Of a DNA stretch of 64,000 nt, positions 1 to 64,000 are shown in pieces. Source of the DNA: Lentiprolixibacter aurantiacus (GTDB lineage Bacteria; Bacteroidota; Bacteroidia; Flavobacteriales; Flavobacteriaceae); NCBI RefSeq assembly GCF_026241225.1, contig NZ_JAPFQP010000001.1, positions 496,001-560,000 on the forward strand, written 5' to 3'. Every line of letters starts with the position of its first letter. The stretch's first letter is position 1. The notes below the pieces were generated by a model, which ran no database searches, was not told where the DNA came from, and worked only from the letters and a program-made list of their open reading frames with translations. A program made the translations under genes and the position numbers.

Positions 1-92
1 GTTTTAATATCCAGCGCATAGCTTATAAATTAAGGCGTCTGTACGCAATAATCGAGCAGTACAAAAAGATTGTATCCTTGTCTTTGTTTGGA

Positions 93-521
93 CTATTCGT
101 GGTGGAAATTGGTCTCGATTTTGACCTCGGCAAATCGCCTGAACATTTCCATTACGCCACAGTATTTATCCACCGAAAGGTCCACTGCACGTTTCAATTT
201 TTTTTCATCAAGCTTATCCCCGTGGAAATGAAATGCTACTGTAACCTTGTCGTAATATTTGGGGTGCTCATCGGTGAGATTTGCAGTGATATCTATTTTA
301 AAATCTCTTACATCCAGTTTCATCTTCCCAATCAGCATAGCAATATCAAGGCCTGAACATCCCGCCAAACCAGACAGCATCAGTGCCTTGGGCCGGAATC
401 CACGGCCCTCCCCACCATCTTCTGGTCCTGCGTCTATAGTCAAATTAAGGCCGGAGGGGTTATTGCTTTCAAAGGCCATTTTACCCAGCCATTTGGTAGT
501 AATTTGGTTTGTAGCACCCAT
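93..521 (-). CDS. OsmC family peroxiredoxin-like protein
   Basis: OsmC/Ohr-fold protein of 142 residues. The family reduces organic or inorganic hydroperoxides with a pair of cysteines in the cytosol. The two cysteines expected of the family are visible, C55 in LAGCSG and C121 in KYCGVM, and the length is normal. An upstream in-frame ATG at 578 would add 19 residues (rich in F, Y and K) and would overlap the divergent gene at 572, so I start at ATG 521 (MGATNQITTKW). It is divergent from an AhpD-like gene with about 50 bp between, which suggests a shared oxidative-stress theme (inference). Substrate unknown. Confidence 0.88.
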   Translation of the reverse strand: MGATNQITTKWLGKMAFESNNPSGLNLTIDAGPEDGGEGRGFRPKALMLSGLAGCSGLDIAMLIGKMKLDVRDFKIDITANLTDEHPKYYDKVTVAFHFHGDKLDEKKLKRAVDLSVDKYCGVMEMFRRFAEVKIETNFHHE

Positions 522-571
522 ATTTTTTTGTTTCTTGTAATTCGTGTAAAAATACATTAAATCAAAGGAAG

Positions 572-1165
572 ATGCCATTAGTAAACCCCCTGGATCCCAG
601 TCATGACGAGGAGACCCGAAAACTCGCAGAATTTTTTAATGAAACCCTGGGATTTTGCCCCAATTCTGTGCTCACCATGCAACACCGGCCCGCCATTTCC
701 AAGGCATTTATCAACCTCAATAAAGCAGTTATGGCCAATGAAGGTCGGGTTAGTTCGGCCCTGAAAAGAATGATTGCCTGGGTTAGCAGCAATGCAACCG
801 GTTGCAGGTATTGCCAGGCGCATGCCATACGGGCAGCTGAACGCTATGGTGCCGAGCAGGAACAACTCGAGAATATTTGGGAATACCGCACCCATCCGGC
901 ATTTTCAGAAGCTGAACGGGCTGCTCTTGATTTTTCACTGGCTGCATCACAGATCCCCAATAATGTTGGAGAAGAGATTAAACAACGGCTATATGAATAC
1001 TGGGATGAAGGGGAGATTGTTGAAATGCTGGGAGTGATCTCCCTTTTTGGCTACCTGAACCGATGGAACGACTCTATGGGTACCACCATAGAAGAAGGAG
1101 CTGTGGAAAGCGGAAATCAATACCTGGGCAAACACGGCTGGGTAAAAGGCAAACACGGGGGTTGA
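572..1165 (+). CDS. Carboxymuconolactone decarboxylase / AhpD-like family protein
   Basis: All-helical AhpD-fold protein of 197 residues. The redox motif C78-R-Y-C81 with H84 (CRYCQAH) matches the CxxC-xx-H active site of AhpD-like peroxidase-related proteins. AhpD acts as a disulfide reductase in peroxide detoxification, but many members of this family have unknown substrates. The N-terminal part (FFNETLGFCPNS) and the long C-terminal helical tail resemble the peroxidase-related subgroup. It is divergent from an OsmC protein, which fits a redox or peroxide role (inference). It is convergent with rsmI, 30 bp away. Confidence 0.85.
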   Translation: MPLVNPLDPSHDEETRKLAEFFNETLGFCPNSVLTMQHRPAISKAFINLNKAVMANEGRVSSALKRMIAWVSSNATGCRYCQAHAIRAAERYGAEQEQLENIWEYRTHPAFSEAERAALDFSLAASQIPNNVGEEIKQRLYEYWDEGEIVEMLGVISLFGYLNRWNDSMGTTIEEGAVESGNQYLGKHGWVKGKHGG

Positions 1166-1195
1166 TCATACGGATTACATAACCGCGACTTTACG

Positions 1196-1861
1196 CTATT
1201 TTTTTCCTTCCAGGACCAACACCAGTTCTCCTTTTGGAGGGTGATTTTCAAAATGGGCTATTACTTCCGCTATAGTCCCGCGTATGGTCTCTTCGAACTT
1301 TTTGCTCAACTCACGGGAAACCGATACCGTCCTGCTTTCACCAAAAAATTCACCCAACTGGGTTAAGGTTTTGAGCAGCCTGTGGGGGGATTCATAAAAA
1401 ACCATGGTCCTTTCTTCTTCTGCCAGTTTAGATAAGCGGGTGTTCCTCCCTTTTTTTGGAGGCAGGAAACCTTCGAAAACAAATCGGTCGCAGGGCAGTC
1501 CGCTTACAACCAGGGCTGGTACGAAAGCTGTAGCTCCCGGAAGGCAGTTAACTTCAATACCGGCGGCAATACAGGCCCTTGTAAGGAGAAATCCCGGATC
1601 TGATATTCCGGGTGTGCCGGCATCTGAGATGAGTGCCATGGAGGTTCCCTGTTCCATTTGCTGAACCAGTCCCGGAACCTGCTTATGCTCGTTGTGCATG
1701 TGATGACTCCTTAGCGGGGTATCGATACCAAAATGTTGCAGGAGTTTACCACTGGTACGGGTATCCTCGGCGAGGATAAGATCCACTTCTTTTAATATCC
1801 GCACTGCCCTGTAGGTGATATCCTCCAGGTTTCCTATTGGTGTTGGAACAAGGTAAAGCAC
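1196..1861 (-). CDS. rsmI: 16S rRNA (cytidine1402-2'-O)-methyltransferase RsmI
   Basis: SAM-dependent tetrapyrrole-methylase-fold enzyme that 2'-O-methylates C1402 of 16S rRNA in the decoding centre. The N-terminal signature LYLVPTPIGNLEDITYRA and the SDAGTPGISDPG loop are diagnostic. At 221 residues it lacks the C-terminal extension of the enterobacterial enzyme, which is usual for Bacteroidota. It starts at ATG 1861, and the terminator of the next upstream minus-strand gene lies just before it, so it probably has its own promoter in the 30 bp upstream. Confidence 0.96.
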   Translation of the reverse strand: MLYLVPTPIGNLEDITYRAVRILKEVDLILAEDTRTSGKLLQHFGIDTPLRSHHMHNEHKQVPGLVQQMEQGTSMALISDAGTPGISDPGFLLTRACIAAGIEVNCLPGATAFVPALVVSGLPCDRFVFEGFLPPKKGRNTRLSKLAEEERTMVFYESPHRLLKTLTQLGEFFGESRTVSVSRELSKKFEETIRGTIAEVIAHFENHPPKGELVLVLEGKK

Positions 1862-1887
1862 TTTTAATCAGTTATATAATAATCAAA

Positions 1888-1922
1888 ATAAAAAGCCGAA
1901 AGCTGTATCAGGAACTTTCGGC
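1888..1922 (-). terminator. Rho-independent terminator of the unknown gene at 1953-2633
   Basis: GCCGAAAG (1895-1902) pairs with CTTTCGGC (1915-1922) around a 12-nt loop. Read on the minus strand the stem is followed by TTTTTATTTT. It lies between the stop at 1953 and the rsmI start at 1861. Confidence 0.75.
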
Positions 1923-1952
1923 AAGCTTATATTCTCATTCTAGCGGAAAAGA

Positions 1953-2633
1953 TTAGGAAAACCGCCTTTCTATGAGTGCCATAAAGCGATTTTCATAATT
2001 CTCTTTGCCTTTCCAGTTGTCGTATTCCGGTTTGATCAAATTCTCGATAAAAGCACGGGATCGCTCCTCGGAATCAATGGTGTTCAACTGTGAGATCACC
2101 CGGTTAAAATCCTCGGTACTCTCACGAAATAAATGCTTTACAAAGGCTAGACGATCGTTCAGATCCACTTTGATTTCACGTGCAACCAGCTTTTCATTCA
2201 GTGATTTAGCTGGGGGATTATCATTTTCCGGTACAGGGCTCAGGATTTCTTTATCTTCCTTGATCACTTCCTTTTTAGCCACGAACTCCCTGAATACCTG
2301 CTCAACCTCAGCAGCAGAGGGCATTTCAGAAATCATATGTTTGATAGTATCAATGCCTGGTGTAATAATATCCTCCTCATGAGGATTATTTTCCGGCACG
2401 GACCGATTTTCTGTCATAACGGCATTAGCCAGGGTTTCAAACTTTGAGGCCAGCACATTCTTGGAAACATCGATCTGTATATCGTCCAGCTTTTCTTCGA
2501 TAAATTTTAAAACCGCCAGTTTTTCGTATAGGTTTTTGGCATTTTCATAAAGCTGGGAGATGTTCTTATCTTCCTGGGAAGTCAGGATCTCCGTTGCCAT
2601 TTTAACCAATTCTTCTTTTAATTTCCTCTTCAT
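1953..2633 (-). CDS. Conserved-looking cytosolic protein of unknown function
   Basis: A 226-residue, charged, largely helical protein with no signal peptide or membrane segment; I do not recognise a named domain. The N-terminal 60 residues (RKLKEELVKMATEIL..., YENAKNLYEKLAVLKF) look helical or coiled-coil, a proline-rich linker follows (about residues 75-145), then a second helical part ending in ENRFMALIERRFS. The frame is open upstream to 2714, but ATG 2633 begins a typical sequence (MKRKLKEELV) and leaves about 100 bp for the divergent promoters shared with tdk. A good terminator follows. The C-terminal part (LNDRLAFVKHLF...) could be a small conserved helical module. Function not assigned. 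Confidence 0.75.
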   Translation of the reverse strand: MKRKLKEELVKMATEILTSQEDKNISQLYENAKNLYEKLAVLKFIEEKLDDIQIDVSKNVLASKFETLANAVMTENRSVPENNPHEEDIITPGIDTIKHMISEMPSAAEVEQVFREFVAKKEVIKEDKEILSPVPENDNPPAKSLNEKLVAREIKVDLNDRLAFVKHLFRESTEDFNRVISQLNTIDSEERSRAFIENLIKPEYDNWKGKENYENRFMALIERRFS

Positions 2634-2737
2634 CTTTTTAACCGTTAGCCGCAGGTTTAGGTCTTTCTTTTTTAATACTTTTATACTTTCCCTGTAAGTA
2701 AAACGCAGGAGCAACTACTTTCGTCTAAAATTACAAA

Positions 2738-3382
2738 ATGTTTCTCGAAAACACTGTTAATCACAAAGAACAATTCGGCTGGATCGAGGTTATCTGCGGC
2801 TCCATGTTTTCGGGTAAAACGGAGGAATTGATACGCAGGTTGAAACGGGCGCAGTTTGCGAAGCAAAAAGTAGAGATATTCAAACCCATCATCGACACGC
2901 GTTACCATGAGGAAATGGTGGTTTCACATGATGAGAACGAGATTAGGTCTACACCTGTCCCCGCGGCAGCCAATATCAGATTGCTGGCAGATGACTGCGA
3001 TGTGGTAGGGATAGATGAAGCCCAGTTTTTTGACGATGAGATAATTACGGTTTGCAATGACCTGGCCAATATGGGGATAAGGGTTGTTGTGGCAGGTCTG
3101 GATATGGACTTTAAAGGAAACCCCTTCGGGCCTATGCCCGCCCTTATGGCAACAGCCGAATACGTGACCAAGGTGCATGCCATATGCACCCGTACGGGAA
3201 ACCTCGCGAATTACAGTTTTCGAAAATCCAGCAACAACGACCTGGTATTGCTGGGAGAAACTGAAGAGTACGAGCCCCTGAGTCGGGCAGCATTTTACAA
3301 AGCCATGCTAAGGGAAAAAATAAGCCATATGGATGTTGAGGCCGAGGAAGTGGTACATACCAAAAAGAAAGCGAATGGCTGA
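2738..3382 (+). CDS. tdk: Thymidine kinase (type II)
   Basis: Salvage kinase phosphorylating thymidine to dTMP in the cytosol. Walker A is GSMFSGKT (residues 21-28), the catalytic glutamate is E94 in GIDEAQF, and the substrate-lasso region follows KVHAIC. The length of 214 residues fits type II enzymes. The four zinc cysteines of the E. coli-type enzyme are not all present: the first pair reads CTRTG and the C-terminal pair is absent ([16 protein letters not shown]). I believe this form is common among Flavobacteriaceae, so it is probably functional. The stop overlaps the start of alr by 8 nt, implying a tdk-alr operon with translational coupling. Confidence 0.96.
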
Positions 3383-4481
3383 TCCCCGGGAAACGGTCCT
3401 CGAAATAGATCTTGGGGCCCTAGAGCACAACTACCGATACCTTAAAGCAAGAATAGAGCCCAAAACCAAATTCCTGGCGGTGGTCAAGGCGTATGCCTAT
3501 GGCAGTGATAGCATCGCGATAGCCAGAAAACTGGAAGCGCTTGGAGTGGATTATTTTGCCGTAGCCTATACCCATGAAGGTGCTTTTCTCCGTGATCACG
3601 GTATTATTACTCCAATTTTGGTGTTGCATCCTCAACCGGTAAACTTTGACCAGCTCATTGCCCGATGCCTGGAACCCAGCATTTATTCGGACCGTATTTT
3701 AAAAGCTTTTCAGGAAGCTGCAAAAGCAGCTGGCCAGAGGCATTACCCGGTTCATCTTAAATTTAATACGGGATTAAACCGACTCGGGTTCAGGGAAGAA
3801 GATATACCGCATATTGCGATGAAGGCTCAGCAGTCAGAAGCACTAAAGGTAATTTCTCTTTTTTCTCACCTGGCCGCTTCGGACGATCGCTCTGAATCCG
3901 TATTTACACATGCCCAGATTGATCGATTTAAGTCAATCGTAAAAAAAATATCAGGAAAGCTGGACAATAAACCCTTTCTGCATCTTCTGAATACCTCCGG
4001 TATTTTGAATTATCCGGAGGCACAATTCGATATGGTCCGCAGCGGTATCGGTCTATACGGCTACAGCAACAACCCGGACCTGGATCAGGAGTTAAAACCA
4101 GTTGCTACGCTGAAGACCGTAATTTCACAAATCCATGAAATAACCCCTGGTGAAAGTGTAGGTTACAACCGTGCCTTTACAGCCCGGAATAAGTGTACTA
4201 TTGCCACCCTTCCCCTGGGACATGCCGATGGCCTTGGACGTATCTATGGCAATGCACGGGGTGTAGTAAGCGTTAATGGCCAAAAAGCCCCTATTGTAGG
4301 TAATGTATGCATGGATATGCTAATGATCGACATTAGCGGTATTCCCTGCGATGAAGGAGATGAGGTGATTCTTTTTGGAAAAGGGCATTCTGCAGAAATG
4401 GTCGCTGCCAGTGCTAAAACAATCTCCTATGAATTAATTACCGGCATTTCACAACGGGTTCGAAGGGAGATCCTTCCTTAA
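3375..4481 (+). CDS. alr: Alanine racemase
   Basis: PLP enzyme interconverting L- and D-alanine for peptidoglycan. The PLP lysine is K38 in VVKAYAYG, and the second catalytic tyrosine lies in SVGYNRAF near residue 262. The product has 368 residues with an N-terminal TIM barrel and a C-terminal beta domain ([10 protein letters not shown]). An upstream in-frame start at 3333 lies inside tdk and would add basic residues; ATG 3375 begins [16 protein letters not shown], the normal family start. It overlaps tdk by 8 nt. The gap of 77 bp to mscL leaves it unclear whether mscL is co-transcribed. Confidence 0.96.
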
Positions 4482-4558
4482 TTCATTGCTATCTTAAAAA
4501 GAGCATCTTTTTTTTATGTATTTTAGGTTTCGCTATTAACTATTAAAAGAACACGATC

Positions 4559-4960
4559 ATGTTTAAAGAATTCAAGAATTTTATCATGACTGGTAACGTA
4601 ATAGATTTTGCCGTTGCCGTTATCATGGCAGGAGCCGTTGGATTGGTTATCAATGGATTTGTTGCAGACATTGTAATGCCTGTTGTGGGAGAATTTACAG
4701 GAGGTGTGGATTTTGCCAACCTCAAGTTTGTCCTGACAGAAGCTTCAGGTGTTGAAGGCGAGGCAGGCTATGTTGCCGAAAATGCCATCCGATACGGGGC
4801 ATGGGTGAATACCCTGGTGAATCTGGTAACTGTAGGGTTTGTTATGTTTATCATTGTTAAAGCTTACAACAAGACCAAAACACCACCACCTCCACCAGCT
4901 CCAAAAGGACCTACCCAGGAGGAATTGCTGGCGGAGATCAGGGATCTGCTGAAGAAATAA
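4559..4960 (+). CDS. mscL: Large-conductance mechanosensitive channel MscL
   Basis: Inner-membrane pentameric channel that opens under membrane tension to release solutes on hypo-osmotic shock. The N-terminal amphipathic helix MFKEFKNFIMTGNVIDFAVA and TM1 (about 15-45) with the glycine/alanine pore pattern are clear. TM2 spans roughly 75-100, followed by a proline-rich linker (PPPPPAPKGP) and the C-terminal helix EELLAEIRDLLKK. The 133-residue length is normal. It is followed by a strong terminator and may have its own promoter in the 77 bp upstream. Confidence 0.96.
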   Translation: MFKEFKNFIMTGNVIDFAVAVIMAGAVGLVINGFVADIVMPVVGEFTGGVDFANLKFVLTEASGVEGEAGYVAENAIRYGAWVNTLVNLVTVGFVMFIIVKAYNKTKTPPPPPAPKGPTQEELLAEIRDLLKK

Positions 4961-5014
4961 AAATACTGTCCTTTTCAAAAGGGATTACCGCTACACTACA
5001 ATTAAAACAATAAA

Positions 5015-5053
5015 CCGCCGGCATGCCTGCTAAGCATACCGGCGGATTTTTTT
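5015..5053 (+). terminator. Rho-independent terminator after mscL
   Basis: CCGCCGG (5015-5021) pairs with CCGGCGG (5039-5045); after one C-A mismatch ATGC pairs with GCAT; 7-nt loop; seven T residues follow (5047-5053). Confidence 0.85.
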
Positions 5054-5154
5054 GTGTAATATGTAACGTTTTTATCCCGTCTTATGATGAAGTTGGGCAG
5101 AACTTGTCCATCTAAGGCGCTTGAGGTACATTTACACACCAAATTTTATTCAAG

Positions 5155-6144
5155 ATGAGAGTAGCTGTTGTTGGAGCCACCGGGATGGTTGGAGAAGTGA
5201 TGTTAAAGGTCTTGTCTGAGCGCAAGTTTCCCATAACCGAGCTATATCCGGTTGCCTCCGAACGATCTATAGGCAAAGAATTGCAATTCGCTGGTAAGCC
5301 ATATAAGGTAATCGGGTTGTCTCAGGCCGTATCTCTGAAACCCGACCTGGCTATTTTCTCTGCAGGAGGGGAAACCTCTCTGGAATGGGCTCCTAAATTT
5401 GCCGAAGTAGGTACTACCGTAATCGATAATTCCTCAGCCTGGCGGATGGATCCAACGAAGAAACTGGTGGTTCCGGAAATCAATGCGCATGTGTTAGGCA
5501 GGGATGACAAGATAATAGCTAATCCCAATTGTTCTACCATTCAACTGGTGATGGCCCTGGCCCCCCTGCATGATCGGTACCGCATGAAACGAGTTGTGGT
5601 ATCTACTTACCAATCGGTTTCCGGGACCGGTGTCAAGGCAGTGAAACAGCTGGAAAATGAGATAGCCGGGGTTCAGGGAGAAATGGCTTACCCTTATCCT
5701 ATTAATCGCAATGCCCTTCCGCACTGTGATGTTTTCCTGGAAAACGGTTATACTAAAGAGGAAATGAAACTCGCTAATGAACCCTTGAAAATACTGGGTG
5801 ATAATTCCTTCTCTGTAACCGCAACTGCAGTCAGGATTCCTACGGCAGGAGGGCATTCTGAATCTGTAAATGTGGCCTTTGAAAACGATTTTACCCTTGA
5901 GGAGGTACGCCAACTTCTGCACCAGACACCAGGCATAGTGGTACAGGACAATCCTGAGACCAATACTTATCCAATGCCCATATATGCGCATGAAAAGGAT
6001 GAGGTTTTTGTAGGGCGGATTCGACGTGATGAAACGCAACCCAACACACTGAATCTTTGGATAGTGGCAGATAATTTACGCAAGGGTGCGGCCACCAATG
6101 CCATCCAAATTGCCGAGTATTTGAAAAACAACGGACTTGTGTAA
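5155..6144 (+). CDS. asd: Aspartate-semialdehyde dehydrogenase
   Basis: NADPH enzyme reducing aspartyl phosphate to aspartate semialdehyde, the branch point to lysine/diaminopimelate, threonine and methionine. The Rossmann motif GATGMVGEVML is at residues 7-17, the catalytic cysteine is C126 in NPNCSTIQL, and the substrate-binding histidine region is IPTAGGHSESV. The length of 329 residues is normal. It appears monocistronic, with the mscL terminator upstream and 90 bp before the next gene. Confidence 0.97.
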   Translation: MRVAVVGATGMVGEVMLKVLSERKFPITELYPVASERSIGKELQFAGKPYKVIGLSQAVSLKPDLAIFSAGGETSLEWAPKFAEVGTTVIDNSSAWRMDPTKKLVVPEINAHVLGRDDKIIANPNCSTIQLVMALAPLHDRYRMKRVVVSTYQSVSGTGVKAVKQLENEIAGVQGEMAYPYPINRNALPHCDVFLENGYTKEEMKLANEPLKILGDNSFSVTATAVRIPTAGGHSESVNVAFENDFTLEEVRQLLHQTPGIVVQDNPETNTYPMPIYAHEKDEVFVGRIRRDETQPNTLNLWIVADNLRKGAATNAIQIAEYLKNNGLV

Positions 6145-6234
6145 TCCTGAAGTCCAAAATTCTTGTTAAAGACCTCACTACAGTAGGAATTCTGGTTGGT
6201 TTTATGGAATTTTATGGATACTAAATTTCCATAT

Positions 6235-8391
6235 ATGAAACCTTTTTTACTGATACTGGCAATAGCCTTTTCCTTTATTGCCTGTGAATCCAACCCTAAA
6301 AACGAACCCATTGCTGTGAACTACCCGGAAACCCGGAAGGGAGAAACTGTCGACACTTATTTCGGAACAGAAGTGAAAGACCCCTATCGATGGCTGGAAG
6401 ACGACCGCAGCGCGGAAACAGAAGCCTGGGTTAAAGAGCAAAACAGTGTAACATTCGGTTACCTTGATAATATTCCTTTCCGTAAGGACCTGAAAAATCG
6501 ACTGGAAAAACTCTGGAATTTCGAGAAACTCAGCACTCCATTTAAGGAAGGAGAATATACTTATTTCTACAAGAATGATGGGCTTCAGAACCAATATGTG
6601 GTCTACCGACAAAAAGAGGGTGAAGAACCGGAGATATTCCTGGATCCCAACACCTTTTCGGAAGACGGTACTACCTCATTAGCAGGCCTGAGTTTCACCA
6701 AAGATGGCAGTATGGTTGCTTACTCCATATCTGAAGGAGGAAGCGACTGGAGAAAAGTGATTGTCATGGATACCGAGAATAGGGAAATTGTTGAAGACAC
6801 CCTGGTAGACATAAAATTTAGCGGTATTTCCTGGAAAGGGAATGAAGGCTTTTATTATTCCAGTTATGACAAGCCGGAAGGAAGTGAACTATCTGCTAAA
6901 ACCGATCAGCACAAGGTATACTTCCATAAATTGGGAACACAACAATCAGAGGATGAACTGATCTATGGAGGCACGATGGCAGAAAAACACCGTTATATTT
7001 CTGCAAGTGTAACCGAGGATGAAAACTACCTCATCATTTATCCACGAATTTCAACTTCAGGGAACAAAATGCTGATCCGTGATCTCAGAGACCCCAATGG
7101 CCTCCTGGTCACTGCTTTGGATCATACAGATAGCGATAGCTATGTTTTGGATAACCAGGGAAGTACTCTCTTTCTGGTTACCAACTTAAACGCTCCCAAC
7201 CAGAAGATTGTAAAAGTGGATGCTTCAAATCCCGGACCCGAAAACTGGGTAGATGTCATCCCGGAAACAGAAAACGTACTTAGTCCCAGTACTGGTGGTG
7301 GATACATTTTTGCGGAATATATGGTGGATGCCATTTCAAAGGTATTCCAATACGATTATGAAGGGAATCAGATCCGAGAGGTAAAATTACCGGGAATAGG
7401 AAGCGCCGGTGGTTTTAGCGGTAAAGCTGAAGACAAAGAACTGTATTTCAACTATTCTAACTACTTCACCCCAAATTCATCCTACAAGCTGAATGTAGAA
7501 AGTGGTGAATACGAGCAATACTGGAAGCCTGAAATTGATTATAACCCCGATGAATACCAATCTACCCAGGTATTCTACACTTCGAAAGACGGAACTAAGG
7601 TCCCTATGATCATAACCCACAAAAAGGGACTGGAAATGAATGGAAAGAACCCCACCATACTGTATGGCTATGGAGGCTTCAATATTAGTCGCACCCCGGG
7701 ATTCAGTGTCGTCAATGCCGTATGGATGGAGCAGGGTGGAGTATACGCCGTTCCCAACCTGCGAGGAGGGGGAGAGTACGGAAAAAGATGGCATGAGGCG
7801 GGTATAAAAACCAAAAAACAGAACGTTTTTGACGACTTTATCGCTGCTGCCGAATACCTGATTGAAAACAAGTATACTTCTGCAGATTACCTCGCTATAA
7901 AAGGTGGATCCAACGGAGGACTCCTGGTAGGAGCAACCATGACCCAGAGACCAGACCTGATGAAGGTGGCGCTCCCCGCTGTTGGGGTGATGGATATGCT
8001 GCGTTACCACACCTTCACTGCCGGTGCAGGTTGGGCTTATGATTACGGTACCGCTGAAGACAGCGAGGAAATGTTCAACTACCTTAAAGGATATTCCCCG
8101 GTGCATAATGTAAAAGAAGGCACTTCCTATCCTGCTACTTTGGTTACCACCGGTGACCATGACGACAGGGTGGTACCTGCCCACAGTTTTAAGTTTGCCG
8201 CGGAATTGCAATCCAAGCAGGAGGGAGATAACCCTACCCTGATCCGAATTGAGACCAATGCAGGTCATGGAGCCGGAACTCCCGTAAGTAAACGCATTGA
8301 GCTAAATGCTGACGTTTTTGGGTTCACCCTTTACAATATGGGCTTCAAGCAGCTTCCAAATCAGGCGGTTATCAAGGAATTTAAGGACTAG
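6235..8391 (+). CDS. Prolyl oligopeptidase (S9A), lipoprotein or exported
   Basis: Serine peptidase cleaving after proline in short peptides. An N-terminal seven-bladed propeller (about 75-430) is followed by an alpha/beta hydrolase domain. The catalytic triad is S559 (GGSNGG), D644 (DHDDRVVP) and H678 (NAGHGAG). The 718-residue length matches the family. I start at ATG 6235 because it begins a lipoprotein-like signal ([16 protein letters not shown]); an in-frame ATG at 6196 would put a polar segment before it. It probably acts in the periplasm or anchored to a membrane. A terminator follows. Confidence 0.95.
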
Positions 8392-8410
8392 AAATAGCTA
8401 ATTGCAAATA

Positions 8411-8440
8411 AAATCCGTTTCTTGGGAAGCGGATTTTTTT
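8411..8440 (+). terminator. Rho-independent terminator after prolyl oligopeptidase
   Basis: AAATCCGTTTC (8411-8421) pairs with GAAGCGGATTT (8426-8436) with one G-T wobble and a 4-nt loop; the T run continues to 8440. It ends 12 nt before the next ATG, so the ABC gene start must be 8452 or later. Confidence 0.85.
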
Positions 8441-8451
8441 TATTCCCGGAG

Positions 8452-9429
8452 ATGCTTAGGCTGCAACAGATATCCTTTTCTTACAACACCAGGCCTGTAC
8501 TGGAAAACATCTCGCTCGAAGTACAGGCAGGCGAGCATGTTGCCCTGATGGGTGAAAGTGGTTGTGGTAAAAGCACCCTGCTTAAGTTGATCTACGGTTT
8601 GATCAGTCCCGGTAAGGGCAAAATCTTCTGGGATGATCAGGAAGTCAAAGGCCCTTTGTACAACCTGATCCCTGGCGAACCTTTTATGAAGTACCTGTCC
8701 CAGGAATTTGATCTCATGCCCTTCACTACAGTGAGGGAAAATGTAGCCGAATTTCTTTCCGTATTCTATCCCGAAGAACGCGAGTCCCGCACAACGGAAC
8801 TGCTTCAACTGATTGAATTGGAAGGCTTTGGCAACACAAAGGTCAGGTATCTCAGCATAGGCCAGCAGCAAAGGGTAGCCCTGGCCAGAGTGCTGGCCCA
8901 AAAGCCTCAGCTACTGCTGTTAGACGAGCCTTTTAGTCATATTGATAATTTCAGGAAGAACAGCCTGAGGCGCAAGTTATTCAAGTATCTTGAGGAGGAA
9001 GGAATTACCTGTATAACAGCCACCCACGACTACCACGACGTACTTCCTTTTGCGCAGCATGCCATTGTGCTGCGAGATGCCGAAGTGTTAGTTGAAGGAC
9101 CCATAATGGACTTGTATAAACACCCTCGCAACCTTTATGTTGCCTCCCTGTTCGGTGAGGCCAACCTATTGCCGATTGAAGTAATAAAGTCCTACGCAGA
9201 TACCAAACGAAGGATAATTGTTTATGCTCATGAATTCCGTGTATCTTTTTCATCCGGACTTCCGGTAACTGTAAACCGGTCTTATCCCATGGGCAGTTAT
9301 TTCCTTGTTGAGGGAACTCATGAGGATGGGGAGATCGTCTATTTCAATTCCAATGAAACCCTTAAACCTGGTCGCCAGGTTTTCTTAAACATTTCGCTGG
9401 AAACCATAAATCAGCGCCTTGCCCCCTGA
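8452..9429 (+). CDS. Orphan ABC transporter ATP-binding protein
   Basis: A 325-residue ABC ATPase. Walker A is GESGCGKST (34-42), the signature is a variant LSIGQQQR (usual LSGGQ), Walker B is LLLLDEPF, followed by the D-loop SHID and the switch histidine in TATHDYHD. The C-terminal 100 residues (from about 225) resemble the TOBE-type tail of ferric-iron/spermidine/molybdate importers. No permease or binding protein is adjacent, so the partner is encoded elsewhere or absent. The frame is open to 8422, but that lies inside the terminator hairpin; ATG 8452 (MLRLQQISFSY) is the correct start. arfB follows two bases after its stop. Confidence 0.88.
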   Translation: MLRLQQISFSYNTRPVLENISLEVQAGEHVALMGESGCGKSTLLKLIYGLISPGKGKIFWDDQEVKGPLYNLIPGEPFMKYLSQEFDLMPFTTVRENVAEFLSVFYPEERESRTTELLQLIELEGFGNTKVRYLSIGQQQRVALARVLAQKPQLLLLDEPFSHIDNFRKNSLRRKLFKYLEEEGITCITATHDYHDVLPFAQHAIVLRDAEVLVEGPIMDLYKHPRNLYVASLFGEANLLPIEVIKSYADTKRRIIVYAHEFRVSFSSGLPVTVNRSYPMGSYFLVEGTHEDGEIVYFNSNETLKPGRQVFLNISLETINQRLAP

Positions 9430-9431
9430 AA

Positions 9432-9836
9432 ATGGACAAGCAGACACTCCTTAATGAACTTATTTTCAAGGCTGTTCGCAGCAGCGGCCCTGGCGGTCAG
9501 CACGCCAATAAAGTAAGCAGCAAAGTTGAACTGAATTTTGACCTCGAAAAGTCGAACGCCCTGAATGAAGCCGAAAAAACATTACTTAAAAAGTCCTTGA
9601 AAAACCGACTTACTACAAGCGGTACCCTAAGCTTGCAATGCGATGATTCACGTAGTCAGCACCAAAATAAAAGCCTGTTGGTTAAGCGGTTTTTAAGTCT
9701 TTTGGAAAAAGGATTGGAAATACCAAAGTCCCGGAAGAAAACCAGGCCAACAAAAGCCTCCGTTCGCAAGCGCCTGGACACCAAGAAAAAACAGGCAGAA
9801 AAAAAACAACAACGGCAAAAACCAAGTTCGGAGTAA
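9432..9836 (+). CDS. arfB: Alternative ribosome-rescue factor ArfB (YaeJ-type peptidyl-tRNA hydrolase)
   Basis: Class-I release-factor-like protein that rescues ribosomes stalled on truncated mRNA. It has the GGQ loop (SSGPGGQHANKV, residues 17-28), no codon-recognition domain, and a lysine/arginine-rich C-terminal tail (about residues 95-134) of the kind that enters the empty mRNA channel. The length of 134 residues is typical. It starts 2 bp after the ABC ATPase and is probably co-transcribed with it. It is convergent with the GntP gene, 29 bp away. Confidence 0.92.
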   Translation: MDKQTLLNELIFKAVRSSGPGGQHANKVSSKVELNFDLEKSNALNEAEKTLLKKSLKNRLTTSGTLSLQCDDSRSQHQNKSLLVKRFLSLLEKGLEIPKSRKKTRPTKASVRKRLDTKKKQAEKKQQRQKPSSE

Positions 9837-9865
9837 TATTCAAATTTCAGGTTGATTCAATGACC

Positions 9866-11197
9866 TTAACCTATAAACTGATAAAGCAGGAATACAGTTA
9901 AGGCAGCAGAAGACCCCAGCACGAAAGTCCCCAGGCTGAAGAGGCGATATCCATGGTTTACCTTCATGCCGCTCAATTGAGTTACCACCCAGAAGAAACT
10001 GTCGTTCGCATGGGAAATTACAGAAGACCCCGCCCCTATGGATAGGACTACCAGGGCTTTCTGCACATCCGTTTCAAATCCAAGGGTCGCCATCATAGGC
10101 ATAAGGATTGAAGCCGTGGTGATCAGGGCCACGGTAGAAGAGCCCTGGGCTGTTTTCAAGGCGGCAGCAAGCACAAAGGGCAAAAGGATCCCTATATTCC
10201 AGGTTGATAAGGTTGCCCCCAATGTGGTTGCAATTCCGGAATCCTGGAGTATTTGTCCGAATATCCCTCCGGCACCTGTGATCAGGACAATAGACGCCGC
10301 ATCCTTAACTGCCTTTCCCACCCAGCCCGAACTAGACAGCATTTCATAAGTGATCTTTCTGGGCAATAGCAGGCATAGGAAAACACCAATCAAAAGGGCA
10401 ATTACCGGCTCGCCAATGAAGGCTATTATCGCCATAAGCTCAGATTTGTCCTCACTCCCTGCGGGATTTAAAACCGACTTAAGTATAATGAGCAGGATGG
10501 GAACAAGAATTGGAATGGAGGAACGCAGAGCACCAGGCCTTTGGTTTACTTCAACAGTTTTGGGTTCTTCTTTCGTTTCACCCTGAGGATCGATATAGGT
10601 CCTGGAAGCATATTTTCTGGCAAACAGTATAGCCATAAATAAGGCTACCAGGCTTACCGGAATTCCCAATCCGATAACCAACCCCAGGTCTGCCCCTATG
10701 ATTCCTGCAGCAGCAATTGGTCCGGGTGTGGGGGGAACCAGAGTATGCGAGGCCAGCAGACCCAAGCCCAGTGCCACGGCTGTACCCGCCAGGGATAGTT
10801 TCGCCCCTTTGCTTAAGCTTTTATTCAGAGGGTGAAGCAACAAAAAACCGCTATCGGCAAAAACCGGTATGGAAACTACATAACCAATGATTCCCATTGC
10901 GGCTGTTACCCGCTTTTTACCAATGATCGATAATACCTTCTCAGCAATGGCAAAGGCCCCTCCAGTCTGTTCCAGAAAAGCTCCAATAATCACCCCCAGG
11001 AAAATAATAAGGCCCACTTTGCCCAGTGTATTCCCAAATCCCCCGTTGATGGCATTCACGATTGTTTCATAAGGCATCCCTGCTATGAAGCCGTAGCCAA
11101 TTGAAATTATGAGCAGAGCAATAAAAGGGTGTACACGAAACCGGGTAGTTAATAGTATAATAAGTACAACTGCAATAAGTAAATAGGCTAACTCCAT
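9866..11197 (-). CDS. GntP-family gluconate/hydroxy-acid:H+ symporter
   Basis: Inner-membrane permease of 443 residues with about 12-14 hydrophobic segments. Family marks include SIGYGFIAGMPYETI near the N-terminus, LVPPTPGPIAAAGI in the middle and SVISHANDSFFWVV near the C-terminus. Substrates in the family are gluconate, other sugar acids or small hydroxy acids; the exact one cannot be told here. No sugar-acid kinase or dehydratase is adjacent. Confidence 0.93.
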   Translation of the reverse strand: MELAYLLIAVVLIILLTTRFRVHPFIALLIISIGYGFIAGMPYETIVNAINGGFGNTLGKVGLIIFLGVIIGAFLEQTGGAFAIAEKVLSIIGKKRVTAAMGIIGYVVSIPVFADSGFLLLHPLNKSLSKGAKLSLAGTAVALGLGLLASHTLVPPTPGPIAAAGIIGADLGLVIGLGIPVSLVALFMAILFARKYASRTYIDPQGETKEEPKTVEVNQRPGALRSSIPILVPILLIILKSVLNPAGSEDKSELMAIIAFIGEPVIALLIGVFLCLLLPRKITYEMLSSSGWVGKAVKDAASIVLITGAGGIFGQILQDSGIATTLGATLSTWNIGILLPFVLAAALKTAQGSSTVALITTASILMPMMATLGFETDVQKALVVLSIGAGSSVISHANDSFFWVVTQLSGMKVNHGYRLFSLGTFVLGSSAALTVFLLYQFIG

Positions 11198-11313
11198 AGT
11201 TATATTATCAAGTTAATTCTTATATGATCCTCAGTTTCGCCAGTTGGGATGAAGGATCCCCGTCTGAATTTAATAAATGAATCCGTATTGCCCCTGCCCC
11301 GGTGAGGTAATTC

Positions 11314-11961
11314 TTAATCTTCCTGGTGGTAAAGGTCGGCCAGTTTATACATCAGATAGGCCACTATGGTAGTTTCCTTCTGCCCCGTGCGAAACAGTTC
11401 ATATACCAGATCTTTATTTTCCGCACTGAAGAACTCCAGGTCATCTGAACCGTATTCATCAAATGCCTTCCAGGATTTCAGCCCTTCCAGCATCTGTTTG
11501 TGAGCCTGATAACGCCTTTTGGCCAGCAGCAATTTTTCCCTGAATTCCCTTTTGTTCAGTGAGTCCCGGTCTTTCCGTACTTCCTGCAGTCGCTCGTATT
11601 CTGCTCGGATGCCAGCGTCAGCCTCTTCCGCCTCGGCAATGATTCTAAAGTAAGCTTGTTTTACCCATCCGTTATATGATTGCTCAAATACCTCGCGCGT
11701 GCGCTCTGAATCCGGAAGCAAAGCCATCTTCAAATCTGAAGGACCCACAGCTATATAACGGAGCTCACTATCGATATAGGTAAATGTCCTTGAAGATCTG
11801 AGGGCATCCTTCCAGGCCTGAGATTGGATTATCTCCTTCCACAACCTCCTGTATTCCCGCTGGTACTTCCTTTTTTTAGAAACGCCACATTCGGAAAACA
11901 TCAGGATGACCCCGAGGAGGAGTATGAAGAGAATACCATTATGAAAGGGTCTTTTGTGCAT
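11314..11961 (-). CDS. Putative exported or lipoprotein of unknown function
   Basis: A 215-residue protein with an N-terminal hydrophobic segment (ILFILLLGVILMF) followed by SECGVSKK. The cysteine (C25) could be a lipidation site, although the -1 glutamate is atypical. The rest is highly charged and helical (EEADAGIRAEYERLQEVRKDRD). No known domain recognised. It starts 9 bp after the stop of the FAD oxidoreductase and is probably in the same transcript. Confidence 0.7.
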   Translation of the reverse strand: MHKRPFHNGILFILLLGVILMFSECGVSKKRKYQREYRRLWKEIIQSQAWKDALRSSRTFTYIDSELRYIAVGPSDLKMALLPDSERTREVFEQSYNGWVKQAYFRIIAEAEEADAGIRAEYERLQEVRKDRDSLNKREFREKLLLAKRRYQAHKQMLEGLKSWKAFDEYGSDDLEFFSAENKDLVYELFRTGQKETTIVAYLMYKLADLYHQED

Positions 11962-11970
11962 CTTAATCCA

Positions 11971-13092
11971 CTATTGCGCTATCTCGGCCAGTTCCTTGCC
12001 AACTATACTCCCTATGGCAATTCCCATACCCCCCATGCGTACACCACAATATACATGATCTTCTAGCTGCTTAATAACAGGCTTCTTTTGAGGTCCCACC
12101 CCCATTATACCACTCCACCTGTGGGCAATTTGGAACTCCTTACCGGGTAAGATAACTTCCTCAAGCAGGTACTCCAAACGATCCTGTACAATACCCGTCT
12201 GTCCAAATTCTGTGGTTTCCTCAGCCTTAAAATCCAGGTTTCTCCCACCGCCAAGCAAGATCCTGTTCCCCACACTCCGGAAATAATAATACCCGTGTTC
12301 CAGATGAAAGGTACCCCGGATATGCAAATCCTTCACTGGCTCAGTTATCAGCACCTGAGCTCTGGCAGGTTTAACCAGGTTTCCCAATATTCCCGATGCG
12401 AATCCATTGGTTGCGATCAGTAGTTTTCCCGATTTGAAGTCAAATCCATCAGTATACACCTTAACCCCATCTGAAATACACTCGTAATTCGTTACACTTA
12501 CTGAATTCAATACCAACACCCCCATTTCATGCACTTTTCCCAACAGGGAGAGCATCATGTTTCCGGTATCGATGCTGCCTTCATTAGGGTTGGTGATGTA
12601 TTGGTTTACAATTTTGTTAAAGCCAAAAGTATTGGGAAGCCTTTCAAAGGCATTTTGGCCAAAAACAGGATTCATGAGTTTGTTTATGTATCCCAGGGCT
12701 TCCAGACACTCCCCATATAGTTGTTTGTCCTCATACAGAAATAACTCATGGCCACCTCCCTTTTGATATCCAAGGGCTGTATCCCCCAAAATTTCCCGGA
12801 GCAAGAGAATCCCGCGGTAACGCTGTTCTACAAGACCCATAACCTCATCTTCACTATGGCTTCGCAAATCGTCCAGGATCTCTGAAATACTACCAAAACA
12901 GGCAAAGCCGGCATTTTTGGTGCTTGCACCCTGAGGCAATATGCCCTTTTCTAAGACAAGTACCCTGGCATCCGGAAAGATCTTCTTTATATGCAGTGCA
13001 CAACTCAAGCCTACAATACCGCTTCCTACCACGGTATAATCAATATCTGAAAACCAGCTTTTATGTTCCCAGTAACTAAGCTCCATAGCCAA
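11971..13092 (-). CDS. FAD-dependent oxidoreductase (DAO family)
   Basis: Cytosolic flavoenzyme of 373 residues of the glycine/D-amino-acid oxidase family. The dinucleotide-binding motif VVGSGIVGLSCALHI is at about 21-35 with the acidic end of beta2 at LVLEKG. The C-terminal FAD-binding part is VYCGVRMGGMGIAIG. A second in-frame ATG two codons later is possible. The substrate is not predictable: an amino acid, an amine or a 2-hydroxyacid. The terminator of accC overlaps its upstream region. The downstream partner is the unknown protein at 11314-11961. Confidence 0.88.
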   Translation of the reverse strand: MAMELSYWEHKSWFSDIDYTVVGSGIVGLSCALHIKKIFPDARVLVLEKGILPQGASTKNAGFACFGSISEILDDLRSHSEDEVMGLVEQRYRGILLLREILGDTALGYQKGGGHELFLYEDKQLYGECLEALGYINKLMNPVFGQNAFERLPNTFGFNKIVNQYITNPNEGSIDTGNMMLSLLGKVHEMGVLVLNSVSVTNYECISDGVKVYTDGFDFKSGKLLIATNGFASGILGNLVKPARAQVLITEPVKDLHIRGTFHLEHGYYYFRSVGNRILLGGGRNLDFKAEETTEFGQTGIVQDRLEYLLEEVILPGKEFQIAHRWSGIMGVGPQKKPVIKQLEDHVYCGVRMGGMGIAIGSIVGKELAEIAQ

Positions 13093-13117
13093 AAAACTCC
13101 GAACAGTGCCGGAGTTT
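13091..13117 (-). terminator. Terminator after accC
   Basis: On the minus strand AAACTCCG - 8-nt loop - CGGAGTTT followed by TTT. It lies in the 37 bp between the accC stop and the FAD oxidoreductase start, reaching the start codon region of the latter. Confidence 0.65.
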
Positions 13118-13129
13118 TAATGATTTAAT

Positions 13130-14479
13130 TTATTCTTCTTCGGGTTTAATCTCAAAGTCCTCCATGAACTTGGTGGTGTAATTCCCTGCGAGGTAATCCG
13201 GGTGTTCCATCAACTGGCGATGGAAGGGGATTGTTGTTTTCACTCCCTCGATGACAAATTCCTCAAGCGCTCTTTTCATTTTATTGATAGCTTCTTCCCT
13301 TGTCTGGGCAGAAGTAATCAATTTAGCGATCATGGAATCGTAGTTTGGTGGAATGGTATAGCCACTGTATACATGGGTATCCAGGCGAACCCCATGGCCA
13401 CCAGGCGGGTGCAAGGTGGTTATCCTCCCGGGTGAAGGCCTGAAATCGTTGTAGGGATCTTCGGCATTTATCCTGCATTCGATGGAGTGCAGTTTGGGAT
13501 AGTAATTCTTCCCGGAAATTGGTACCCCACCGGCAACCAGAATCTGTTCGCGGATAAGGTCGTAATCCACCACCTGTTCGGTAATCGGATGTTCCACCTG
13601 TATACGGGTGTTCATCTCCATGAAGTAAAATTCCCTGTGTTTGTCTACCAGGAATTCCACAGTCCCGGCCCCTTCGTACTTGATGTATTTTGCTGCGCGA
13701 ATCGCTGCCTCTCCCATAGCATCCCTAAGGCTGTCTGTCATAAAAGGAGAGGGGGTTTCCTCGGTGAGTTTCTGGTGCCTGCGCTGAATTGAGCAGTCCC
13801 TTTCGGAGAGGTGGCAGGCATTGCCATACTGGTCTCCAATGATCTGTATTTCTATGTGCCTGGGCTCCTCGATGAGCTTTTCCATGTACATACCCCCATT
13901 GCCAAAGGCAGCCAGAGCTTCCTGTACGGCACTCTCAAAAGCGGACTCCAGCTGTTCTTCGCTGAATATGGCGCGCATCCCCTTTCCACCACCACCTGCG
14001 GTGGCTTTGATCATTACGGGATAGCCCATTTTTTTTGCCGTCTTTTTGGCATCCTGCACATCCTTCAGCAATCCCTCTGATCCAGGAATGGTGGGAACAC
14101 CTGCTTTTTTCATGGTTTCCTTGGCCGTAGCCTTGTCGCCCATTTTTTCAATATGCTCCCCGGATGCGCCAATAAACTTGATGTCGTGTTCGGCACAAAT
14201 CCTGGAAAACTTGGCATTCTCGGATAAGAATCCATAGCCCGGATGTATGGCATCTGCATTGGTAATTTCGGCAGCGGCAATGATATTAGGGATCTTGAGG
14301 TAAGACTGGCTGCTGGGAGCAGGGCCAATACATACGGCCTCGTCTGCAAACCTTACGTGCAGGCTTTCCTCATCAGCTTTGGAATAAACCGCAACGGTCT
14401 TTATCCCCATTTCTTTACAGGTCCTGATTATACGCATGGCGATCTCACCCCTGTTTGCAATAAGTATTTTTTTGAACAT
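13130..14479 (-). CDS. accC: Acetyl-CoA carboxylase, biotin carboxylase subunit
   Basis: ATP-grasp enzyme that carboxylates biotin on AccB, the first half-reaction of malonyl-CoA formation. N-terminal biotin carboxylase domain ([18 protein letters not shown]), the glycine-rich ATP loop GGGGKGMR, the catalytic segment [14 protein letters not shown] and the C-terminal domain are all present in 449 residues. It is the last gene of a fabH-accB-accC order, 87 bp after accB, and is followed by a terminator. Confidence 0.98.
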
Positions 14480-14566
14480 AACCTTTTTATTTATTCCCTT
14501 ACCCCTTTATAAACGCTGGTTCTGAAACATAAAAGTTCAAACCCAGCAAAGTAAAGATTGAGGATA

Positions 14567-15055
14567 TTAAGAAGGATCAACTAGGAATAGAGGCTGATCA
14601 AATTCTACAGGGGAAGAATCTTCTACCAGAACCTTCACAATTTTGCCAGATACCTCAGATTCGATATCATTGAAAAGCTTCATAGCCTCGATAACACAAA
14701 GCACATCTCCCTTGGCAATGGTGTCTCCCACCTCAACAAATGCTGGCTTGTCCGGAGAAGGCTTTCTATAAAAGGTCCCGATAATCGGCGATTTGATAGC
14801 GATGTATTTTGAATCTTCATCTGCTTCCGCTGCAGGTTTTTCAGGAGCGGGTGCCGCTTCTGAAGGTGCTGCCTGCATTACGGGCTGTGCCATGGGCTGT
14901 GCCACTGGAATCTGCTGGACGATCGTGGTCTCAGGGCTTACTCCTGTTGCACCTGTCCTGATGGTAATCTTGATGTCTTCTGTCTCAAGCTTTACCTCAC
15001 TCGCTCCCGATTTGGCAACGAATCTAATTAAACTTTGAATCTCCTTAATATCCAT
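14567..15055 (-). CDS. accB: Acetyl-CoA carboxylase, biotin carboxyl carrier protein
   Basis: BCCP of 162 residues. The C-terminal biotinyl domain carries [11 protein letters not shown] with the biotin lysine K126; leucine replaces the usual second methionine after the lysine. An alanine/proline-rich linker (about 48-80) joins it to the N-terminal segment [16 protein letters not shown]. It carries CO2 between AccC and the carboxyltransferase. It lies 27 bp after fabH and upstream of accC. Confidence 0.97.
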
Positions 15056-15082
15056 CGAATTAGGTTTTTTTAGTTAGTACGA

Positions 15083-16078
15083 TTAGCTGTTATAGGCCCA
15101 TTTCAAGTATATCGCTCCCCAGGTGAACCCGCCCCCAAAAGCAGCAAAAACTAAGTTATCTCCCTTTTTCAATTGCTTTTCATAATCAAATAAAAGCAGT
15201 GGAAGGGTTGCCGAGGTAGTATTGCCATACCTCTCTATATTCATCATTACCTTGGATTCCTCCAGCTCCATCCGCCTGGCCGTGGCATCAATGATACGCT
15301 TATTGGCCTGATGAGGAACTAGCCACTGTACATCATCGTGGGTAAGATTATTTCGTTCCATGATCCTGGCGGCTACATCGGCCATGTTGGAGACGGCAAA
15401 TTTGAATACGGATTTCCCGTCCTGAAATACAAAATGCTTCTTATCCCTAACCGTTTCCTCAGTTGCAGGCATCAATGAACCCCCTGCTTCAATCTTAAGG
15501 AACTCCCTGCCGTTGCCATCTGATCTTAAATATTCATCAATCAATCCAAGTCCTTCCGTATTGGGCTCAAATAAAACTGCCCCAGCCCCGTCACCAAAAA
15601 TAATACAGGTGGTGCGGTCTGTATAATCAATTATGGAAGACATTTTGTCTGCTCCTATGAGCAGTACTTTCTTATACCTGCCTGATTCGATATAGCGGGC
15701 TGCTGTAGACATTCCATATAAAAAATTGGAACAGGCCGCCTGCAAATCATAAGCAAATGCGTTAGTTGCACCAATCTTGGCTGCCACGTAAACCGCAGTG
15801 GAAGCAACCGGCATATCCGGAGTTGCGGTGCCCAAAAGTACCAGGTCTATGTCCTTAGGGTCGAGATTGCGCTTAGCAATGAGATCTTCCGCAGCTTTTA
15901 TAGCCAAATAGGATGTTCCCTTATCCTTGTCTTTGAGAATCCTGCGCTCCTGAATCCCCGTTCGGGTAGTGATCCATTCATCAGTGGTATCTACCATGGT
16001 CTCCAACACCTGGTTGGTTAACCTGAAATCGGGGACATAAGCCCCTACAGCCGTGATGGCTGCTGTGATTTTACTCAT
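15083..16078 (-). CDS. fabH: 3-oxoacyl-ACP synthase III (FabH)
   Basis: Condenses acetyl-CoA with malonyl-ACP to start type II fatty-acid synthesis. The catalytic cysteine is C116 in LQAACSNF; the histidine is in VPHQANKR and the asparagine in RYGNTTSAT. 331 residues, normal. It heads fabH-accB-accC; the rpmF terminator lies upstream, so it should have its own promoter in 16079-16195. Confidence 0.97.
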   Translation of the reverse strand: MSKITAAITAVGAYVPDFRLTNQVLETMVDTTDEWITTRTGIQERRILKDKDKGTSYLAIKAAEDLIAKRNLDPKDIDLVLLGTATPDMPVASTAVYVAAKIGATNAFAYDLQAACSNFLYGMSTAARYIESGRYKKVLLIGADKMSSIIDYTDRTTCIIFGDGAGAVLFEPNTEGLGLIDEYLRSDGNGREFLKIEAGGSLMPATEETVRDKKHFVFQDGKSVFKFAVSNMADVAARIMERNNLTHDDVQWLVPHQANKRIIDATARRMELEESKVMMNIERYGNTTSATLPLLLFDYEKQLKKGDNLVFAAFGGGFTWGAIYLKWAYNS

Positions 16079-16195
16079 GCTAAAGGTGGTTTTTTGTACA
16101 TAAAACCTTCAAAATGCCTTAAAAAGCGGTGAAAATTAGTGATTTTTCACGACTTTCCAGCGAAAATGGCTCATTTCTGAAGAAAAGCAGTCCAT

Positions 16196-16223
16196 AAAAA
16201 AACTCCCACTTTTCGGTGGGAGT
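16196..16223 (-). terminator. Terminator after rpmF
   Basis: ACTCCCAC (16202-16209) pairs with GTGGGAGT (16216-16223) with a 6-nt loop; on the minus strand it is followed by seven T. It separates DUF177-rpmF from fabH-accB-accC. Confidence 0.85.
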
Positions 16224-16244
16224 CTTCAATTTTTTATTCAAAAC

Positions 16245-16442
16245 CTATTCGCCGGCTTCATCGTTCTTGTCAACCAGAACCTGTCCGCGATAGTATAATT
16301 TTCCTTCATGCCAGTGTGCCCTGTGGAATTGGTGCAGTTCTCCTGTAGATGGATCTTTGGCAAGAGTTGGCGCAGAGGCCTTGTAATGAGTTCTTCTCTT
16401 GTCTCTCCTGGTTTTCGATATTTTTCGCTTAGGATGTGCCAT
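16245..16442 (-). CDS. rpmF: 50S ribosomal protein L32
   Basis: Small basic ribosomal protein of 65 residues. The start [17 protein letters not shown] is diagnostic. The zinc-binding cysteines of some L32 proteins are absent (C-minus form). It lies 8 bp after the DUF177 gene, the usual pair, and ahead of the fatty-acid genes, a classic arrangement linking ribosome and lipid synthesis; here plsX is missing. Confidence 0.97.
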
Positions 16443-16450
16443 CGTGCAAC

Positions 16451-16984
16451 TTATTTATCCGTTAATAAATTTTTTAATGCATCCCACCTGGGATCTGTCT
16501 TATCTTGATTTTTCTTCGTGTCTTTTGGTTGAAGTTCCTCCAATCGCTTTAATGCTTCCGATTTCAGGCTTCCGTCAAGAACCCCGGGATGCACCCTTTT
16601 TTGTGGCACTGCAAGCACCAACATTTCGTAGACCAACTGAGCTATGTTAATCTGATGTTCACCGTGAGGCAGTATCAGAATTTCATCATCCTCATCGTTG
16701 TACTCTTCACCAAACTTCACCACCAGTTCCATTTCGCCTTTAATGGGCTGGTCAAAGGGTTCATTGGTAAGGTCACAATCCACGTTGACCGTGCCGCTGG
16801 CGTTCATCTCCAATTCAAGCATGGTACTCATGCGGTTCAGGATCAGAACCAGATCAATGCGAGCGTCATTGAATTCGCTATAACCAAAAGATTCAAAGAA
16901 CGAATTATCTACCTTGAAATCAAACTGGTGTTTACCTTGCTTTAATCCCGAGAAAGGAATACTAAATTCCTTATGCTTCTCCAT
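16451..16984 (-). CDS. DUF177 (YceD-like) protein
   Basis: 177-residue acidic protein of the DUF177/YceD family, which accompanies rpmF in most bacteria and has been linked to 23S rRNA metabolism. Visible family features: [19 protein letters not shown] at the start and the acidic middle [27 protein letters not shown]. The frame is open to 17035, but the promoter at 17008-17037 lies inside that extension, so the start must be ATG 16984 (or the ATG immediately before, 16987). The zinc cysteines found in some members are absent. Confidence 0.9.
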
Positions 16985-17007
16985 CATTAACACTAGTTTA
17001 AGGCGTG

Positions 17008-17037
17008 CAAAGATACCTTTTTTTTCCAATAACACAA
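17008..17037 (-). promoter_or_regulatory. Bacteroidota-type promoter for DUF177-rpmF
   Basis: On the minus strand: TTG (17037-17035), 19 bp, then TATCTTTG (17015-17008), an exact match to the TAnnTTTG -7 element. It implies transcription starting near 17003 and a leader of about 20 nt, which rules out the longer ORF start at 17035. Confidence 0.65.
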
Positions 17038-17090
17038 TTGAAAAGCAAAGATATTTCGCTGGCTCTCAGCTTGCCGCGCTATTTGCGTTT

Positions 17091-18140
17091 TTAACGCTTA
17101 AGTTTTTGCTTTTTAAGGGGGTTAGCCGTAAGCTCCCTGTATTCTTCCCTGTTTTTAAAAATCTGCAGGGCCATATATACCGCCTCCTTGAATGAACTCT
17201 CATCAGCTACGCCCTTGCCGGCTATATCCAGGGCAGTCCCGTGATCAGGTGAAGTGCGCACTTTGGACAGGCCTGCCGTATAATTGACCCCTTTTCCAAA
17301 AGACAATGTTTTAAAAGGGATCAACCCCTGGTCGTGATAAGCGGCTACCACACCATCGAACTGCAAATAGGTGGCAGAACCAAAGAAACCATCGGCCGCA
17401 TAGGGCCCATAAACCAGGTGACCTTCATTGAAAAGGGCTTTAATAGTGGGTTTCATTACCTGTTCGTCTTCCTGCCCAATAACCCCATCGTCCCCACTGT
17501 GTGGATTAATTCCCAGGACCGCGATTCGCGGCTTTCGAATACCAAAATCCATCTTAAGGGATTGCTGTATAAGCATGACTTTCTTCCGGATAAGCTCAGG
17601 GGTAATGGCATCGGCCACATCTTTTACGGCAACATGATCCGTCAGAAGACCAACCTTAAGCTTATCGGTAACCATAAACATCAGGCTGTCTCCCTCAAGC
17701 TGCTGGGCCAGATAATCTGTATGGCCCGGGAATCCATAATCCTTGTCCTGTATGTTCTTTTTGTTGATCGGAGCCGTAACCAGCACATCTATATCATCCT
17801 TTTTAAGAGCATTCACCGCAGCCCTCAGGGATTTGATCGCATAGGTGCCGGCCTGTTTCTCCTCAACCCCAAACCGAATCTCAGGAGATTCCTTCCAGAC
17901 ATTGACCACGTTGATCTTTCCGTCAATAGCCTTTGAGGGTTCGGGAATACCCGTGAACTGAATATCTAATTGCAGGGTGCTTTTTAAATGTGAAATGGTC
18001 TTGTTGCTGGCGAAGATAACAGGCGTACAGAAATCCAGCATCCTGCTGTCCTCAAAGGTTTTCAGGGCTACTTCTCCACCAATACCATTTAGGTCTCCTA
18101 TAGAAATTCCGAGCTTTATTTTAGCCTTCTCCTTCACCAT
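17091..18140 (-). CDS. pdxA: 4-hydroxythreonine-4-phosphate dehydrogenase
   Basis: Enzyme of the DXP-dependent vitamin B6 pathway, oxidising 4-phosphohydroxy-L-threonine. Family marks: GISIGDLNGIGGEVALK at the N-terminus (GDPAGIG in many members), the metal histidine in FPGHTDYLAQ, AAYHDQGLIPFKTL and RTSPDHGTALDIAG. 349 residues from ATG 18140; the frame extends to 18170 but MVKEKAKIKLGISIG is the natural start and leaves space for a divergent promoter. It is divergent from ribE with 56 bp between. Confidence 0.96.
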   Translation of the reverse strand: MVKEKAKIKLGISIGDLNGIGGEVALKTFEDSRMLDFCTPVIFASNKTISHLKSTLQLDIQFTGIPEPSKAIDGKINVVNVWKESPEIRFGVEEKQAGTYAIKSLRAAVNALKKDDIDVLVTAPINKKNIQDKDYGFPGHTDYLAQQLEGDSLMFMVTDKLKVGLLTDHVAVKDVADAITPELIRKKVMLIQQSLKMDFGIRKPRIAVLGINPHSGDDGVIGQEDEQVMKPTIKALFNEGHLVYGPYAADGFFGSATYLQFDGVVAAYHDQGLIPFKTLSFGKGVNYTAGLSKVRTSPDHGTALDIAGKGVADESSFKEAVYMALQIFKNREEYRELTANPLKKQKLKR

Positions 18141-18196
18141 TAATCCCGGTTTTAGTCTTAATTTTGTCAAGCAAAACTACTTATTTTAAACGATAC

Positions 18197-18787
18197 ATGT
18201 TTACTGGAATTATTGAAAGCCTGGGTCAGGTTGTACAACTGGAAAAGGAAGAAGGAAATCTGCACATAAGCATAAGGGCAGATATTGCCTCAGAATTGAA
18301 AGTAGACCAAAGTGTTGCCCATAACGGGGTGTGCCTTACCGTTGTTGAAGTCTCCGGAGACACCTACAGGGTTACCGCAATAGATGAGACCCTCCAAAAG
18401 AGCAATTTGGGACATCTGAAGGTGAATGACGGTGTTAACCTGGAACGGGCTATGGTACTGGGAAGCCGACTTGATGGTCATATTGTTCAGGGGCATGTGG
18501 ACCAGACAGCGGTTTGTGTTGGAGTTGAAACCCTGGACGGTAGCTGGGTCTATAGTTTTGAATACGATCCCAAACTAAACAATGTAACAATTGAGAAGGG
18601 CTCCATAACGGTAGACGGTGTGAGCCTAACGGTTGTCGATTCCCGAGAGCATACCTTCAATGTAGCTATTATTCCCTATACCTATGAACATACCCGCTTC
18701 AAGGATTACAAAAAAGGGAGTGTAGTGAACCTGGAATTTGACGTTATTGGAAAATATGTTGCCCGCCTGCTGGAATTGCAAAAATAA
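18197..18787 (+). CDS. ribE: Riboflavin synthase, alpha subunit
   Basis: Dismutates two 6,7-dimethyl-8-ribityllumazine molecules to riboflavin. Two repeated lumazine-binding barrels: MFTGIIESLG at 1-10 with GVCLTVVEV, then GHIVQGHVDQTA with GVSLTVVDS. 196 residues, normal. ATG 18197 is chosen over the upstream start at 18164 because MFTGIIE is the invariant family N-terminus. It is divergent from pdxA, placing B6 and B2 genes on one intergenic region. Confidence 0.97.
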   Translation: MFTGIIESLGQVVQLEKEEGNLHISIRADIASELKVDQSVAHNGVCLTVVEVSGDTYRVTAIDETLQKSNLGHLKVNDGVNLERAMVLGSRLDGHIVQGHVDQTAVCVGVETLDGSWVYSFEYDPKLNNVTIEKGSITVDGVSLTVVDSREHTFNVAIIPYTYEHTRFKDYKKGSVVNLEFDVIGKYVARLLELQK

Positions 18788-18805
18788 CCTTTGGGTTGCC
18801 CGGTA

Positions 18806-19894
18806 CTATACCTTGATGAAAATTTTCCTGCGGTACATCACATAGGCGAGCAGCAGATAGAATGCCACTACACAGAGCGCATAAAGCAGGGATGATAACT
18901 TCATTGCCATAAAATCATGGACAAAAAGGTTCTCAAAAAGCCATCCATGCACGGAAGTATCCTCATTTACTCGTATCTGGTAGAAAAGTGAACTAATAAA
19001 ACTCGAAAGAAAATACACTGTAATAGCATTAGCTCCGGCATACCGGAAAACACTGCCAAATCGCAAGCCCTGAACATCGGTCAGGAAATAGATGGCTGAC
19101 AGGAACAAATTGGCCCATCCAGCCGTTACCAGGACAAAACTACTGCTCCATAATGCCTTGTTGATAGGAAATACCATATCCCACAAATTACCTAACAGGA
19201 TCAGCAGGATTCCAAGCCCGGCCATCAGCCATTCTTTGTTCTTTTTCTTTCCAATCAGAATAAGTCCGGTAAATACCCCAAACAGGGCCGTTGCAATGGA
19301 TGGAAGTGTACTCAGCAGGCCTTCCGGATCGTAATCTTCCTTATACATATGGGTGCCAAAAACATTCAGGTCTATATAATTGGCCCAATTGTTAGGGGCG
19401 CGTTCAAAGGTGGGTTCAACTCCATTTAAGGGAATGAATCCCATCCAAACCCAGTAGCCCAATAGCAAGAACAGGCATATCCCGATAAGGGCTTTCCAGT
19501 TCAGGTTGAGAAACAACAGGGCGGCAAAGAAGAATACCACTCCAATCCGTTGCAAAACTCCGGGGAATCGAATATCTGCAAATTCCCTGATAAATGGAAA
19601 ACTCACCGTGAAAGCCCCAAGGAAAAGTCCCAGGCCCAGAAGTTTGAGGGTCCGTACCGATATTTTCCTGTAAACAGCCGGACTAGGTGATTTTTTGTGG
19701 TATGCAAATACAATGGATGTCCCGACAATAAAAAGGAAAAATGGGAAAACCAGATCCGTAGGCGTGTAACCGTGCCATTCGGCATGTAAAAGGGGTGCAT
19801 AGACATCAGACCAGGTTCCCGGTGTATTGACCAGGATCATGAGCACGATGGTCAGACCACGAAAAATGTCGACCGATATAATTCTATCTTTCAT
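18806..19894 (-). CDS. DUF5009 / NagX-like acyltransferase-fold membrane protein
   Basis: A 362-residue inner-membrane protein with about ten hydrophobic segments, related to heparan-alpha-glucosaminide N-acetyltransferase and bacterial NagX (DUF5009/DUF1624). The N-terminus RIISVDIFRGLTIVLMILVN and the loop WHGYTPTDLVFPFFLFIVG with its histidine and aspartate are characteristic. In the family the lysosomal enzyme acetylates glucosamine; bacterial members are tied to amino-sugar use. It follows the SSS symporter by 4 bp, so they form an operon, supporting amino-sugar or related solute uptake (inference). Confidence 0.87.
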   Translation of the reverse strand: MKDRIISVDIFRGLTIVLMILVNTPGTWSDVYAPLLHAEWHGYTPTDLVFPFFLFIVGTSIVFAYHKKSPSPAVYRKISVRTLKLLGLGLFLGAFTVSFPFIREFADIRFPGVLQRIGVVFFFAALLFLNLNWKALIGICLFLLLGYWVWMGFIPLNGVEPTFERAPNNWANYIDLNVFGTHMYKEDYDPEGLLSTLPSIATALFGVFTGLILIGKKKNKEWLMAGLGILLILLGNLWDMVFPINKALWSSSFVLVTAGWANLFLSAIYFLTDVQGLRFGSVFRYAGANAITVYFLSSFISSLFYQIRVNEDTSVHGWLFENLFVHDFMAMKLSSLLYALCVVAFYLLLAYVMYRRKIFIKV

Positions 19895-19898
19895 TTGA

Positions 19899-21710
19899 TC
19901 AGAGTATATTATCTTTTAATTTCAACCAGACCCTGGAGAGCGAATATCCGGATACCAGGGCTACTACCGTAAGCACCCCTGCCTGTATGTAATCTCCGTA
20001 GATCCAGAATCCAGTGGCGAACATGCAGGTGTAGATCAGGACGCAACCCAGCAACATGGCCCATATCCCGGCCGGAACACTCCACTTTTCATCCTTTTTG
20101 GCTATCTCCTGATTATCCTTTTCTGCCTCGCGGATAACACTGCTCCATCCGGGACCCCCCGGCTGTATTTTCTTATAGAAATCCCTCAAGACCTCTTTGG
20201 ATTCTGGCTGAGTCATAAAAGTAGCAGCCAGCCATATAACAGTGGTAACCACTACTACAAAAGGGTATTCTGTCCAGGAAGGCAATAATCCTTCACTGGC
20301 GTCGAAAAGCCAGGGCCCGAGAGGTGTTAGTTTCAGCAATATTGAAATGATTCCTGAAGCAAACATGGCTGTAATTTCACTCCAGGCATTGATGCGCCAC
20401 CAGAACCATCTTAAAATAAAAATGAGGCCGGTTCCTGCTCCAAAAACCAGCAATACCTCAAAGAGCTGCAAGGCATTTTGCAGGAGGAGGGCAAGAGTGG
20501 CACTGAAAACCATCAAGGCTACAGTAGACAAGCGACCCACTGCAACCAGTCTTTTTTCCGAAGCATTGGGGTTAATCTGTTGCTTGTAAAAATCGTAAAC
20601 AATATAGGAAGAACCCCAGTTCAGTTGCGTGGATATGGTACTCATATAGGCAGCTACAAGGGAAGCCAGCACCAGCCCCAGGAGTCCGTTAGGGAGTTTG
20701 GTTAGCATGGCAGAATAAGCCAGGTCATGTCCCAGTTTATCTGAGGCAACATTGGGAAAAGCCTCGTGAATACTGGCTACATCTGGATATACCACCAGGG
20801 AAGCCAGTGCAACGAGGATCCATGGCCAGGGCCTCAGCGCATAATGCATTATGTTGAAGAAAAAAGTAGCTCCAATAGCATGGTTCTCGTTCTTGGCTGC
20901 CAGCATCCTTTGCGCGATGTACCCACCCCCTCCGGGTTCTGCTCCCGGATACCAGGAGCTCCACCACTGTACCGCCAATGGAATGATGAACAGGGTTATC
21001 AGGGCTTCCCGGTTAGAAAAATCAGGAAGGATGCTCAATTTACCAGCAACATTCTCATTAGCCATAATAGCACCAATACCCCCAACTTCAGGAAGGTTCA
21101 CCAAATAATATGCAGCGCCTATAGCACCTCCCATGGCAACAAAGAACAGCAGGAAATCCGTATAAACGACCCCTTTAAATCCACCAAGTGCACTAAAAGT
21201 TACTGTAATAAGCCCTGCGCTGATAACGGTTTGCCAGGGCTCCAGGCCCAGCATGATGCTCCCGATTTTAATGGCTGCCAGGGTAACCGCAGACATGGTA
21301 ATTACGTTGAAAATAACCCCCAGGTAAACAGCACGGAACTTTCTCAGGAACCTGGCAGGTGCACCACCATAACGAAGCTCATAAAATTCGAGGTCTGTAT
21401 TGACATTCGACTTCCTCCAAAGTTTGGCGTAAACAAAAACCGTAAGCAATCCGGTTATGAGGAAGGCCCACCAGACCCAGTTTCCGGAAACCCCGTTGGT
21501 TCGTACAATATCTGTTACAAGGTTTGGGGTGTCTGTGGAAAAGGTTGTGGCCACCATGGAAAGTCCCAGCAACCACCAGGGCATGGTGCGCCCTGAAAGG
21601 AAAAACTCTGAGGTGTTCTTCCCGGAGGTTTTAGAAACAATAATTCCAATAAGTAAAACAATGGAAAAGAAACCGATGATCAGGATATAATCCAGCGTGT
21701 TTAGTTGCAT
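19899..21710 (-). CDS. Sodium:solute symporter (SSS family)
   Basis: 603-residue inner-membrane Na+-coupled permease with about 14 hydrophobic segments. Family features: GKNTSEFFLSGRTMPWWLLG in the first loop, GGFKGVVYTD in TM5-TM6 and the C-terminal extra helices. A polar loop (about 495-545) is followed by one or two terminal membrane segments. The solute cannot be assigned; the downstream NagX-like gene (4 bp) points to amino sugars or glycans. It is divergent from the TauE/SafE gene. Confidence 0.92.
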   Translation of the reverse strand: MQLNTLDYILIIGFFSIVLLIGIIVSKTSGKNTSEFFLSGRTMPWWLLGLSMVATTFSTDTPNLVTDIVRTNGVSGNWVWWAFLITGLLTVFVYAKLWRKSNVNTDLEFYELRYGGAPARFLRKFRAVYLGVIFNVITMSAVTLAAIKIGSIMLGLEPWQTVISAGLITVTFSALGGFKGVVYTDFLLFFVAMGGAIGAAYYLVNLPEVGGIGAIMANENVAGKLSILPDFSNREALITLFIIPLAVQWWSSWYPGAEPGGGGYIAQRMLAAKNENHAIGATFFFNIMHYALRPWPWILVALASLVVYPDVASIHEAFPNVASDKLGHDLAYSAMLTKLPNGLLGLVLASLVAAYMSTISTQLNWGSSYIVYDFYKQQINPNASEKRLVAVGRLSTVALMVFSATLALLLQNALQLFEVLLVFGAGTGLIFILRWFWWRINAWSEITAMFASGIISILLKLTPLGPWLFDASEGLLPSWTEYPFVVVVTTVIWLAATFMTQPESKEVLRDFYKKIQPGGPGWSSVIREAEKDNQEIAKKDEKWSVPAGIWAMLLGCVLIYTCMFATGFWIYGDYIQAGVLTVVALVSGYSLSRVWLKLKDNIL

Positions 21711-21751
21711 AGTTGGAAATGGTTGAGGGATAAAGATATGTTTTTTTAAAA

Positions 21752-21759
21752 TACCTTTG
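21752..21759 (+). promoter_or_regulatory. Candidate -7 promoter element before the TauE/SafE gene
   Basis: TACCTTTG matches the TAnnTTTG element exactly; the nearest upstream TTG (21723-21725) is 26 bp away, longer than ideal. If used, transcription starts near 21765, so the translation start must lie after that. Confidence 0.35.
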
Positions 21760-21799
21760 TTTGGAAACCATCCCTCTCAGAAATCCTTATTTTGTCCTG

Positions 21800-22537
21800 T
21801 TGGAAATCACTCTAACTTCCTGGATCCTTGCCCTGAGCGCTTCTTTTGTAATGGGCGTTTCCAAGGCTGGCCTTAAGGGCATTGCCATGGTTACCGTAAC
21901 CTTGATGGCCCTGGCCTTTGGGGCACGTGAATCAACAGGGTTAATAGTTCCCATGTTACTGGTTGGTGATGTTTTTGCCGTATTGTTCTACTCCCGACAT
22001 ACCCGGTGGAACCACATTATGAGGTTTACTCCCTGGATGCTTACCGGCATTGTCCTGGGAACCCTGGTTGGGAAGGATCTGCCTGCCAGGACCTTCAAGG
22101 TATGCATGGTGCTGATTATCCTTGTAAGTGTGGTGGTAATGTACTGGTGGGACCTTAGAAAATCCAAAAGGGTCCCAGGGCACTGGGCTTTTGCAGGGGG
22201 CATGGGGATTGTGGCCGGTTTGGCCACAATGCTTGGAAATCTTGCCGGGGCTTTTACCAATATTTATTTCCTGGCCATGAGGCTTCCCAAGAACGAATTC
22301 ATCGGTACGGCGGCATGGCTGTTCCTCATTACAAACCTGTTCAAACTGCCCCTGCATATTTTTGTCTGGGAAACCATCAGTTTGGAGAGCCTGCTCATTA
22401 ACCTGAAATTATTGCCAGGGATTTTGCTGGGGCTCTTTACCGGGGTGCGACTGGTTAAAATAATCAGGGAAGGTTTTTACAGAAAAATGATACTGATATT
22501 GACGGCAATTGGAGCTGTGCTGATCCTGCTTCGTTGA
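21800..22537 (+). CDS. Sulfite exporter TauE/SafE family permease
   Basis: Inner-membrane protein of about 245 residues with eight hydrophobic segments in two repeats. Family motifs are FVMGVSKAGLKGIAMVTV at the first repeat and GNLAGAFTNIYFLAMRLPKNEFIGTAAW in the second. Members export sulfite, sulfoacetate or other organosulfur anions; the substrate is unknown here. No ATG precedes 21851, which would cut the first membrane helix, so a TTG start is required: 21800 is chosen; an in-frame TTG at 21761 is the alternative (adds 13 residues). It is convergent with the GH144-like gene. Confidence 0.8.
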   Translation: MEITLTSWILALSASFVMGVSKAGLKGIAMVTVTLMALAFGARESTGLIVPMLLVGDVFAVLFYSRHTRWNHIMRFTPWMLTGIVLGTLVGKDLPARTFKVCMVLIILVSVVVMYWWDLRKSKRVPGHWAFAGGMGIVAGLATMLGNLAGAFTNIYFLAMRLPKNEFIGTAAWLFLITNLFKLPLHIFVWETISLESLLINLKLLPGILLGLFTGVRLVKIIREGFYRKMILILTAIGAVLILLR

Positions 22538-22559
22538 AAGGAAATCCCTCGTCGATTTC

Positions 22560-23927
22560 TTAATTGGAGTAATTAAAGCCCAACTTTTCAAGCCCGGCCC
22601 TCACCTCTTCATTGGACATAAAAAGGTCCCAAAACAGCCCCGAGCGGTAATTCTCAATCATTACGGGTATGGGACCCTGGTCAATAGCCAGGTACCTTGG
22701 CAGGTACCAGTTGTATTCTGCACTGTAGGCGTCATAAGGACCGTACTTACCAACAAGTGAATCCTTTTCCGTGTAGAGTTTGCGCAGGAAATCCATGCTT
22801 TCTTCAGGAGTATAAGGAATAGAAGAAATTGCCGCCGTAGGTGAAATAACCCCCAGGTCGTTCCCCGGCCTGTGGGCATCATAGCCGTTAATGGAATAAC
22901 TGGAAGTAAGACCCCATTCATCTGCTCCATAATCCCTGTAATCGTTCGGATTTTCCACACAGTAGCGATAGTGGATCAAGGCTTGGTTTCTGTTGAGTTC
23001 CCAATAGTCCGCATAGGCATCCGTCAAACCTCCGGGATTCAGCCCTAAATAGGAATAATGAGCCCAAAATAAAGGGCCAACAGGATCCGATCCAAATTCG
23101 TAGTGATCCAGTTGTGTACGCAAACCGTAGTACAAAGTATCGTTCCGGATATTTCCGTTTCGCGCCCAGCCTTCATCATAGACGGCCTTGCTTATGGGGT
23201 GGGTAGGTGAAGATGCCGCGAGTATATAAAGAATAAGGCATTCGTTGTATCCTCCAATGGGAAAGTTCATCGCCCAGCCAAAATTCGGGCTCCAGTGCCA
23301 GTACAGTACATTCTCCCCTCCCCGGGTGTACCAGCTCCATTCCACTTCTTCCCATAATTGCTGTATCCTTTGCGATAATTCTGCCTGTCCCGATGCCTCC
23401 CTGTCCAGGTATTCCTTTACCGTTAGCAGCCCCTGGACCAGAAATGCTGTCTCCACGAGATCACCTCCATCATCCTGAGGACTAAATGGCACGGTACTCC
23501 CATCCGGGTTCATCCAATGTGGCCAGGCCCCGTGAAAACGATCTGCAGTTTCAAGAAAAGTCACAATTTTATCGAAGTGTGCTATTACCTCCGATCTGGA
23601 TATAAAACCACGCTCAACTCCAGCAAGCAGGGCCATCAAGCCAAATCCCGTTCCTCCGGTGGCAACCACATCCCGGTCGTTCGCAGGGTACACCCCATCC
23701 ATATGCAATCGCTCCCTGGCCATCCCACTAATGGGCTCAGCCCCCTCCCAGAAATAGTTAATGGTCTGTTCCTGTACCAGGTCAAGCAGTTCTTCGTCTG
23801 TCAAAGCAACTGGTAAATCGTCCTGCCCTTCGTCATTCTTTTCAGTCCCCGGGCTGTTCTTGTTGCAACCGAACAGGAAAAGTAAGAGCAGGAAACAGCT
23901 GCAAAAAGGGATTCGATTATTGTTCAT
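22560..23927 (-). CDS. Glycoamylase-like lipoprotein (GH144, beta-1,2-glucan type)
   Basis: 455-residue lipoprotein: signal CSCFLLLLFLFGC with C21 or so as the lipid site, then an (alpha/alpha)6-barrel domain. Features of the glycoamylase-like family (PF10091, GH144) include TINYFWEGAEPISGMARER, ATGGTGFGLMALLAG, IGGYNECLILYILAASSPTH and SSYSINGYDAHRPGNDLGVISPTAA. GH144 enzymes characterised in Bacteroidota hydrolyse beta-1,2-glucan. No SusC/SusD or sugar operon is adjacent, so the natural substrate is uncertain. It is probably on the outer membrane or in the periplasm. Confidence 0.85.
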   Translation of the reverse strand: MNNNRIPFCSCFLLLLFLFGCNKNSPGTEKNDEGQDDLPVALTDEELLDLVQEQTINYFWEGAEPISGMARERLHMDGVYPANDRDVVATGGTGFGLMALLAGVERGFISRSEVIAHFDKIVTFLETADRFHGAWPHWMNPDGSTVPFSPQDDGGDLVETAFLVQGLLTVKEYLDREASGQAELSQRIQQLWEEVEWSWYTRGGENVLYWHWSPNFGWAMNFPIGGYNECLILYILAASSPTHPISKAVYDEGWARNGNIRNDTLYYGLRTQLDHYEFGSDPVGPLFWAHYSYLGLNPGGLTDAYADYWELNRNQALIHYRYCVENPNDYRDYGADEWGLTSSYSINGYDAHRPGNDLGVISPTAAISSIPYTPEESMDFLRKLYTEKDSLVGKYGPYDAYSAEYNWYLPRYLAIDQGPIPVMIENYRSGLFWDLFMSNEEVRAGLEKLGFNYSN

Positions 23928-24089
23928 CCAGTGATGGGCTTAACACTTTAGCAGGAGAAGTTACAAAATAGCCGTCAAAGTCCGAATTTCAGCTTTTTTC
24001 AAGGGGATTAACCCTGTAATTACTTGGATTTTGATTACCTTTCAGGTACTGTTTCACCACTGTAACAGCCATTCTTTAAATTGAACAAA

Positions 24090-24425
24090 ATGAAATACAA
24101 TCTCGCAGAAAAACTGGCTATCGTAAAGGCCATCGACGAAGTAATACGGGTAGACGGACAGGTAGATCCGGCGGAAATTGAACTCCTGAGGCAATTGATG
24201 ACCGTTTTGAAATTTGACCGTGGCCTCGTGGAAGAAGCCAGAAATATCACCGCCAAGGAATGTATGATGATCCTTAAGGGAATGCCCGATAACAAAAAGC
24301 ACGCCCTGGCCGTAATGCTGAATGAGATGGCCAATGCAGATGGCAATTTCAATGAAAAGGAATACCAGCTGATCTTCAATATACTAATGGAAGCCGGTAT
24401 TAAAGTAGAGGATTCCGAAGCCTGA
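24090..24425 (+). CDS. TerB-like small acidic protein
   Basis: 111-residue helical protein resembling TerB/DjlA-type domains: an acidic loop after a hydrophobic helix occurs twice (DEVIRVDGQVDPAEIELL and NEMANADGNFNEKEYQLI), the metal-binding pattern of the TerB fold. The frame begins with TTG at 24081, but ATG 24090 (MKYNLAEKLAIV) is the likely start. No tellurite genes are nearby; role unknown. Followed by a small CCATTA/TAATGG hairpin without a T run. Confidence 0.75.
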   Translation: MKYNLAEKLAIVKAIDEVIRVDGQVDPAEIELLRQLMTVLKFDRGLVEEARNITAKECMMILKGMPDNKKHALAVMLNEMANADGNFNEKEYQLIFNILMEAGIKVEDSEA

Positions 24426-24559
24426 AAACCATTAAAATAATGGAGCCTGATTTTCAATACTAATTGAGAAACAACCCGTTGCTTTAAACATATTCGTTAA
24501 AAAAGTGTTAATGTTTTAACTTTTTTCCTTATATTCGGGACGCTATACAACACTAACCC

Positions 24560-24736
24560 ATGGAAAAAAGCGAAAAACTAATACTGGCGCGCGTGCTGGT
24601 TGGTATGATCAGCATTGCCATTGTTACCCTTGCCCTGTTGCTCTACAACGAATATTCGGATTTGTTTTATGAGCAGGTAGAACATTTATTGGTACAGTCC
24701 ATGATCGGGTCAGAAAGCCCTCTAGTCAGTCAGTAA
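24560..24736 (+). CDS. 58-residue single-span membrane peptide
   Basis: A short gene: MEKSEKLILARVLVGMISIA... to ...SESPLVSQ, with one hydrophobic helix (about residues 8-29), a charged N-terminus and an acidic/polar C-terminal part. It has its own strong terminator 22 nt after the stop (24759-24784) and a promoter-like TATATTCG about 30 nt upstream of the ATG, which makes it a convincing monocistronic unit despite its size. No family recognised. The N-in topology (KSEK before, YNEYSD after the helix) is inferred. Confidence 0.6.
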   Translation: MEKSEKLILARVLVGMISIAIVTLALLLYNEYSDLFYEQVEHLLVQSMIGSESPLVSQ

Positions 24737-24758
24737 ACTGTATCAAATGAAAGACCGG

Positions 24759-24784
24759 ATCCAGCTTCACCAGCTGGATTTTTT
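24759..24784 (+). terminator. Terminator after the 58-residue peptide gene
   Basis: ATCCAGCT (24759-24766) pairs perfectly with AGCTGGAT (24772-24779), loop TCACC, followed by six T. Confidence 0.85.
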
Positions 24785-24894
24785 GTTTTAATCCAATATT
24801 CAATAAAAAAGTTGGTTAAACTTTGCCCAAATCCCCGGAAGCATAGCAATTATTTCCTACCTTTTTGCTCAAACCACTCATAAACAAACACATC

Positions 24895-25416
24895 ATGAAA
24901 CAGCTCTGTCTACTATTATTTTGTTTAAGCGGGCTTCTTGCTTTCGCTCAAAACCCTACTATTGACCATCTTGTGGCCGACTTCGAACGCGGCAAAACGC
25001 TTTCCCTTGCATACGTGGATGCCATGCCCGAAGATCAGTTCAACTTTAAACCCACCCCGGAGACCATGTCCTTCGCCGAGCAAATGCTGCATACGGCGCA
25101 GGGAACATTTGGGTTGAGTTCCAATGCCTCCGGTGCTGAAAATCCCTATGCCGGCCAGAACCTGCAGAAGGACGAGTCCCTGCATTCCAAAGCCGAAGTA
25201 AAACGACTTCTTGCGGAAAGCTTTGATTTTGCCATTGCCGGTACCAAAAACATGGATCCGGCCCAATTCGAAGAAGTTGTAGAACGCTGGCAATTCAAGG
25301 TAACCCGCCTGGGCTGGATGCAAAAAACCAAAGAACACATTGACCACCACCGTGGCCAAACGGCCGTATATCTGAGGTTGGCTGGTATTACTCCACCACA
25401 GTACCAGTTGTTTTAG
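24895..25416 (+). CDS. Exported DinB-like protein
   Basis: 173-residue DinB/YfiT-fold four-helix protein. Histidines that would bind metal are in MLHTAQG (helix 2) and HIDHHRGQ (helix 4). A clear signal peptide (KQLCLLLFCLSGLLAFAQ) precedes the domain, so it is predicted periplasmic; DinB-fold thiol transferases are usually cytosolic. ATG 24895 is chosen; an upstream in-frame TTG at 24865 is unlikely. It is followed by the APC permease 36 bp later, possibly one transcript. Confidence 0.85.
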   Translation: MKQLCLLLFCLSGLLAFAQNPTIDHLVADFERGKTLSLAYVDAMPEDQFNFKPTPETMSFAEQMLHTAQGTFGLSSNASGAENPYAGQNLQKDESLHSKAEVKRLLAESFDFAIAGTKNMDPAQFEEVVERWQFKVTRLGWMQKTKEHIDHHRGQTAVYLRLAGITPPQYQLF

Positions 25417-25452
25417 ACTGGAAGGTGAACATTCATATTTTATCCAGGAACT

Positions 25453-26745
25453 ATGACAAAGGCTAAAACCAGGATTGGCTGGTCTGTTGGCGCTGCCCTG
25501 GTTGTAGCCAATATGGTGGGCACCGGGGTCTTTACGAGTCTCGGGTTTCAGCTAATGGACATACAAAACACCTGGTCTGTGCTGGGGTTATGGGTTTTGG
25601 GAGGTATCCTGGCGCTCATTGGTGCCTTCTGCTATGCCGAAATTGGCAGTGCTATCCAGAAATCCGGGGGAGAATATGTTTTTCTATCCAGGCTTTACCA
25701 CCCGGTACTGGGCTATATGGCGGGCTGGATATCGCTAACCGTTGGGTTTGCCGCGCCCATAGCCCTGGCGGCAATGGCCCTCGGAGCCTACCTGGGGAAT
25801 GTGCTGGACGTACCACCCCAGACACTGGCTATAGGCGTCATAATAATTATTGCCCTGGTACATTCGTTTAATCTCTCGGTAAGCAGCCAGTTTCAGTCTT
25901 TTGCCACCTGGTTTAAAGTAATTCTGATCCTCTTCCTGATCGGGGCCGGGTTCTGGGTTTCTTCTTCGGCCTCTGCCCTCGACTTTTCAGCTAGCTGGAC
26001 AGGGGAAATCCTCAAACCCTCATTTGCCATAGCCTTCGTATATGTTACCTACTCCTATACCGGCTGGAATGCAGCCTCGTATATCATTGAAGAAATTGAC
26101 AAGCCGAGGATCAACCTGCCCAAAGCCCTGGTAAGGGGCACTCTAATTGTAACCCTGCTTTATGTCCTGTTGCATGTAGTCTTCCTGAAGCATGGTGACC
26201 TGGATTCCCTTAAGGGTCAACTGGACGTGGGCCATGTCTATGCTACCAATGTATTTGGGAATGAAGGTGCGGTGATCATCAACGTGCTGATAGCCTTTTT
26301 CCTCATTTCCAGTATCAGTGCCATGACCTGGGTGGGGCCACGGGTGTCACAGGCGATGGGGAGGGATTTTAAACTCTGGAAATTCCTGAACAGGCAAAAC
26401 AAAAACCAGATACCTGTGCTGGCCGTTTGGTTTCAGGCTGGCATCAGTATCGTCTATGTGGTTACCGGGACTTTTGAAAGTGTGCTGTTGTACTGCGGTT
26501 TCATTCTACAACTGAGCGCTCTCCTTACCGTATTTGGTGTATTTATCCTACGCCGGAAAGGACTTAAGGAAAATCAGTTTAAATCTCCGTTATATCCCTG
26601 GCTCCCGCTGATTTTTGTTCTGATCAGCCTTTGGATCCTTATCTACCTGCTCATTGATCAACCCAAAGAAAGCCTGGTAGGCTTGCTTATCCTGGGTATT
26701 GGGGTGTTGACTTATTATGTGAGCCCCAAATCCAATTCTTCCTGA
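25453..26745 (+). CDS. APC-superfamily amino-acid permease
   Basis: 430-residue inner-membrane transporter with about 12 hydrophobic segments. The first helix carries the unwound glycine motif (VVANMVGTGVFTSLGF) and helix 6 has TYSYTGWNAASYIIEEIDKP, both typical of the APA family. The substrate is an amino acid or polyamine, not resolvable here. It is convergent with the methyltransferase-like gene, 7 bp apart, with no clear terminator between. Confidence 0.92.
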   Translation: MTKAKTRIGWSVGAALVVANMVGTGVFTSLGFQLMDIQNTWSVLGLWVLGGILALIGAFCYAEIGSAIQKSGGEYVFLSRLYHPVLGYMAGWISLTVGFAAPIALAAMALGAYLGNVLDVPPQTLAIGVIIIIALVHSFNLSVSSQFQSFATWFKVILILFLIGAGFWVSSSASALDFSASWTGEILKPSFAIAFVYVTYSYTGWNAASYIIEEIDKPRINLPKALVRGTLIVTLLYVLLHVVFLKHGDLDSLKGQLDVGHVYATNVFGNEGAVIINVLIAFFLISSISAMTWVGPRVSQAMGRDFKLWKFLNRQNKNQIPVLAVWFQAGISIVYVVTGTFESVLLYCGFILQLSALLTVFGVFILRRKGLKENQFKSPLYPWLPLIFVLISLWILIYLLIDQPKESLVGLLILGIGVLTYYVSPKSNSS

Positions 26746-26752
26746 TCGTGAA

Positions 26753-27430
26753 TTATTTTTTTGAAAGCACCATGTAGATCAGCTTCTGTTCATCCATGCC
26801 ATAATCCGCTATTCCATCCTTTTCCTCGTAAAGAAGCACTTCAAAGCCCCCTTCTTTTTCGAACATTTCTTTAATGGCATTTGCCTCGCAACCAAAGTTG
26901 GGTCGCCCCATGCCAATACCCGCTTCCCGGTGGAAGAATTCAAAGACAAAAAGTCCGCCCGGTTTAAGTCCTTTTTTCAGTCTTGCTGTAATGTCATCTA
27001 CCCAAAGGCAACCTCCGTACAGCCAGGTGATCAGGTCCCATTGCCCATCTCCAAAATCAAATGTATCGAAACTCTCGATTTTAGTTGTCAGTTCCAGGCC
27101 TGCCTTCTCTGCCTGTTCCTCTGCATAGGCAACTGCCTTGTCTGCCAGGTCAAATCCGGTGACCTTCCAGCCATTCTTTGCCAGGAAAAGTGCATTCCTT
27201 CCCTGCCCCATTGCCACTACTAAAGCATTCCCCGGATCCACTCCATTGATGGTTGTAGCAAGCAGGTTGTTGGCTTCCTTGTTGAAAACATAGTTATCGT
27301 TATCTACCAGACTGCGGTTCCATCGCTGCCGGATACGTTCATTGCGTTCCTCTATAGACATAGTTTGAGCATAGGAAACAGCTCCCAAACATAAAGCGAG
27401 AATGATCAGTGTAATTTTTGGTGTTTTCAT
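26753..27430 (-). CDS. Class I SAM-methyltransferase-fold protein with signal peptide
   Basis: 225 residues. A Rossmann methyltransferase domain follows the N-terminus: motif I is ALVVAMGQGRNALFLAKNGW with the acidic end of beta2 in VTGFDLAD, and motif IV is DLITWLYGG. Residues 1-22 (KTPKITLIILALCLGAVSYAQ) are a textbook signal peptide. An internal ATG at 27361 (MSIEERNERIRQRW) would give a cytosolic form of normal methyltransferase start. Either the enzyme is exported, which is odd because SAM is not expected in the periplasm, or both forms are made. It resembles tellurite/thiol methyltransferases, without certainty. It follows the DUF418 gene order in reverse, 17 bp downstream of it. Confidence 0.8.
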   Translation of the reverse strand: MKTPKITLIILALCLGAVSYAQTMSIEERNERIRQRWNRSLVDNDNYVFNKEANNLLATTINGVDPGNALVVAMGQGRNALFLAKNGWKVTGFDLADKAVAYAEEQAEKAGLELTTKIESFDTFDFGDGQWDLITWLYGGCLWVDDITARLKKGLKPGGLFVFEFFHREAGIGMGRPNFGCEANAIKEMFEKEGGFEVLLYEEKDGIADYGMDEQKLIYMVLSKK

Positions 27431-27447
27431 GAGATAGTATAATTAGT

Positions 27448-28758
27448 TTAGTGGGATATTCTTTTGAAGGGTTGTCGCTCCCTGTAAGTAAGGCTCCTCC
27501 ACAGCCATTCCAAAGGCCCGAAACGGAAATACTTCAACCAGATAGGGCTAACAATAAGTTGAAATAGCCAGATGCCTCCAACAACGTAATACAGTTCATA
27601 GCGCTCCAGCTGCCCAAAGAGTGAAAATCCAATGCCGGTAAATACGAAAGCGCATATCACAGAGTGCATAATGTAGTTGGTCAGAGCCATCCTGCCTACT
27701 GCTGCCAGTGCATTTCTAAGGAATCCCAGTATACCTGATTTACAGAATAACATAATGAGTCCGATATGCCCAAAAGCCACAGCAACCCTTCCAAAGGGAT
27801 AGGTAAGCCCGGATTTCATAAAGGCAAGCACTGAGAAATTGTCGTTTATAAGAATAGAAGTCTCGTAATAGTTTATGGAAACCCCTATTCCATATCCCAG
27901 GATCATCATTAGCAGATAATCGCGCCTGCGTAGACTTGCCGTGATAACCTGAAGCTTAAACAGAGCTATCCCCAACAGCATCATGGGGAGGACATCCCAG
28001 GGGTTGTAATCATAATTAAAGGACGTCTGTACCATGCGGTTTATAGGGGCAAGGAACAATACCAGGTCCAGGTAGCCCTTATGCATGCTTTCGGTGTTTT
28101 TATGGATACTTTTATCATCTGGCTTCATTTCGGCCATCATCCCCTCCCAGGTTTCTTTTCCTGCCTTGACCTCATCCGGCAGTTCGGCCCCTTCCTCATA
28201 GGTTTGGGCCAGCTGGTACTTTTCATAGGAGTCCATGTTAGAGCTGTACTGGTAATACTGCAGTCCAAACCCAAACATAATAAGCACAACAACCCCTATT
28301 ATCAGTTTTTTAGCCGGTGCATTCCGGAAAGGAAAAAGAAAGAGTCCATAAAGCCCGTATGAAAACAATATCTCCCCGGGCCATAGTATGAGGTATGCGT
28401 GGATAACCCCGAAGATCAGCAGCCATATGGTCCGGCGGTAATAAATATCGGCTACTTCAAGTCCGCCTCCCCTATTGATCATACGGGAAGTCATCAGTAC
28501 CATTCCTACACCAAACAGCATGGAGAACAAGGCTCGCATAGTTCCTTCAAAGAACAGGTTGTTGATTTTCCAGACCAGGAGATTTAGGCCATCGGCCCCA
28601 CCCTGTACGGTTGGGTCTCCGTAAGCCATGAATACCAGGCCAAAGCCTGCAATGTTCATCAATAAAATTCCTAGGAGGGCTACACCGCGGAGCACATCCA
28701 GGGCAGCAATTCGCTCCGAGGCCGATACCGGCCCCAGCGCTTTGGTGAGATCAGACAT
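27448..28758 (-). CDS. DUF418-family membrane protein
   Basis: 436-residue inner-membrane protein with about ten hydrophobic segments. N-terminal RIAALDVLRGVALLGILLMN and the C-terminal DUF418 block (AVGRMALTNYIMHSVI, then FGPLEWLWRSLTY) are diagnostic. The fold is related to acyltransferase-3 proteins; role unknown. A polar loop of about 60 residues (YEKYQLAQTYEEGAELPDEV) lies in the middle. The frame is open to 28812, but ATG 28758 (MSDLTKALGPVSASERI) is the natural start. The exported methyltransferase-like gene follows by 17 bp. Confidence 0.9.
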   Translation of the reverse strand: MSDLTKALGPVSASERIAALDVLRGVALLGILLMNIAGFGLVFMAYGDPTVQGGADGLNLLVWKINNLFFEGTMRALFSMLFGVGMVLMTSRMINRGGGLEVADIYYRRTIWLLIFGVIHAYLILWPGEILFSYGLYGLFLFPFRNAPAKKLIIGVVVLIMFGFGLQYYQYSSNMDSYEKYQLAQTYEEGAELPDEVKAGKETWEGMMAEMKPDDKSIHKNTESMHKGYLDLVLFLAPINRMVQTSFNYDYNPWDVLPMMLLGIALFKLQVITASLRRRDYLLMMILGYGIGVSINYYETSILINDNFSVLAFMKSGLTYPFGRVAVAFGHIGLIMLFCKSGILGFLRNALAAVGRMALTNYIMHSVICAFVFTGIGFSLFGQLERYELYYVVGGIWLFQLIVSPIWLKYFRFGPLEWLWRSLTYRERQPFKRISH

Positions 28759-28905
28759 GTTAGTTGTTAGGTTGGTTGTGATGGTAAGATAAGATAAATA
28801 ATGCAATAACATACATGCTTCCCAAAATGCATTCTCCTCAATTTTTTTTGTACTTTCTGCTGCCGAAACAACTCTTTAATACTCTTCATACAAAATTCCT
28901 TTATT

Positions 28906-29034
28906 ATGATCCAGCGCAAACTCTCCCTGAAGACAGTTGCACTTATGGCCACAGCACTGTCTTCTGTCCTGATGAATGTTACTTTTTCACAAGGTTTTGA
29001 AGGATCCTACCGCTTTCCCAGACAAGTCCTTTAA
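28906..29034 (+). CDS. 42-residue exported-peptide ORF (real small gene or gene remnant)
   Basis: ATG 28906 to TAA 29034, encoding MIQRKLSLKTVALMATALSS... ending GSYRFPRQVL. Residues 1-29 look like a signal peptide (basic start, hydrophobic core, ...VTFSQ at the expected cleavage region), leaving only about 13 mature residues. It ends two bases before the ATG of the transaminase gene, so it could act as a translated leader coupled to it, or be the residue of a decayed exported protein. No homologue recognised. Confidence 0.4.
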   Translation: MIQRKLSLKTVALMATALSSVLMNVTFSQGFEGSYRFPRQVL

Positions 29035-29036
29035 TA

Positions 29037-29918
29037 ATGGACCAAAAAACGGTACGCTATATGGGAAGCAGTCCTAAATATCCTGAAAAAGTCTACCTCA
29101 ATGGAAAAATTCTCGATGCCGACCAGGCACAGATCTCCGTATTTGACCGGGGTTTTATCTTCGGAGATGGGATCTACGAGGTGATGGCCCGGATCAACGG
29201 GCGGTTTTTTTTCAAAAAAGCCCACCTGGACCGGTTAAAATGGTGCCTGAAACAAATTGATATTTCCCTGGATGTGGATGCCCTGGAACGAGAGATCCCG
29301 GCCTTGCTGCAAGCCTCCGGACTGGACAACAAGGACTGCCTGTTGTACATGCAGGTAAGCCGGGGCGTGGCACCCCGGCAACACAGCTTTCCCAAAGGGA
29401 TAAGGCGTACCGTGATGATGTATGCCTGGGAGAAAAAGCTGCCCGATATCAACAATAATCATGCTTCCGTAGTCACCATGGCCGACTTCCGCTGGTCGCG
29501 CTGCGATATCAAAATGACCTCCCTTCTGGGCAATGTCATGGCCAACGAACACGCCATGCAAAACGATTGCTATGAGACTGTTTTTGAGCGCAATGGTATT
29601 ATTACAGAAGCCTCACATTGCAACGTGTTCTTTGTGAAAGACGGGGTCGTCTACACGCATCCCACTGGGCCTTACCTGCTGGATGGCATTACCCGACAGG
29701 TGGTTCTGGAGCTTTGTGAACAACTAGCAATTGAAGTTCGATTAGAAGGTGTTCCAGCTTCCGAGATTCAAAACATGGATGAGGCCTTCCTTACCGGGAC
29801 CAGCACCCAGGTGCTGGCGATACAAAAAGTGGATGACTATAGCTATTTTGAAAAGGAACCCGGACCCCTTACCCAAAAGCTGCAGCAAGCCTTTTTAGGT
29901 TTGAAAAGGACGGTATAA
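29037..29918 (+). CDS. dat: Class IV aminotransferase, probably D-amino-acid transaminase
   Basis: PLP enzyme of 293 residues. N-terminal SVFDRGFIFGDGIYEVMARI, the PLP-lysine region DIKMTSLLGNVMANEHA and the cofactor site TEASHCNVFFV are clear. The DIKxxxLLGNVMA form resembles D-alanine transaminases more than branched-chain ones, so it likely interconverts D-alanine and D-glutamate for cell wall; IlvE-like activity cannot be excluded. It begins 2 bp after a 42-residue exported-peptide ORF. DUF6090 genes follow 39 bp downstream. Confidence 0.85.
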   Translation: MDQKTVRYMGSSPKYPEKVYLNGKILDADQAQISVFDRGFIFGDGIYEVMARINGRFFFKKAHLDRLKWCLKQIDISLDVDALEREIPALLQASGLDNKDCLLYMQVSRGVAPRQHSFPKGIRRTVMMYAWEKKLPDINNNHASVVTMADFRWSRCDIKMTSLLGNVMANEHAMQNDCYETVFERNGIITEASHCNVFFVKDGVVYTHPTGPYLLDGITRQVVLELCEQLAIEVRLEGVPASEIQNMDEAFLTGTSTQVLAIQKVDDYSYFEKEPGPLTQKLQQAFLGLKRTV

Positions 29919-29957
29919 CGGAGAATTTTATAAATTGATGACGCCAACCATCAATTA

Positions 29958-30695
29958 ATGCTCCGCTTCTTTCGTCAAATCCGTCAAAAACTAATAACTG
30001 AAAATAGGTTCAGTAAATACCTGTTGTATGGAATAGGCGAGATTTTGCTGGTGGTAATAGGTATTTTAATTGCTCTTCAAATCAACAATTGGAACAATGA
30101 AATCCAGGACAGGGAAAAGGAAAAATACTACCTGAAGAGTGTCAGAACCAGTATTGAATTATCCCAAAACGAATTGGACCGTGTAATCCGCGATGCCAAA
30201 CTGATCTCCTCCAGTGCGGATACCTTGTTTTTACTCCTGGCCCGGGAGAAGTACGGCTTGCTGAATGGTATTTTCCTGGACAGCCTGTTGTTCAGAGCGG
30301 CCGACTACAGCCAGATTTCCCTAAATGACGGTGGCATACAGGAAATATTAAATACTGGCTCCCTGGGTATAATTACAAATGATACCATCAGGGTTATCCT
30401 GGCGTCCTGGAATGAAAGGATGCACGTAATCCGGAAGTTCGAAGCGGAAACCAAAGAACTGAATCAAAAGTATGTGGCATACCTGAATAACTATATAAAT
30501 GCATCCCGGTTTTTACTGGATTCTGTTAGTGTTGTAATCCCCGAAAAGAAGAAAACATTATTGACAGATCCGCTTTTACGCAATTATTTGGAACGCATCA
30601 CGGGTCTGCATTATGACATGCATGACATGTATTCAGAAGAAAAGCGAATGCTGGATTCTTTATCTGGCTTGATTAAGCAGCACCTTAGGGAATGA
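29958..30695 (+). CDS. DUF6090-family membrane-anchored protein, copy 1
   Basis: 245 residues: a basic amphipathic start (MLRFFRQIRQKLITENRFSK), one membrane helix (about 26-44, GEILLVVIGILIALQI), the signature NNWNNE, then a mostly helical domain of about 195 residues expected on the outer side of the inner membrane. Function of the family is unknown. The first 45 residues are nearly identical to those of copies at 30692 and 58231 while the rest diverges. Its stop overlaps the start of copy 2 (ATGA). Confidence 0.88.
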   Translation: MLRFFRQIRQKLITENRFSKYLLYGIGEILLVVIGILIALQINNWNNEIQDREKEKYYLKSVRTSIELSQNELDRVIRDAKLISSSADTLFLLLAREKYGLLNGIFLDSLLFRAADYSQISLNDGGIQEILNTGSLGIITNDTIRVILASWNERMHVIRKFEAETKELNQKYVAYLNNYINASRFLLDSVSVVIPEKKKTLLTDPLLRNYLERITGLHYDMHDMYSEEKRMLDSLSGLIKQHLRE

Positions 30696-31417
30696 TTCGC
30701 TTCTTCCGACAAATCCGCCAACGTCTTTTAACCGAGAACCGGTTTACGAAGTACCTGCTATATGCAATCGGGGAGATCATCCTGGTGGTAATCGGGATCC
30801 TCATCGCTTTGCAGATCAACAACTGGAATGAAGAACAACGGTCAAAAAGACAAGCCGATGTATTTCGAGAAAAGCTAGTTCAGGACGTTATTCAGGACAC
30901 GCTCAAGATCAATGAAATCCTTGAAGATCGAAAGCGCATCCAAAAAAATATCAAAGATTACTTTGAATATTTTGATTCAGGGCAACATACACCTGAAACC
31001 CTCATTGATTCTGCAAGGAGTGTAAAATGGTCCCTCTTCAGGTACCTTCCCCAGAACTACACTTTTAGGGATATGCAGGCTACCGGCAATACCTCTCTGT
31101 TAATGGAAAAAGAGCGCGAAGGTCTTATTGACCTTGCTAACACACAAGATTTCCTTATTCAAATTATTGAAAAGCAGATCGATGAGATTCTGGAAGAATT
31201 ACACAAACGGGATGCCTATTTAGGCGACCATATGTCGGAAACCGATTTCTTTGAAACGCTGAACGCCCCTCTTAACCCTGCCGAATCCCGGAAAGGGTTG
31301 CTGCATCAACACAATGCCTTTACAGAAATAGTAGAATTGGGAGACATCATGGAAGCATTTGCAATTTCGATTAAGCAAAAATCCAAAAACCTGATCCTCC
31401 TCCTGAAACAAAATTGA
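30692..31417 (+). CDS. DUF6090-family membrane-anchored protein, copy 2
   Basis: 241 residues with the same plan: MIRFFRQIRQRLLTENRFTK, a membrane helix (GEIILVVIGILIALQI), NNWNEEQRSKR, then a charged helical domain (ILEDRKRIQKNIKDYFEYF). It shares a 4-nt overlap with copy 1, so the two are translationally coupled. Compared with copy 1 the C-terminal domain is only weakly similar. A truncated third copy begins 5 bp after its stop. Confidence 0.88.
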   Translation: MIRFFRQIRQRLLTENRFTKYLLYAIGEIILVVIGILIALQINNWNEEQRSKRQADVFREKLVQDVIQDTLKINEILEDRKRIQKNIKDYFEYFDSGQHTPETLIDSARSVKWSLFRYLPQNYTFRDMQATGNTSLLMEKEREGLIDLANTQDFLIQIIEKQIDEILEELHKRDAYLGDHMSETDFFETLNAPLNPAESRKGLLHQHNAFTEIVELGDIMEAFAISIKQKSKNLILLLKQN

Positions 31418-31422
31418 TTAGC

Positions 31423-31500
31423 ATGATCCGCTTCTTTCGCCAAATCCGACAGCGCCTCCTCCCGATAGCTATCGGGACTGATGGCTATACAGGTTATTAG
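31423..31500 (+). pseudogene. Truncated DUF6090 copy 3
   Basis: ATG 31423 reads MIRFFRQIRQRLL, the exact family N-terminus, then leaves homology at codon 14 where an 18-bp palindrome (31460-31477) begins, and ends at TAG 31500 after 25 codons. No further DUF6090 sequence is seen before the next gene. Either a deletion or a repeat-mediated rearrangement removed the rest of a third tandem copy. Confidence 0.75.
31460..31477. repeat. 18-bp perfect palindrome at the break point of the truncated DUF6090 copy
   Basis: TCCCGATAGCTATCGGGA is a perfect inverted repeat with no loop base. It sits exactly where similarity to the DUF6090 N-terminal block stops. I see only this full copy in the window. 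It may be a member of a dispersed palindromic repeat family. Confidence 0.7.
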
Positions 31501-31622
31501 CTGCTGTGTACAGTTCAAAGGCTTATTTCAGATATTTAAGCGGAGACTAATCATAATCCCGGTATTACTTGCTTATGTGCCTAATATGTGCTTACTTCCC
31601 GTTTTTTAAAAACAAAAATCCT

Positions 31623-34319
31623 ATGAAATATCTCAGCTTGTTTTTGATGCTGGCAATTCCTTTTGCAGGAACTGCCCAGGAAAATAAATGGACTCCTGAA
31701 GAGATTATCAATACGGTCTATGTAGGCAGCCCGGAATTTTCCAAAGACGGACAAAAAGTGGTCTGGTCCCAGAGAAAAGGCCTGAAAAAAGAAGACAAAT
31801 TCGTTAACCAGCTTTACATGGCCCGTTTGAATAATGAGGCCGGCAAACCCAAAGTAGTACAGCTCACGCGCTCCAAGTCAAGTGAATCCAACCCCGTATT
31901 CAGTGCAGATGGGGAAAGCCTGTATTTCCTGTCGTCCCGGGAGAAAGGCAAAAAACTGTGGAAGCTCAACCTCTACGGGGGGGAACCCGAAGAGGTCCAC
32001 ACATTTGAAAATGGCATCAGCTCTGTAAAAAGACTGGATGCCGGAACCCTTCTCTTCATTAGCGAGGAAGGGAAAACGCTCTATGATATCTCCAACGAAA
32101 AGGACAATACCAACATTGTGGAGGATACGCTTCACTGGAACCCAAGGCGTATCTATTCTTTCGACCTCAAATCCAAAGAGATCAACAGGATTACTGAAAA
32201 TGCGTACCGCATCAACAATTATGAAGTTTCCGAAGATGGACAATACCTGGTCTATCAGGAAATCACCACTCCAGATTATGGCGTGGACGGGAACCCCAAA
32301 CCCAATTACGTGCTAGTAAATCTTAAGGAAAAGTCCTCTACCAAAATCCTGAGTGGTTTGCAAAGCCCAACGGCGTATCGCTTTACAAAAGATGGAAAGG
32401 GCTTTTATTTCTCTGCAGAAACCTCCTCAGACCCGGAATGGAATGGTTCAGGGATACGGGAACTGTATTACTACACATTTAGCACAGGAAATTACACCAA
32501 AGTCCCGTTGGAATGGGAAAATGGCCTTTCCGGGGAATATTTCCTGAACGGGAATGGCCTTATCGTACAACTGGCCAATGGCCCTTTAAGGAAAGTCAGA
32601 TACTACGAAAAAAAGAACTCGGACTGGTCGTGGAAAGATATTTCACTGGGGGATCAGCAGGAACATGTTTCCGTAATGGCATTCAACCCGGCTTCCGGCA
32701 AAATCCTCTACCGGCACTCCACAGCCTCGAAACTCCCGGAATACTACCTGGCTAAAATTAAAGTAGGGCGAAAAAGCATCTCCCTTGAGGGATCAAAAAC
32801 ACTTACTTCCCTCAACGATAAACTCAAAAAGAAGCCTATTGCCAAATCTGAAATCATTTACTGGAAAGGGGCTAATGATGAAGAGGTAAACGGAATTTTA
32901 TACTACCCCAAGAATTACGTGGCCGGGAAGAAATACCCGCTGGTCCTGAGTATCCATGGCGGACCAACCGGAGTAGACCAGGATCGCTGGTCCGAACGCT
33001 GGTCTACCTATCCCCAGATCTTTACAGACAAGGGGGCTTTTGTGCTGAAGCCAAATTACCACGGCTCAGGCAACCACAGCCAGGCATTTGTAGAGTCCAT
33101 TAAGAATGGGAAATACTATTCCCTGGAGGAAGTGGACCTCTACAATGGCATACAGCACCTGAATCAGCAAGGCTACGTGGATATGGACAAACTGGGAATA
33201 ATGGGCTGGTCTAACGGTGCCATACTGGCTACCTGGATGACCCTCCAATACCCCGATATGTTCAAGGTGGCTGCACCGGGTGCGGGTGATGTTAACTGGA
33301 CATCAGATTACGGTACCTGCAGGTTCGGTGTGACATTTGACCAGAGTTATTTTGGCGGTGCCCCATGGGACGATACCAACGGAAAACATTACAACGAATG
33401 GTACATCAAGTATTCCCCAATCTTCGAGATTGAAAAAATCAAAACCCCGACAATCATTTTCCACGGGAGTGAAGACCGTTCTGTTCCGCGCGACCAGGGC
33501 TGGGAGTATTATCGAGGACTGCAACAGGTTGGGAAGGCCCCCGTTAAATTCCTGTGGTTCCCGGGTCAGCCACATGGCTTGCGCAAGATAACACACCAGC
33601 TAAGGAAGATGAAGGAAGAAATTGACTGGTTTGAAACTTACCTGTTTAAAGATAAAAAGGAGGAAAACGAGGCCTTCAAGAAAGATAGTCCGCTTGCCTC
33701 ACTGCTGAGTTTGCAAAAGAACATGTCTGGTGATGGCCTGTTGGGGACTATGGAAAACGGAGTGCTTATCCCCAGCGTGGTAGCTACTGCTAAAGACAGC
33801 ATATCCATTGGCACCCACGAGGTTTCAATTGCCCAGTACCATGCTTATACCGGAAAGGATTACGACCGGCTTCATGCCAACATGCCTGTTACCGGATTAA
33901 GCAAGGCAGATATAGAAGGTTACCTCTCCTGGTTATCCGAAAAAATGGGAGCTACCTACAGGTTGCCCAATGCAAGTGAAGCTAAAAAATGGCACAAGAA
34001 GGCCCGAACAAGCTATAAGAACCAGAACAACCTCAACCATTGGGCTGGCTATAAGCTGACCAATCTGGATGTTGCAGATTTACGCTCCAAAATGGGTGAA
34101 TTGAAAGTCTCCCTGATCAGGAACGGGGGAAGCCATCCCATGCTTAAACTGAAAGAAGGGGTTATAATCTATGATCTGGGTGGAAATGTGGCCGAGTATT
34201 ATTCTGATGGAGGGAATTTAAAGACCTACGATTACAGCGCTTATGATTTTGTAGATCCCGCCAGTACCGCTAATAAGCCTGCGCCAGAACATACAGGTTT
34301 CAGGGTGGTTAAGGAATAG
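31623..34319 (+). CDS. S9 family peptidase fused to a formylglycine-generating-enzyme-like domain
   Basis: 898 residues with a signal peptide (KYLSLFLMLAIPFAGTAQ). A beta-propeller of WD40-like repeats (about 25-420, e.g. SPEFSKDGQKVVWSQ, NPVFSADGESLYFLSS) precedes an alpha/beta hydrolase with S530 (GWSNGA), D618 (GSEDRSVP) and H651 (QPHGL). After about residue 700 comes a domain with the hallmarks of the FGE-sulfatase/SUMF1 fold: IGTHEVSIAQYHAY, the YRLPNASEAKKW block and DLGGNVAEYYSDGG ... GFRVV. This tail has no cysteines, so it is not an active FGE oxidase. Periplasmic peptidase; substrate unknown. The frame is open to 31569 but ATG 31623 begins the signal. Confidence 0.92.
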   Translation: MKYLSLFLMLAIPFAGTAQENKWTPEEIINTVYVGSPEFSKDGQKVVWSQRKGLKKEDKFVNQLYMARLNNEAGKPKVVQLTRSKSSESNPVFSADGESLYFLSSREKGKKLWKLNLYGGEPEEVHTFENGISSVKRLDAGTLLFISEEGKTLYDISNEKDNTNIVEDTLHWNPRRIYSFDLKSKEINRITENAYRINNYEVSEDGQYLVYQEITTPDYGVDGNPKPNYVLVNLKEKSSTKILSGLQSPTAYRFTKDGKGFYFSAETSSDPEWNGSGIRELYYYTFSTGNYTKVPLEWENGLSGEYFLNGNGLIVQLANGPLRKVRYYEKKNSDWSWKDISLGDQQEHVSVMAFNPASGKILYRHSTASKLPEYYLAKIKVGRKSISLEGSKTLTSLNDKLKKKPIAKSEIIYWKGANDEEVNGILYYPKNYVAGKKYPLVLSIHGGPTGVDQDRWSERWSTYPQIFTDKGAFVLKPNYHGSGNHSQAFVESIKNGKYYSLEEVDLYNGIQHLNQQGYVDMDKLGIMGWSNGAILATWMTLQYPDMFKVAAPGAGDVNWTSDYGTCRFGVTFDQSYFGGAPWDDTNGKHYNEWYIKYSPIFEIEKIKTPTIIFHGSEDRSVPRDQGWEYYRGLQQVGKAPVKFLWFPGQPHGLRKITHQLRKMKEEIDWFETYLFKDKKEENEAFKKDSPLASLLSLQKNMSGDGLLGTMENGVLIPSVVATAKDSISIGTHEVSIAQYHAYTGKDYDRLHANMPVTGLSKADIEGYLSWLSEKMGATYRLPNASEAKKWHKKARTSYKNQNNLNHWAGYKLTNLDVADLRSKMGELKVSLIRNGGSHPMLKLKEGVIIYDLGGNVAEYYSDGGNLKTYDYSAYDFVDPASTANKPAPEHTGFRVVKE

Positions 34320-34345
34320 GGATTGATTTAGCTCATTATAACACA

Positions 34346-34387
34346 AAAGACGCCCAGGATATGTTATCCTGGGCGTCTTTTTTTTTT
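34346..34387 (+). terminator. Terminator after the S9-FGE gene (core variant of the hairpin family)
   Basis: Perfect 16-bp stem: AAAGACGCCCAGGATA pairs with TATCCTGGGCGTCTTT around TGT, then a long T run to 34387. The inner sequence GGATATGTTATCC differs by one base from the GGATATGATATCC core seen at 41808-41820. Confidence 0.92.
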
Positions 34388-34466
34388 ATCCTCTAATAGA
34401 AAATATCCTATCTTTAAATCATCACGTCCTGCCCAATTCATAGTATTGGGGCCTTATACCTGACTA

Positions 34467-37079
34467 ATGGACAACCAGACAACCCGTATTAAAGCACTTC
34501 AGCTAAAGCTGGAAGAGCTCTTGAAGAGGCAGGAGGCTTTTTCACAGGAAATATCAGAATTACGAGATGCGATCTCAGCCCTTCAGGAAGAAAACGTCGT
34601 AGAGGAAGCAATACCTCCAACCTCCGAAACCGAGACAGTAAAAGAACCTGCCCCTGAAGTAACCCGGGAGTTCGCTGCCAGCAAACCGCCGGAATATACT
34701 ACGGCAGAAGTCCCGGGAAAACGAAGGAGCCTTTACCGGAAACAGCCAGAAAAAATACTGGGCGGGGTTTGTTCCGGGCTTGCGGAATACGTGGGTATGC
34801 CCACCTGGCTGATGCGGAGCATCTGGGTCCTTTTCAGCCTGCTTTTCTGTATAGGCGCCATCATTTACATAATCTTATGGGCCGCAATCCCGGTCGCACC
34901 CGGAACCTATCCTGTTATGGAAAAAGCTCCCTCACCGGATGCTGAAAAACCAACGAAGATTCCAGATTCACCCTCTAGTCAGGAACAGGAGCCGCCAACT
35001 CCCGGGCCAATAACTTCCTCAAGGGCTGTATTCAACCTGGAAAAATATATTGGGGAAAGCCTTATCAGCAAAATTGGCATGGTTGTCCTTATTATAGGGG
35101 CGGCTATAGGTGTAAAATACTCCATCGATAACGATTTGATCAGTCCGACCGTGCGAATTATACTGGGTTATTTGCTTGGTATATCGCTGCTATTCATAGG
35201 TGGCCGACTGAAGCAAAAGTATGAGACCTTCAGTGCCATCCTGGTAAGCGGTGCCATGGCTATCCTCTATTTCATGACTTTTGCGGCCTATTTATTTTAC
35301 GGTATGTTCCCGCAATGGGTTGCATTTGCCTTGATGGTGGTGTTTACTGTAGCCACTGTAGGCATTGCCCTTAAATACGACAGGCAGATCATAGCACACC
35401 TTGGTCTTGTAGGTGCCTATTGTATTCCCTTTTTGCTGGATGAAGGTCGGGGTGAGCCTGCAGTTCTTTTCAGTTATGTAGCCATCATCAACCTGGGGAT
35501 ACTTTTTATCGCATTTCGGAAGTACTGGAAACCCCTTTACCTGTTTTCCTTTGGGGTAACCTGGCTTATCTATTGCAGCTGGTTCGTGTTCAATTTCAGT
35601 AATGATGAACACAGTGGCATGGCTGCTTTCTTTGCCTTCCTGTTCTTCCTCATTTTCTATATTACTTTCCTTGCCTATAAGTTCATCAAGAAGGAGGTTT
35701 TCAATGTACTGGATGTGTTCCTTTTGCTCGCCAATTCCTTTATATTCTTCGGTTTTGGCTACAGCATCATCGAACAATCCCCGGAAGGGGCATCCTATCT
35801 TGGTGCTTTTACCCTTTTCAATGCCCTCTTGCACGGCATAGTAAGTTTTGTAGCCCATCGCTTCAAACTGGCCGACAAGAATATTTTTTACCTGGTGACC
35901 GGGCTGGTGCTGGTTTTTATAACCATCAGCATTCCCGTTCAACTGGATGGCAACTGGGTTACCCTGCTATGGGCCGGTGAAGCGGTCCTACTTTTCCATA
36001 TAGGAAGAACAAAAAACGCCGGGGTGTACGAAAGCATGGCTTACCCCTTAATAACGCTGTTCGCCCTTAGCCTTATTCATGACTGGGGAGATCTGGGTAT
36101 GGCTGCTCGCTTTGCAGATGAAACCAATACTTATACTCCATTTTTCAATCGGGTTTTTCTTACCTCATTGTTAAGTGCTGCAGCCCTGGGCTATATCAAT
36201 TTCCTGTTCTATAAACTACCCTCCTCAGCCAGCTGGGTTAAAGAACAGGGGCTCTATTCCCTTATCTCATACGGTTTGGGCGGATTACTTATCGGTGTTT
36301 TATATACTGCTTTTTCGATAGAAATATCCAATTACTGGAATCAGTTGTCATCGGTTTATTCTTTCCCATACCAGGGAAGTTCATACCAATACGTTCGGGA
36401 TGCAGCATCATTCAAGGCAGTATGGCAACTCAATTTCACCCTGGTATTTCTTAGCCTGCTTGGTGTGGCCAATAATTGGAAGTTTAAGAGCCGCTCCCTG
36501 GGGATTGTCAGCCTCAGCTTAAATGCTCTTGCCCTGCTTTCATTTTTAACCTCTGGCTTGTTCCTTTTGAGTGAATTGCGAGAAAGTTATCTGGAGGCAT
36601 CAATAACTAACGAGACCCTGATATCAGGTTTTCACATCGGCATTCGATACCTGTCTTTTGTGTTCCTCGCCTTGTTCCTGTTTACAAGCTACAAAACCTT
36701 AAATAAGGGTTACGTATCACTGAAAAAGGATATCGTATTTGATCTGGTGCTGGCTGTGACTCTTTGCTGGATTATTACCAGCGAACTGCTGCATTGGCTG
36801 GATCTTGCTGATGTTGTAGAGTCCTATAAACTATGGCTTTCCATATTATGGGGTCTGTATGCCATGGGACTCATCAGCCTGGGAATCTGGAAAAAGAAGA
36901 AACACCTGCGGATTGGTGCTATTGGACTTTTCTCCCTGACGCTGGTGAAGTTATTCTTTTACGACATAGCACACCTGAATACCCTCTCCAAGACCATTGT
37001 TTTTGTTTCCCTGGGGATTATCCTCCTCCTTGTATCCTATTTGTATAATCGTTTTAAAAATATAATTACGGACGATTAA
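34467..37079 (+). CDS. PspC-DUF2339 membrane protein with N-terminal coiled coil
   Basis: 870 residues. Residues 1-45 form a coiled coil (IKALQLKLEELLKRQEAFSQ); a PspC domain follows at about 88-152 (YRKQPEKILGGVCSGLAEYVGMP with two hydrophobic stretches); after a proline-rich linker, the rest is a DUF2339 region with more than 20 hydrophobic segments (SLISKIGMVVLIIGAAIGVKYSIDN is the usual start). PspC domains sense membrane stress and DUF2339 has no known role. The combination suggests an envelope sensor or large membrane scaffold (inference). Terminator hairpins lie on both sides, so it is likely monocistronic. Confidence 0.9.
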   Translation: MDNQTTRIKALQLKLEELLKRQEAFSQEISELRDAISALQEENVVEEAIPPTSETETVKEPAPEVTREFAASKPPEYTTAEVPGKRRSLYRKQPEKILGGVCSGLAEYVGMPTWLMRSIWVLFSLLFCIGAIIYIILWAAIPVAPGTYPVMEKAPSPDAEKPTKIPDSPSSQEQEPPTPGPITSSRAVFNLEKYIGESLISKIGMVVLIIGAAIGVKYSIDNDLISPTVRIILGYLLGISLLFIGGRLKQKYETFSAILVSGAMAILYFMTFAAYLFYGMFPQWVAFALMVVFTVATVGIALKYDRQIIAHLGLVGAYCIPFLLDEGRGEPAVLFSYVAIINLGILFIAFRKYWKPLYLFSFGVTWLIYCSWFVFNFSNDEHSGMAAFFAFLFFLIFYITFLAYKFIKKEVFNVLDVFLLLANSFIFFGFGYSIIEQSPEGASYLGAFTLFNALLHGIVSFVAHRFKLADKNIFYLVTGLVLVFITISIPVQLDGNWVTLLWAGEAVLLFHIGRTKNAGVYESMAYPLITLFALSLIHDWGDLGMAARFADETNTYTPFFNRVFLTSLLSAAALGYINFLFYKLPSSASWVKEQGLYSLISYGLGGLLIGVLYTAFSIEISNYWNQLSSVYSFPYQGSSYQYVRDAASFKAVWQLNFTLVFLSLLGVANNWKFKSRSLGIVSLSLNALALLSFLTSGLFLLSELRESYLEASITNETLISGFHIGIRYLSFVFLALFLFTSYKTLNKGYVSLKKDIVFDLVLAVTLCWIITSELLHWLDLADVVESYKLWLSILWGLYAMGLISLGIWKKKKHLRIGAIGLFSLTLVKLFFYDIAHLNTLSKTIVFVSLGIILLLVSYLYNRFKNIITDD

Positions 37080-37099
37080 AACAAGAACCCGTGTACAAC

Positions 37100-37136
37100 A
37101 TAAGCTGGCCCGGATATCATATCCGAGCCAGCTTAT
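37100..37136 (+). terminator. Hairpin after the PspC-DUF2339 gene (core family member)
   Basis: ATAAGCTGGC (37100-37109) pairs with GCCAGCTTAT (37127-37136), a C/A mismatch, then CGGATAT-C-ATATCCG. The T run is weak (TTATTTAC). Confidence 0.6.
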
Positions 37137-37230
37137 TTACAATTCATTTCCGTATATTTTGCCTTTGTTTGTAACAAACCAACAAAAAACACTACCAATT
37201 TAAATATCAACCAAAAACCAAAACTCCTCT

Positions 37231-38118
37231 ATGGAACTTATTATCGACAGCCTGTCCAAAACCTATTCCAATGGCGTGCAGGCACTTCGGGATGTGTCCC
37301 TGACGATCCCCCAGGGCATGTTTGGACTCCTTGGCCCTAACGGAGCTGGAAAATCAACCTTAATGCGAACCGTTGCGACACTACAGGATGCCGACTCAGG
37401 CTCCATTACAATGGATGGTATTGACGTGCTTCAGGACCGGCAGGCCGTCCGGGAATGCCTGGGGTATTTGCCTCAGGACTTTGGCCTGTATCCGCGTATC
37501 AATGCCGAAACTATGCTCAACCATATCGCCCAGATGAAAGGGATTGGAAACAAGAAAGAACGTAAGGAAGTAGTATCGTCACTGCTGCATCGGGTAAACC
37601 TCTACAAGGATCGCAAAAAAGCCCTGGGAACCTATTCCGGTGGGATGCGACAACGCTTTGGAATAGCACAGGCACTTGTGGGTAACCCCAGCCTGATTAT
37701 CGTGGATGAGCCTACAGCCGGACTGGACCCCTCTGAAAGGAACCGGTTCTATAACCTGCTCTCAGAAATTGGTGAAAATACCATTGTAATACTTTCTACC
37801 CATATTGTGGAAGATGTAAATACCCTCTGTTCCAACATGGCCATAATTTGCATGGGGGAAGTACTGATGCAGGGCACACCCAAGGACGGTCTTGCCAGGG
37901 TAGACGGCAAAATCTACCAAAAAGCCATAGACAAATCGGAATTAGACCAGTACAGGGAGGATTTCCATGTAATCTCAACCAAACTGATCGAAGGGAAACT
38001 AAGCCTGAGGATTGAAAGTGACACAGCCCCGGGAAATGGATTTGAACCCACCCCTGCTGAACTCGAAGATGTGTACTTCAGTTTTATTTCAAAAAAAGTA
38101 GATCCCATCACCATTTAA
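37231..38118 (+). CDS. ABC transporter ATP-binding protein (ABC-2 type, partner of the M1 fusion)
   Basis: 295 residues. Walker A is GPNGAGKST, the signature is YSGGMRQRFGIAQ, Walker B LIIVDEPTAGLD, followed by the H-loop STHIVED. A C-terminal tail of about 80 residues follows the ATPase. It lies 9 bp before the permease/M1 peptidase gene and is certainly its ATPase. The pair is frequent in Bacteroidota; the cargo is not known. Confidence 0.95.
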   Translation: MELIIDSLSKTYSNGVQALRDVSLTIPQGMFGLLGPNGAGKSTLMRTVATLQDADSGSITMDGIDVLQDRQAVRECLGYLPQDFGLYPRINAETMLNHIAQMKGIGNKKERKEVVSSLLHRVNLYKDRKKALGTYSGGMRQRFGIAQALVGNPSLIIVDEPTAGLDPSERNRFYNLLSEIGENTIVILSTHIVEDVNTLCSNMAIICMGEVLMQGTPKDGLARVDGKIYQKAIDKSELDQYREDFHVISTKLIEGKLSLRIESDTAPGNGFEPTPAELEDVYFSFISKKVDPITI

Positions 38119-38127
38119 TCCGAGATT

Positions 38128-41100
38128 ATGTTTAAAGATATATTCCTGTTTGAATTGAAATATCGGTTCAAGCGCCCGGCCACATGGAGCTATTTCGGGC
38201 TCCTGATACTGGTTCCCATGCTCCTTATTGGGTTTGGGAATACCCCGGCTTCTGAAAAGGTATTCCATAACGCCCCAATAGTTGTAGCAGAATTGCTTCT
38301 GCTGGTCTCCATTTTTGGAATCCTGATCACATCAGCGGTAATGGGTGTGCCCATCTACCGGGACCTGGAACACAAAACAAGCAACTATTTATTCAGTTAT
38401 CCCATCTCCAAAACAGCCTACTTTATGGGCCGTTTCTGGGGGTCTTTTGTTACCCTTTTGTTTATTTCCTCAGGTGCTTTGCTGGGGGTGTATCTGGGAA
38501 GCCTTCTGGGACCTGCTTTTGGTACCGAGGCAACACGATACGGGCCCAACCTGCTCGTGAATTATTTTCTACCCTGGTTTACCCTGCTTGTACCCAACCT
38601 CTGGCTGGCCGGATGTCTGTTTTTTGCATTGATTATTTTCACTCGCAATATCCGTTCCATCTATTCCGGAGGTATTGTTGTATTTATCGTTTATCTGCTG
38701 TCGAATTTCCTGGCACAGGATATTGAAAACAAGGAGCTGGTACAGTTGCTGGATCCCTTTGGGCTCAACTCTTTTAGTTATCAGACCCGCTACCTCACCC
38801 CCTTTGAACAAAACAGTTTTTTGCTTCCATTTGAGGGAAATTTAATGTGGAACCGAATCCTGTGGTCTGGCGTGGGGCTAGCCTTCTTCATCGCCGGATA
38901 CTGGCGGTTTAGCTTTGAACGATTCTTCAAGACCGATCGCAAAACAAAAAAATCAAAAACAGAAGAAGAGGCTTTACAAGATGATAAAAAGGTTTCTGTT
39001 GTAGTCGATTTTGCTAAAGGTTACCAGTGGGCCAGCCTGAAAACACTGGCTGGCATTGAGGTGAGAAACATTCTAAAAGATATTTATTTCAGGTCTATTC
39101 TTTTAGGTGGACTAATCTTCCTTATCCTGGATTTCTGGATCGGTATTACATTATATAGTGTGCCCAATATGCCCTCCACTTCATTCCTGATGCAGTACAA
39201 GACCTTCGATTACAACCTGTTTGTCTTTATCATCATTGTATTCTTCACGGGTGAAAGCCTGCACCGGGATAAATCTACCGGCTACTCCGTAATTAACGAC
39301 ACCTTTCCAGTGCGCGATTGGGTGATCATTGCCTCCAAGTTCATCGGAATTGCAGCGATCTGCCTGGCCCTGACCACCCTGCCCATTATTGTGGGGATCA
39401 TTGTACAGACGCTCAAAGGATATTTTAATTACGACCTTGGGGTATACCTTACGGACAGCTACCTCATCTCCCTGCCGGACTACCTGCAAATGGTAATGCT
39501 GGTATTCGCCGTGCACCTGGTAGCCAATAACAAGTTTGCCGGGCATGCCGCCGCCATTGGTATCTGGCTGGTTATCCTGATCCTGCAGAATTTTGCAGAT
39601 TACAATTTCAACCTGTTCTTTTACAGCTACAAACCTGGCTACACCTGGAGCGACATGAACGGGCTCGGCCACTTTGGTCAATCGCTCTTCTGGTACAACC
39701 TCTACTGGACCGCCTGGGGCATCTTCCTGGTCCTGTTCTTCAGTGTTTTCTACAGCCGGGGAAGCGAAAGCAACTTTAAAAGTCGCATCAGGAAGTCCTT
39801 AAACCGCATCTGGCGTGGCCCGGTAAAGCTCTCCTTACTATTTCTGGCAATAGCAATAGGTTCCGGGGCATATATTTATAGTAATGTGGTTTACAAGAAC
39901 AATTATCTAACCCCGGATGAGGGAACGGAACGTACGGTGGCCTATGAAAAGCAACTCAAAAAGTATGAGGGAATCCCGCAACCCAAGTATACTAAGGTCA
40001 ATATCAAGGCAGACCTGTACCCCATGGAACGGGATGCGTACTTTGAGGCCCAGGTTGAAATGGTCAACAAAACGGACTCGCCCATAGATTCCATACATTT
40101 TAATTCTACCGCACTGAGTGATTTTAAGGTTATCCTGAATGGAGACACCCTGAAACACCGTTTTCCCCTGGTCTACAAGAAACCTAAATTTCAGGTGTTT
40201 GGCGAGAAACCTCAGCGCGAATGGTATAAGATCACTGCTTTACCAAAGACTATGATGCCTGGTGATACCTTGAACTTGACTATTGTGAGCGAGGTTATCA
40301 ATACCGGTTTCCCAAATTCAGGGTTTGGCAGGGAACTGGTATACAATGGTAGCTTTTTTAGTGGGGGAATACCGGAAATGGGTTACGATTCCGGTTCTGA
40401 GATCAACTCGGATGAAGAACGCAGAAAATACGACCTCCCTGAAAAACCGGAGGACCTGCCCCCTCATGACGACCCCAAAGGACAAAGGACGCTGTTGTTT
40501 GTTGATGATGCCGATCTGGTCCAATTTGAAGCGGTGGTCAGTACTATCCCATCGCAAATTGCCGTGGCACCGGGGTACCTGCAAAAGGAAGAGATTATAG
40601 ATGGCCGAAGGTATTTCCATTATAAACAGGATACCCCCATACAATGCTTCTTTACCTTTGTTTCGGCCGAATACGAGGTGCTGGAGGATGAGGCAGTGCT
40701 GCCAGACGGACAAAAGGTGGCTATTGAAATATTCCACCACCCTGATCATACTTATAATCTGGACCGGTTCCTGCAATCTTACAAGGATGGGCTTACTTAT
40801 TTTTCAGAGACCTACGGTAATTTCCAGTTCAGGCAAATGCGACTGTTGGAATTCCCCAGGTATGCCGGGTTTGCACAATCCTTTCCCAATACCGTTCCCT
40901 TTTCGGAGAGTTTTGGCTGGGTAGCCGATTTTTCGGATCCGAATGATTTTGATTATGTGTACTATGTTACCGCCCACGAACTGGCCCATCAGTGGTGGGG
41001 TCACCAAATAACACCTAATAATACCAGAGGATCCAATCTGACCTCCGAAGCGCTGGCTGAGTTTTCGGCCCTTATCCTGTCCGAAAGGCGCTATGGGAAA

Positions 41101-41772
41101 GACAATATGAAGCGTTTCCTTAAGGACGAACTGGACGATTACCTCAGGGGAAGGTCCAATGAAGGCAAGAAGGAAAATGTATTCATCAACTGCAACCGTC
41201 CCTACCAATGGTATAACAAGGGCAGCCTTATCCTCTATGGACTTCGCGACCTGATTGGGGAGCAGGCCATGGACTCTGCCCTGTACAAGTTCAACCGGGA
41301 TTTCGGGCTCAGGGAGGAACCTCCTTTTCCAGGCAGCTCAGACCTGTACCGCTACCTGAAGGAAGCTACACCAGACAGCCTGCAATATTACCTGGACGAT
41401 ACCTGGAACAAGATCACCCTGTACGATAACCGCGCGGAAAGTGTGGAGGCCAAAAAGCTAAGTAATGGGGAGTACGAGATCACCCTTAAGATCCAATCCC
41501 AAAAACGCTATGCTGACGAGACCGGTAAAGAGTCAGATGCCTCCTATAAAGCCGATTATATTGACATCGGGGTTTTTGCTGCGGATGATACGGATGAATA
41601 TGGCCGTACGCGTGTAAATCCGCTTTATCTTGAAAAGCACCTGATCAAACCCGGGGAATCTACTATCACAATCCGCGTGAAGGGAGAGCCGGAGAAAGCG
41701 GGAATTGACCCTTACAACAAGCTTATAGACCGTATCCCGGATGACAATACTCAGGATGTCGATATAGGCTAA
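38128..41772 (+). CDS. ABC-2 permease fused to M1 family aminopeptidase
   Basis: 1214 residues. The first 600 residues have two groups of about six membrane helices each (PATWSYFGLLILVPMLLIG..., then a second permease half after about 305). The C-terminal half lies outside and carries an M1 metallopeptidase: H950-E-L-A-H954 zinc motif in TAHELAHQWWGHQ and the third ligand E974 (SEALAEF), plus the tyrosine region in YQWYNKGSLI. The HEXXH-to-E spacing is one residue longer than in classical M1 enzymes, as in related fusions. The transporter could move a peptide or signal that the peptidase processes (inference). Confidence 0.93.
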   Translation: MFKDIFLFELKYRFKRPATWSYFGLLILVPMLLIGFGNTPASEKVFHNAPIVVAELLLLVSIFGILITSAVMGVPIYRDLEHKTSNYLFSYPISKTAYFMGRFWGSFVTLLFISSGALLGVYLGSLLGPAFGTEATRYGPNLLVNYFLPWFTLLVPNLWLAGCLFFALIIFTRNIRSIYSGGIVVFIVYLLSNFLAQDIENKELVQLLDPFGLNSFSYQTRYLTPFEQNSFLLPFEGNLMWNRILWSGVGLAFFIAGYWRFSFERFFKTDRKTKKSKTEEEALQDDKKVSVVVDFAKGYQWASLKTLAGIEVRNILKDIYFRSILLGGLIFLILDFWIGITLYSVPNMPSTSFLMQYKTFDYNLFVFIIIVFFTGESLHRDKSTGYSVINDTFPVRDWVIIASKFIGIAAICLALTTLPIIVGIIVQTLKGYFNYDLGVYLTDSYLISLPDYLQMVMLVFAVHLVANNKFAGHAAAIGIWLVILILQNFADYNFNLFFYSYKPGYTWSDMNGLGHFGQSLFWYNLYWTAWGIFLVLFFSVFYSRGSESNFKSRIRKSLNRIWRGPVKLSLLFLAIAIGSGAYIYSNVVYKNNYLTPDEGTERTVAYEKQLKKYEGIPQPKYTKVNIKADLYPMERDAYFEAQVEMVNKTDSPIDSIHFNSTALSDFKVILNGDTLKHRFPLVYKKPKFQVFGEKPQREWYKITALPKTMMPGDTLNLTIVSEVINTGFPNSGFGRELVYNGSFFSGGIPEMGYDSGSEINSDEERRKYDLPEKPEDLPPHDDPKGQRTLLFVDDADLVQFEAVVSTIPSQIAVAPGYLQKEEIIDGRRYFHYKQDTPIQCFFTFVSAEYEVLEDEAVLPDGQKVAIEIFHHPDHTYNLDRFLQSYKDGLTYFSETYGNFQFRQMRLLEFPRYAGFAQSFPNTVPFSESFGWVADFSDPNDFDYVYYVTAHELAHQWWGHQITPNNTRGSNLTSEALAEFSALILSERRYGKDNMKRFLKDELDDYLRGRSNEGKKENVFINCNRPYQWYNKGSLILYGLRDLIGEQAMDSALYKFNRDFGLREEPPFPGSSDLYRYLKEATPDSLQYYLDDTWNKITLYDNRAESVEAKKLSNGEYEITLKIQSQKRYADETGKESDASYKADYIDIGVFAADDTDEYGRTRVNPLYLEKHLIKPGESTITIRVKGEPEKAGIDPYNKLIDRIPDDNTQDVDIG

Positions 41773-41798
41773 GCCTTATAACAATAATAGAGAAAATA

Positions 41799-41833
41799 GG
41801 AGCGCTCGGATATGATATCCGAGCGCTCCTTTT
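41799..41833 (+). terminator. Terminator after the ABC-M1 fusion gene (core family member)
   Basis: Perfect 15-bp stem: GGAGCGCTCGGATAT (41799-41813), one central G, ATATCCGAGCGCTCC (41815-41829), then TTTT. Core GGATATGATATCC. Confidence 0.85.
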
Positions 41834-41993
41834 CATATCCTAAGTAGATACTCCTCCACGTTAACTTTAATTTCTTTGGGATTAGTAAACGACTAAAATA
41901 GCATATCTGAGGCGTCTATGTATTGTATGAAAGCAGCGATAATCCTTGTAACATATCATAGGTTTAAATCGTTTTCATTTCAAACAAACCACC

Positions 41994-42581
41994 ATGAAAA
42001 CCAAACAACTCCTGTCTCTGGGTTGGATTACTGCCCTTTTGTTTATTACCGGAACCTTTATTCTGGGGAGCCTGGTCCGCGATTATAGTTTTGTCGCCCA
42101 GACAGTAAGCGAAATTGGGCAGCAAGGATCTCCACAGGAACTAAGCTGGCAAATATTCAGTATACTGATTGGGCTTTTGATTATCCTTTTTTCTTTTGGA
42201 CTGATTGCTTTTGCCAGACGAAACAATTGGTCCGTAATTCCCGCGATATTCGTTTTGTTTGCGGGGCTTTCGCAATTCGGGACTGCGCTTTTTCCCTCTC
42301 CGCATCCATTACACAACGTGTTCGGGCTATCCATGACCATAGGATATTTTTCGCCTTTGGTATTTGGGCTGCCCTGGAAGAACAAATTAGGCGGTTCCTT
42401 TAGGGGTTATTCGTTACTCGCTTTTGGGTTGATTATGATTGGAATATTTCTAAACCTATCACCCCTCTTTGCACACGATTTGTATCCCCTTGAATACTAC
42501 GGGTTAGTTCAGCGGTTTTTGCTATTTACCTTCTACCTGTACCTGGGTTATGTAGGCGTTGTAGCATCCAAAAGGCCTTAA
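41994..42581 (+). CDS. DUF998 membrane protein
   Basis: 195 residues, six hydrophobic segments, with the family pattern SEIGQQGSPQELSWQIF in the first loop and LFPSPHPLHNVFGLSMT in the middle. Function unknown in the family. The 221 bp upstream hold the ABC-M1 terminator and a half element ATATCTGAGGCGTCT (41903-41917) that resembles the right side of the hairpin repeat. The AraC regulator follows 100 bp later, so regulation by it is possible. Confidence 0.88.
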   Translation: MKTKQLLSLGWITALLFITGTFILGSLVRDYSFVAQTVSEIGQQGSPQELSWQIFSILIGLLIILFSFGLIAFARRNNWSVIPAIFVLFAGLSQFGTALFPSPHPLHNVFGLSMTIGYFSPLVFGLPWKNKLGGSFRGYSLLAFGLIMIGIFLNLSPLFAHDLYPLEYYGLVQRFLLFTFYLYLGYVGVVASKRP

Positions 42582-42681
42582 CAATGCACATGCCGTTAAC
42601 AACTTGAGGGTGTTTGTATTATTTTTTTACTATTTTTCTTGCTAGAAGGGTACTTTAGACCAACCAACCTTCGGAATCAGA

Positions 42682-43815
42682 ATGAAGATAGATTCCATCA
42701 TTAACTTCCTTCTGGTAGCAGGGGCCGTACAGGGCTTTCTGTTCAATTTTGTCACACTTACGATTCGCAGAAAGCACGGTCCGGCAATTATTTACCTTAA
42801 CCTCGTAGTGCTGTTTATTTCCCTCAATAACTTGCAGGCCTGGCTGCCGGAAGCAGGGTACAGTAGTGGGAGTTATTTTATAAAACAGTTAATCGTCCCC
42901 TGGTACCTTTTAGTTTTTCCCTGTTTTTACAGTTTTGTGAGACATTTCCTAGGTATTCAGGACAAAATAAAAGGGTATGTGAAGATTGCGTTTATACTCT
43001 TTGCGGTACAAGTCCTCATAAGATCTATTCTCATCTTTTGGGTTATGCAATCCAATGAACCCGATCCGGATGCTATTATAGAAAAGTTCAATGTGCTGGA
43101 AGAACTGGTTAATATCATTTTTTCGCTATATGTTTTTGTTTTAGCATTTATCCTGATGTTCCGCAAAACAGCTCTGTATAAGGAAATACTTGATTATGAC
43201 GATGTGCGCTGGATCAAGATATTTTTATTCCTTGGTATTGCCATTGCCTTATTGTGGAGCTTAGGGCTTACTTTACGTGCAATTAAAGGATTTGAAGATG
43301 GTGCCATTTACTACCCCTTGCGCCTGGCCACATCCCTCTTACTCTATTGGATAAGCTACCAGGGCTTGTATCGCTATACCCTTGTACAGGATAGGGTACA
43401 AGTCCGAAGAGGTATTCGCTCTAACAAGAAGCGAGCTGTACCAACGACCCAAATTTCCAATTCCAGCCTTGAAGAAAAACACGCCCGCGATTATGAATCT
43501 GTCAGGGACTATATTCTTTCTTCACAGCAATTTCTGGATCCCCTCTTCAGCCTGAAGAAACTGGCAGAAGAATTTAAGGTAAGTCCCGGGCACCTTTCCA
43601 GGCTGATCAATAAATACGGGAACAAAAATTTTACCGATTTTATCAATGAATTTCGGGTGGAACAGGCCAAAAAAATCATCCGTGACCCTGATTTTCAAAA
43701 CTACACCATTGTTGCCATAGGCCTGGAATGCGGCTTTAATTCCAAGTCTACTTTTTATTCTGCATTTAAGAAGTTCACCTCCCAAAGTCCTTCGGAGTAC
43801 AAAAGCCAGGGATAG
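42682..43815 (+). CDS. Membrane-embedded AraC-family regulator
   Basis: 377 residues. The N-terminal 230 residues contain about seven membrane helices (IINFLLVAGAVQGFLFNFVTL onward); the C-terminal 100 residues are an AraC DNA-binding domain with two helix-turn-helix motifs (LAEEFKVSPGHLSRLINKYG and VAIGLECGFNSKSTFYSAFKKF). It therefore senses something at the membrane and binds DNA directly. Target unknown; DUF998 is its neighbour. A similar protein is at 51534-52643. Confidence 0.9.
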   Translation: MKIDSIINFLLVAGAVQGFLFNFVTLTIRRKHGPAIIYLNLVVLFISLNNLQAWLPEAGYSSGSYFIKQLIVPWYLLVFPCFYSFVRHFLGIQDKIKGYVKIAFILFAVQVLIRSILIFWVMQSNEPDPDAIIEKFNVLEELVNIIFSLYVFVLAFILMFRKTALYKEILDYDDVRWIKIFLFLGIAIALLWSLGLTLRAIKGFEDGAIYYPLRLATSLLLYWISYQGLYRYTLVQDRVQVRRGIRSNKKRAVPTTQISNSSLEEKHARDYESVRDYILSSQQFLDPLFSLKKLAEEFKVSPGHLSRLINKYGNKNFTDFINEFRVEQAKKIIRDPDFQNYTIVAIGLECGFNSKSTFYSAFKKFTSQSPSEYKSQG

Positions 43816-44156
43816 GCCCCCATATACATATCCCGGATACACAAATTTTGTCTGAAAATTTGCCTGGCGCATCTTTTCGGACATTCCTTCTGTTTCTTGA
43901 AATTAAGTTTGAATAACTAAAACCATCCAACCCATGGAAGCAAACAATAAACCCCCTTTCTTCAGAAGACATCGCCATGTTATTGCTTTTAATCCTTTCA
44001 TGAGCATCTCTGTTAGTCTGTCACAAATCCCTGATAAAACAATAACAGTTACGTCAGATTTCAAATCCGAGGTATCTGTAGCCTGCAAAGGCACATAATA
44101 ATGATCCCATAGAAGGTGTAAACAATTAAATAATCAGAGTCTTAAATTTTAGAATT
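43816..44156. other. 341-bp intergenic stretch with a two-hairpin repeat copy
   Basis: No gene is supported here. A 54-codon ORF (ATG 43934 to TAA 44098) exists but its last 14 codons coincide with the repeat copy at 44053-44092, so I do not call it. The remainder is A/T-rich with no promoter I can defend. The next gene begins at 44157. Confidence 0.5.
44053..44092. repeat. Two-hairpin repeat copy
   Basis: Hairpin 1 is GATTT-C-AAATC (44057-44067); hairpin 2 is GCCT-GCAA-AGGC (44081-44092). The start GTCAGATTTCAAATCCGA differs at two positions from GTCAGATATCATATCCGA at 44713-44730, linking this copy to the terminator-core family. The second hairpin and the spacer between match the copy at 54771-54805. 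Confidence 0.55.
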
Positions 44157-44705
44157 ATGGAAACAATCCTAATACGCATCAAGCCATTTACATTTCTGCT
44201 TTCTGCCTTAATCTTGCTTTCAACCACGGTCTGCGCCCAATCCACTCCCAAAGAACCAAAACCCTATATGGCCCGGGTCTTGCTCAACTCTGGTGAGAAG
44301 GTAAAAGGGATATTGCATTCGGCCACAGACGATTCCATCTTCCTGGAAGATCCCAAAACGAAGGTTCAAACAACAGTTGCTCCGGAGCAGGTAGCGTGGA
44401 TAAAAGTTCGCCGCAAAGGCAGGTTAGGCCGGGGGGCTCTGATTGGAGGAGTTTCCGGGGGCTTGCTGGCCGGCCTTACCGTTAACTGGTGGGACAACGA
44501 AGTTGATGAAAATTTAGGCATTGATGTCCCTGATAACGAGACCGTGCTCCCGGCTATTTTAGTAGGTGCTGCCAGCGGTGCTGCAATAGGTGGGCTGATT
44601 GCCTCCAAAAGCGATAAATTCTATATCAATGGCAATCGTGAGGTCTATTTATCAACACTCCCGGGTATTCAATCATACTGTCTGGTCAAAGTTAAAGGCA
44701 ACTAA
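44157..44705 (+). CDS. Exported protein with glycine-zipper segments
   Basis: 182 residues: a signal peptide (FTFLLSALILLSTTVCAQ), a beta-strand-rich domain of about 60 residues (MARVLLNSGEKVKGILHSATDDSIFLEDPK, an SH3/Sm-like pattern), then two glycine-zipper hydrophobic stretches (GALIGGVSGGLLAGLT and ILVGAASGAAIGGLIAS). It probably inserts in a membrane. Function unknown. The hairpin at 44707-44737 follows directly. Confidence 0.75.
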   Translation: METILIRIKPFTFLLSALILLSTTVCAQSTPKEPKPYMARVLLNSGEKVKGILHSATDDSIFLEDPKTKVQTTVAPEQVAWIKVRRKGRLGRGALIGGVSGGLLAGLTVNWWDNEVDENLGIDVPDNETVLPAILVGAASGAAIGGLIASKSDKFYINGNREVYLSTLPGIQSYCLVKVKGN

Positions 44706-44706
44706 A

Positions 44707-44737
44707 AGATAGGTCAGATATCATATCCGACCTATCT
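44707..44737 (+). repeat. Hairpin after the glycine-zipper gene (core family member)
   Basis: AGATAGGTC pairs with GACCTATCT, an A/C mismatch, then GATAT-C-ATATC. No T run follows, so it is less a terminator than a relic or a member of the dispersed hairpin family. Confidence 0.5.
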
Positions 44738-44839
44738 GTGACGAAATCCGTCATGTTTCACATTCTTTAGGTGACATTTATCACCTTTCAGGCCGTTGAA
44801 ATTTCCCAATTTTGTAAGGTTAAACCAACACCATAAATC

Positions 44840-46273
44840 ATGGGAAAGCATAGCTACTCCTGGAAGACCATTATTCTGGTGTGTCTTTTATTTGCCTTAC
44901 TTCCTTCTCTTAACGCACAAGAAAAGCCTCCTCAAAAAAATACAGAACCCCACAGTATCCTGGATAGCGACCGGGAGGTTACCCATGGGAGTTTGCACAA
45001 CCTGAAGGAGTTGTTTGGACTGGGGACTATAACCGGCCACCTTCGCAATTACTTTATGTCTACCCTCAACGAGGGGAGCCTTACCGATTATTACGCAAAT
45101 GCCATTGGCGGGGCTATGCGTTTTAGGTCGCACGAGTTTTACAATTTTGAATTTGGAGCTGCCGGTATCTTTACCTATAAAGCCTTTTCATCGGACCTGA
45201 ACGAGGTTGATCCGGTAACCGGTGAATTTTCCAAGTGGGAACACGAATTATTCGATGTGCTGGACTTCGATAATTTTAACGACCTGGACCGATTGGAGGA
45301 ATTGTATGTCCGCTATAACCTTGACCACGGATTTATCACCTATGGAAAGATGGAGATTGAAGAAACTCCCCTGATGAACCGGCAGGATGGCAGGATGAAA
45401 CCTTTCGCATTTAAAGGCCTCTGGTTTCATTATGCTCTGGCCGATAACCACCATCTGCACGCCACCTGGATCGACAGGATTTCACCCCGCAGTACGGTAG
45501 AATGGTTTGATTTTAAAGAAGGTATCGGGTTATCGAATCAGGGCTTCCAGCCTGATGGCACTGAAGCCGAATACCATGAAGCACTTGAATCGGATGGCCT
45601 GGCCATGCTGGGATATCAGACCCATTATAAGGATTTCAGCCTGGAATTTTACCAGTGGTACATCCATCATCTTTCCCATACCTCCTGGATAGGTTTGGAA
45701 TACGAGGGGGAACAATGGAAACTGGGTATTCAATACACCATTCAGTTTCCTGACGGCTTCCAGAAGGAACTGGAATATGAACAACGCTATATGCAACCCG
45801 GAGAGCAGGGCCAGGTATTAAGCGGTATGGTACAGTACTCCAGCGCTGACTGGGATCTCTGGGTTGCTTACACACACGCTTTTGACAGTGGCCGTTTCCT
45901 CTTCCCCAGGGAACTTGGAAGGGACCATTTCTATACGTCCCTTGCACGCTCCCGGCTGGAAGGATTTGGAAATACGGATGTACTTACACTGGGAACCACC
46001 TATCATTTTGGTCACGACCATTTTACCGGCGGCCTGGCATATACCCGCCTTTTTGGTCCTGAAACAGATTCCTTTGAATTCAATAAATACAACCTGGATT
46101 CCTACCAGCAGTTCAATTTCCACCTGGATTATGGTTTTACTGGTTTTTTAGACGGACTTCATATAAGCCTGCTCTATGTATACAAGAATAACCTCAATAA
46201 CACAGATCCCGAAGCTATCTTCAACCGCAGCAATTACCACCAGGTGAATTTTATAACCAATTTTGATTTCTAA
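44840..46273 (+). CDS. Outer-membrane porin-like beta-barrel protein
   Basis: 477 residues: signal peptide (TIILVCLLFALLPSLNAQ), then a long series of alternating aromatic/polar strands (e.g. YNFEFGAAGIFTYKAF, TWIDRISPRSTVEWFDF) ending in FITNFDF, a C-terminal phenylalanine typical of outer-membrane barrels. The segment GSLHNLKELFGLGTITGHLRNYFMST is reminiscent of OprD-type porins. The substrate is unknown. No partner gene nearby. Confidence 0.75.
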   Translation: MGKHSYSWKTIILVCLLFALLPSLNAQEKPPQKNTEPHSILDSDREVTHGSLHNLKELFGLGTITGHLRNYFMSTLNEGSLTDYYANAIGGAMRFRSHEFYNFEFGAAGIFTYKAFSSDLNEVDPVTGEFSKWEHELFDVLDFDNFNDLDRLEELYVRYNLDHGFITYGKMEIEETPLMNRQDGRMKPFAFKGLWFHYALADNHHLHATWIDRISPRSTVEWFDFKEGIGLSNQGFQPDGTEAEYHEALESDGLAMLGYQTHYKDFSLEFYQWYIHHLSHTSWIGLEYEGEQWKLGIQYTIQFPDGFQKELEYEQRYMQPGEQGQVLSGMVQYSSADWDLWVAYTHAFDSGRFLFPRELGRDHFYTSLARSRLEGFGNTDVLTLGTTYHFGHDHFTGGLAYTRLFGPETDSFEFNKYNLDSYQQFNFHLDYGFTGFLDGLHISLLYVYKNNLNNTDPEAIFNRSNYHQVNFITNFDF

Positions 46274-46330
46274 GGCTGCAAAAGACAGGGTTTTCCTAAG
46301 TTCCTGTATTTCCCCTGAATTATTCGTCCA

Positions 46331-46354
46331 GGCATTTGAAAATGCCTAGCTTTG
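46331..46354 (+). promoter_or_regulatory. Promoter element with adjacent palindrome before the FKBP gene
   Basis: TAGCTTTG (46347-46354) matches the TAnnTTTG -7 element exactly. It is preceded directly by GGCATTTGAAAATGCC (46331-46346), a 7-bp inverted repeat with a 2-nt centre, which occupies the spacer normally lying between the -33 and -7 elements and could be an operator. No TTG at the usual -33 distance is visible. Confidence 0.4.
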
Positions 46355-46393
46355 TACCCATTTTAATTGAAAATCAGATAGATAAAAATAATT

Positions 46394-46822
46394 ATGAGTA
46401 AAGTAAAGGCAAATGACACCATACAGGTTCATTACACAGGCAAACTAACTAACGGACAGGTATTTGACAGTACGGAAGAAAGAGGGCCGCTTAAGGTCAC
46501 GCTCGGGCAGGGAAGCCTGATCCCGGGTTTTGAAAATGGACTGGTGGATATGACGCTGAATGAGAAGAAAACCATAACCATACCAAAGGAAGAAGCCTAT
46601 GGTGAGGTGCGCAAAGAATTATTTCAAGCCATCAAAAATGAAGAACTGCCCGAGACCATTAAGCCCGAAGTAGGCATGGGTCTTGTTGCACGGGGACAGG
46701 ACGGATCAGAGCAACAACTTCGGGTAGCCGAGGTAAATGAAGACCATATTGTGGTAGACGCCAACCACCCCCTGGCAGGACATGACCTGGTTTTTGACCT
46801 GCAGGTAGTTGAAATTGAATAA
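46394..46822 (+). CDS. SlyD-like FKBP-type peptidyl-prolyl cis-trans isomerase
   Basis: 142-residue cytosolic protein-folding enzyme. The FKBP domain (VHYTGKLTNGQVFDSTEERGPLKVTLGQGSLIPGFENGL) holds an inserted IF-type chaperone flap (residues about 75-125) as in SlyD; the fold closes with ANHPLAGHDLVFDLQV. It lacks the metal-binding histidine-rich tail of E. coli SlyD. Monocistronic, with a terminator behind. Confidence 0.94.
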   Translation: MSKVKANDTIQVHYTGKLTNGQVFDSTEERGPLKVTLGQGSLIPGFENGLVDMTLNEKKTITIPKEEAYGEVRKELFQAIKNEELPETIKPEVGMGLVARGQDGSEQQLRVAEVNEDHIVVDANHPLAGHDLVFDLQVVEIE

Positions 46823-46857
46823 AATAGCCCTTGTTAAAATTTAAAAATTCAGAAAAG

Positions 46858-46884
46858 AGACCGCCTAAAAGCGGTCTTTTTTTT
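46858..46884 (+). terminator. Terminator after the FKBP gene
   Basis: AGACCGC (46858-46864) pairs with GCGGTCT (46871-46877), 6-nt loop, eight T. It lies between convergent genes. Confidence 0.85.
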
Positions 46885-46922
46885 ACAAATACTTCGGACT
46901 TCAAATACAAAGTATCTGGTAT

Positions 46923-48413
46923 CTATTGTTCTAGTTTTTTAAAGCTATAATCCGCTTCTCCCTGAAAACCCCTCCTTTTTAACGCCATGTAGAATTCTCC
47001 GTCTTCCGGATTTACTTGAAAGACCAGGTTGCTTGGAAATTCTTCAACAGCAAACACATTATCCCCCAGATAATGCAATTGTGCGGGTATGCCTCCAAAA
47101 AACGGGTTGACCGTCAGGGTCCCATTTTCTTCAGTAACCTGGACTTGTGCGTTGTATAGTACATGCTGGTAACTGCCTGTAACCTTATTAAGCAAGGAGG
47201 CCGGAATGGAGTCCCTTACATCCAGATCCAGTGGCTTATGCCAGCCATGCGACGCTACTATACTATTCCGGAGCTGGTCCAGAACGGGGATGCGAATACC
47301 ATTGGGGCCATTGCCGAAAAAGACCATGCCATTTCCCCCTTCCATGGTCCCATAGACATAACCTCCTGTTCCTGTATTGGCACCGCCATGCGAGAACCAT
47401 TCGCGGTTACCAAATCCGTGAAATCGCTCCCAGGCAAGACCGGAGCCTCCCAGGGTTTTAACGGTTATGATATTAGTAACGCGTTTAGCTACTTCCCGGC
47501 TGATCACTTCAGTTTTCTGCCCGTCCAGCGCCTTCTGCATTTCGATCATAAACAGGGCCATGTCTTTAGGGGTAGACCACATGCCTGAAGGGGCTACCTG
47601 CGGAGTTATAGGAATACCTGTTCTGATAAGCTTGCCCTCTTCATCATGGGCCCTGGCTACGTTTTGCGGAAAGCCCTCCTCATTGGGTTGTTTCATGGTG
47701 GTGCGACTCATTCCCAGCGGAATAAAGAGGCGTTCTGCAGCCAAATCCGCAAGTGATTTTCCAAGGTGGTCTTCAACAGCCATTTGGACAATTACATACC
47801 CGCCTCCACTATATTGCCAGGTGGTTCCCGGTTTAAAAACCACACTTATTTCCTCCTTGTACCTGGGCAGTTTTCCCTGAAGGCTTTCAACCAAAGTAGG
47901 AATGGTATCTCCTTCGTAAAAATCGGCAAAGCCGTGCTGGGTTGTCCCTGCCATATGGCTTAGCAAATGTTCCAGGGTTACCGGGACCTCTTTGGTGAAA
48001 TCATTTTCAGGAAGCTTCCACCTCTTTAAATAGTTGTTTACGGGCACGTTAAGGTCCATAAGCCCCTCCTCTTCTAACATGGCAAGCAAAGTAGCAGTTA
48101 CGCCCTTGGAAATAGATGCAGTGGAAAAAGCGGTCTCCAGATTCACGGAATCCGCAGTTCCGGTTTCCTTGAACCCCCAGCTGTCTGCCCAAATTACCTC
48201 ATAATCTTCAAAGACTGCCACACTAAGTCCTTTAAGCCCCCGGGCAACCAGAAATTCCTCAACGGACTTTACTGTACTGTCCCGGGAAATAAGTCCATTG
48301 ATGGCCATTTCCTTTTTTTGGTCAATCTCAGTCCCGTTGTCCTCCTTACAACCCGACGGGAAGATCAAAACAACGATTATGAGGCTTAAGGCCTTTGCCA
48401 AAGCTCGTCTCAT
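46923..48413 (-). CDS. Serine hydrolase, beta-lactamase/class C-like lipoprotein
   Basis: 496 residues with a lipoprotein signal (LSLIIVVLIFPSGC). The penicillin-binding-fold domain has the SxxK motif S100-I-S-K103, a tyrosine motif in WQYSGGGY, and the SHGG motif in WFSHGGAN. A C-terminal beta domain of about 100 residues follows (VTGSYQHVLYNAQVQV). Such proteins are esterases or D-aminopeptidases as often as beta-lactamases, so resistance is not implied. Divergent from the gluzincin-like gene. Confidence 0.88.
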   Translation of the reverse strand: MRRALAKALSLIIVVLIFPSGCKEDNGTEIDQKKEMAINGLISRDSTVKSVEEFLVARGLKGLSVAVFEDYEVIWADSWGFKETGTADSVNLETAFSTASISKGVTATLLAMLEEEGLMDLNVPVNNYLKRWKLPENDFTKEVPVTLEHLLSHMAGTTQHGFADFYEGDTIPTLVESLQGKLPRYKEEISVVFKPGTTWQYSGGGYVIVQMAVEDHLGKSLADLAAERLFIPLGMSRTTMKQPNEEGFPQNVARAHDEEGKLIRTGIPITPQVAPSGMWSTPKDMALFMIEMQKALDGQKTEVISREVAKRVTNIITVKTLGGSGLAWERFHGFGNREWFSHGGANTGTGGYVYGTMEGGNGMVFFGNGPNGIRIPVLDQLRNSIVASHGWHKPLDLDVRDSIPASLLNKVTGSYQHVLYNAQVQVTEENGTLTVNPFFGGIPAQLHYLGDNVFAVEEFPSNLVFQVNPEDGEFYMALKRRGFQGEADYSFKKLEQ

Positions 48414-48594
48414 GTTTTTTATAAGTTAGGTGTTACTTAAAAATGACGAGGTAAGCCAAATTATGTAACAAGATGAATAGATGTACCCCATTAGATATCT
48501 GACGTACTTGTACCTGTCAACACCCTGCTGTAACATATCCAAAATATTATTGTCTTTATCCCGAAAACAATATCTAACCAATTCCATTCATATC

Positions 48595-49539
48595 ATGAAA
48601 CCTTTTTTATCCAGCTCACCCAGGGTCCTCTCATTGATAGGGCTATTTGTGTTTATGTGCTTTAAATTATCAGCCCAGCCTAATTATCCCAGGACTCCCC
48701 AGGAAGCAAAGCTTGTTTCCACAGACCTGGCCCATTTTGTAGAGGCCTACGAGGCGCTTGCAACTAATACGGATACCCTCGAGGTATTACAGACGCTTTA
48801 TTTTGACCGGGGTACCCCCGGCCTGAAAGAATTTATCAATCGTCACCAATTGACACCGGAGCTGATGCGCGACGCCATGCGGGATGCCCCTGAGCGATAC
48901 GCCCTGCTTCCGGAATTCATGGCGAACATCAGTCAGGTTGAGGCCTTATACCCTGAACTCATGCAGGACTTCGGAAAAGTGCTTCCTGCCGCTATGTACC
49001 CTCCAACCTATCTGCTTGTAGGGGCCAACCGGGGAATCGGACAGGCTTCCCTGCAAGGACAACTGATCACGGTAACCCGGGTGGCTGACAAATTGCCCGT
49101 ATTGCGTAAACTGATTGTGCATGAGTTGTCCCATTTCCAGCAAGCCATGACTATGGGCGGCCAGCAATACGCGGCGCTTTATTCCACCCCTGACAATATG
49201 CTGGGACTCTGCCTCAGGGAGGGTGGCGCAGAATTTATTACCTCCCTGGTGGTTGCGGATATTACCCAGAAATCTGCGTTGGAGTACCTGGAAAAAGAAG
49301 AGAAACAGCTTAAAGAACGCTTTGTGGAAGACCTTAAGTCACAATCCAAAGACTATTGGCTTTGGGGTTCTCTTGAACAACCAGATCAGCCGAAACTGCT
49401 GGGTTATGTTATGGGATATAAGATTTGTGAAGCCTACTATAAAGGCGCCGGGGACAAAGCCACTGCTCTGCAGGATATCCTGAAGATGGATAATGCCCGG
49501 AGTTTTCTTGAAAAGAGTCACTACTTCGATAGCAATTAA
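48595..49539 (+). CDS. Exported gluzincin-like zinc peptidase (DUF2268-like)
   Basis: 314 residues. Signal peptide (KPFLSSSPRVLSLIGLFVFMCFKLSAQ), then a helical domain with the zinc motif H176-E-L-S-H180 (VHELSHFQQ) and a candidate third ligand in REGGAEFI (E209 or E213). This fits DUF2268-type predicted proteases. The frame is open to 48481, but ATG 48595 begins the signal. Periplasmic; substrate unknown. Confidence 0.78.
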   Translation: MKPFLSSSPRVLSLIGLFVFMCFKLSAQPNYPRTPQEAKLVSTDLAHFVEAYEALATNTDTLEVLQTLYFDRGTPGLKEFINRHQLTPELMRDAMRDAPERYALLPEFMANISQVEALYPELMQDFGKVLPAAMYPPTYLLVGANRGIGQASLQGQLITVTRVADKLPVLRKLIVHELSHFQQAMTMGGQQYAALYSTPDNMLGLCLREGGAEFITSLVVADITQKSALEYLEKEEKQLKERFVEDLKSQSKDYWLWGSLEQPDQPKLLGYVMGYKICEAYYKGAGDKATALQDILKMDNARSFLEKSHYFDSN

Positions 49540-49680
49540 CAGGGCAAGGCTATTGGGAGTACTTCCTGACATTCAACTGTCACTTATTTAAAGACAGATT
49601 GTTGTGATTATTTTTCTTTTGCAAAAACAAGGCTCCCCGGTGTTTTCTTTTATCAAACTAATTCGTCATATAATGGTATG

Positions 49681-49718
49681 AAAATGCCAGTGGTTGTCTT
49701 AAAACCACTGGCATTTTT
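49681..49718. terminator. Bidirectional terminator between the convergent genes at 49539 and 49786
   Basis: AAATGCCAGTGGTT (49682-49695) pairs perfectly with AACCACTGGCATTT (49703-49716); T run on the plus strand, AAAA before on the minus strand. It is 142 nt past the plus-strand stop and 67 nt past the minus-strand stop. Confidence 0.85.
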
Positions 49719-49785
49719 CCGAGGGTATGCGATCAGTTACCCTTGGTGTTCTGCTGATACATGCATGCCTTATGCCCGGGTATTA

Positions 49786-51414
49786 TCAGGCATTCACAAC
49801 ATTAGGTTTTTGCCTTTTTGAAATAGTTCTTCTTCTCATGAACAGTTTCAACAAAGCTTCCAGGACAATAAAGCTTGACAATATAAGAGCCGTATAAGGC
49901 AGCAGGTCACCGATACGATTATAGATGGTATTTATCCCTTTCATGGGAACGTTAACCATTAACGTTTTCTCTTCGGAGCTGTAAAAATCCGTGCTCCCCA
50001 GTAAATTTCCATAGGGGTCCGTTGCAATGGAAGTTGCACGGGATACCGGCCTTACCACAGAGACCCCGTTTTCTATCCCTCTCAGGCTCGACATATAGGC
50101 GTGATATGGATCAATCGCCTTCCAGTCTCCCGATGGCACCAAAAGGATGTCGGTTCCAATTTGATTGGTTTGCCTTAAAAAGCCGGGGAAATCGGCATCG
50201 TAACAAATTACGGGTGAGAGCTTTCCATACGGGCTCTCTATGGCTGGTATTATATCATCAGACCCATATTCCTGTTCAGCAAAGGGCACCGGGTTACTTT
50301 TCAAGTAGGTATTTGCCAGTTCTCCCTCCGGGGTCAGGGTGATGGTTTTGTTGACTAAGAGCAACCTGTCCGGACTGTAGGGCCCGGGGTTGATTACTCC
50401 CAGGGATGCAAACAGATAGATCTGCTTCTCCCTGGCTAGCATTTTTGCCCTTTCAATAACTGCGTCTTCCTGATTACTCAGGGTTAAACCGATTGCCTCG
50501 GACCAAACGATAATCTTGGCACCCTGGTCTGCCAGGCGGGATGTTTTGCTAAAGAGCAGATCCAGGTTGGCTTCTATTGCCTTCCTCGAATTTGTAAACC
50601 GGTCTGCAAAAGGGTCTTCAATAAACGGGACCATCGCCCTGCTTGCTTCCTGCAGTTCAGGAGATGTTTGAGAAATATCCGGATGGATTTCAATTGTTTT
50701 ACCAAACGCATCGTGATACATGGTCATTGTAATATTGCTATTGTCAATGGTAACACCCGCAACCTTCACCGTTTCGGATGTATTGTAATCTGCCTGTGAT
50801 ATCCTGATGACACCGAATGCCAGCACGAGAACATACACGGCCCCTGCGATCAAGCTCCCCGTCCTAATATGTGACCATTTCCATTGATGTGTGGTCATCC
50901 AGTTTACCAGAGAGGCAAACCAGGCTATCAGGAAAGAAATTCCCCAAATTCCAAAAACAGAAGCGATTTGTTGAATGGCAGGAAACTGATATTGGGTGTT
51001 GGCAATGGAACTCCAGACATCTCCACTCTGTAAGGAATTAAGGTATTCAAGGGCAACAAAGGCTGATGGAAAAATAAGTGTCCCAACAAAACCCCTTTCC
51101 CCAGCATTGCTTATCCTGTCTATCAGATAGGGAATAAGTGATTTTGCCGAAATTATCAGGAGGATAATTATAAGTACGGGCAGTGGGGCCGGAAACACCT
51201 CATTGACGCCGACATAACCCGAAAAAAGAAAGGCCAGAAAACCAAATACCAGGGCCTTCCATAATTTGACGTTTCGCATAAAATACAGGAAAAATACTAG
51301 GCCAAACCATGGGCCCAGGAATACAGTCCATTTCGCGGAACCGAGAACCATAAAGAACATACCCAGGACTAAAGCCAGGTAGGGATTCGATAAATAACGT
51401 TTTATTGTTTTCAT
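49786..51414 (-). CDS. Lnt-like membrane carbon-nitrogen hydrolase
   Basis: 542 residues. The N-terminal 210 residues hold about six membrane helices (NPYLALVLGMFFMVLGSA onward); the C-terminal domain is a nitrilase-fold amidase with the E-K-C triad in IIVWSEAIG, TYLKSNPVPFAE and VICYDADFP, plus a final membrane helix. This is the plan of apolipoprotein N-acyltransferase, but the loops differ enough (SRATSIATDPYGN) that a specialised paralogue is as likely. ATG 51414 (MKTIKRYL) is chosen; ATG 51432 is an alternative adding six residues. The AraC regulator upstream is on the same strand. Confidence 0.85.
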   Translation of the reverse strand: MKTIKRYLSNPYLALVLGMFFMVLGSAKWTVFLGPWFGLVFFLYFMRNVKLWKALVFGFLAFLFSGYVGVNEVFPAPLPVLIIILLIISAKSLIPYLIDRISNAGERGFVGTLIFPSAFVALEYLNSLQSGDVWSSIANTQYQFPAIQQIASVFGIWGISFLIAWFASLVNWMTTHQWKWSHIRTGSLIAGAVYVLVLAFGVIRISQADYNTSETVKVAGVTIDNSNITMTMYHDAFGKTIEIHPDISQTSPELQEASRAMVPFIEDPFADRFTNSRKAIEANLDLLFSKTSRLADQGAKIIVWSEAIGLTLSNQEDAVIERAKMLAREKQIYLFASLGVINPGPYSPDRLLLVNKTITLTPEGELANTYLKSNPVPFAEQEYGSDDIIPAIESPYGKLSPVICYDADFPGFLRQTNQIGTDILLVPSGDWKAIDPYHAYMSSLRGIENGVSVVRPVSRATSIATDPYGNLLGSTDFYSSEEKTLMVNVPMKGINTIYNRIGDLLPYTALILSSFIVLEALLKLFMRRRTISKRQKPNVVNA

Positions 51415-51533
51415 GATATGATGATTTTCCATCAAAGTAATGGTATGCGCAAGCCAAAGTCGACTGATTACATGAAGTCGAACCCTTTAAATGCGTTCGA
51501 CATTCCATGTAAAAAATCGAACCTCTGAAAACC

Positions 51534-52643
51534 TCAGGAAAATTGGGATTTATAGGCCGTTGGAGTATTTCCGGTATACTTCTTAAAGGCTGTATTGAAA
51601 CTGGACTTGGAATTGAACCCTACGGCATACATAACTTCCAGAACGGTAAGTTTGCTATCCGTGGATTCCCGAAACCTTCTCTTTGCTTCCTCGATCCTGT
51701 AAGAATTGATCAAGTCAAAGAATGATTTTCCCAGTTCCGCATTGATGAGGATGGAAAGCTGCCGCGGAGAGACATTTAGTTGGGCGGCCAGGTCATTCAG
51801 GGTAAGTTCTGCCTCCAGGTATGGTTTGTTTTGGGTAAGATGCTGGTTTAGCTTATGCAATAGTGATTTGCTCTCCTCTGTATTATTTTCGGTGCCTGTA
51901 CTTTTCCCCTGAGCGCCGAGGAAAATCTCGTTCTGGTGCAGGCCTTTCAGCAACACACTACTGATAAAAAACAATAACCCGACCAGCCCAAATACAATAG
52001 CCCCCTGGTCAAGTCGGATCAACTGGCTATGCCTGAGTATGTTGGCCAGCGTACTTGCCAGCATGGCAATAATAAAAACATTCACGAAAAAGGTCAGCCA
52101 ATTCAGGTTGATTTTGTCCAGGTTGGAAAACTGCTGTACAATTGTTTCCCTGTAGTTTTTTATTATGATCCTTATGGCTAACAGGTATGAAAGTTCATAA
52201 ACAAACCCGAAGACTGAAATCATGATGGTACTAAGGTCTTTGCCTTCGCTGACATCTTCCAACACCCTTTGCTGCATTTCCGGGCTCTGGTTGTAATAAA
52301 AGATATACAATAACAGCAAGGCAATAAAAAATGGTAAAGTATGTAGCAGATGAATCCATTTGAGCCTGAAATTTTTATTGGTCAGTGATTGAGTGTACAG
52401 TAAAAGCAATGGAGCGTGTAAGATAACCAGGCTGTTTAGGAACAGGGCATATTGGGTTTTGGATTCAAAATACCCTGAAATAAGAAAATAGTAATCCAGC
52501 AAACCCGCACCCAGACTCAGAAAGAAAAAAGCGAGAAGGTAATTGCTAAGTCTACTGCCCTTCCTGGAATAGAAAAGAAAAAAACTGACAAAAAACAGCT
52601 GGAAAAGTACCAGCAGGGTTAATATTTCAAAAATTTCCTGCAT
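51534..52643 (-). CDS. Membrane-embedded AraC-family regulator
   Basis: 369 residues. About seven membrane helices in the first 230 residues (EIFEILTLLVLFQLFFVSFFLFY onward), then an AraC DNA-binding domain: LAAQLNVSPRQLSILINAELGK and VMYAVGFNSKSSFNTAFKKYTGNTP. Same plan as the protein at 42682-43815, but the sensory halves differ. The Lnt-like gene follows on the same strand after about 120 bp, so it is a candidate target. Confidence 0.9.
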   Translation of the reverse strand: MQEIFEILTLLVLFQLFFVSFFLFYSRKGSRLSNYLLAFFFLSLGAGLLDYYFLISGYFESKTQYALFLNSLVILHAPLLLLYTQSLTNKNFRLKWIHLLHTLPFFIALLLLYIFYYNQSPEMQQRVLEDVSEGKDLSTIMISVFGFVYELSYLLAIRIIIKNYRETIVQQFSNLDKINLNWLTFFVNVFIIAMLASTLANILRHSQLIRLDQGAIVFGLVGLLFFISSVLLKGLHQNEIFLGAQGKSTGTENNTEESKSLLHKLNQHLTQNKPYLEAELTLNDLAAQLNVSPRQLSILINAELGKSFFDLINSYRIEEAKRRFRESTDSKLTVLEVMYAVGFNSKSSFNTAFKKYTGNTPTAYKSQFS

Positions 52644-52860
52644 TACAAACAGCTGTATTAAACATGACCTCAGTCTAAAGGTATAAAATACTATCGCTTC
52701 TCAAGTTCACTTAACAGGAACCATCGGAAATTTCCAAATTAATCCAATACAGGATACCGTATTTGCTATTCCTTAAGCTGCAGCTAATGCAAATCTGGTT
52801 CATAACTCTGAGATAACCCCTATATTTATAAACATAAGATTGTCCTGGCTGTATCCCGTT

Positions 52861-54324
52861 ATGAAGAAACTCCTTAAAATTATCCTACTCCTTACAGGGG
52901 TCTATCTCCTTCTTATGATTCCCCTGCCTCAAAAGGAAAGGGAATTGCAAAAAGCATCAAAAAGCGCATTTTTATGGGATCAGGATGCCCTGTGGAACCA
53001 ACTGGAAAGGGCTTTTCTGGAAGGAAGGAAGATGCCTGCCGCCGTCCTGGACTCTTTGGTACTGGAAATGACGCAGGAAATGGACAGCTTGCTGCTAGCC
53101 AATAATGGCGACGCCATTACCCCCGGGGATGTTTTTTATCCTACTATAGAAAACAAATTTTTTCAGGTTGCTCCCCTGATTGCGGCACAACAAAATAGAA
53201 CAGGATGGTATATCAATTTCTATAACCAGCTAAGAGAAAAACTAAAAGAAGACACGGTGCATTGGGACATAAATACCCCTGCGGCACGTCAGATGTCCTA
53301 TCGCATCCTGTATGGGATCCGGGCTGCGGTGGAAGAAATAATGTTGCAATCTCCTGAGGAAGCATTCGTATCTACCATGCATGTTCATGAAGAACCTTCT
53401 GCCGCTCCTCAAGCGAATATCCTGGGGATAACAGTGCATAGCGGCGATCTTCTGGTTAGCCGGGGAGGGGCAGAAGTCTCTGCCTTTATTTCCAGGGGAA
53501 ATGACTTCCCTGGGAACTTTTCGCATGTTGCCCTGGTTTACGTAAACGAGGAAACCCATGAACCCTTTTTTGTGGAAGCGCATATTGAAAAGGGAGTTGC
53601 CATAGCTACCAAGGAAGAATACCTGAAAGACAAAAAACTGCGGTTTATGGTGATGCGGCCCAGGGCAGACCTTCCGGAATTGAAAGCCAATCCTTTGCTC
53701 CCCCACGATGCTGCTCGCTATATGTACAAGGAATCCATTGCCAGGCATATCCCATACGACTTCAAGATGGACTATTTTGATTCGTCGGCCATGTTTTGTT
53801 CCGAAGTGGGGTCCTATGCTTACAAACAACAAGGAATACAATTATGGGAGTTTACCTCAACCATTTCCTCAGAAGGAATAATGGACTGGCTGCATAGTTT
53901 TGGGGTAGAGCATTTTGTAACCCAGATGCCGTCAGACCTGGAATATGACCCCATGCTGAGCGTTGTAGGGGAATGGAGGGACAGGGAAACCTTGTTCAAA
54001 GATCACCTGGACAATGCGGTAATGGATGCGCTTATCGAACGTGCCAACGCAGGGGAAAAGCTCGGTTACAATATCTGGCTGCTTCCCGTTGCAAGGGTAA
54101 TTAAGGCCTATTCCTTTTTGCTTACCTCCATCGGAAAAGAAGGAGTAATCCCTGAAGGAATGCCAGCAACCGTTGCATTGAAAAACAACGATTTTGTAGC
54201 GCGGTTTCAGGCGCTTAAGTCTAAAACACTTTCGAAAGCAGAGGACTTTCAGAAGGAAAAAGGGTACACCCCGCCTTATTGGCAACTGGTAAGTTTTGCA
54301 GAGTCGAGTTTGGTTGATAAATAA
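52861..54324 (+). CDS. YiiX/NlpC-P60-like cysteine hydrolase
   Basis: 487 residues. N-terminal membrane anchor (KKLLKIILLLTGVYLLLMIPLP); then a helical region; from about residue 195 a permuted papain-like domain: H222 in SHVALV, E239 in VEAHIEKG and the nucleophile C313 in MFCSEV, as in the YiiX/YebB group. The enzyme faces the periplasm and probably cleaves an amide in peptidoglycan, a lipid or a protein (inference). The C-terminal 130 residues are helical and unassigned. ATG 52861 is preferred over TTG 52840. Confidence 0.85.
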   Translation: MKKLLKIILLLTGVYLLLMIPLPQKERELQKASKSAFLWDQDALWNQLERAFLEGRKMPAAVLDSLVLEMTQEMDSLLLANNGDAITPGDVFYPTIENKFFQVAPLIAAQQNRTGWYINFYNQLREKLKEDTVHWDINTPAARQMSYRILYGIRAAVEEIMLQSPEEAFVSTMHVHEEPSAAPQANILGITVHSGDLLVSRGGAEVSAFISRGNDFPGNFSHVALVYVNEETHEPFFVEAHIEKGVAIATKEEYLKDKKLRFMVMRPRADLPELKANPLLPHDAARYMYKESIARHIPYDFKMDYFDSSAMFCSEVGSYAYKQQGIQLWEFTSTISSEGIMDWLHSFGVEHFVTQMPSDLEYDPMLSVVGEWRDRETLFKDHLDNAVMDALIERANAGEKLGYNIWLLPVARVIKAYSFLLTSIGKEGVIPEGMPATVALKNNDFVARFQALKSKTLSKAEDFQKEKGYTPPYWQLVSFAESSLVDK

Positions 54325-54355
54325 AAGCATATAGCTATTCAATAAACTAAGTAAT

Positions 54356-54757
54356 ATGAGAAATACACTTACCCTCGTTTTATTGCTTTTGTTATGCAAC
54401 CTTGTAAGTGTGAGTGCCCAGGCAAAGGTTGAGTTATTAGCAGACAATCAAAATTCACTTTCCATTCTGGGCAATTGGGAAATTGATCTCCGGCCTTCCC
54501 CGGACGCCCAGCCCTACTTACAGGAATTCCAGGTAAGGGAGATTGAAGGAAATACTTTTGAGGGGTTGTTCTACGGGAGCCCCATAAAGCAGTCAAAGCT
54601 CAACCGAAACTGGGACCGACTCTATTTTGCCTTCACCACGAGCGATCAGAACCACAATTACTATCATTCGGGCTACCTTCTCGAGGGTAAACTTTACGGG
54701 TTAAGCTATTGTCCGGGAAGGGAGTTTGTACAGCCCTGGACAGGGGTAGCAAAATAA
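54356..54757 (+). CDS. Small exported protein of unknown function
   Basis: 133 residues: signal peptide (TLTLVLLLLLCNLVSVSAQ) then a beta-rich domain (SILGNWEIDLRPSP, GNTFEGLFYGSP, RLYFAFTTSDQN, YHSGYLLEGKLYG), a calycin- or lipocalin-like pattern suggesting a small barrel. No name assigned. It is 31 bp after the YiiX-like gene and probably in its transcript. Confidence 0.72.
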   Translation: MRNTLTLVLLLLLCNLVSVSAQAKVELLADNQNSLSILGNWEIDLRPSPDAQPYLQEFQVREIEGNTFEGLFYGSPIKQSKLNRNWDRLYFAFTTSDQNHNYYHSGYLLEGKLYGLSYCPGREFVQPWTGVAK

Positions 54758-54770
54758 AGACAGATTTTGC

Positions 54771-54805
54771 GGATTTAAAATCTGAGGCATCTGAGCCTAA
54801 AGGCT
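54771..54805. repeat. Two-hairpin repeat copy between convergent genes
   Basis: CAGATTTT (54761-54768) pairs with AAAATCTG (54777-54784); the second hairpin AGCC-TAAA-GGCT is at 54794-54805. The block ATCTGAGGCATCTGAGCCT resembles 44066-44084 and the half element at 41903-41917. It overlaps the last codons of hemG. Confidence 0.5.
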
Positions 54806-55324
54806 GGCTAACTTTTTGCCAAATGCATCCACCTTTTCCCAGTTGGTAAATTCCTTTACCGTCTTTGGGTCCGTTGGACCTTTGGTCATCCACATGATCA
54901 GGCGGATCATAGTACGGTCAAAAAACGAATACCTGGGATAATCCAGCATGCCTGCAAAGGTCTCAGCAATATCAGGACGCCAGCTTATCTTTTTGAAGAA
55001 CTTCACCACATAAGGGTTGGTTTCCGGGCTGCTTTTTTCCGGTTTACGGGCCACCAGGTTTACCGAAAAGAAAGCCGTTTTTTTGGATTCCAGTTCCTGC
55101 TGCCGGGTATTGATCAATTCAGTGATTTTTTTGTCGTGTACTCCATAACGAATACTGGCCCCTATGATAACCCGGTCATAACCCGATAAGTCCCCGTCAA
55201 ATGCCTCGATATTGACAAGTTCCACTGGCTGGTCTTTCTCTGAAAGTATCTTTTGCAGCCTTTCACAGATTTTACCAGTATGTCCATCAACAGTGGCGTA
55301 AATGATCAGGGTGTTTTTACTCAT
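54797..55324 (-). CDS. hemG: Menaquinone-dependent protoporphyrinogen IX dehydrogenase (HemG)
   Basis: Flavodoxin-like FMN enzyme of 175 residues that oxidises protoporphyrinogen IX in haem synthesis. The FMN loop is IIYATVDGHTGKI at residues 7-19; further marks are VIIGASIRYG, the membrane-facing insert (TAFFSVNLVARKPEKSSPETNPYVVKFF) and WMTKGPTD near the end. Its 3' end contains the two-hairpin repeat copy. Confidence 0.92.
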   Translation of the reverse strand: MSKNTLIIYATVDGHTGKICERLQKILSEKDQPVELVNIEAFDGDLSGYDRVIIGASIRYGVHDKKITELINTRQQELESKKTAFFSVNLVARKPEKSSPETNPYVVKFFKKISWRPDIAETFAGMLDYPRYSFFDRTMIRLIMWMTKGPTDPKTVKEFTNWEKVDAFGKKLASL

Positions 55325-55348
55325 AGCAGTTCCGGATTAATTCTTTTG

Positions 55349-55381
55349 TTGACGTTGAGCAGGCCTAAACTACTATTTTTG
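55349..55381 (+). promoter_or_regulatory. Candidate Bacteroidota promoter for the gene at 55484
   Basis: TTG (55349-55351), 22 bp, TATTTTTG (55374-55381), an exact TAnnTTTG. It predicts a leader of about 95 nt before ATG 55484. It lies just upstream of the divergent hemG start. Confidence 0.45.
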
Positions 55382-55483
55382 GATTATTCACACAAAGGGA
55401 ACCGGACAATATTCTGTTCATAAATAACCCCTGTCCCTTCAATAAACAGAATGCGATCCTTAGCTTTGCGCCAAAACAAACCC

Positions 55484-55999
55484 ATGAAGAACATAACTGG
55501 TATCCTGTTTCTCAGCCTACTTTCTTATGCAGTTTCAGCACAGGAACTAAAGCAATCGGAAATCGATTCCCTGATGTCCCTGGATTTTCAGGAGTTTGAC
55601 CAGGACATGCAGGGGGGCTGGCGCTATTACGGAAATAAAATGCAGTTTGACCTGGCAGCTTCCCTGATCAAAACCTACCTGGAGCAGCACCCTGAAATAA
55701 AGAAAAACGAAGCTGAAGTTATGCGCTGGCATGCAGGACAGATGTATGCCATGGCAGGGGAGAACGAATTGGCTATACCACTAATGGAATCCTCCCGAAA
55801 AGAAGAAGACTTAATGAGGTGGAACGAATACCTGGACGCCACCGTGGCCTTTTTAAAAAAGGATCGCAAGACCTTCGATGAAAACATAAAAGCAGTGGCT
55901 TCATTTGCCAATAACCCCAACCTGAGACTTCTTAAGATCCTGGAAGCCAATTTTGACAAAAGCTATCGGGAAGCGCTTATGGCAGCGATGAAAAAATAA
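55484..55999 (+). CDS. Exported helical protein of unknown function
   Basis: 171 residues: signal peptide (ITGILFLSLLSYAVSAQ), then a helical, TPR-like domain (DLAASLIKTYLEQHPEI, EVMRWHAGQMYAMAGENELAIPLMESS). No name assigned. The frame is open to 55451, but ATG 55484 begins the signal peptide. A terminator of the core family follows. Confidence 0.78.
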   Translation: MKNITGILFLSLLSYAVSAQELKQSEIDSLMSLDFQEFDQDMQGGWRYYGNKMQFDLAASLIKTYLEQHPEIKKNEAEVMRWHAGQMYAMAGENELAIPLMESSRKEEDLMRWNEYLDATVAFLKKDRKTFDENIKAVASFANNPNLRLLKILEANFDKSYREALMAAMKK

Positions 56000-56017
56000 A
56001 GTCCTTTCAGGCCTTAA

Positions 56018-56059
56018 TAAAGATACCCCGGATATGATGTCCGGGGTATCTTTATTTTT
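56018..56059 (+). terminator. Terminator after the gene at 55484 (core family member)
   Basis: TAAAGATACCCCGGA (56018-56032) pairs perfectly with TCCGGGGTATCTTTA (56040-56054), inner GGATATGATGTCC, then TTATTTTT. Confidence 0.85.
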
Positions 56060-56116
56060 CATATTTTCAGGACTGACAATTAATAAGAACTATTAAGAAC
56101 TAAAAATCAACCTGAC

Positions 56117-56302
56117 ATGGACATTAAGAAATCACTTATCAACCTCCTGATTAGCCTAATTCTATCACCAATTGTGGTTTACATCATTTTATTTGCAGCC
56201 AGGGCAACGGGCGCTTCCTATGAAATGTCACATGGAGAAACCTTTATGATCTGGCTCCTAATGGCTATTGTGATCAGGCTTTCTATTCAGAATAAGGAAT
56301 AG
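56117..56302 (+). CDS. Small two-helix membrane protein
   Basis: 61 residues with two hydrophobic helices (LINLLISLILSPIVVYIILF and MIWLLMAIVIRLSI) joined by a polar loop (ARATGASYEMSHGE). No family recognised. It is preceded by a terminator and followed 23 bp later by the Gfo/Idh/MocA gene, with which it may be co-transcribed. Confidence 0.6.
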   Translation: MDIKKSLINLLISLILSPIVVYIILFAARATGASYEMSHGETFMIWLLMAIVIRLSIQNKE

Positions 56303-56325
56303 GAATTTTCTTAAAATAACAACGT

Positions 56326-57732
56326 ATGGATAAAAGAACCTTTCTCAAGACCTCGGGACTGGGCGCTCTGGGTTTTTCCCTACTACCCTCTGCCTTAAAG
56401 GCTATGGGTCAGGAAGCTAAACTGCGCACAGCTCACATAGGCGTGGGCAATATGGGGTTTGAAGACCTCAGGGATGTGGCTTCCCACCCCCAGGTACAAG
56501 TTGCAGCCCTCTGTGATGTAGATGCGATCAACCTCGCAAAGGCCCACAAAATACACCCTGGGGCCCGCATCTTTTTCGATTACCGGGTGATGCTGGAAGA
56601 AATGAAAGACGAGATCGATGCGGTCATCGTTTCTACCCCGGACCATACCCATGCACCCGCTTCAATAATGGCGATGGAAATGGGTAAAAACGTCTACTGC
56701 CAGAAACCCCTCACACACTACGTGGCGGAATCTCGCGCCATGAAAAAAATGGCTGCCGAAAAGCAACTGGTGACCCAAATGGGGATTCAGGTACATTCCT
56801 TCTACGATTATAAGCTGGCTACACTTTTAATCCAGGATGGGATAATTGGCAAGGTACATACCGTACATGCCTGGAGTCCCAAGGATTGGGGATACGATGG
56901 TCCACCTCCTGAAGGTGAAGATCCCGTTCCCGATAGCCTGGACTGGAACTTATGGCTGGGTACCTCAGCCAAGCGACCCTATAAAGAAGGCTATTACCAC
57001 CCAGGCAACTGGCGGAAACTGATGGATTATGGCTGTGGCACTTTGGGGGATATGGGTGTTCATATCTTTGATACGCCTTATAATGCCCTTGAATTAGACG
57101 TGCCCCTGACCATCAAAAACGACTGCCGTGAGCCTAATGGTTTTGGCTTTCCAGTAAACAATACGGTAACCTATGAGTTTCCTGGAACACCTTATACGGA
57201 TAAGACCTTAAAATGGATTTGGTACGATGGCCCGGGTATGCCGCCGACCCATGAAGATCTTGTTTTGCCTGGGCAGGATAGTGGCAATGCAAAAAAAAGA
57301 GCGGCAGTAAAAACGGACATTTCTTTAGATGCCAGAACAGCTGCCATGAACGAATTGCCAGAGCAGGGCGCCATGTTTGTAGGCAGTAAAGGTCGTTTGC
57401 TCCTTCCTCATTTTATGCAACTGCCCCGTAAAATTGTACGTGGAAAATATGTAGACATCTCCAGGGATATTGCCAAGCATAATCTGGGCGAGCCCGTCCG
57501 CAATTATGCAACAGAAGGACCTAAACATTACCACCAATTTGTTGATGCCTGCCTGGGTAAAGACAAGTGTAGTGCCCCGTTCAGCTATTCGGCACGACTT
57601 ACCGAAACGATTTTACTGGGGGTAATTGCAGGTCGATTCCCAGGAAAGACATTGCATTGGGATGCCGAAGCAGCACAATTTGCCGAAGAAGAGGCGAATA
57701 AATTTTTAAGTGGTGATTACCGGGAATTTTAA
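56326..57732 (+). CDS. Gfo/Idh/MocA-family oxidoreductase with Tat-like signal
   Basis: 468 residues. N-terminal NAD(P)-binding domain starts at about 36 (AHIGVGNMGFEDLRDVASHPQVQVAALCDVD); the EKP-type motif reads NVYCQKPLTHYVAESRAM. The C-terminal dehydrogenase domain follows. The N-terminus DKRTFLKTSGLGALGFSLLPS looks like a Tat signal with KR in place of RR. Members act on sugars, inositols or glycans. A cupin lipoprotein and a DUF6090 gene follow closely. Confidence 0.93.
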   Translation: MDKRTFLKTSGLGALGFSLLPSALKAMGQEAKLRTAHIGVGNMGFEDLRDVASHPQVQVAALCDVDAINLAKAHKIHPGARIFFDYRVMLEEMKDEIDAVIVSTPDHTHAPASIMAMEMGKNVYCQKPLTHYVAESRAMKKMAAEKQLVTQMGIQVHSFYDYKLATLLIQDGIIGKVHTVHAWSPKDWGYDGPPPEGEDPVPDSLDWNLWLGTSAKRPYKEGYYHPGNWRKLMDYGCGTLGDMGVHIFDTPYNALELDVPLTIKNDCREPNGFGFPVNNTVTYEFPGTPYTDKTLKWIWYDGPGMPPTHEDLVLPGQDSGNAKKRAAVKTDISLDARTAAMNELPEQGAMFVGSKGRLLLPHFMQLPRKIVRGKYVDISRDIAKHNLGEPVRNYATEGPKHYHQFVDACLGKDKCSAPFSYSARLTETILLGVIAGRFPGKTLHWDAEAAQFAEEEANKFLSGDYREF

Positions 57733-57752
57733 AATTAATAATCCCATGAAAA

Positions 57753-58226
57753 ATGAATAGGCAATACTGTGCATTTTTGGTAATATTCATCCTCATCCTT
57801 TCAGGATGCAGGGAATCAAGGCCAATTGGCGAAATGAAGTTTCCAGAAGGCAGCGTGCAGCATGTTGTGCGTGCCGGTGAAATCAAATGGACCCCCTGCC
57901 CACCCAATTTGCCCTCGGATTGTGAACTGGCTGTTTTGGAAGGGAGCCCTAAAAACCCTGATTTCTTCTCTGTTCGCTTCAGGCTTGGCGGTAAATTTGT
58001 GATGCCACCTCATACACATCCCAAAGATGAGCGGGTAACCATACTGCAGGGTAATGCCTATGTGGCATTCGGAGAGAGAGGAACACGTGAAAATGCAAAA
58101 CAGTTTGGGCCGGGGGATTACTACGTAAATGCCAGGGGGGCTATCCATTCAGTTTGGGCAGACTCCGCAACCGTTATCCAGATAAGCGGGATAGGGCCCT
58201 GGGAAGTGGACTTCCTGGAAAAATAA
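57753..58226 (+). CDS. Cupin-fold lipoprotein
   Basis: 157 residues: lipoprotein signal (YCAFLVIFILILSGC, C19) then a small cupin barrel. Metal-binding pattern PPHTHPKDE (two histidines and a glutamate region) and the second cupin motif FGPGDYYVNARGAIHSVW are present. Such domains act as isomerases, decarboxylases or dioxygenases, or simply bind ligands. It is 20 bp after the Gfo/Idh/MocA gene and 4 bp before the DUF6090 gene, so all three probably form one transcript. Confidence 0.88.
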   Translation: MNRQYCAFLVIFILILSGCRESRPIGEMKFPEGSVQHVVRAGEIKWTPCPPNLPSDCELAVLEGSPKNPDFFSVRFRLGGKFVMPPHTHPKDERVTILQGNAYVAFGERGTRENAKQFGPGDYYVNARGAIHSVWADSATVIQISGIGPWEVDFLEK

Positions 58227-58230
58227 GCCC

Positions 58231-59004
58231 ATGCTGCGCTTCTTCCGGCAAATACGTCAACGTCTCCTTGCGGACAATAAACTTAGCAAGTACCTCTTGT
58301 ATGCCATCGGGGAGATTTTTCTGGTCGTGATTGGGATATTGATTGCCTTGCAGGTCAACAACTGGAATGAAGAACGCAAGGAGTTCCGGCAGGCCCTAAG
58401 CCTACTTGGTAATTTAAAGGATGAATTGCAGCAGGACAGCCTCCATTTCAGGAATGTTTTTACCGCCGAGAAAACCCTTTTCCTCCCGTCGGCACAGCGG
58501 CTCTTCAATGCACACCGGGGATTCTATAACCCCAGTCCCGGGGACAGCCTCCTCGGCCAAGCTTTCCGTTTTGCAACCTTTACCCCCAATATCAAATATT
58601 CAGACAATGCCTACCGGCGACTACTGACCACAGACCTTCTGGATGCCCTGGAGGATTCTGATTCCCTGAGATTGAAATTACTCGAATACTATGGGCAGAT
58701 CGACTTCCTGAACCTCTATGCGGAACAGACCTTAGGTATCATCAATGATTTATCACGGGAGCTGGCTCCCTACCACTTGGTTATTCCTGCTACAAATCCG
58801 GACGGGCGGGATATCTCCAGTTTCTCAGGAGCCGGGGAAGAATACTTTAAGGCAGAATATGACCTGGAGGCATTTCGAAAGAATCCAGCCCTGAATCCCA
58901 AGCTTTTTGATATGATCGACATCCACAAAGACCGCCTCGGGGGTCTTGAAATTATCCGAAAGCTCAATGCTGATCTTCTGCAAATCCTGTCCTCCATAGA
59001 CTGA
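58231..59004 (+). CDS. DUF6090-family membrane-anchored protein, copy 4
   Basis: 257 residues with the family start MLRFFRQIRQRLLADNKLSK, a membrane helix (GEIFLVVIGILIALQV) and NNWNEER, then a helical domain unlike those of copies 1 and 2. It starts 4 bp after the cupin gene. The DNA of the first 140 bases is clearly related to the starts at 29958, 30692 and 31423, about 27-28 kb away. Confidence 0.88.
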   Translation: MLRFFRQIRQRLLADNKLSKYLLYAIGEIFLVVIGILIALQVNNWNEERKEFRQALSLLGNLKDELQQDSLHFRNVFTAEKTLFLPSAQRLFNAHRGFYNPSPGDSLLGQAFRFATFTPNIKYSDNAYRRLLTTDLLDALEDSDSLRLKLLEYYGQIDFLNLYAEQTLGIINDLSRELAPYHLVIPATNPDGRDISSFSGAGEEYFKAEYDLEAFRKNPALNPKLFDMIDIHKDRLGGLEIIRKLNADLLQILSSID

Positions 59005-59179
59005 AAGCATCTCTCAAAAAAGAAATTGAGCCTCTTCCTCTTTCTTTTCCCATATCCCTTAAAACGCTTTTTAAGCTGTAGGGATAGGCGGATACCATGG
59101 CCCCATACTCCCAATGCTCTGGTGAAATGACTATCTTTAAATACGTCCGCCCTGTTATAACCAACCAAATTCCACAAAC

Positions 59180-59686
59180 ATGAAAGACATCAAGTTAAAC
59201 CTTCGCATTATTTATTCTGCTATTATCATATCGGTATTCTGTTTTCAGCTTCATGCCCAGGATAGTCCTTCCGGGGAAGAATCTGCGGCTATAGCAAGTT
59301 CATATAACCTTACCCTGCAACATACGACCCTGGTTGTTAGCAATTTTGAAGCAAGCAGAGAGTTCTACACCAAAATTCTTGGCCTTAAAGATTTAAATGC
59401 GGATTGGTTACCTGAAAATCAAATGTTTATTTCGCTTGGAAACAATCTGGAGCTGCATGTTGGGGAAGTTCCGGGAGTAGAAATAAAGCCCAGTACTTTT
59501 AATCATTTCGCAATATCCACCAATGATTTGGATGCCTATTTAAAGCATTTGAATTCCCATGGTGTGATACACTCTTCCTTAGGGGGTGGTGAAAAAAAAT
59601 ACATTCAAAAAAGACCTGATGGGGTAAGTCAGACATTTATCCAGGATCCCGATGGGTATTGGATTGAAATCAACGATGCAAATTAA
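59180..59686 (+). CDS. Exported VOC-family (glyoxalase-fold) protein
   Basis: 168 residues: signal peptide (AIIISVFCFQLHAQ), then one VOC domain with two beta-alpha-beta repeats: LQHTTLVVSNFEASREFYTKILGLKDL and FNHFAISTNDLDAYLKHLNSHG, ending FIQDPDGYWIEIND. Metal ligands H52/E and H near 113/E near 164 fit the fold (positions approximate). Exported members are uncommon; substrate unknown. A core-family terminator follows. Confidence 0.85.
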   Translation: MKDIKLNLRIIYSAIIISVFCFQLHAQDSPSGEESAAIASSYNLTLQHTTLVVSNFEASREFYTKILGLKDLNADWLPENQMFISLGNNLELHVGEVPGVEIKPSTFNHFAISTNDLDAYLKHLNSHGVIHSSLGGGEKKYIQKRPDGVSQTFIQDPDGYWIEINDAN

Positions 59687-59710
59687 TTTTCTTATTGGAA
59701 AGACGATAAT

Positions 59711-59749
59711 AAGGCTGCCCCGGATATTATATCCGGGCTAGCCTTTTTT
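59711..59749 (+). terminator. Terminator after the VOC gene (core family member)
   Basis: AAGGC pairs with GCCTT, then CCCGGATAT-T-ATATCCGGG; a run of six T follows and reaches the stop codon of the convergent TolC gene. Confidence 0.8.
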
Positions 59750-61175
59750 AGTAAGAAGCAACTTCATTCGTACCCTTGTAAAAATCCAGTAGCTTTACCC
59801 TGAGCAGGTATTCATATTTGGCGTTATTTAAATTAACCCGGGCAGTTTCCAGATTATTTTTGGCAATAATATAGCTCACACTGTTATCAACACCATTGAT
59901 AAACCGTATTTCATTGATTCGCATGGATTCCTGGTAGGCTTCATTTTGAGATTGCAAGATCTGATATCGCTCGTATGCAGCAGCCATGTCCTTGTACGTC
60001 TGTTCAATTGCGGTGCGTAATTGTAACTTAATACGATCCAGATTTACCCTAGATTCTTCTTTCTTAATCTTTTGAAGAACCACATTGTTCCTTGCCTGAA
60101 ACCCATTAAAAATAGGGATATTCACCTGAATACCTACAGTTGAAAACAAATTGTTCTCAAATTGGTCCCGATAGGATATTTGTTCCGAATCGAAGCTCGA
60201 TTCCTCCGTTAAAACGGGATACGTTGTCCCGGAAATATCTACAAAATCTCCCGTCTCAACAATGCTTGTACCTGTTTCATTGAAAATTTGGGCCACACTG
60301 GAATAGTTGGTGTTGAGGTTGGCAAAAAAGCTAATCTCGGGGACGTAACCTGCCCTGGTAACTGCTACCTGTTTCTCAGAGGCTTCTAACCTGAATTCCC
60401 CGGCCTTTACCGAAGCCATATTCTCAAGGGCCAGCTGGTAAACCTCCTCAAGTGAATCCCCGTATTGCACAAAGTCCAATGGTATATCAATTAATTCAAC
60501 ATCCAGTTCTTCCCCGGTGTTCAACAATTCTTTTAGTGCCGTTAAAGCATCCTCATAGTTGTTTTTGGCAGTAATCAAATTGGATTCATCGTTTGACCTC
60601 AAGCCTTGAAAGTCCCGATATTCTGCCGGATTTCCCATTTCTTCTTCAAACATTGATGCCAATCGCTCTAATTGACCATTGGTCGACTCAAGTCGGCTTT
60701 TAGCAATGTTATACAGGTCCTTTGTGTTAACCACCTGTAAATAGGCCAGGGTAACGTTCAGGATCAGATTATTCCGGGCATCCTCCTTTTCCATCTGCGC
60801 GGCCTGCCAGTTGAGTTTCTCCATCCGCCACTGATTTAACAGACGAAAACCGTTAAACACTGTAGCATCAAGGCTTAAGCCCGCATTTGAGAAGGTCAGC
60901 TTCTCATTAATGTAGGTGTTGGTAAACGGGTTGATACTCCGCCCTGCGGCATTACCAATGTTATAATTGCCGTTTAACCTGGGTAATAATTCGTTACGAC
61001 TTTGCTTGAAATTTACTTCTGCCGTTTCCGTGCTCAGTTTGGCCAGGGAAAGATCCAGGTTGTTTGCCAAAGCCATATCAATACACTCCTGCAAACTATA
61101 GGTTGGAACTTGGCTCTGTCCTCTAGCCATAGAAAATTGAAGGGATAATAACAGGAATAATATTATATGTCTCAT
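59748..61175 (-). CDS. TolC-family outer-membrane efflux protein
   Basis: 475 residues: signal peptide (IILFLLLSLQFSMARGQ), then the TolC repeat (about 200 residues each): YSLQECIDMALANNLDLSLAK and its repeat LEEVYQLALENMASVKAGEF, with long helical hairpins between. It forms the outer-membrane channel of a tripartite exporter. The MacB-type permease lies 19 bp upstream and an ABC ATPase beyond it, so this is one exporter operon; the periplasmic adaptor is probably outside the window. Confidence 0.93.
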   Translation of the reverse strand: MRHIILFLLLSLQFSMARGQSQVPTYSLQECIDMALANNLDLSLAKLSTETAEVNFKQSRNELLPRLNGNYNIGNAAGRSINPFTNTYINEKLTFSNAGLSLDATVFNGFRLLNQWRMEKLNWQAAQMEKEDARNNLILNVTLAYLQVVNTKDLYNIAKSRLESTNGQLERLASMFEEEMGNPAEYRDFQGLRSNDESNLITAKNNYEDALTALKELLNTGEELDVELIDIPLDFVQYGDSLEEVYQLALENMASVKAGEFRLEASEKQVAVTRAGYVPEISFFANLNTNYSSVAQIFNETGTSIVETGDFVDISGTTYPVLTEESSFDSEQISYRDQFENNLFSTVGIQVNIPIFNGFQARNNVVLQKIKKEESRVNLDRIKLQLRTAIEQTYKDMAAAYERYQILQSQNEAYQESMRINEIRFINGVDNSVSYIIAKNNLETARVNLNNAKYEYLLRVKLLDFYKGTNEVASY

Positions 61176-61194
61176 GAGAATCCTATTTAATCGA

Positions 61195-63630
61195 TTACTC
61201 TGTCCTTAAGCTTTTTACCGGGTTAGATATAGCAGCGCGGACTGCCTGGAAGCTCAGCGTAAACAAGGCCACAACCAGTGCTATGAAACCAACTCCAGCG
61301 AATATCCACCAATCCAGGCTGATGCGGTAGGCAAAATTCTGCAACCACTTGCTCATAAACCACCAGGCAATAGGAGTGGCAATAACGAAGGCTATCAGAA
61401 CCAGTTTTACAAAGTCCTTGGATAGCATTTTTACAATGTTTGAAACTGAAGCACCAAGGACCTTTCGCACCCCAATCTCCTTTGTGCGTTGCTCCGCTAT
61501 ATAAGTAGCAAGGCCTAACAGACCAAGACAGGCAATGATTATTGCTAAAATGGCGAAGGTTACCGCAACGCTCCCAACCCTTTGCTCCTGCCGATACATT
61601 TTATCAAATGATTCGTCCATGAAAGAATAGTTAAAAGGCATTCCCGGAGCCACAGCACTGTATTTTTCCTTAATGGTTTCTACTAATCCTGCTACGTCAT
61701 CTGTATTAAACCTGTACGCAGACACCCAACTGTTATTATCCAGCCTGAAGCTCAGGGCACCCACATTTTGCTTGAGGGACTGATAATTGAAATTCTTAAC
61801 TACACCAATAATATTGAATGTAGTTAGCTCACCGCTCTGGGTCATTCCATACAGATTTTTACCTACAGGGTCATCAAATCCAGCCAGTTTCGCAGCCGTC
61901 TCATTAATGACTATAGCAGTTGAATCCGAACCAAATTCCCTGGAAAAGAAGCGACCGCCTTCCAGTATTTCCATGCCCATGTTTTCCAGGTAGTCGTAAT
62001 CCACTGCCCAGGTTTGCATATTAAAAGAATTAGTATCCGTAATAACGGTTTCGGTTGAAAATACGGTATCACTTCGTGATGAACCAGATACCGGTAAAAA
62101 CCCCGCAAAAGAGGCGGAAATCACATCGGTCAATTGCCCAATTTCCTCCAGGAGAGATCCTCTTGTCTCTGAGGGGATACCGGTATTGTTAACCACCAGT
62201 ACCTGTTCTTTATTAAATCCTAATTCTGCCTTTTGAATATGATTCAGCTGCCTGTAAATTACTGCAGTACCTACAATGAGGATTATGGAAGTAGTGAACT
62301 GAAAGATAACCAGGAAGTTCCTCAGATAATTCTTCTTGTGGCCCGTTCCCAGCTTACCTTTTAATACACTAATGGGTTGGAATGACGACATGAAGAAGGC
62401 AGGGTAGATTCCTGCAAAGATTCCGACTATAAAAGGGAACAGCAGTAAGAACACTATAAAATTGGTACTCAAAAGAGCATCCATCACCATTTCCTTACCG
62501 GAAATATCATTGAACCATCCCAAGGTCAGTTTTACAAATATCAACCCGATAATGAGGGCGAAAATCGATATGAGTGTGGACTCCGTAAGGAACTGATAAA
62601 TCAATGACTTCTTTTCCGAACCCAGCACCTTGCGTATTCCAACTTCTTTGGCCCTCCCAGACGATCTGGCGGTGGTAAGGTTCATGAAATTGATACAGGC
62701 CAATATCAATATAAACAACGCCACAGCCGAAAAAATATATACATACTGGATGTTGCCATTGGCGTCCAATTCTACGCCGCGATCAGAACGAAGGTGGATG
62801 TCCGTCATTGGGAACAAGCTATAGGCCAAATAGTTGCCCGCCTTTTCAAACTCTTCCATGCTGCTAACCTGCATGAACTGTGCTGCCTGGGGCAAGATAT
62901 ATTTGTCTATTACCTCAGGGAAATTCTCATTAAATGCTTTATAGTCTGTTCCCGGACGCAAGACCACATAGGTGTGGAAGTTATGGCTCAGGTAACTGCC
63001 AAACGGATATTGCACATTGTCCATAGAAAAAAAGAAGTCGTACCGAAAATGCGAATTCCTGGGCATGTCCTCCATTACGGCGGTCACTTCGTAAAGTGTT
63101 CGTGTATTGTCATCAGTATCCAGAAACCCGCCAATCGCGTCTTGTGCACTGCCAAAGTAGCGTATAGCCGCTGACTCTGAGATGACTACAGTGTTAGGCT
63201 CATTTAAGGCTGTTTTCTTATTCCCCAAAATAATCTTGAAAGTAAAGACGTCAAACAGAGTCGAATCTGCATGGGTTACCCTGTTTTCTTCTATATATTC
63301 ACTTCCTTTTTTGATAAGCTTTGCCCCTGAAGAAGAATATAGCCTTACGTATTGTTCAACTTCCGGATAATCATTCTTGAGTGTTTCCCCCATAGGATCA
63401 GCACTTACAGCCATAGATAGTTCTGTGCCGCCAAATATGGCGTCAGAATTAATTCGGTAAATTCTATCGGCTTTTTCGTGGTATTTGTCATAGCTCAATT
63501 CATCAGATACAAACATCATAATGACAATAAAACACCCAATCCCCAATGAGAGGCCAATAATATTGATGGCAGTAAACCCTTTGTTTTTCAAAAGGTTCCT
63601 CCATGCTATTTTTATATAATTTTTAAACAT
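61195..63630 (-). CDS. MacB/FtsX-type ABC transporter permease
   Basis: 811 residues. The N-terminal block FKNYIKIAWRNLLKNKGFTAINIIGLSLGIG is a transmembrane start of Bacteroidota FtsX-type permeases; two large periplasmic MacB_PCD domains (about 45-275 and 450-680) alternate with two sets of three membrane helices (RAKEVGIRKVLGS and RTKEIGVRKVLGA mark the coupling helices). Pairs with the ATPase 30 bp upstream. The exported substrate is unknown: antibiotics, lipoproteins or peptides. Confidence 0.94.
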   Translation of the reverse strand: MFKNYIKIAWRNLLKNKGFTAINIIGLSLGIGCFIVIMMFVSDELSYDKYHEKADRIYRINSDAIFGGTELSMAVSADPMGETLKNDYPEVEQYVRLYSSSGAKLIKKGSEYIEENRVTHADSTLFDVFTFKIILGNKKTALNEPNTVVISESAAIRYFGSAQDAIGGFLDTDDNTRTLYEVTAVMEDMPRNSHFRYDFFFSMDNVQYPFGSYLSHNFHTYVVLRPGTDYKAFNENFPEVIDKYILPQAAQFMQVSSMEEFEKAGNYLAYSLFPMTDIHLRSDRGVELDANGNIQYVYIFSAVALFILILACINFMNLTTARSSGRAKEVGIRKVLGSEKKSLIYQFLTESTLISIFALIIGLIFVKLTLGWFNDISGKEMVMDALLSTNFIVFLLLFPFIVGIFAGIYPAFFMSSFQPISVLKGKLGTGHKKNYLRNFLVIFQFTTSIILIVGTAVIYRQLNHIQKAELGFNKEQVLVVNNTGIPSETRGSLLEEIGQLTDVISASFAGFLPVSGSSRSDTVFSTETVITDTNSFNMQTWAVDYDYLENMGMEILEGGRFFSREFGSDSTAIVINETAAKLAGFDDPVGKNLYGMTQSGELTTFNIIGVVKNFNYQSLKQNVGALSFRLDNNSWVSAYRFNTDDVAGLVETIKEKYSAVAPGMPFNYSFMDESFDKMYRQEQRVGSVAVTFAILAIIIACLGLLGLATYIAEQRTKEIGVRKVLGASVSNIVKMLSKDFVKLVLIAFVIATPIAWWFMSKWLQNFAYRISLDWWIFAGVGFIALVVALFTLSFQAVRAAISNPVKSLRTE

Positions 63631-63660
63631 GACTTATGCGTTTTCGAATTGATGATTGTA

Positions 63661-64000
63661 TTAGGCTAGTACGTTTTCGGTTACCTTCTGACCGTCCAGC
63701 ATGCGGATGATACGATGGCTGTACTTTGCATCATGTTCGCTGTGGGTAACCATAATAATGGTGGTCCCCCCCTCGTTCAGTTCCGTCAGCAGATCCATTA
63801 CTTCATTACCATTGCTGCTGTCCAGGTTACCTGTAGGCTCATCGGCAAGGATAAGCGTGGGGTTGTTTACCACGGCCCTGGCAACAGCTACCCGTTGCTG
63901 TTGTCCACCCGATAACTGCTGAGGGAAGTGCTTCCTCCTGTGCATGATCTGCATTTTCTCCAGGACTTCCTCAACCCGTTTTTTGCGTTCAGCGGGTTTT
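63661..64000 (-). CDS. MacB/LolD-type ABC transporter ATP-binding protein (partial, 5' end outside)
   Basis: C-terminal 112 residues of an ABC ATPase running off the window end. Visible are the signature [14 protein letters not shown], Walker [13 protein letters not shown] and the H-loop [14 protein letters not shown]. The Walker A part lies beyond 64000; the in-frame ATG at 63954 is internal. It belongs with the permease and TolC genes downstream. Confidence 0.93.

Follow-up and report, generated by a model that had tools for sequence, protein, structure and literature searches.

The DUF6090 row of Lentiprolixibacter aurantiacus: a constant 5′ module, diverging outer domains and an orphan start

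Why should neighbouring genes begin almost alike and then differ strongly, and why should a further start of the same family lead to no gene? The question is raised by a 64,000-nt stretch of the Lentiprolixibacter aurantiacus genome (the window), in which two DUF6090 genes and a truncated third copy form a tight row and a fourth copy lies farther downstream (Table 1). The original prediction read the row as a constant membrane-targeting module with swapped outer domains, recombining at its 5′ block as antigen- or specificity-switching families do. The reading that we consider probable is that the row carries a 5′ module which is held by selection, and exchanged in relatives, ahead of a diverging outer domain, and that copy 3 belongs to a recurrent class of orphan starts.

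Table 1. Features of the DUF6090 row and its surroundings (window positions)
Feature	Position	Strand	Evidence
Left flank, aminotransferase class IV gene	29037..29918	+	PF01063, 144.3 bits
DUF6090 copy 1, 245 aa	29958..30695	+	PF19578, 27.5 bits (cut-off 23.5)
Copy 1 constant 5′ module, codons 1-46 (short helix + membrane helix)	29958..30095	+	identity profile
ATGA overlap, copy 1 stop / copy 2 start	30692..30695	+	sequence
DUF6090 copy 2, 241 aa	30692..31417	+	PF19578, 39.4 bits
Copy 2 constant 5′ module, codons 1-46	30692..30829	+	40/46 residues shared with copy 1
Orphan DUF6090 start of 13 codons (copy 3)	31423..31461	+	open frame to 31500
18-bp perfect palindrome TCCCGATAGCTATCGGGA, dispersed repeat	31460..31477	.	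sequence and genome counts
Right flank, gene for an S9 peptidase ending in an FGE-sulfatase-like domain	31569..34319	+	PF00326, 134.4 bits; PF03781, 26.9 bits
DUF6090 copy 4, 257 aa	58231..59004	+	PF19578, 40.4 bits

A constant front and a diverging outer part

Copies 1, 2 and 4 pass the curated PF19578 cut-off. The whole genome holds 13 matches to this model, 12 of them above the cut-off, and three of the matches fall in open frames of only 87, 148 and 62 aa. Copy 3 misses the cut-off and is not among the 13; it retains residues 1-13 only, and the first model position corresponds to residue 28. The right-flank peptidase gene likely starts at the ATG at 31623, and copy 4 is neighboured by a cupin gene (PF00190) and a glyoxalase-fold gene (PF00903). 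Orthologues of the left-flank aminotransferase in two congeners (G001 and G002) are 81-82% identical to it. In G001 (87% complete) the aminotransferase and S9 peptidase genes adjoin with no DUF6090 gene between them, which bears out the copy-number variation anticipated for this locus.

All four predicted places exist, and their protein sequences divide as had been described. Within residues 1-46, the pairs 1-2, 1-4 and 2-4 agree at 40/46, 37/46 and 38/46 positions; past residue 55, beyond the membrane helix, identity is 0.20, 0.22 and 0.19, so that the profile along the length is far from uniform. The front is a short positively charged helix followed by a membrane helix, for which we infer an N-in orientation, and the 12 columns that are invariant among 101 family members all fall inside residues 1-39.

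The DNA was also said to be shared. Bases 1-150 match at 107, 107 and 112 positions in pairs 1-2, 1-4 and 2-4, which is no more than the protein requires. Across 11 DUF6090 genes of this genome (55 pairs), codons for the same residue were identical in 706/1763 cases (0.400), against 0.382 predicted by codon usage, and fourfold sites were identical in 149/516 (0.289). Since synonymous matching is close to the codon-usage expectation, the codon comparison indicates that in this genome the 5′ module is kept constant by selection on the protein. Codons 2-8 alone have a slight synonymous excess (0.47 vs 0.41), and block sections of some relatives show such an excess more clearly, for example codons 2-8 of L038 (0.70 vs 0.38). 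The two top pairs of this genome, with 22/35 (0.63; 13.5 expected) and 20/32 identical codons, are unremarkable among the 55 and include no window gene. Recent gene conversion among the window copies is ruled out: synonymous sites in their 5′ blocks have reached saturation and therefore give no sign of recent exchange between them.

Beyond the module, the model of copy 1 is all-helical (mean pLDDT 92.5) and that of copy 2 has the same helix order (mean pLDDT 87.2). Because this predicted order is shared, the two outer domains would be diverged forms of one architecture, and the exchange for unrelated domains proposed for them is ruled out on these models. The outer domain gave no clear match to a known fold or family: the best PDB sequence match has an E-value of 0.052 and the best Foldseek match, searched with copy 1 only, 0.018. 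Four-helix-bundle periplasmic sensor domains do appear among the fold matches listed (for copy 1 Tsr at Z 8.8 and NarQ at Z 9.2, for copy 2 PcaY_PP at Z 10.3), but their scores lie under the level that separates helical bundles from a common arrangement, designed bundles reaching Z 10-13 where sensor domains reach Z 8-10 in the same comparison. Unlike these sensors, the DUF6090 models have neither a second membrane span nor a signalling domain.

DUF6090 is probably a high-turnover family of single-span membrane proteins, each gene comprising a 46-codon 5′ module and a diverging helical outer domain. The invariant membrane module may dock to a partner that all copies have in common, or copies may dock to one another through it, and the outer domain may sense or bind varied partners.

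Exchange at the 5′ block in relatives

Elsewhere the family reaches large numbers: a Eudoraea genome has 56 matches and a Winogradskyella genome 46. Same-strand DUF6090 neighbours are packed closely (spacing of at most 20 nt in 75/158 pairs, overlap in 40), and five Balneola arrays are colinear but for the presence or absence of genes.

Among 2337 within-genome pairs, 23 combine synonymous identity of at least 0.75 over codons 2-50 with less than 0.35 protein identity beyond residue 55; 18 of the 23 have at least 25 comparable codons and are spread over 6 genomes. When the filter on the outer part is dropped and at least 25 codons are required, 19/2210 within-genome pairs (0.86%) qualify, against 39/30751 cross-genome pairs (0.13%), and the top cross-genome rows are orthologues of related strains. 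The likeness of exchanged blocks runs from the ATG to near nt 140. In one gene pair of a Bizionia (now Xanthomarina) arctica isolate, 133/137 first bases are equal, followed by an outer part in which 17% of residues agree.

The converse pattern, in which bodies agree better than blocks, was sought in 69 body-homologous pairs, of which 12 have the more divergent block (p<1e-3). Five of these 12 were left out; more than half of the block differs in them and their bodies are all below 80% identity, and they are probably an artefact of comparing, ungapped, starts that carry indels. Restricting the comparison to the 25 pairs with bodies at least 90% identical, the block is more divergent in 5 (p<1e-3; two of these share a gene, and the five are not independent) and less divergent in none. 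The five include a pair from the isolates Aureibaculum marinum and flavum, which differs at 24/144 positions in the block and 27/568 in the body. The block of gene G118:9616 resembles that of its array neighbour (0.92) more than that of its orthologue (0.80). A same-genome donor block is visible in 1 of 3 conflicts examined, and in the other two no paralogue is closer than the orthologue. L. aurantiacus itself provides one case, outside the window: the gene C1:1379880 differs from its counterpart in another genus (G011) at 80/624 body and 37/144 block positions (p=2.7e-4), the flanks of the two being unrelated. It is the only one of four genes of this genome with orthologues to show such a conflict.

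Most of the Balneola genomes are metagenome assemblies, and there an apparent exchange could also come from short reads wrongly joined across a repeated 5′ block; cases from isolates are free of this weakness. The comparisons together show the 5′ module of relatives as a zone of ectopic exchange by gene conversion or crossover. The predicted recombination at the 5′ block thus holds for relatives and for one gene elsewhere in this genome, but not for the window copies with their saturated synonymous sites. Exchange inside the module, the best-conserved stretch common to paralogues, can place a resident start before another body.

Ordinary paralogues that diverged after an old tandem duplication, with copy 3 a plain decayed pseudogene and no recombination specific to the block, would fit the window copies taken alone, given their synonymous saturation, the common helix order of copies 1 and 2, and the short copies found elsewhere in the genome. 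Such an account leaves unexplained the pairs that are >90% identical over most of the block and near background thereafter, the orthologues with blocks more divergent than their bodies, and the roughly 60-fold excess of orphan starts over shuffles described below. We regard it as distinctly unlikely.

Orphan starts, hairpins and a structured leader

Copy 3, as had been noted, has 13 family residues only. It begins 5 nt after copy 2, codes for MIRFFRQIRQRLL and continues in frame through TCCCGATAGCTATCGGGA to a stop at 31498-31500; the frame closes after 25 codons, and no family sequence is recognisable past the palindrome. The palindrome occurs in 3 copies in this genome and in 22/100 family genomes, with up to 53 copies. 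A chance match is ruled out, the pattern read backwards having a count of 0 in every genome counted. At the gathering threshold Rfam gave nothing in the window and tRNAs only at eight further loci.

Starts of this kind recur. Downstream of DUF6090 genes we counted 34 orphan starts in 226 regions, copy 3 being one of them, against 0.53 per shuffle, and 29/34 lie within 10 nt of a stop; upstream there were 39 in 233 regions, against 0.45 in shuffles, the two sets overlapping. Their usual length is 6-8 codons, and copy 3 is longer. Where a gene follows closely (22 cases), the orphan's frame is open across the hairpin and closes shortly after entering that gene in 18, and the two other frames do so in 0 and 0; 21 of these cases come from Balneolaceae, and the counts take in related arrays, with two near-identical element pairs among the 22 and two close strains (G117 and G118). 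For all 39 upstream orphans, relay is seen in 22, and frames +1 and +2 reach the start in 8 and 1. The frame of copy 3 reaches no other gene, so there is no relay in the window, and no DUF6090 gene follows it on the same strand within 26 kb. These sequence counts show copy 3 as an orphan start of a recurrent kind that often runs into a hairpin repeat.

As to origin, target-site duplication is unsupported. The start next downstream resembles an orphan no better than other starts do, either in Balneola (0.71 vs 0.71, p=0.93) or outside it (0.82 vs 0.81, p=0.076), which is evidence against recent duplication of the target. Recombination or a palindromic repeat may cut a gene just past its start in a row; such orphans would be retained where they relay translation, and in the window the gene expected after copy 3 may have been lost.

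The hairpins recall the palindromic elements of Rickettsia and further small palindromic repeats, which PMC2229807 describes as hairpin repeats with an open frame, fused in frame to genes. Both are hairpin-forming repeats of about 100-200 nt that carry an open frame, and the palindrome of copy 3 likewise lies in frame within an open frame. Set against that description, the DUF6090 element lies between an orphan start and a full start of one gene family, its frame usually terminates soon after the next gene has begun, the palindrome in the window measures no more than 18 bp, and copy 3 is not an insertion inside an otherwise intact protein gene.

A regulatory reading would make the orphan starts leader ORFs, opening like the protein and closing at the main start, within a structured 5′ leader of each DUF6090 gene, and copy 3 the leader of a lost gene rather than a truncated gene. 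Several Flavobacteriaceae do have a conserved structured leader with an orphan-type start. BLAST with three copies of two element types found 27 places in the fetched sequence, 26 of them on the same strand and 48-259 nt ahead of one of 22 different DUF6090 starts, in 7 genomes, but this sequence was centred on DUF6090 genes. In 12 aligned copies, 9/19 predicted pairs show change on both sides with the pair kept, although covariation contributes little to the fold (-0.64 kcal/mol). Of 38 matches to a covariance model that includes both starts, 31 end at a DUF6090 start (19/26 outside the training set). One gene of this genome (C1:1375099) is preceded by a second orphan of leader kind. The same model finds no leader in the window, however, copy 3 has 13 family codons and not the usual 6-8, and the long same-strand stretch after it holds no DUF6090 gene. 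We consider the leader reading possible, though on the unlikely side.

Less probable again, and put forward tentatively, are start-anchored cassettes, in which an orphan start and its hairpin would both give the homology by which recombination places new outer-domain bodies after a resident start and relay ribosomes in frame over the junction, keeping the entire row translated; if true, Bacteroidota and Balneolota would renew membrane-anchored binding domains without a dedicated recombinase. More generally, relay combined with exchange, if true, would let a bacterial family swap domains with every copy staying in frame and translated.

Cassettes, switching families and neighbours

Integron-like movement, in which DUF6090 genes would travel together with a hairpin of attC type placed after the stop codon, is an improbable alternative. 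CGAAAGCACAACA (at most 3 mismatches) follows the stop in 41/301 genes. Nine full hairpins, 128-142 nt long, can be aligned; their ends (GCACAACAA...GTTG..C) are invariant while their middles vary, and six of the nine follow a DUF6090 gene. Against this, the motif is absent behind copies 1, 2 and 4 and present at 2/12 genes of this genome, both on C1 near 1.38 Mb. The attC consensus is GTTRRRY, from which the 3′ box GTTGTGC deviates. A generic scan for attC-like inverted repeats barely exceeded its control (104 from 799 seeds vs 97 from 646 reversed), and for this reason only the aligned hairpins with strict ends were used. Integron cassettes also fail to explain a body that moves without its 5′ block.

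A variation locus of the vlsE or pilE type is highly improbable: the family has one constant and one variable end, varies in copy number at this locus and in the Balneola arrays, and exchanges blocks in relatives, but the exchanged tract is the constant block, whose shared sequence supplies the homology, and not the variable domain, every full copy collected by its start module owns a start, and nothing found points to the antigen switching originally suggested. The family fragments recovered are starts that lack the variable part, in a collection made by start module with Pfam matches beginning at profile position 1; start-less bodies or cassettes would escape such a collection. Segmental conversion of vlsE, pilE and mgpC is, like the exchange seen here, recombination between paralogues alike in part; in those families the variable part of the expressed gene is overwritten from silent copies, whereas in DUF6090 the constant start of full genes is exchanged. 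Variable C-terminal parts are likewise known from polymorphic toxin systems, where, according to PMC3482391, they are made by recombination with cassettes; unlike these, DUF6090 members show no toxin or defence family in PADLOC (101 members, one single-member match), and NCBIfam gave just two single-member matches.

Under the preferred reading, a module held by selection and exchanged in relatives, DUF6090 offers several handles: a membrane module selected as protein, a variable domain modelled with confidence, a bordered recombination zone and a structured leader that includes an upstream start. Pfam's DUF6090 model begins at residue 28 of these proteins and assigns no function, and exchange, orphan starts and leaders lie outside its description. 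In the literature searched, DUF6090 is named by no paper, and titles and abstract openings showed nothing on the family or its arrangement. Among 218 same-strand neighbours at up to 300 nt, the scan covered the 71 upstream and 68 downstream ones that lie within 150 nt and have fewer than 900 aa, and no Pfam family recurred in more than 5 members per side, so that a constant functional neighbour is absent from this set. The 71 upstream neighbours include one protein of the phage integrase family.

Constant anchor, diverging outer domains

The window spans C1:496001-560000 of genome G000. The proteins encoded by its three full DUF6090 (PF19578) genes (copies 1, 2 and 4) agree at 37–40 of their first 46 positions, whereas identity past residue 55 is 19–22%, which bears out the original observation of a constant N-terminus and a variable C-terminus. 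Identity along the length is not uniform: with nine full proteins of the 3.13-Mb genome aligned, mean pairwise values by tens over columns 1–50 were 0.74, 0.47, 0.75, 0.89 and 0.52, followed by 0.08–0.28 per block (a single-comparison last block excluded). All 12 columns invariant among 101 family members (M1, R9, Y21, Y24, G27, E28, L31, V32, G35, I36, L37 and A39) lie inside residues 1–39, and the variable part retains a weak consensus pattern, L-x-S-x-G-x-L-x-x-I-x-N-x-x-L. Short open frames with a DUF6090 match occur at C1:1064642 (148 aa), C1:1066255 (62 aa) and C2:456776 (87 aa) in the same genome; Eudoraea adriatica has 56 matches and Winogradskyella aurantia 46.

Features of the DUF6090 loci and associated elements (C, contig of the own genome; L, fetched locus; other positions are those of the window)
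Feature	Position	Strand	Basis or remark
DUF6090 copy 1	29958-30695	+	above Pfam cut-off
DUF6090 copy 2	30692-31417	+	above Pfam cut-off
Copy 3, orphan DUF6090 start	31423-31461	+	sequence
S9 peptidase with FGE-sulfatase-like C-terminal domain	31569-34319		
Cupin, DUF6090 copy 4, glyoxalase-fold gene	57753-59686		consecutive genes
DUF6090 copy 4	58231-59004	+	above Pfam cut-off
Own-genome leader match	C1:1374989-1375122 = L062:3990-4123		covariance model
attC-like hairpin, ~131 nt (alignment A5)	e.g. L079:2337-2467, L157:1625-1755		

The membrane helix covers approximately residues 23–43, and because residues 1–22 hold six K/R against one D/E, the positive-inside rule points to an N-in, C-out orientation. 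Structure models of copies 1 and 2, predicted from alignments of the 101 members (mean pLDDT 92.5 and 87.2), have in common, in order, helices 2–14 and 18–96, short ones, a long helix (151–176 and 139–180, respectively) and, starting at 205 or 208, a final long one. On these models the outer domains of copies 1 and 2 are predicted to be diverged forms of one architecture, and the shared helix order speaks against a swap for unrelated domains. Comparison with the PDB gave matches at the helical-bundle level only, led by designed bundles and including periplasmic sensor domains. As a proposal only, the predicted shape suggests a common docking anchor that holds a variable binding domain on the outer side of the inner membrane.

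The constant module at the 5′ end (the block, codons 1–46) was examined at synonymous sites in 11 own-genome genes (55 pairs, positions 1–50). Of same-residue codons, 706/1763 were identical (0.400), with 0.382 expected from codon usage alone, and fourfold-degenerate third bases agreed in 149/516 cases (0.289). Observed and expected identities were 0.47 and 0.41 for codons 2–8, 0.42 and 0.38 for codons 9–20, and 0.38 and 0.38 for codons 21–50. Judged from these counts, the likeness of the own-genome blocks is essentially the protein's requirement; the copies do share DNA, as originally noted, but not beyond protein constraint. Copy 3 matches copy 2 in only 4 of 12 same-residue codons and is therefore not a fresh duplicate.

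Exchange at the block in related genomes

A non-exhaustive set of 305 DUF6090 genes from 46 genomes was collected by start module. Synonymous identity of at least 0.75 over codons 2–50 was combined with protein identity below 0.35 past residue 55 in 23 of 2337 within-genome pairs of genes of at least 190 aa; 18 of these, spread over 6 genomes, have at least 25 comparable codons. Without the outer-part filter, at least 25 codons and the same threshold gave 19/2210 pairs within genomes (0.86%) versus 39/30751 across genomes (0.13%), the top ones being orthologues of related Balneola strains. When pairs were classed by synonymous identity, those at 0.7 or above had DNA identities of 0.30–0.44 over the 90 bases upstream of the ATG, 0.72–0.92 over nt 1–135 and 0.29–0.42 past nt 150; those below 0.6 had 0.55–0.80 over nt 1–135. 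Pairs from the same fetched locus make up 25 of the 60 at 0.7 or above, versus 27% of all pairs. Isolates carry the weight, since the Balneola genomes used were mostly assembled from metagenomes. One pair in an isolate of Bizionia arctica (now Xanthomarina arctica) matches at 133 of its first 137 bases, after which protein identity drops to 0.17; an Aestuariibaculum marinum pair has 0.88 synonymous identity in the block and 0.24 protein identity past it.

In the reverse test, block and body divergence were compared in 25 gene pairs with bodies at least 90% identical. The block was significantly more divergent in five and less divergent in none. Differences in block and body were 21/144 and 6/564 for G118:3493/G117:5669 (genome and gene), 16/144 and 4/603 for G119:12720/G118:7964, 29/144 and 39/651 for G119:14406/G118:9616, and 24/144 and 27/568 for Aureibaculum marinum/flavum; G119:12720 also conflicts with a G117 gene, counted among the five. 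Of three conflicts inspected, one revealed a donor: G118:9616 has a block 0.92 like the next array gene and 0.80 like the orthologue; in the other two, no same-genome paralogue was closer than the orthologue. The own-genome gene at C1:1379880 shares 87% DNA identity in the body and 74% in the block with a gene from another genus of the family (G011), the stretch of high likeness starting near codon 42 and ending some 14 nt beyond the stop, between unrelated flanks. The remaining three own-genome genes with orthologues showed no block/body conflict. Taken as sequence comparisons, these data support exchange at the anchor-coding block in the DUF6090 family. Recombination at the 5′ block, as originally suggested, thus finds support in relatives; in the window copies, the near-expected synonymous identity gives no sign of recent exchange.

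Orphan starts, leaders and hairpins

Pieces of a DUF6090 start beside a full gene (orphan starts) are far more frequent than in shuffled sequence. Up to 400 nt behind each gene (226 regions), 34 occur in 14 genomes, versus 0.53 per shuffle (30 Markov shuffles, maximum 2); 29 start no more than 10 nt from the stop codon, 7–8 codons are kept in 23 by a rough extension rule, and copy 3 is one of the 34. Upstream (233 regions) there are 39, versus 0.45 per shuffle (20 shuffles, maximum 2). The upstream and downstream sets share members, and two of the genomes, G117 and G118, are close strains. A next gene lies 30–500 nt behind the orphan in 22 cases (21 Balneolaceae, 1 Winogradskyella). In 18 of these the element between the two contains no stop codon in the orphan frame, which terminates 7, 8 or, in one case, 17 nt into the next gene, typically at ATGCTGA or ATGCTTAG; the next start is reached by frame +1 in 0/22 and by frame +2 in 0/22. 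The elements (61–365 nt) are mutually related and include two near-identical pairs, so the 22 cases are not independent. Among all 39 upstream orphans, 22 stop 0–20 nt inside the next gene, which frame +1 reaches in 8 and frame +2 in 1. The arm TTTGAACCGCTGATTAAA is nearly restricted to arrays (15/16 matches, 5/8 genomes), and of 74 matches to a looser arm pattern, 41 fall within arrays or on their margins. Colinear gene order is kept by five related arrays of Balneola, which differ in the presence or absence of genes. In Balneola rows, a stretch of ~604 nt read from sequence as an IS200-like transposase gene (L029:7675-8278, L040:5999-6602) lies behind DUF6090 pieces cut after ~30–33 codons; Y1_Tnp matched 3 of 71 upstream neighbours.

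Several Flavobacteriaceae share a conserved structured leader, an element of ~92 nt with two hairpins that separates the orphan from the true start; a second type occurs in Eudoraea. When three copies representing both types were used in BLAST, 27 places were found in the fetched sequence of 7 genomes, 26 of them on the same strand and 48–259 nt upstream of a DUF6090 start (22 distinct starts). Because sequence was fetched around DUF6090 genes, what is informative here is strand and spacing. The genera Eudoraea, Winogradskyella, Aureibaculum and Bizionia (Xanthomarina) belong to the Flavobacteriaceae. In an alignment of 12 copies, 9 of the 19 pairs predicted have at least one sequence changed on both sides, with a small covariation term (−0.64). 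A covariance model including both starts gave 38 matches, of which 31 terminate at the start of a DUF6090 gene (19 of 26 without the training set), and none in the window. The own-genome leader reads MIKFFRLSKHHFARQNQRSGRPLVEIPTCGKIQTCAL, with a TGA that overlaps the start codon of the gene at C1:1375099. Rfam matches in three loci that carry leader copies (L120, L062 and L082) were limited to tRNAs. The leader is seemingly tandem in places (L120:11950-12182).

A palindrome, TCCCGATAGCTATCGGGA, occurs exactly at three places in the own genome, only one of them no more than 130 nt from a DUF6090 gene. In fetched own-genome sequence, the wider palindrome family is represented by four full copies, three of which, like one half copy, stand within that distance of a DUF6090 gene; there is one comparable place in congener G002 and another in E. 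adriatica, the latter inside the element behind an orphan-like start. The core was found in 22 of 100 family genomes, in up to 53 copies, and the reversed pattern in none; CCCGATAGCTATCGGG has 53, 40 and 34 copies in G105, G094 and G054 and zero in 78 of the 100. The 16-base core is not printed in any paper of the literature searched. The first motif of the attC-like hairpin follows 41 of 301 DUF6090 genes; the hairpin also stands behind other sequence, and its carriers include Flavobacteriaceae, one Rhodothermia genome and Balneolaceae genomes. We infer that orphan starts, hairpins and exchange are linked.

Presence of the row within the genus

The assembly of congener G001, 87% complete and in 440 contigs, has the orthologues of the aminotransferase and the S9 peptidase directly next to each other, in that order; no DUF6090 gene separates them, and a contig end truncates the peptidase gene. 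Next after the aminotransferase of congener G002 comes a DUF2339 gene (PF10101; window counterpart at 34467), with neither a DUF6090 nor an S9 gene there and no match to the S9 gene in that genome. From these arrangements, the ~1.6 kb with copies 1–3 is present or absent within one genus, in line with the copy-number variation expected at this locus. Neither congener has a match to the cupin gene upstream of copy 4. Body relatives of at least 45% identity exist in the set for 4 of 12 own-genome genes, none of them in the window. The data support reading the window row as encoding membrane-anchored proteins whose anchor is under selection and whose outer domains diverge, and the orphan start as a relic.

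A DUF6090 gene adjoins the S9 peptidase or lies one gene off in five of seven genomes examined (the own genome G000, G011, G076, G099 and G094), and in neither position in G100 and G064; no DUF6090 gene precedes the G001 peptidase gene, whose contig covers only its front part.
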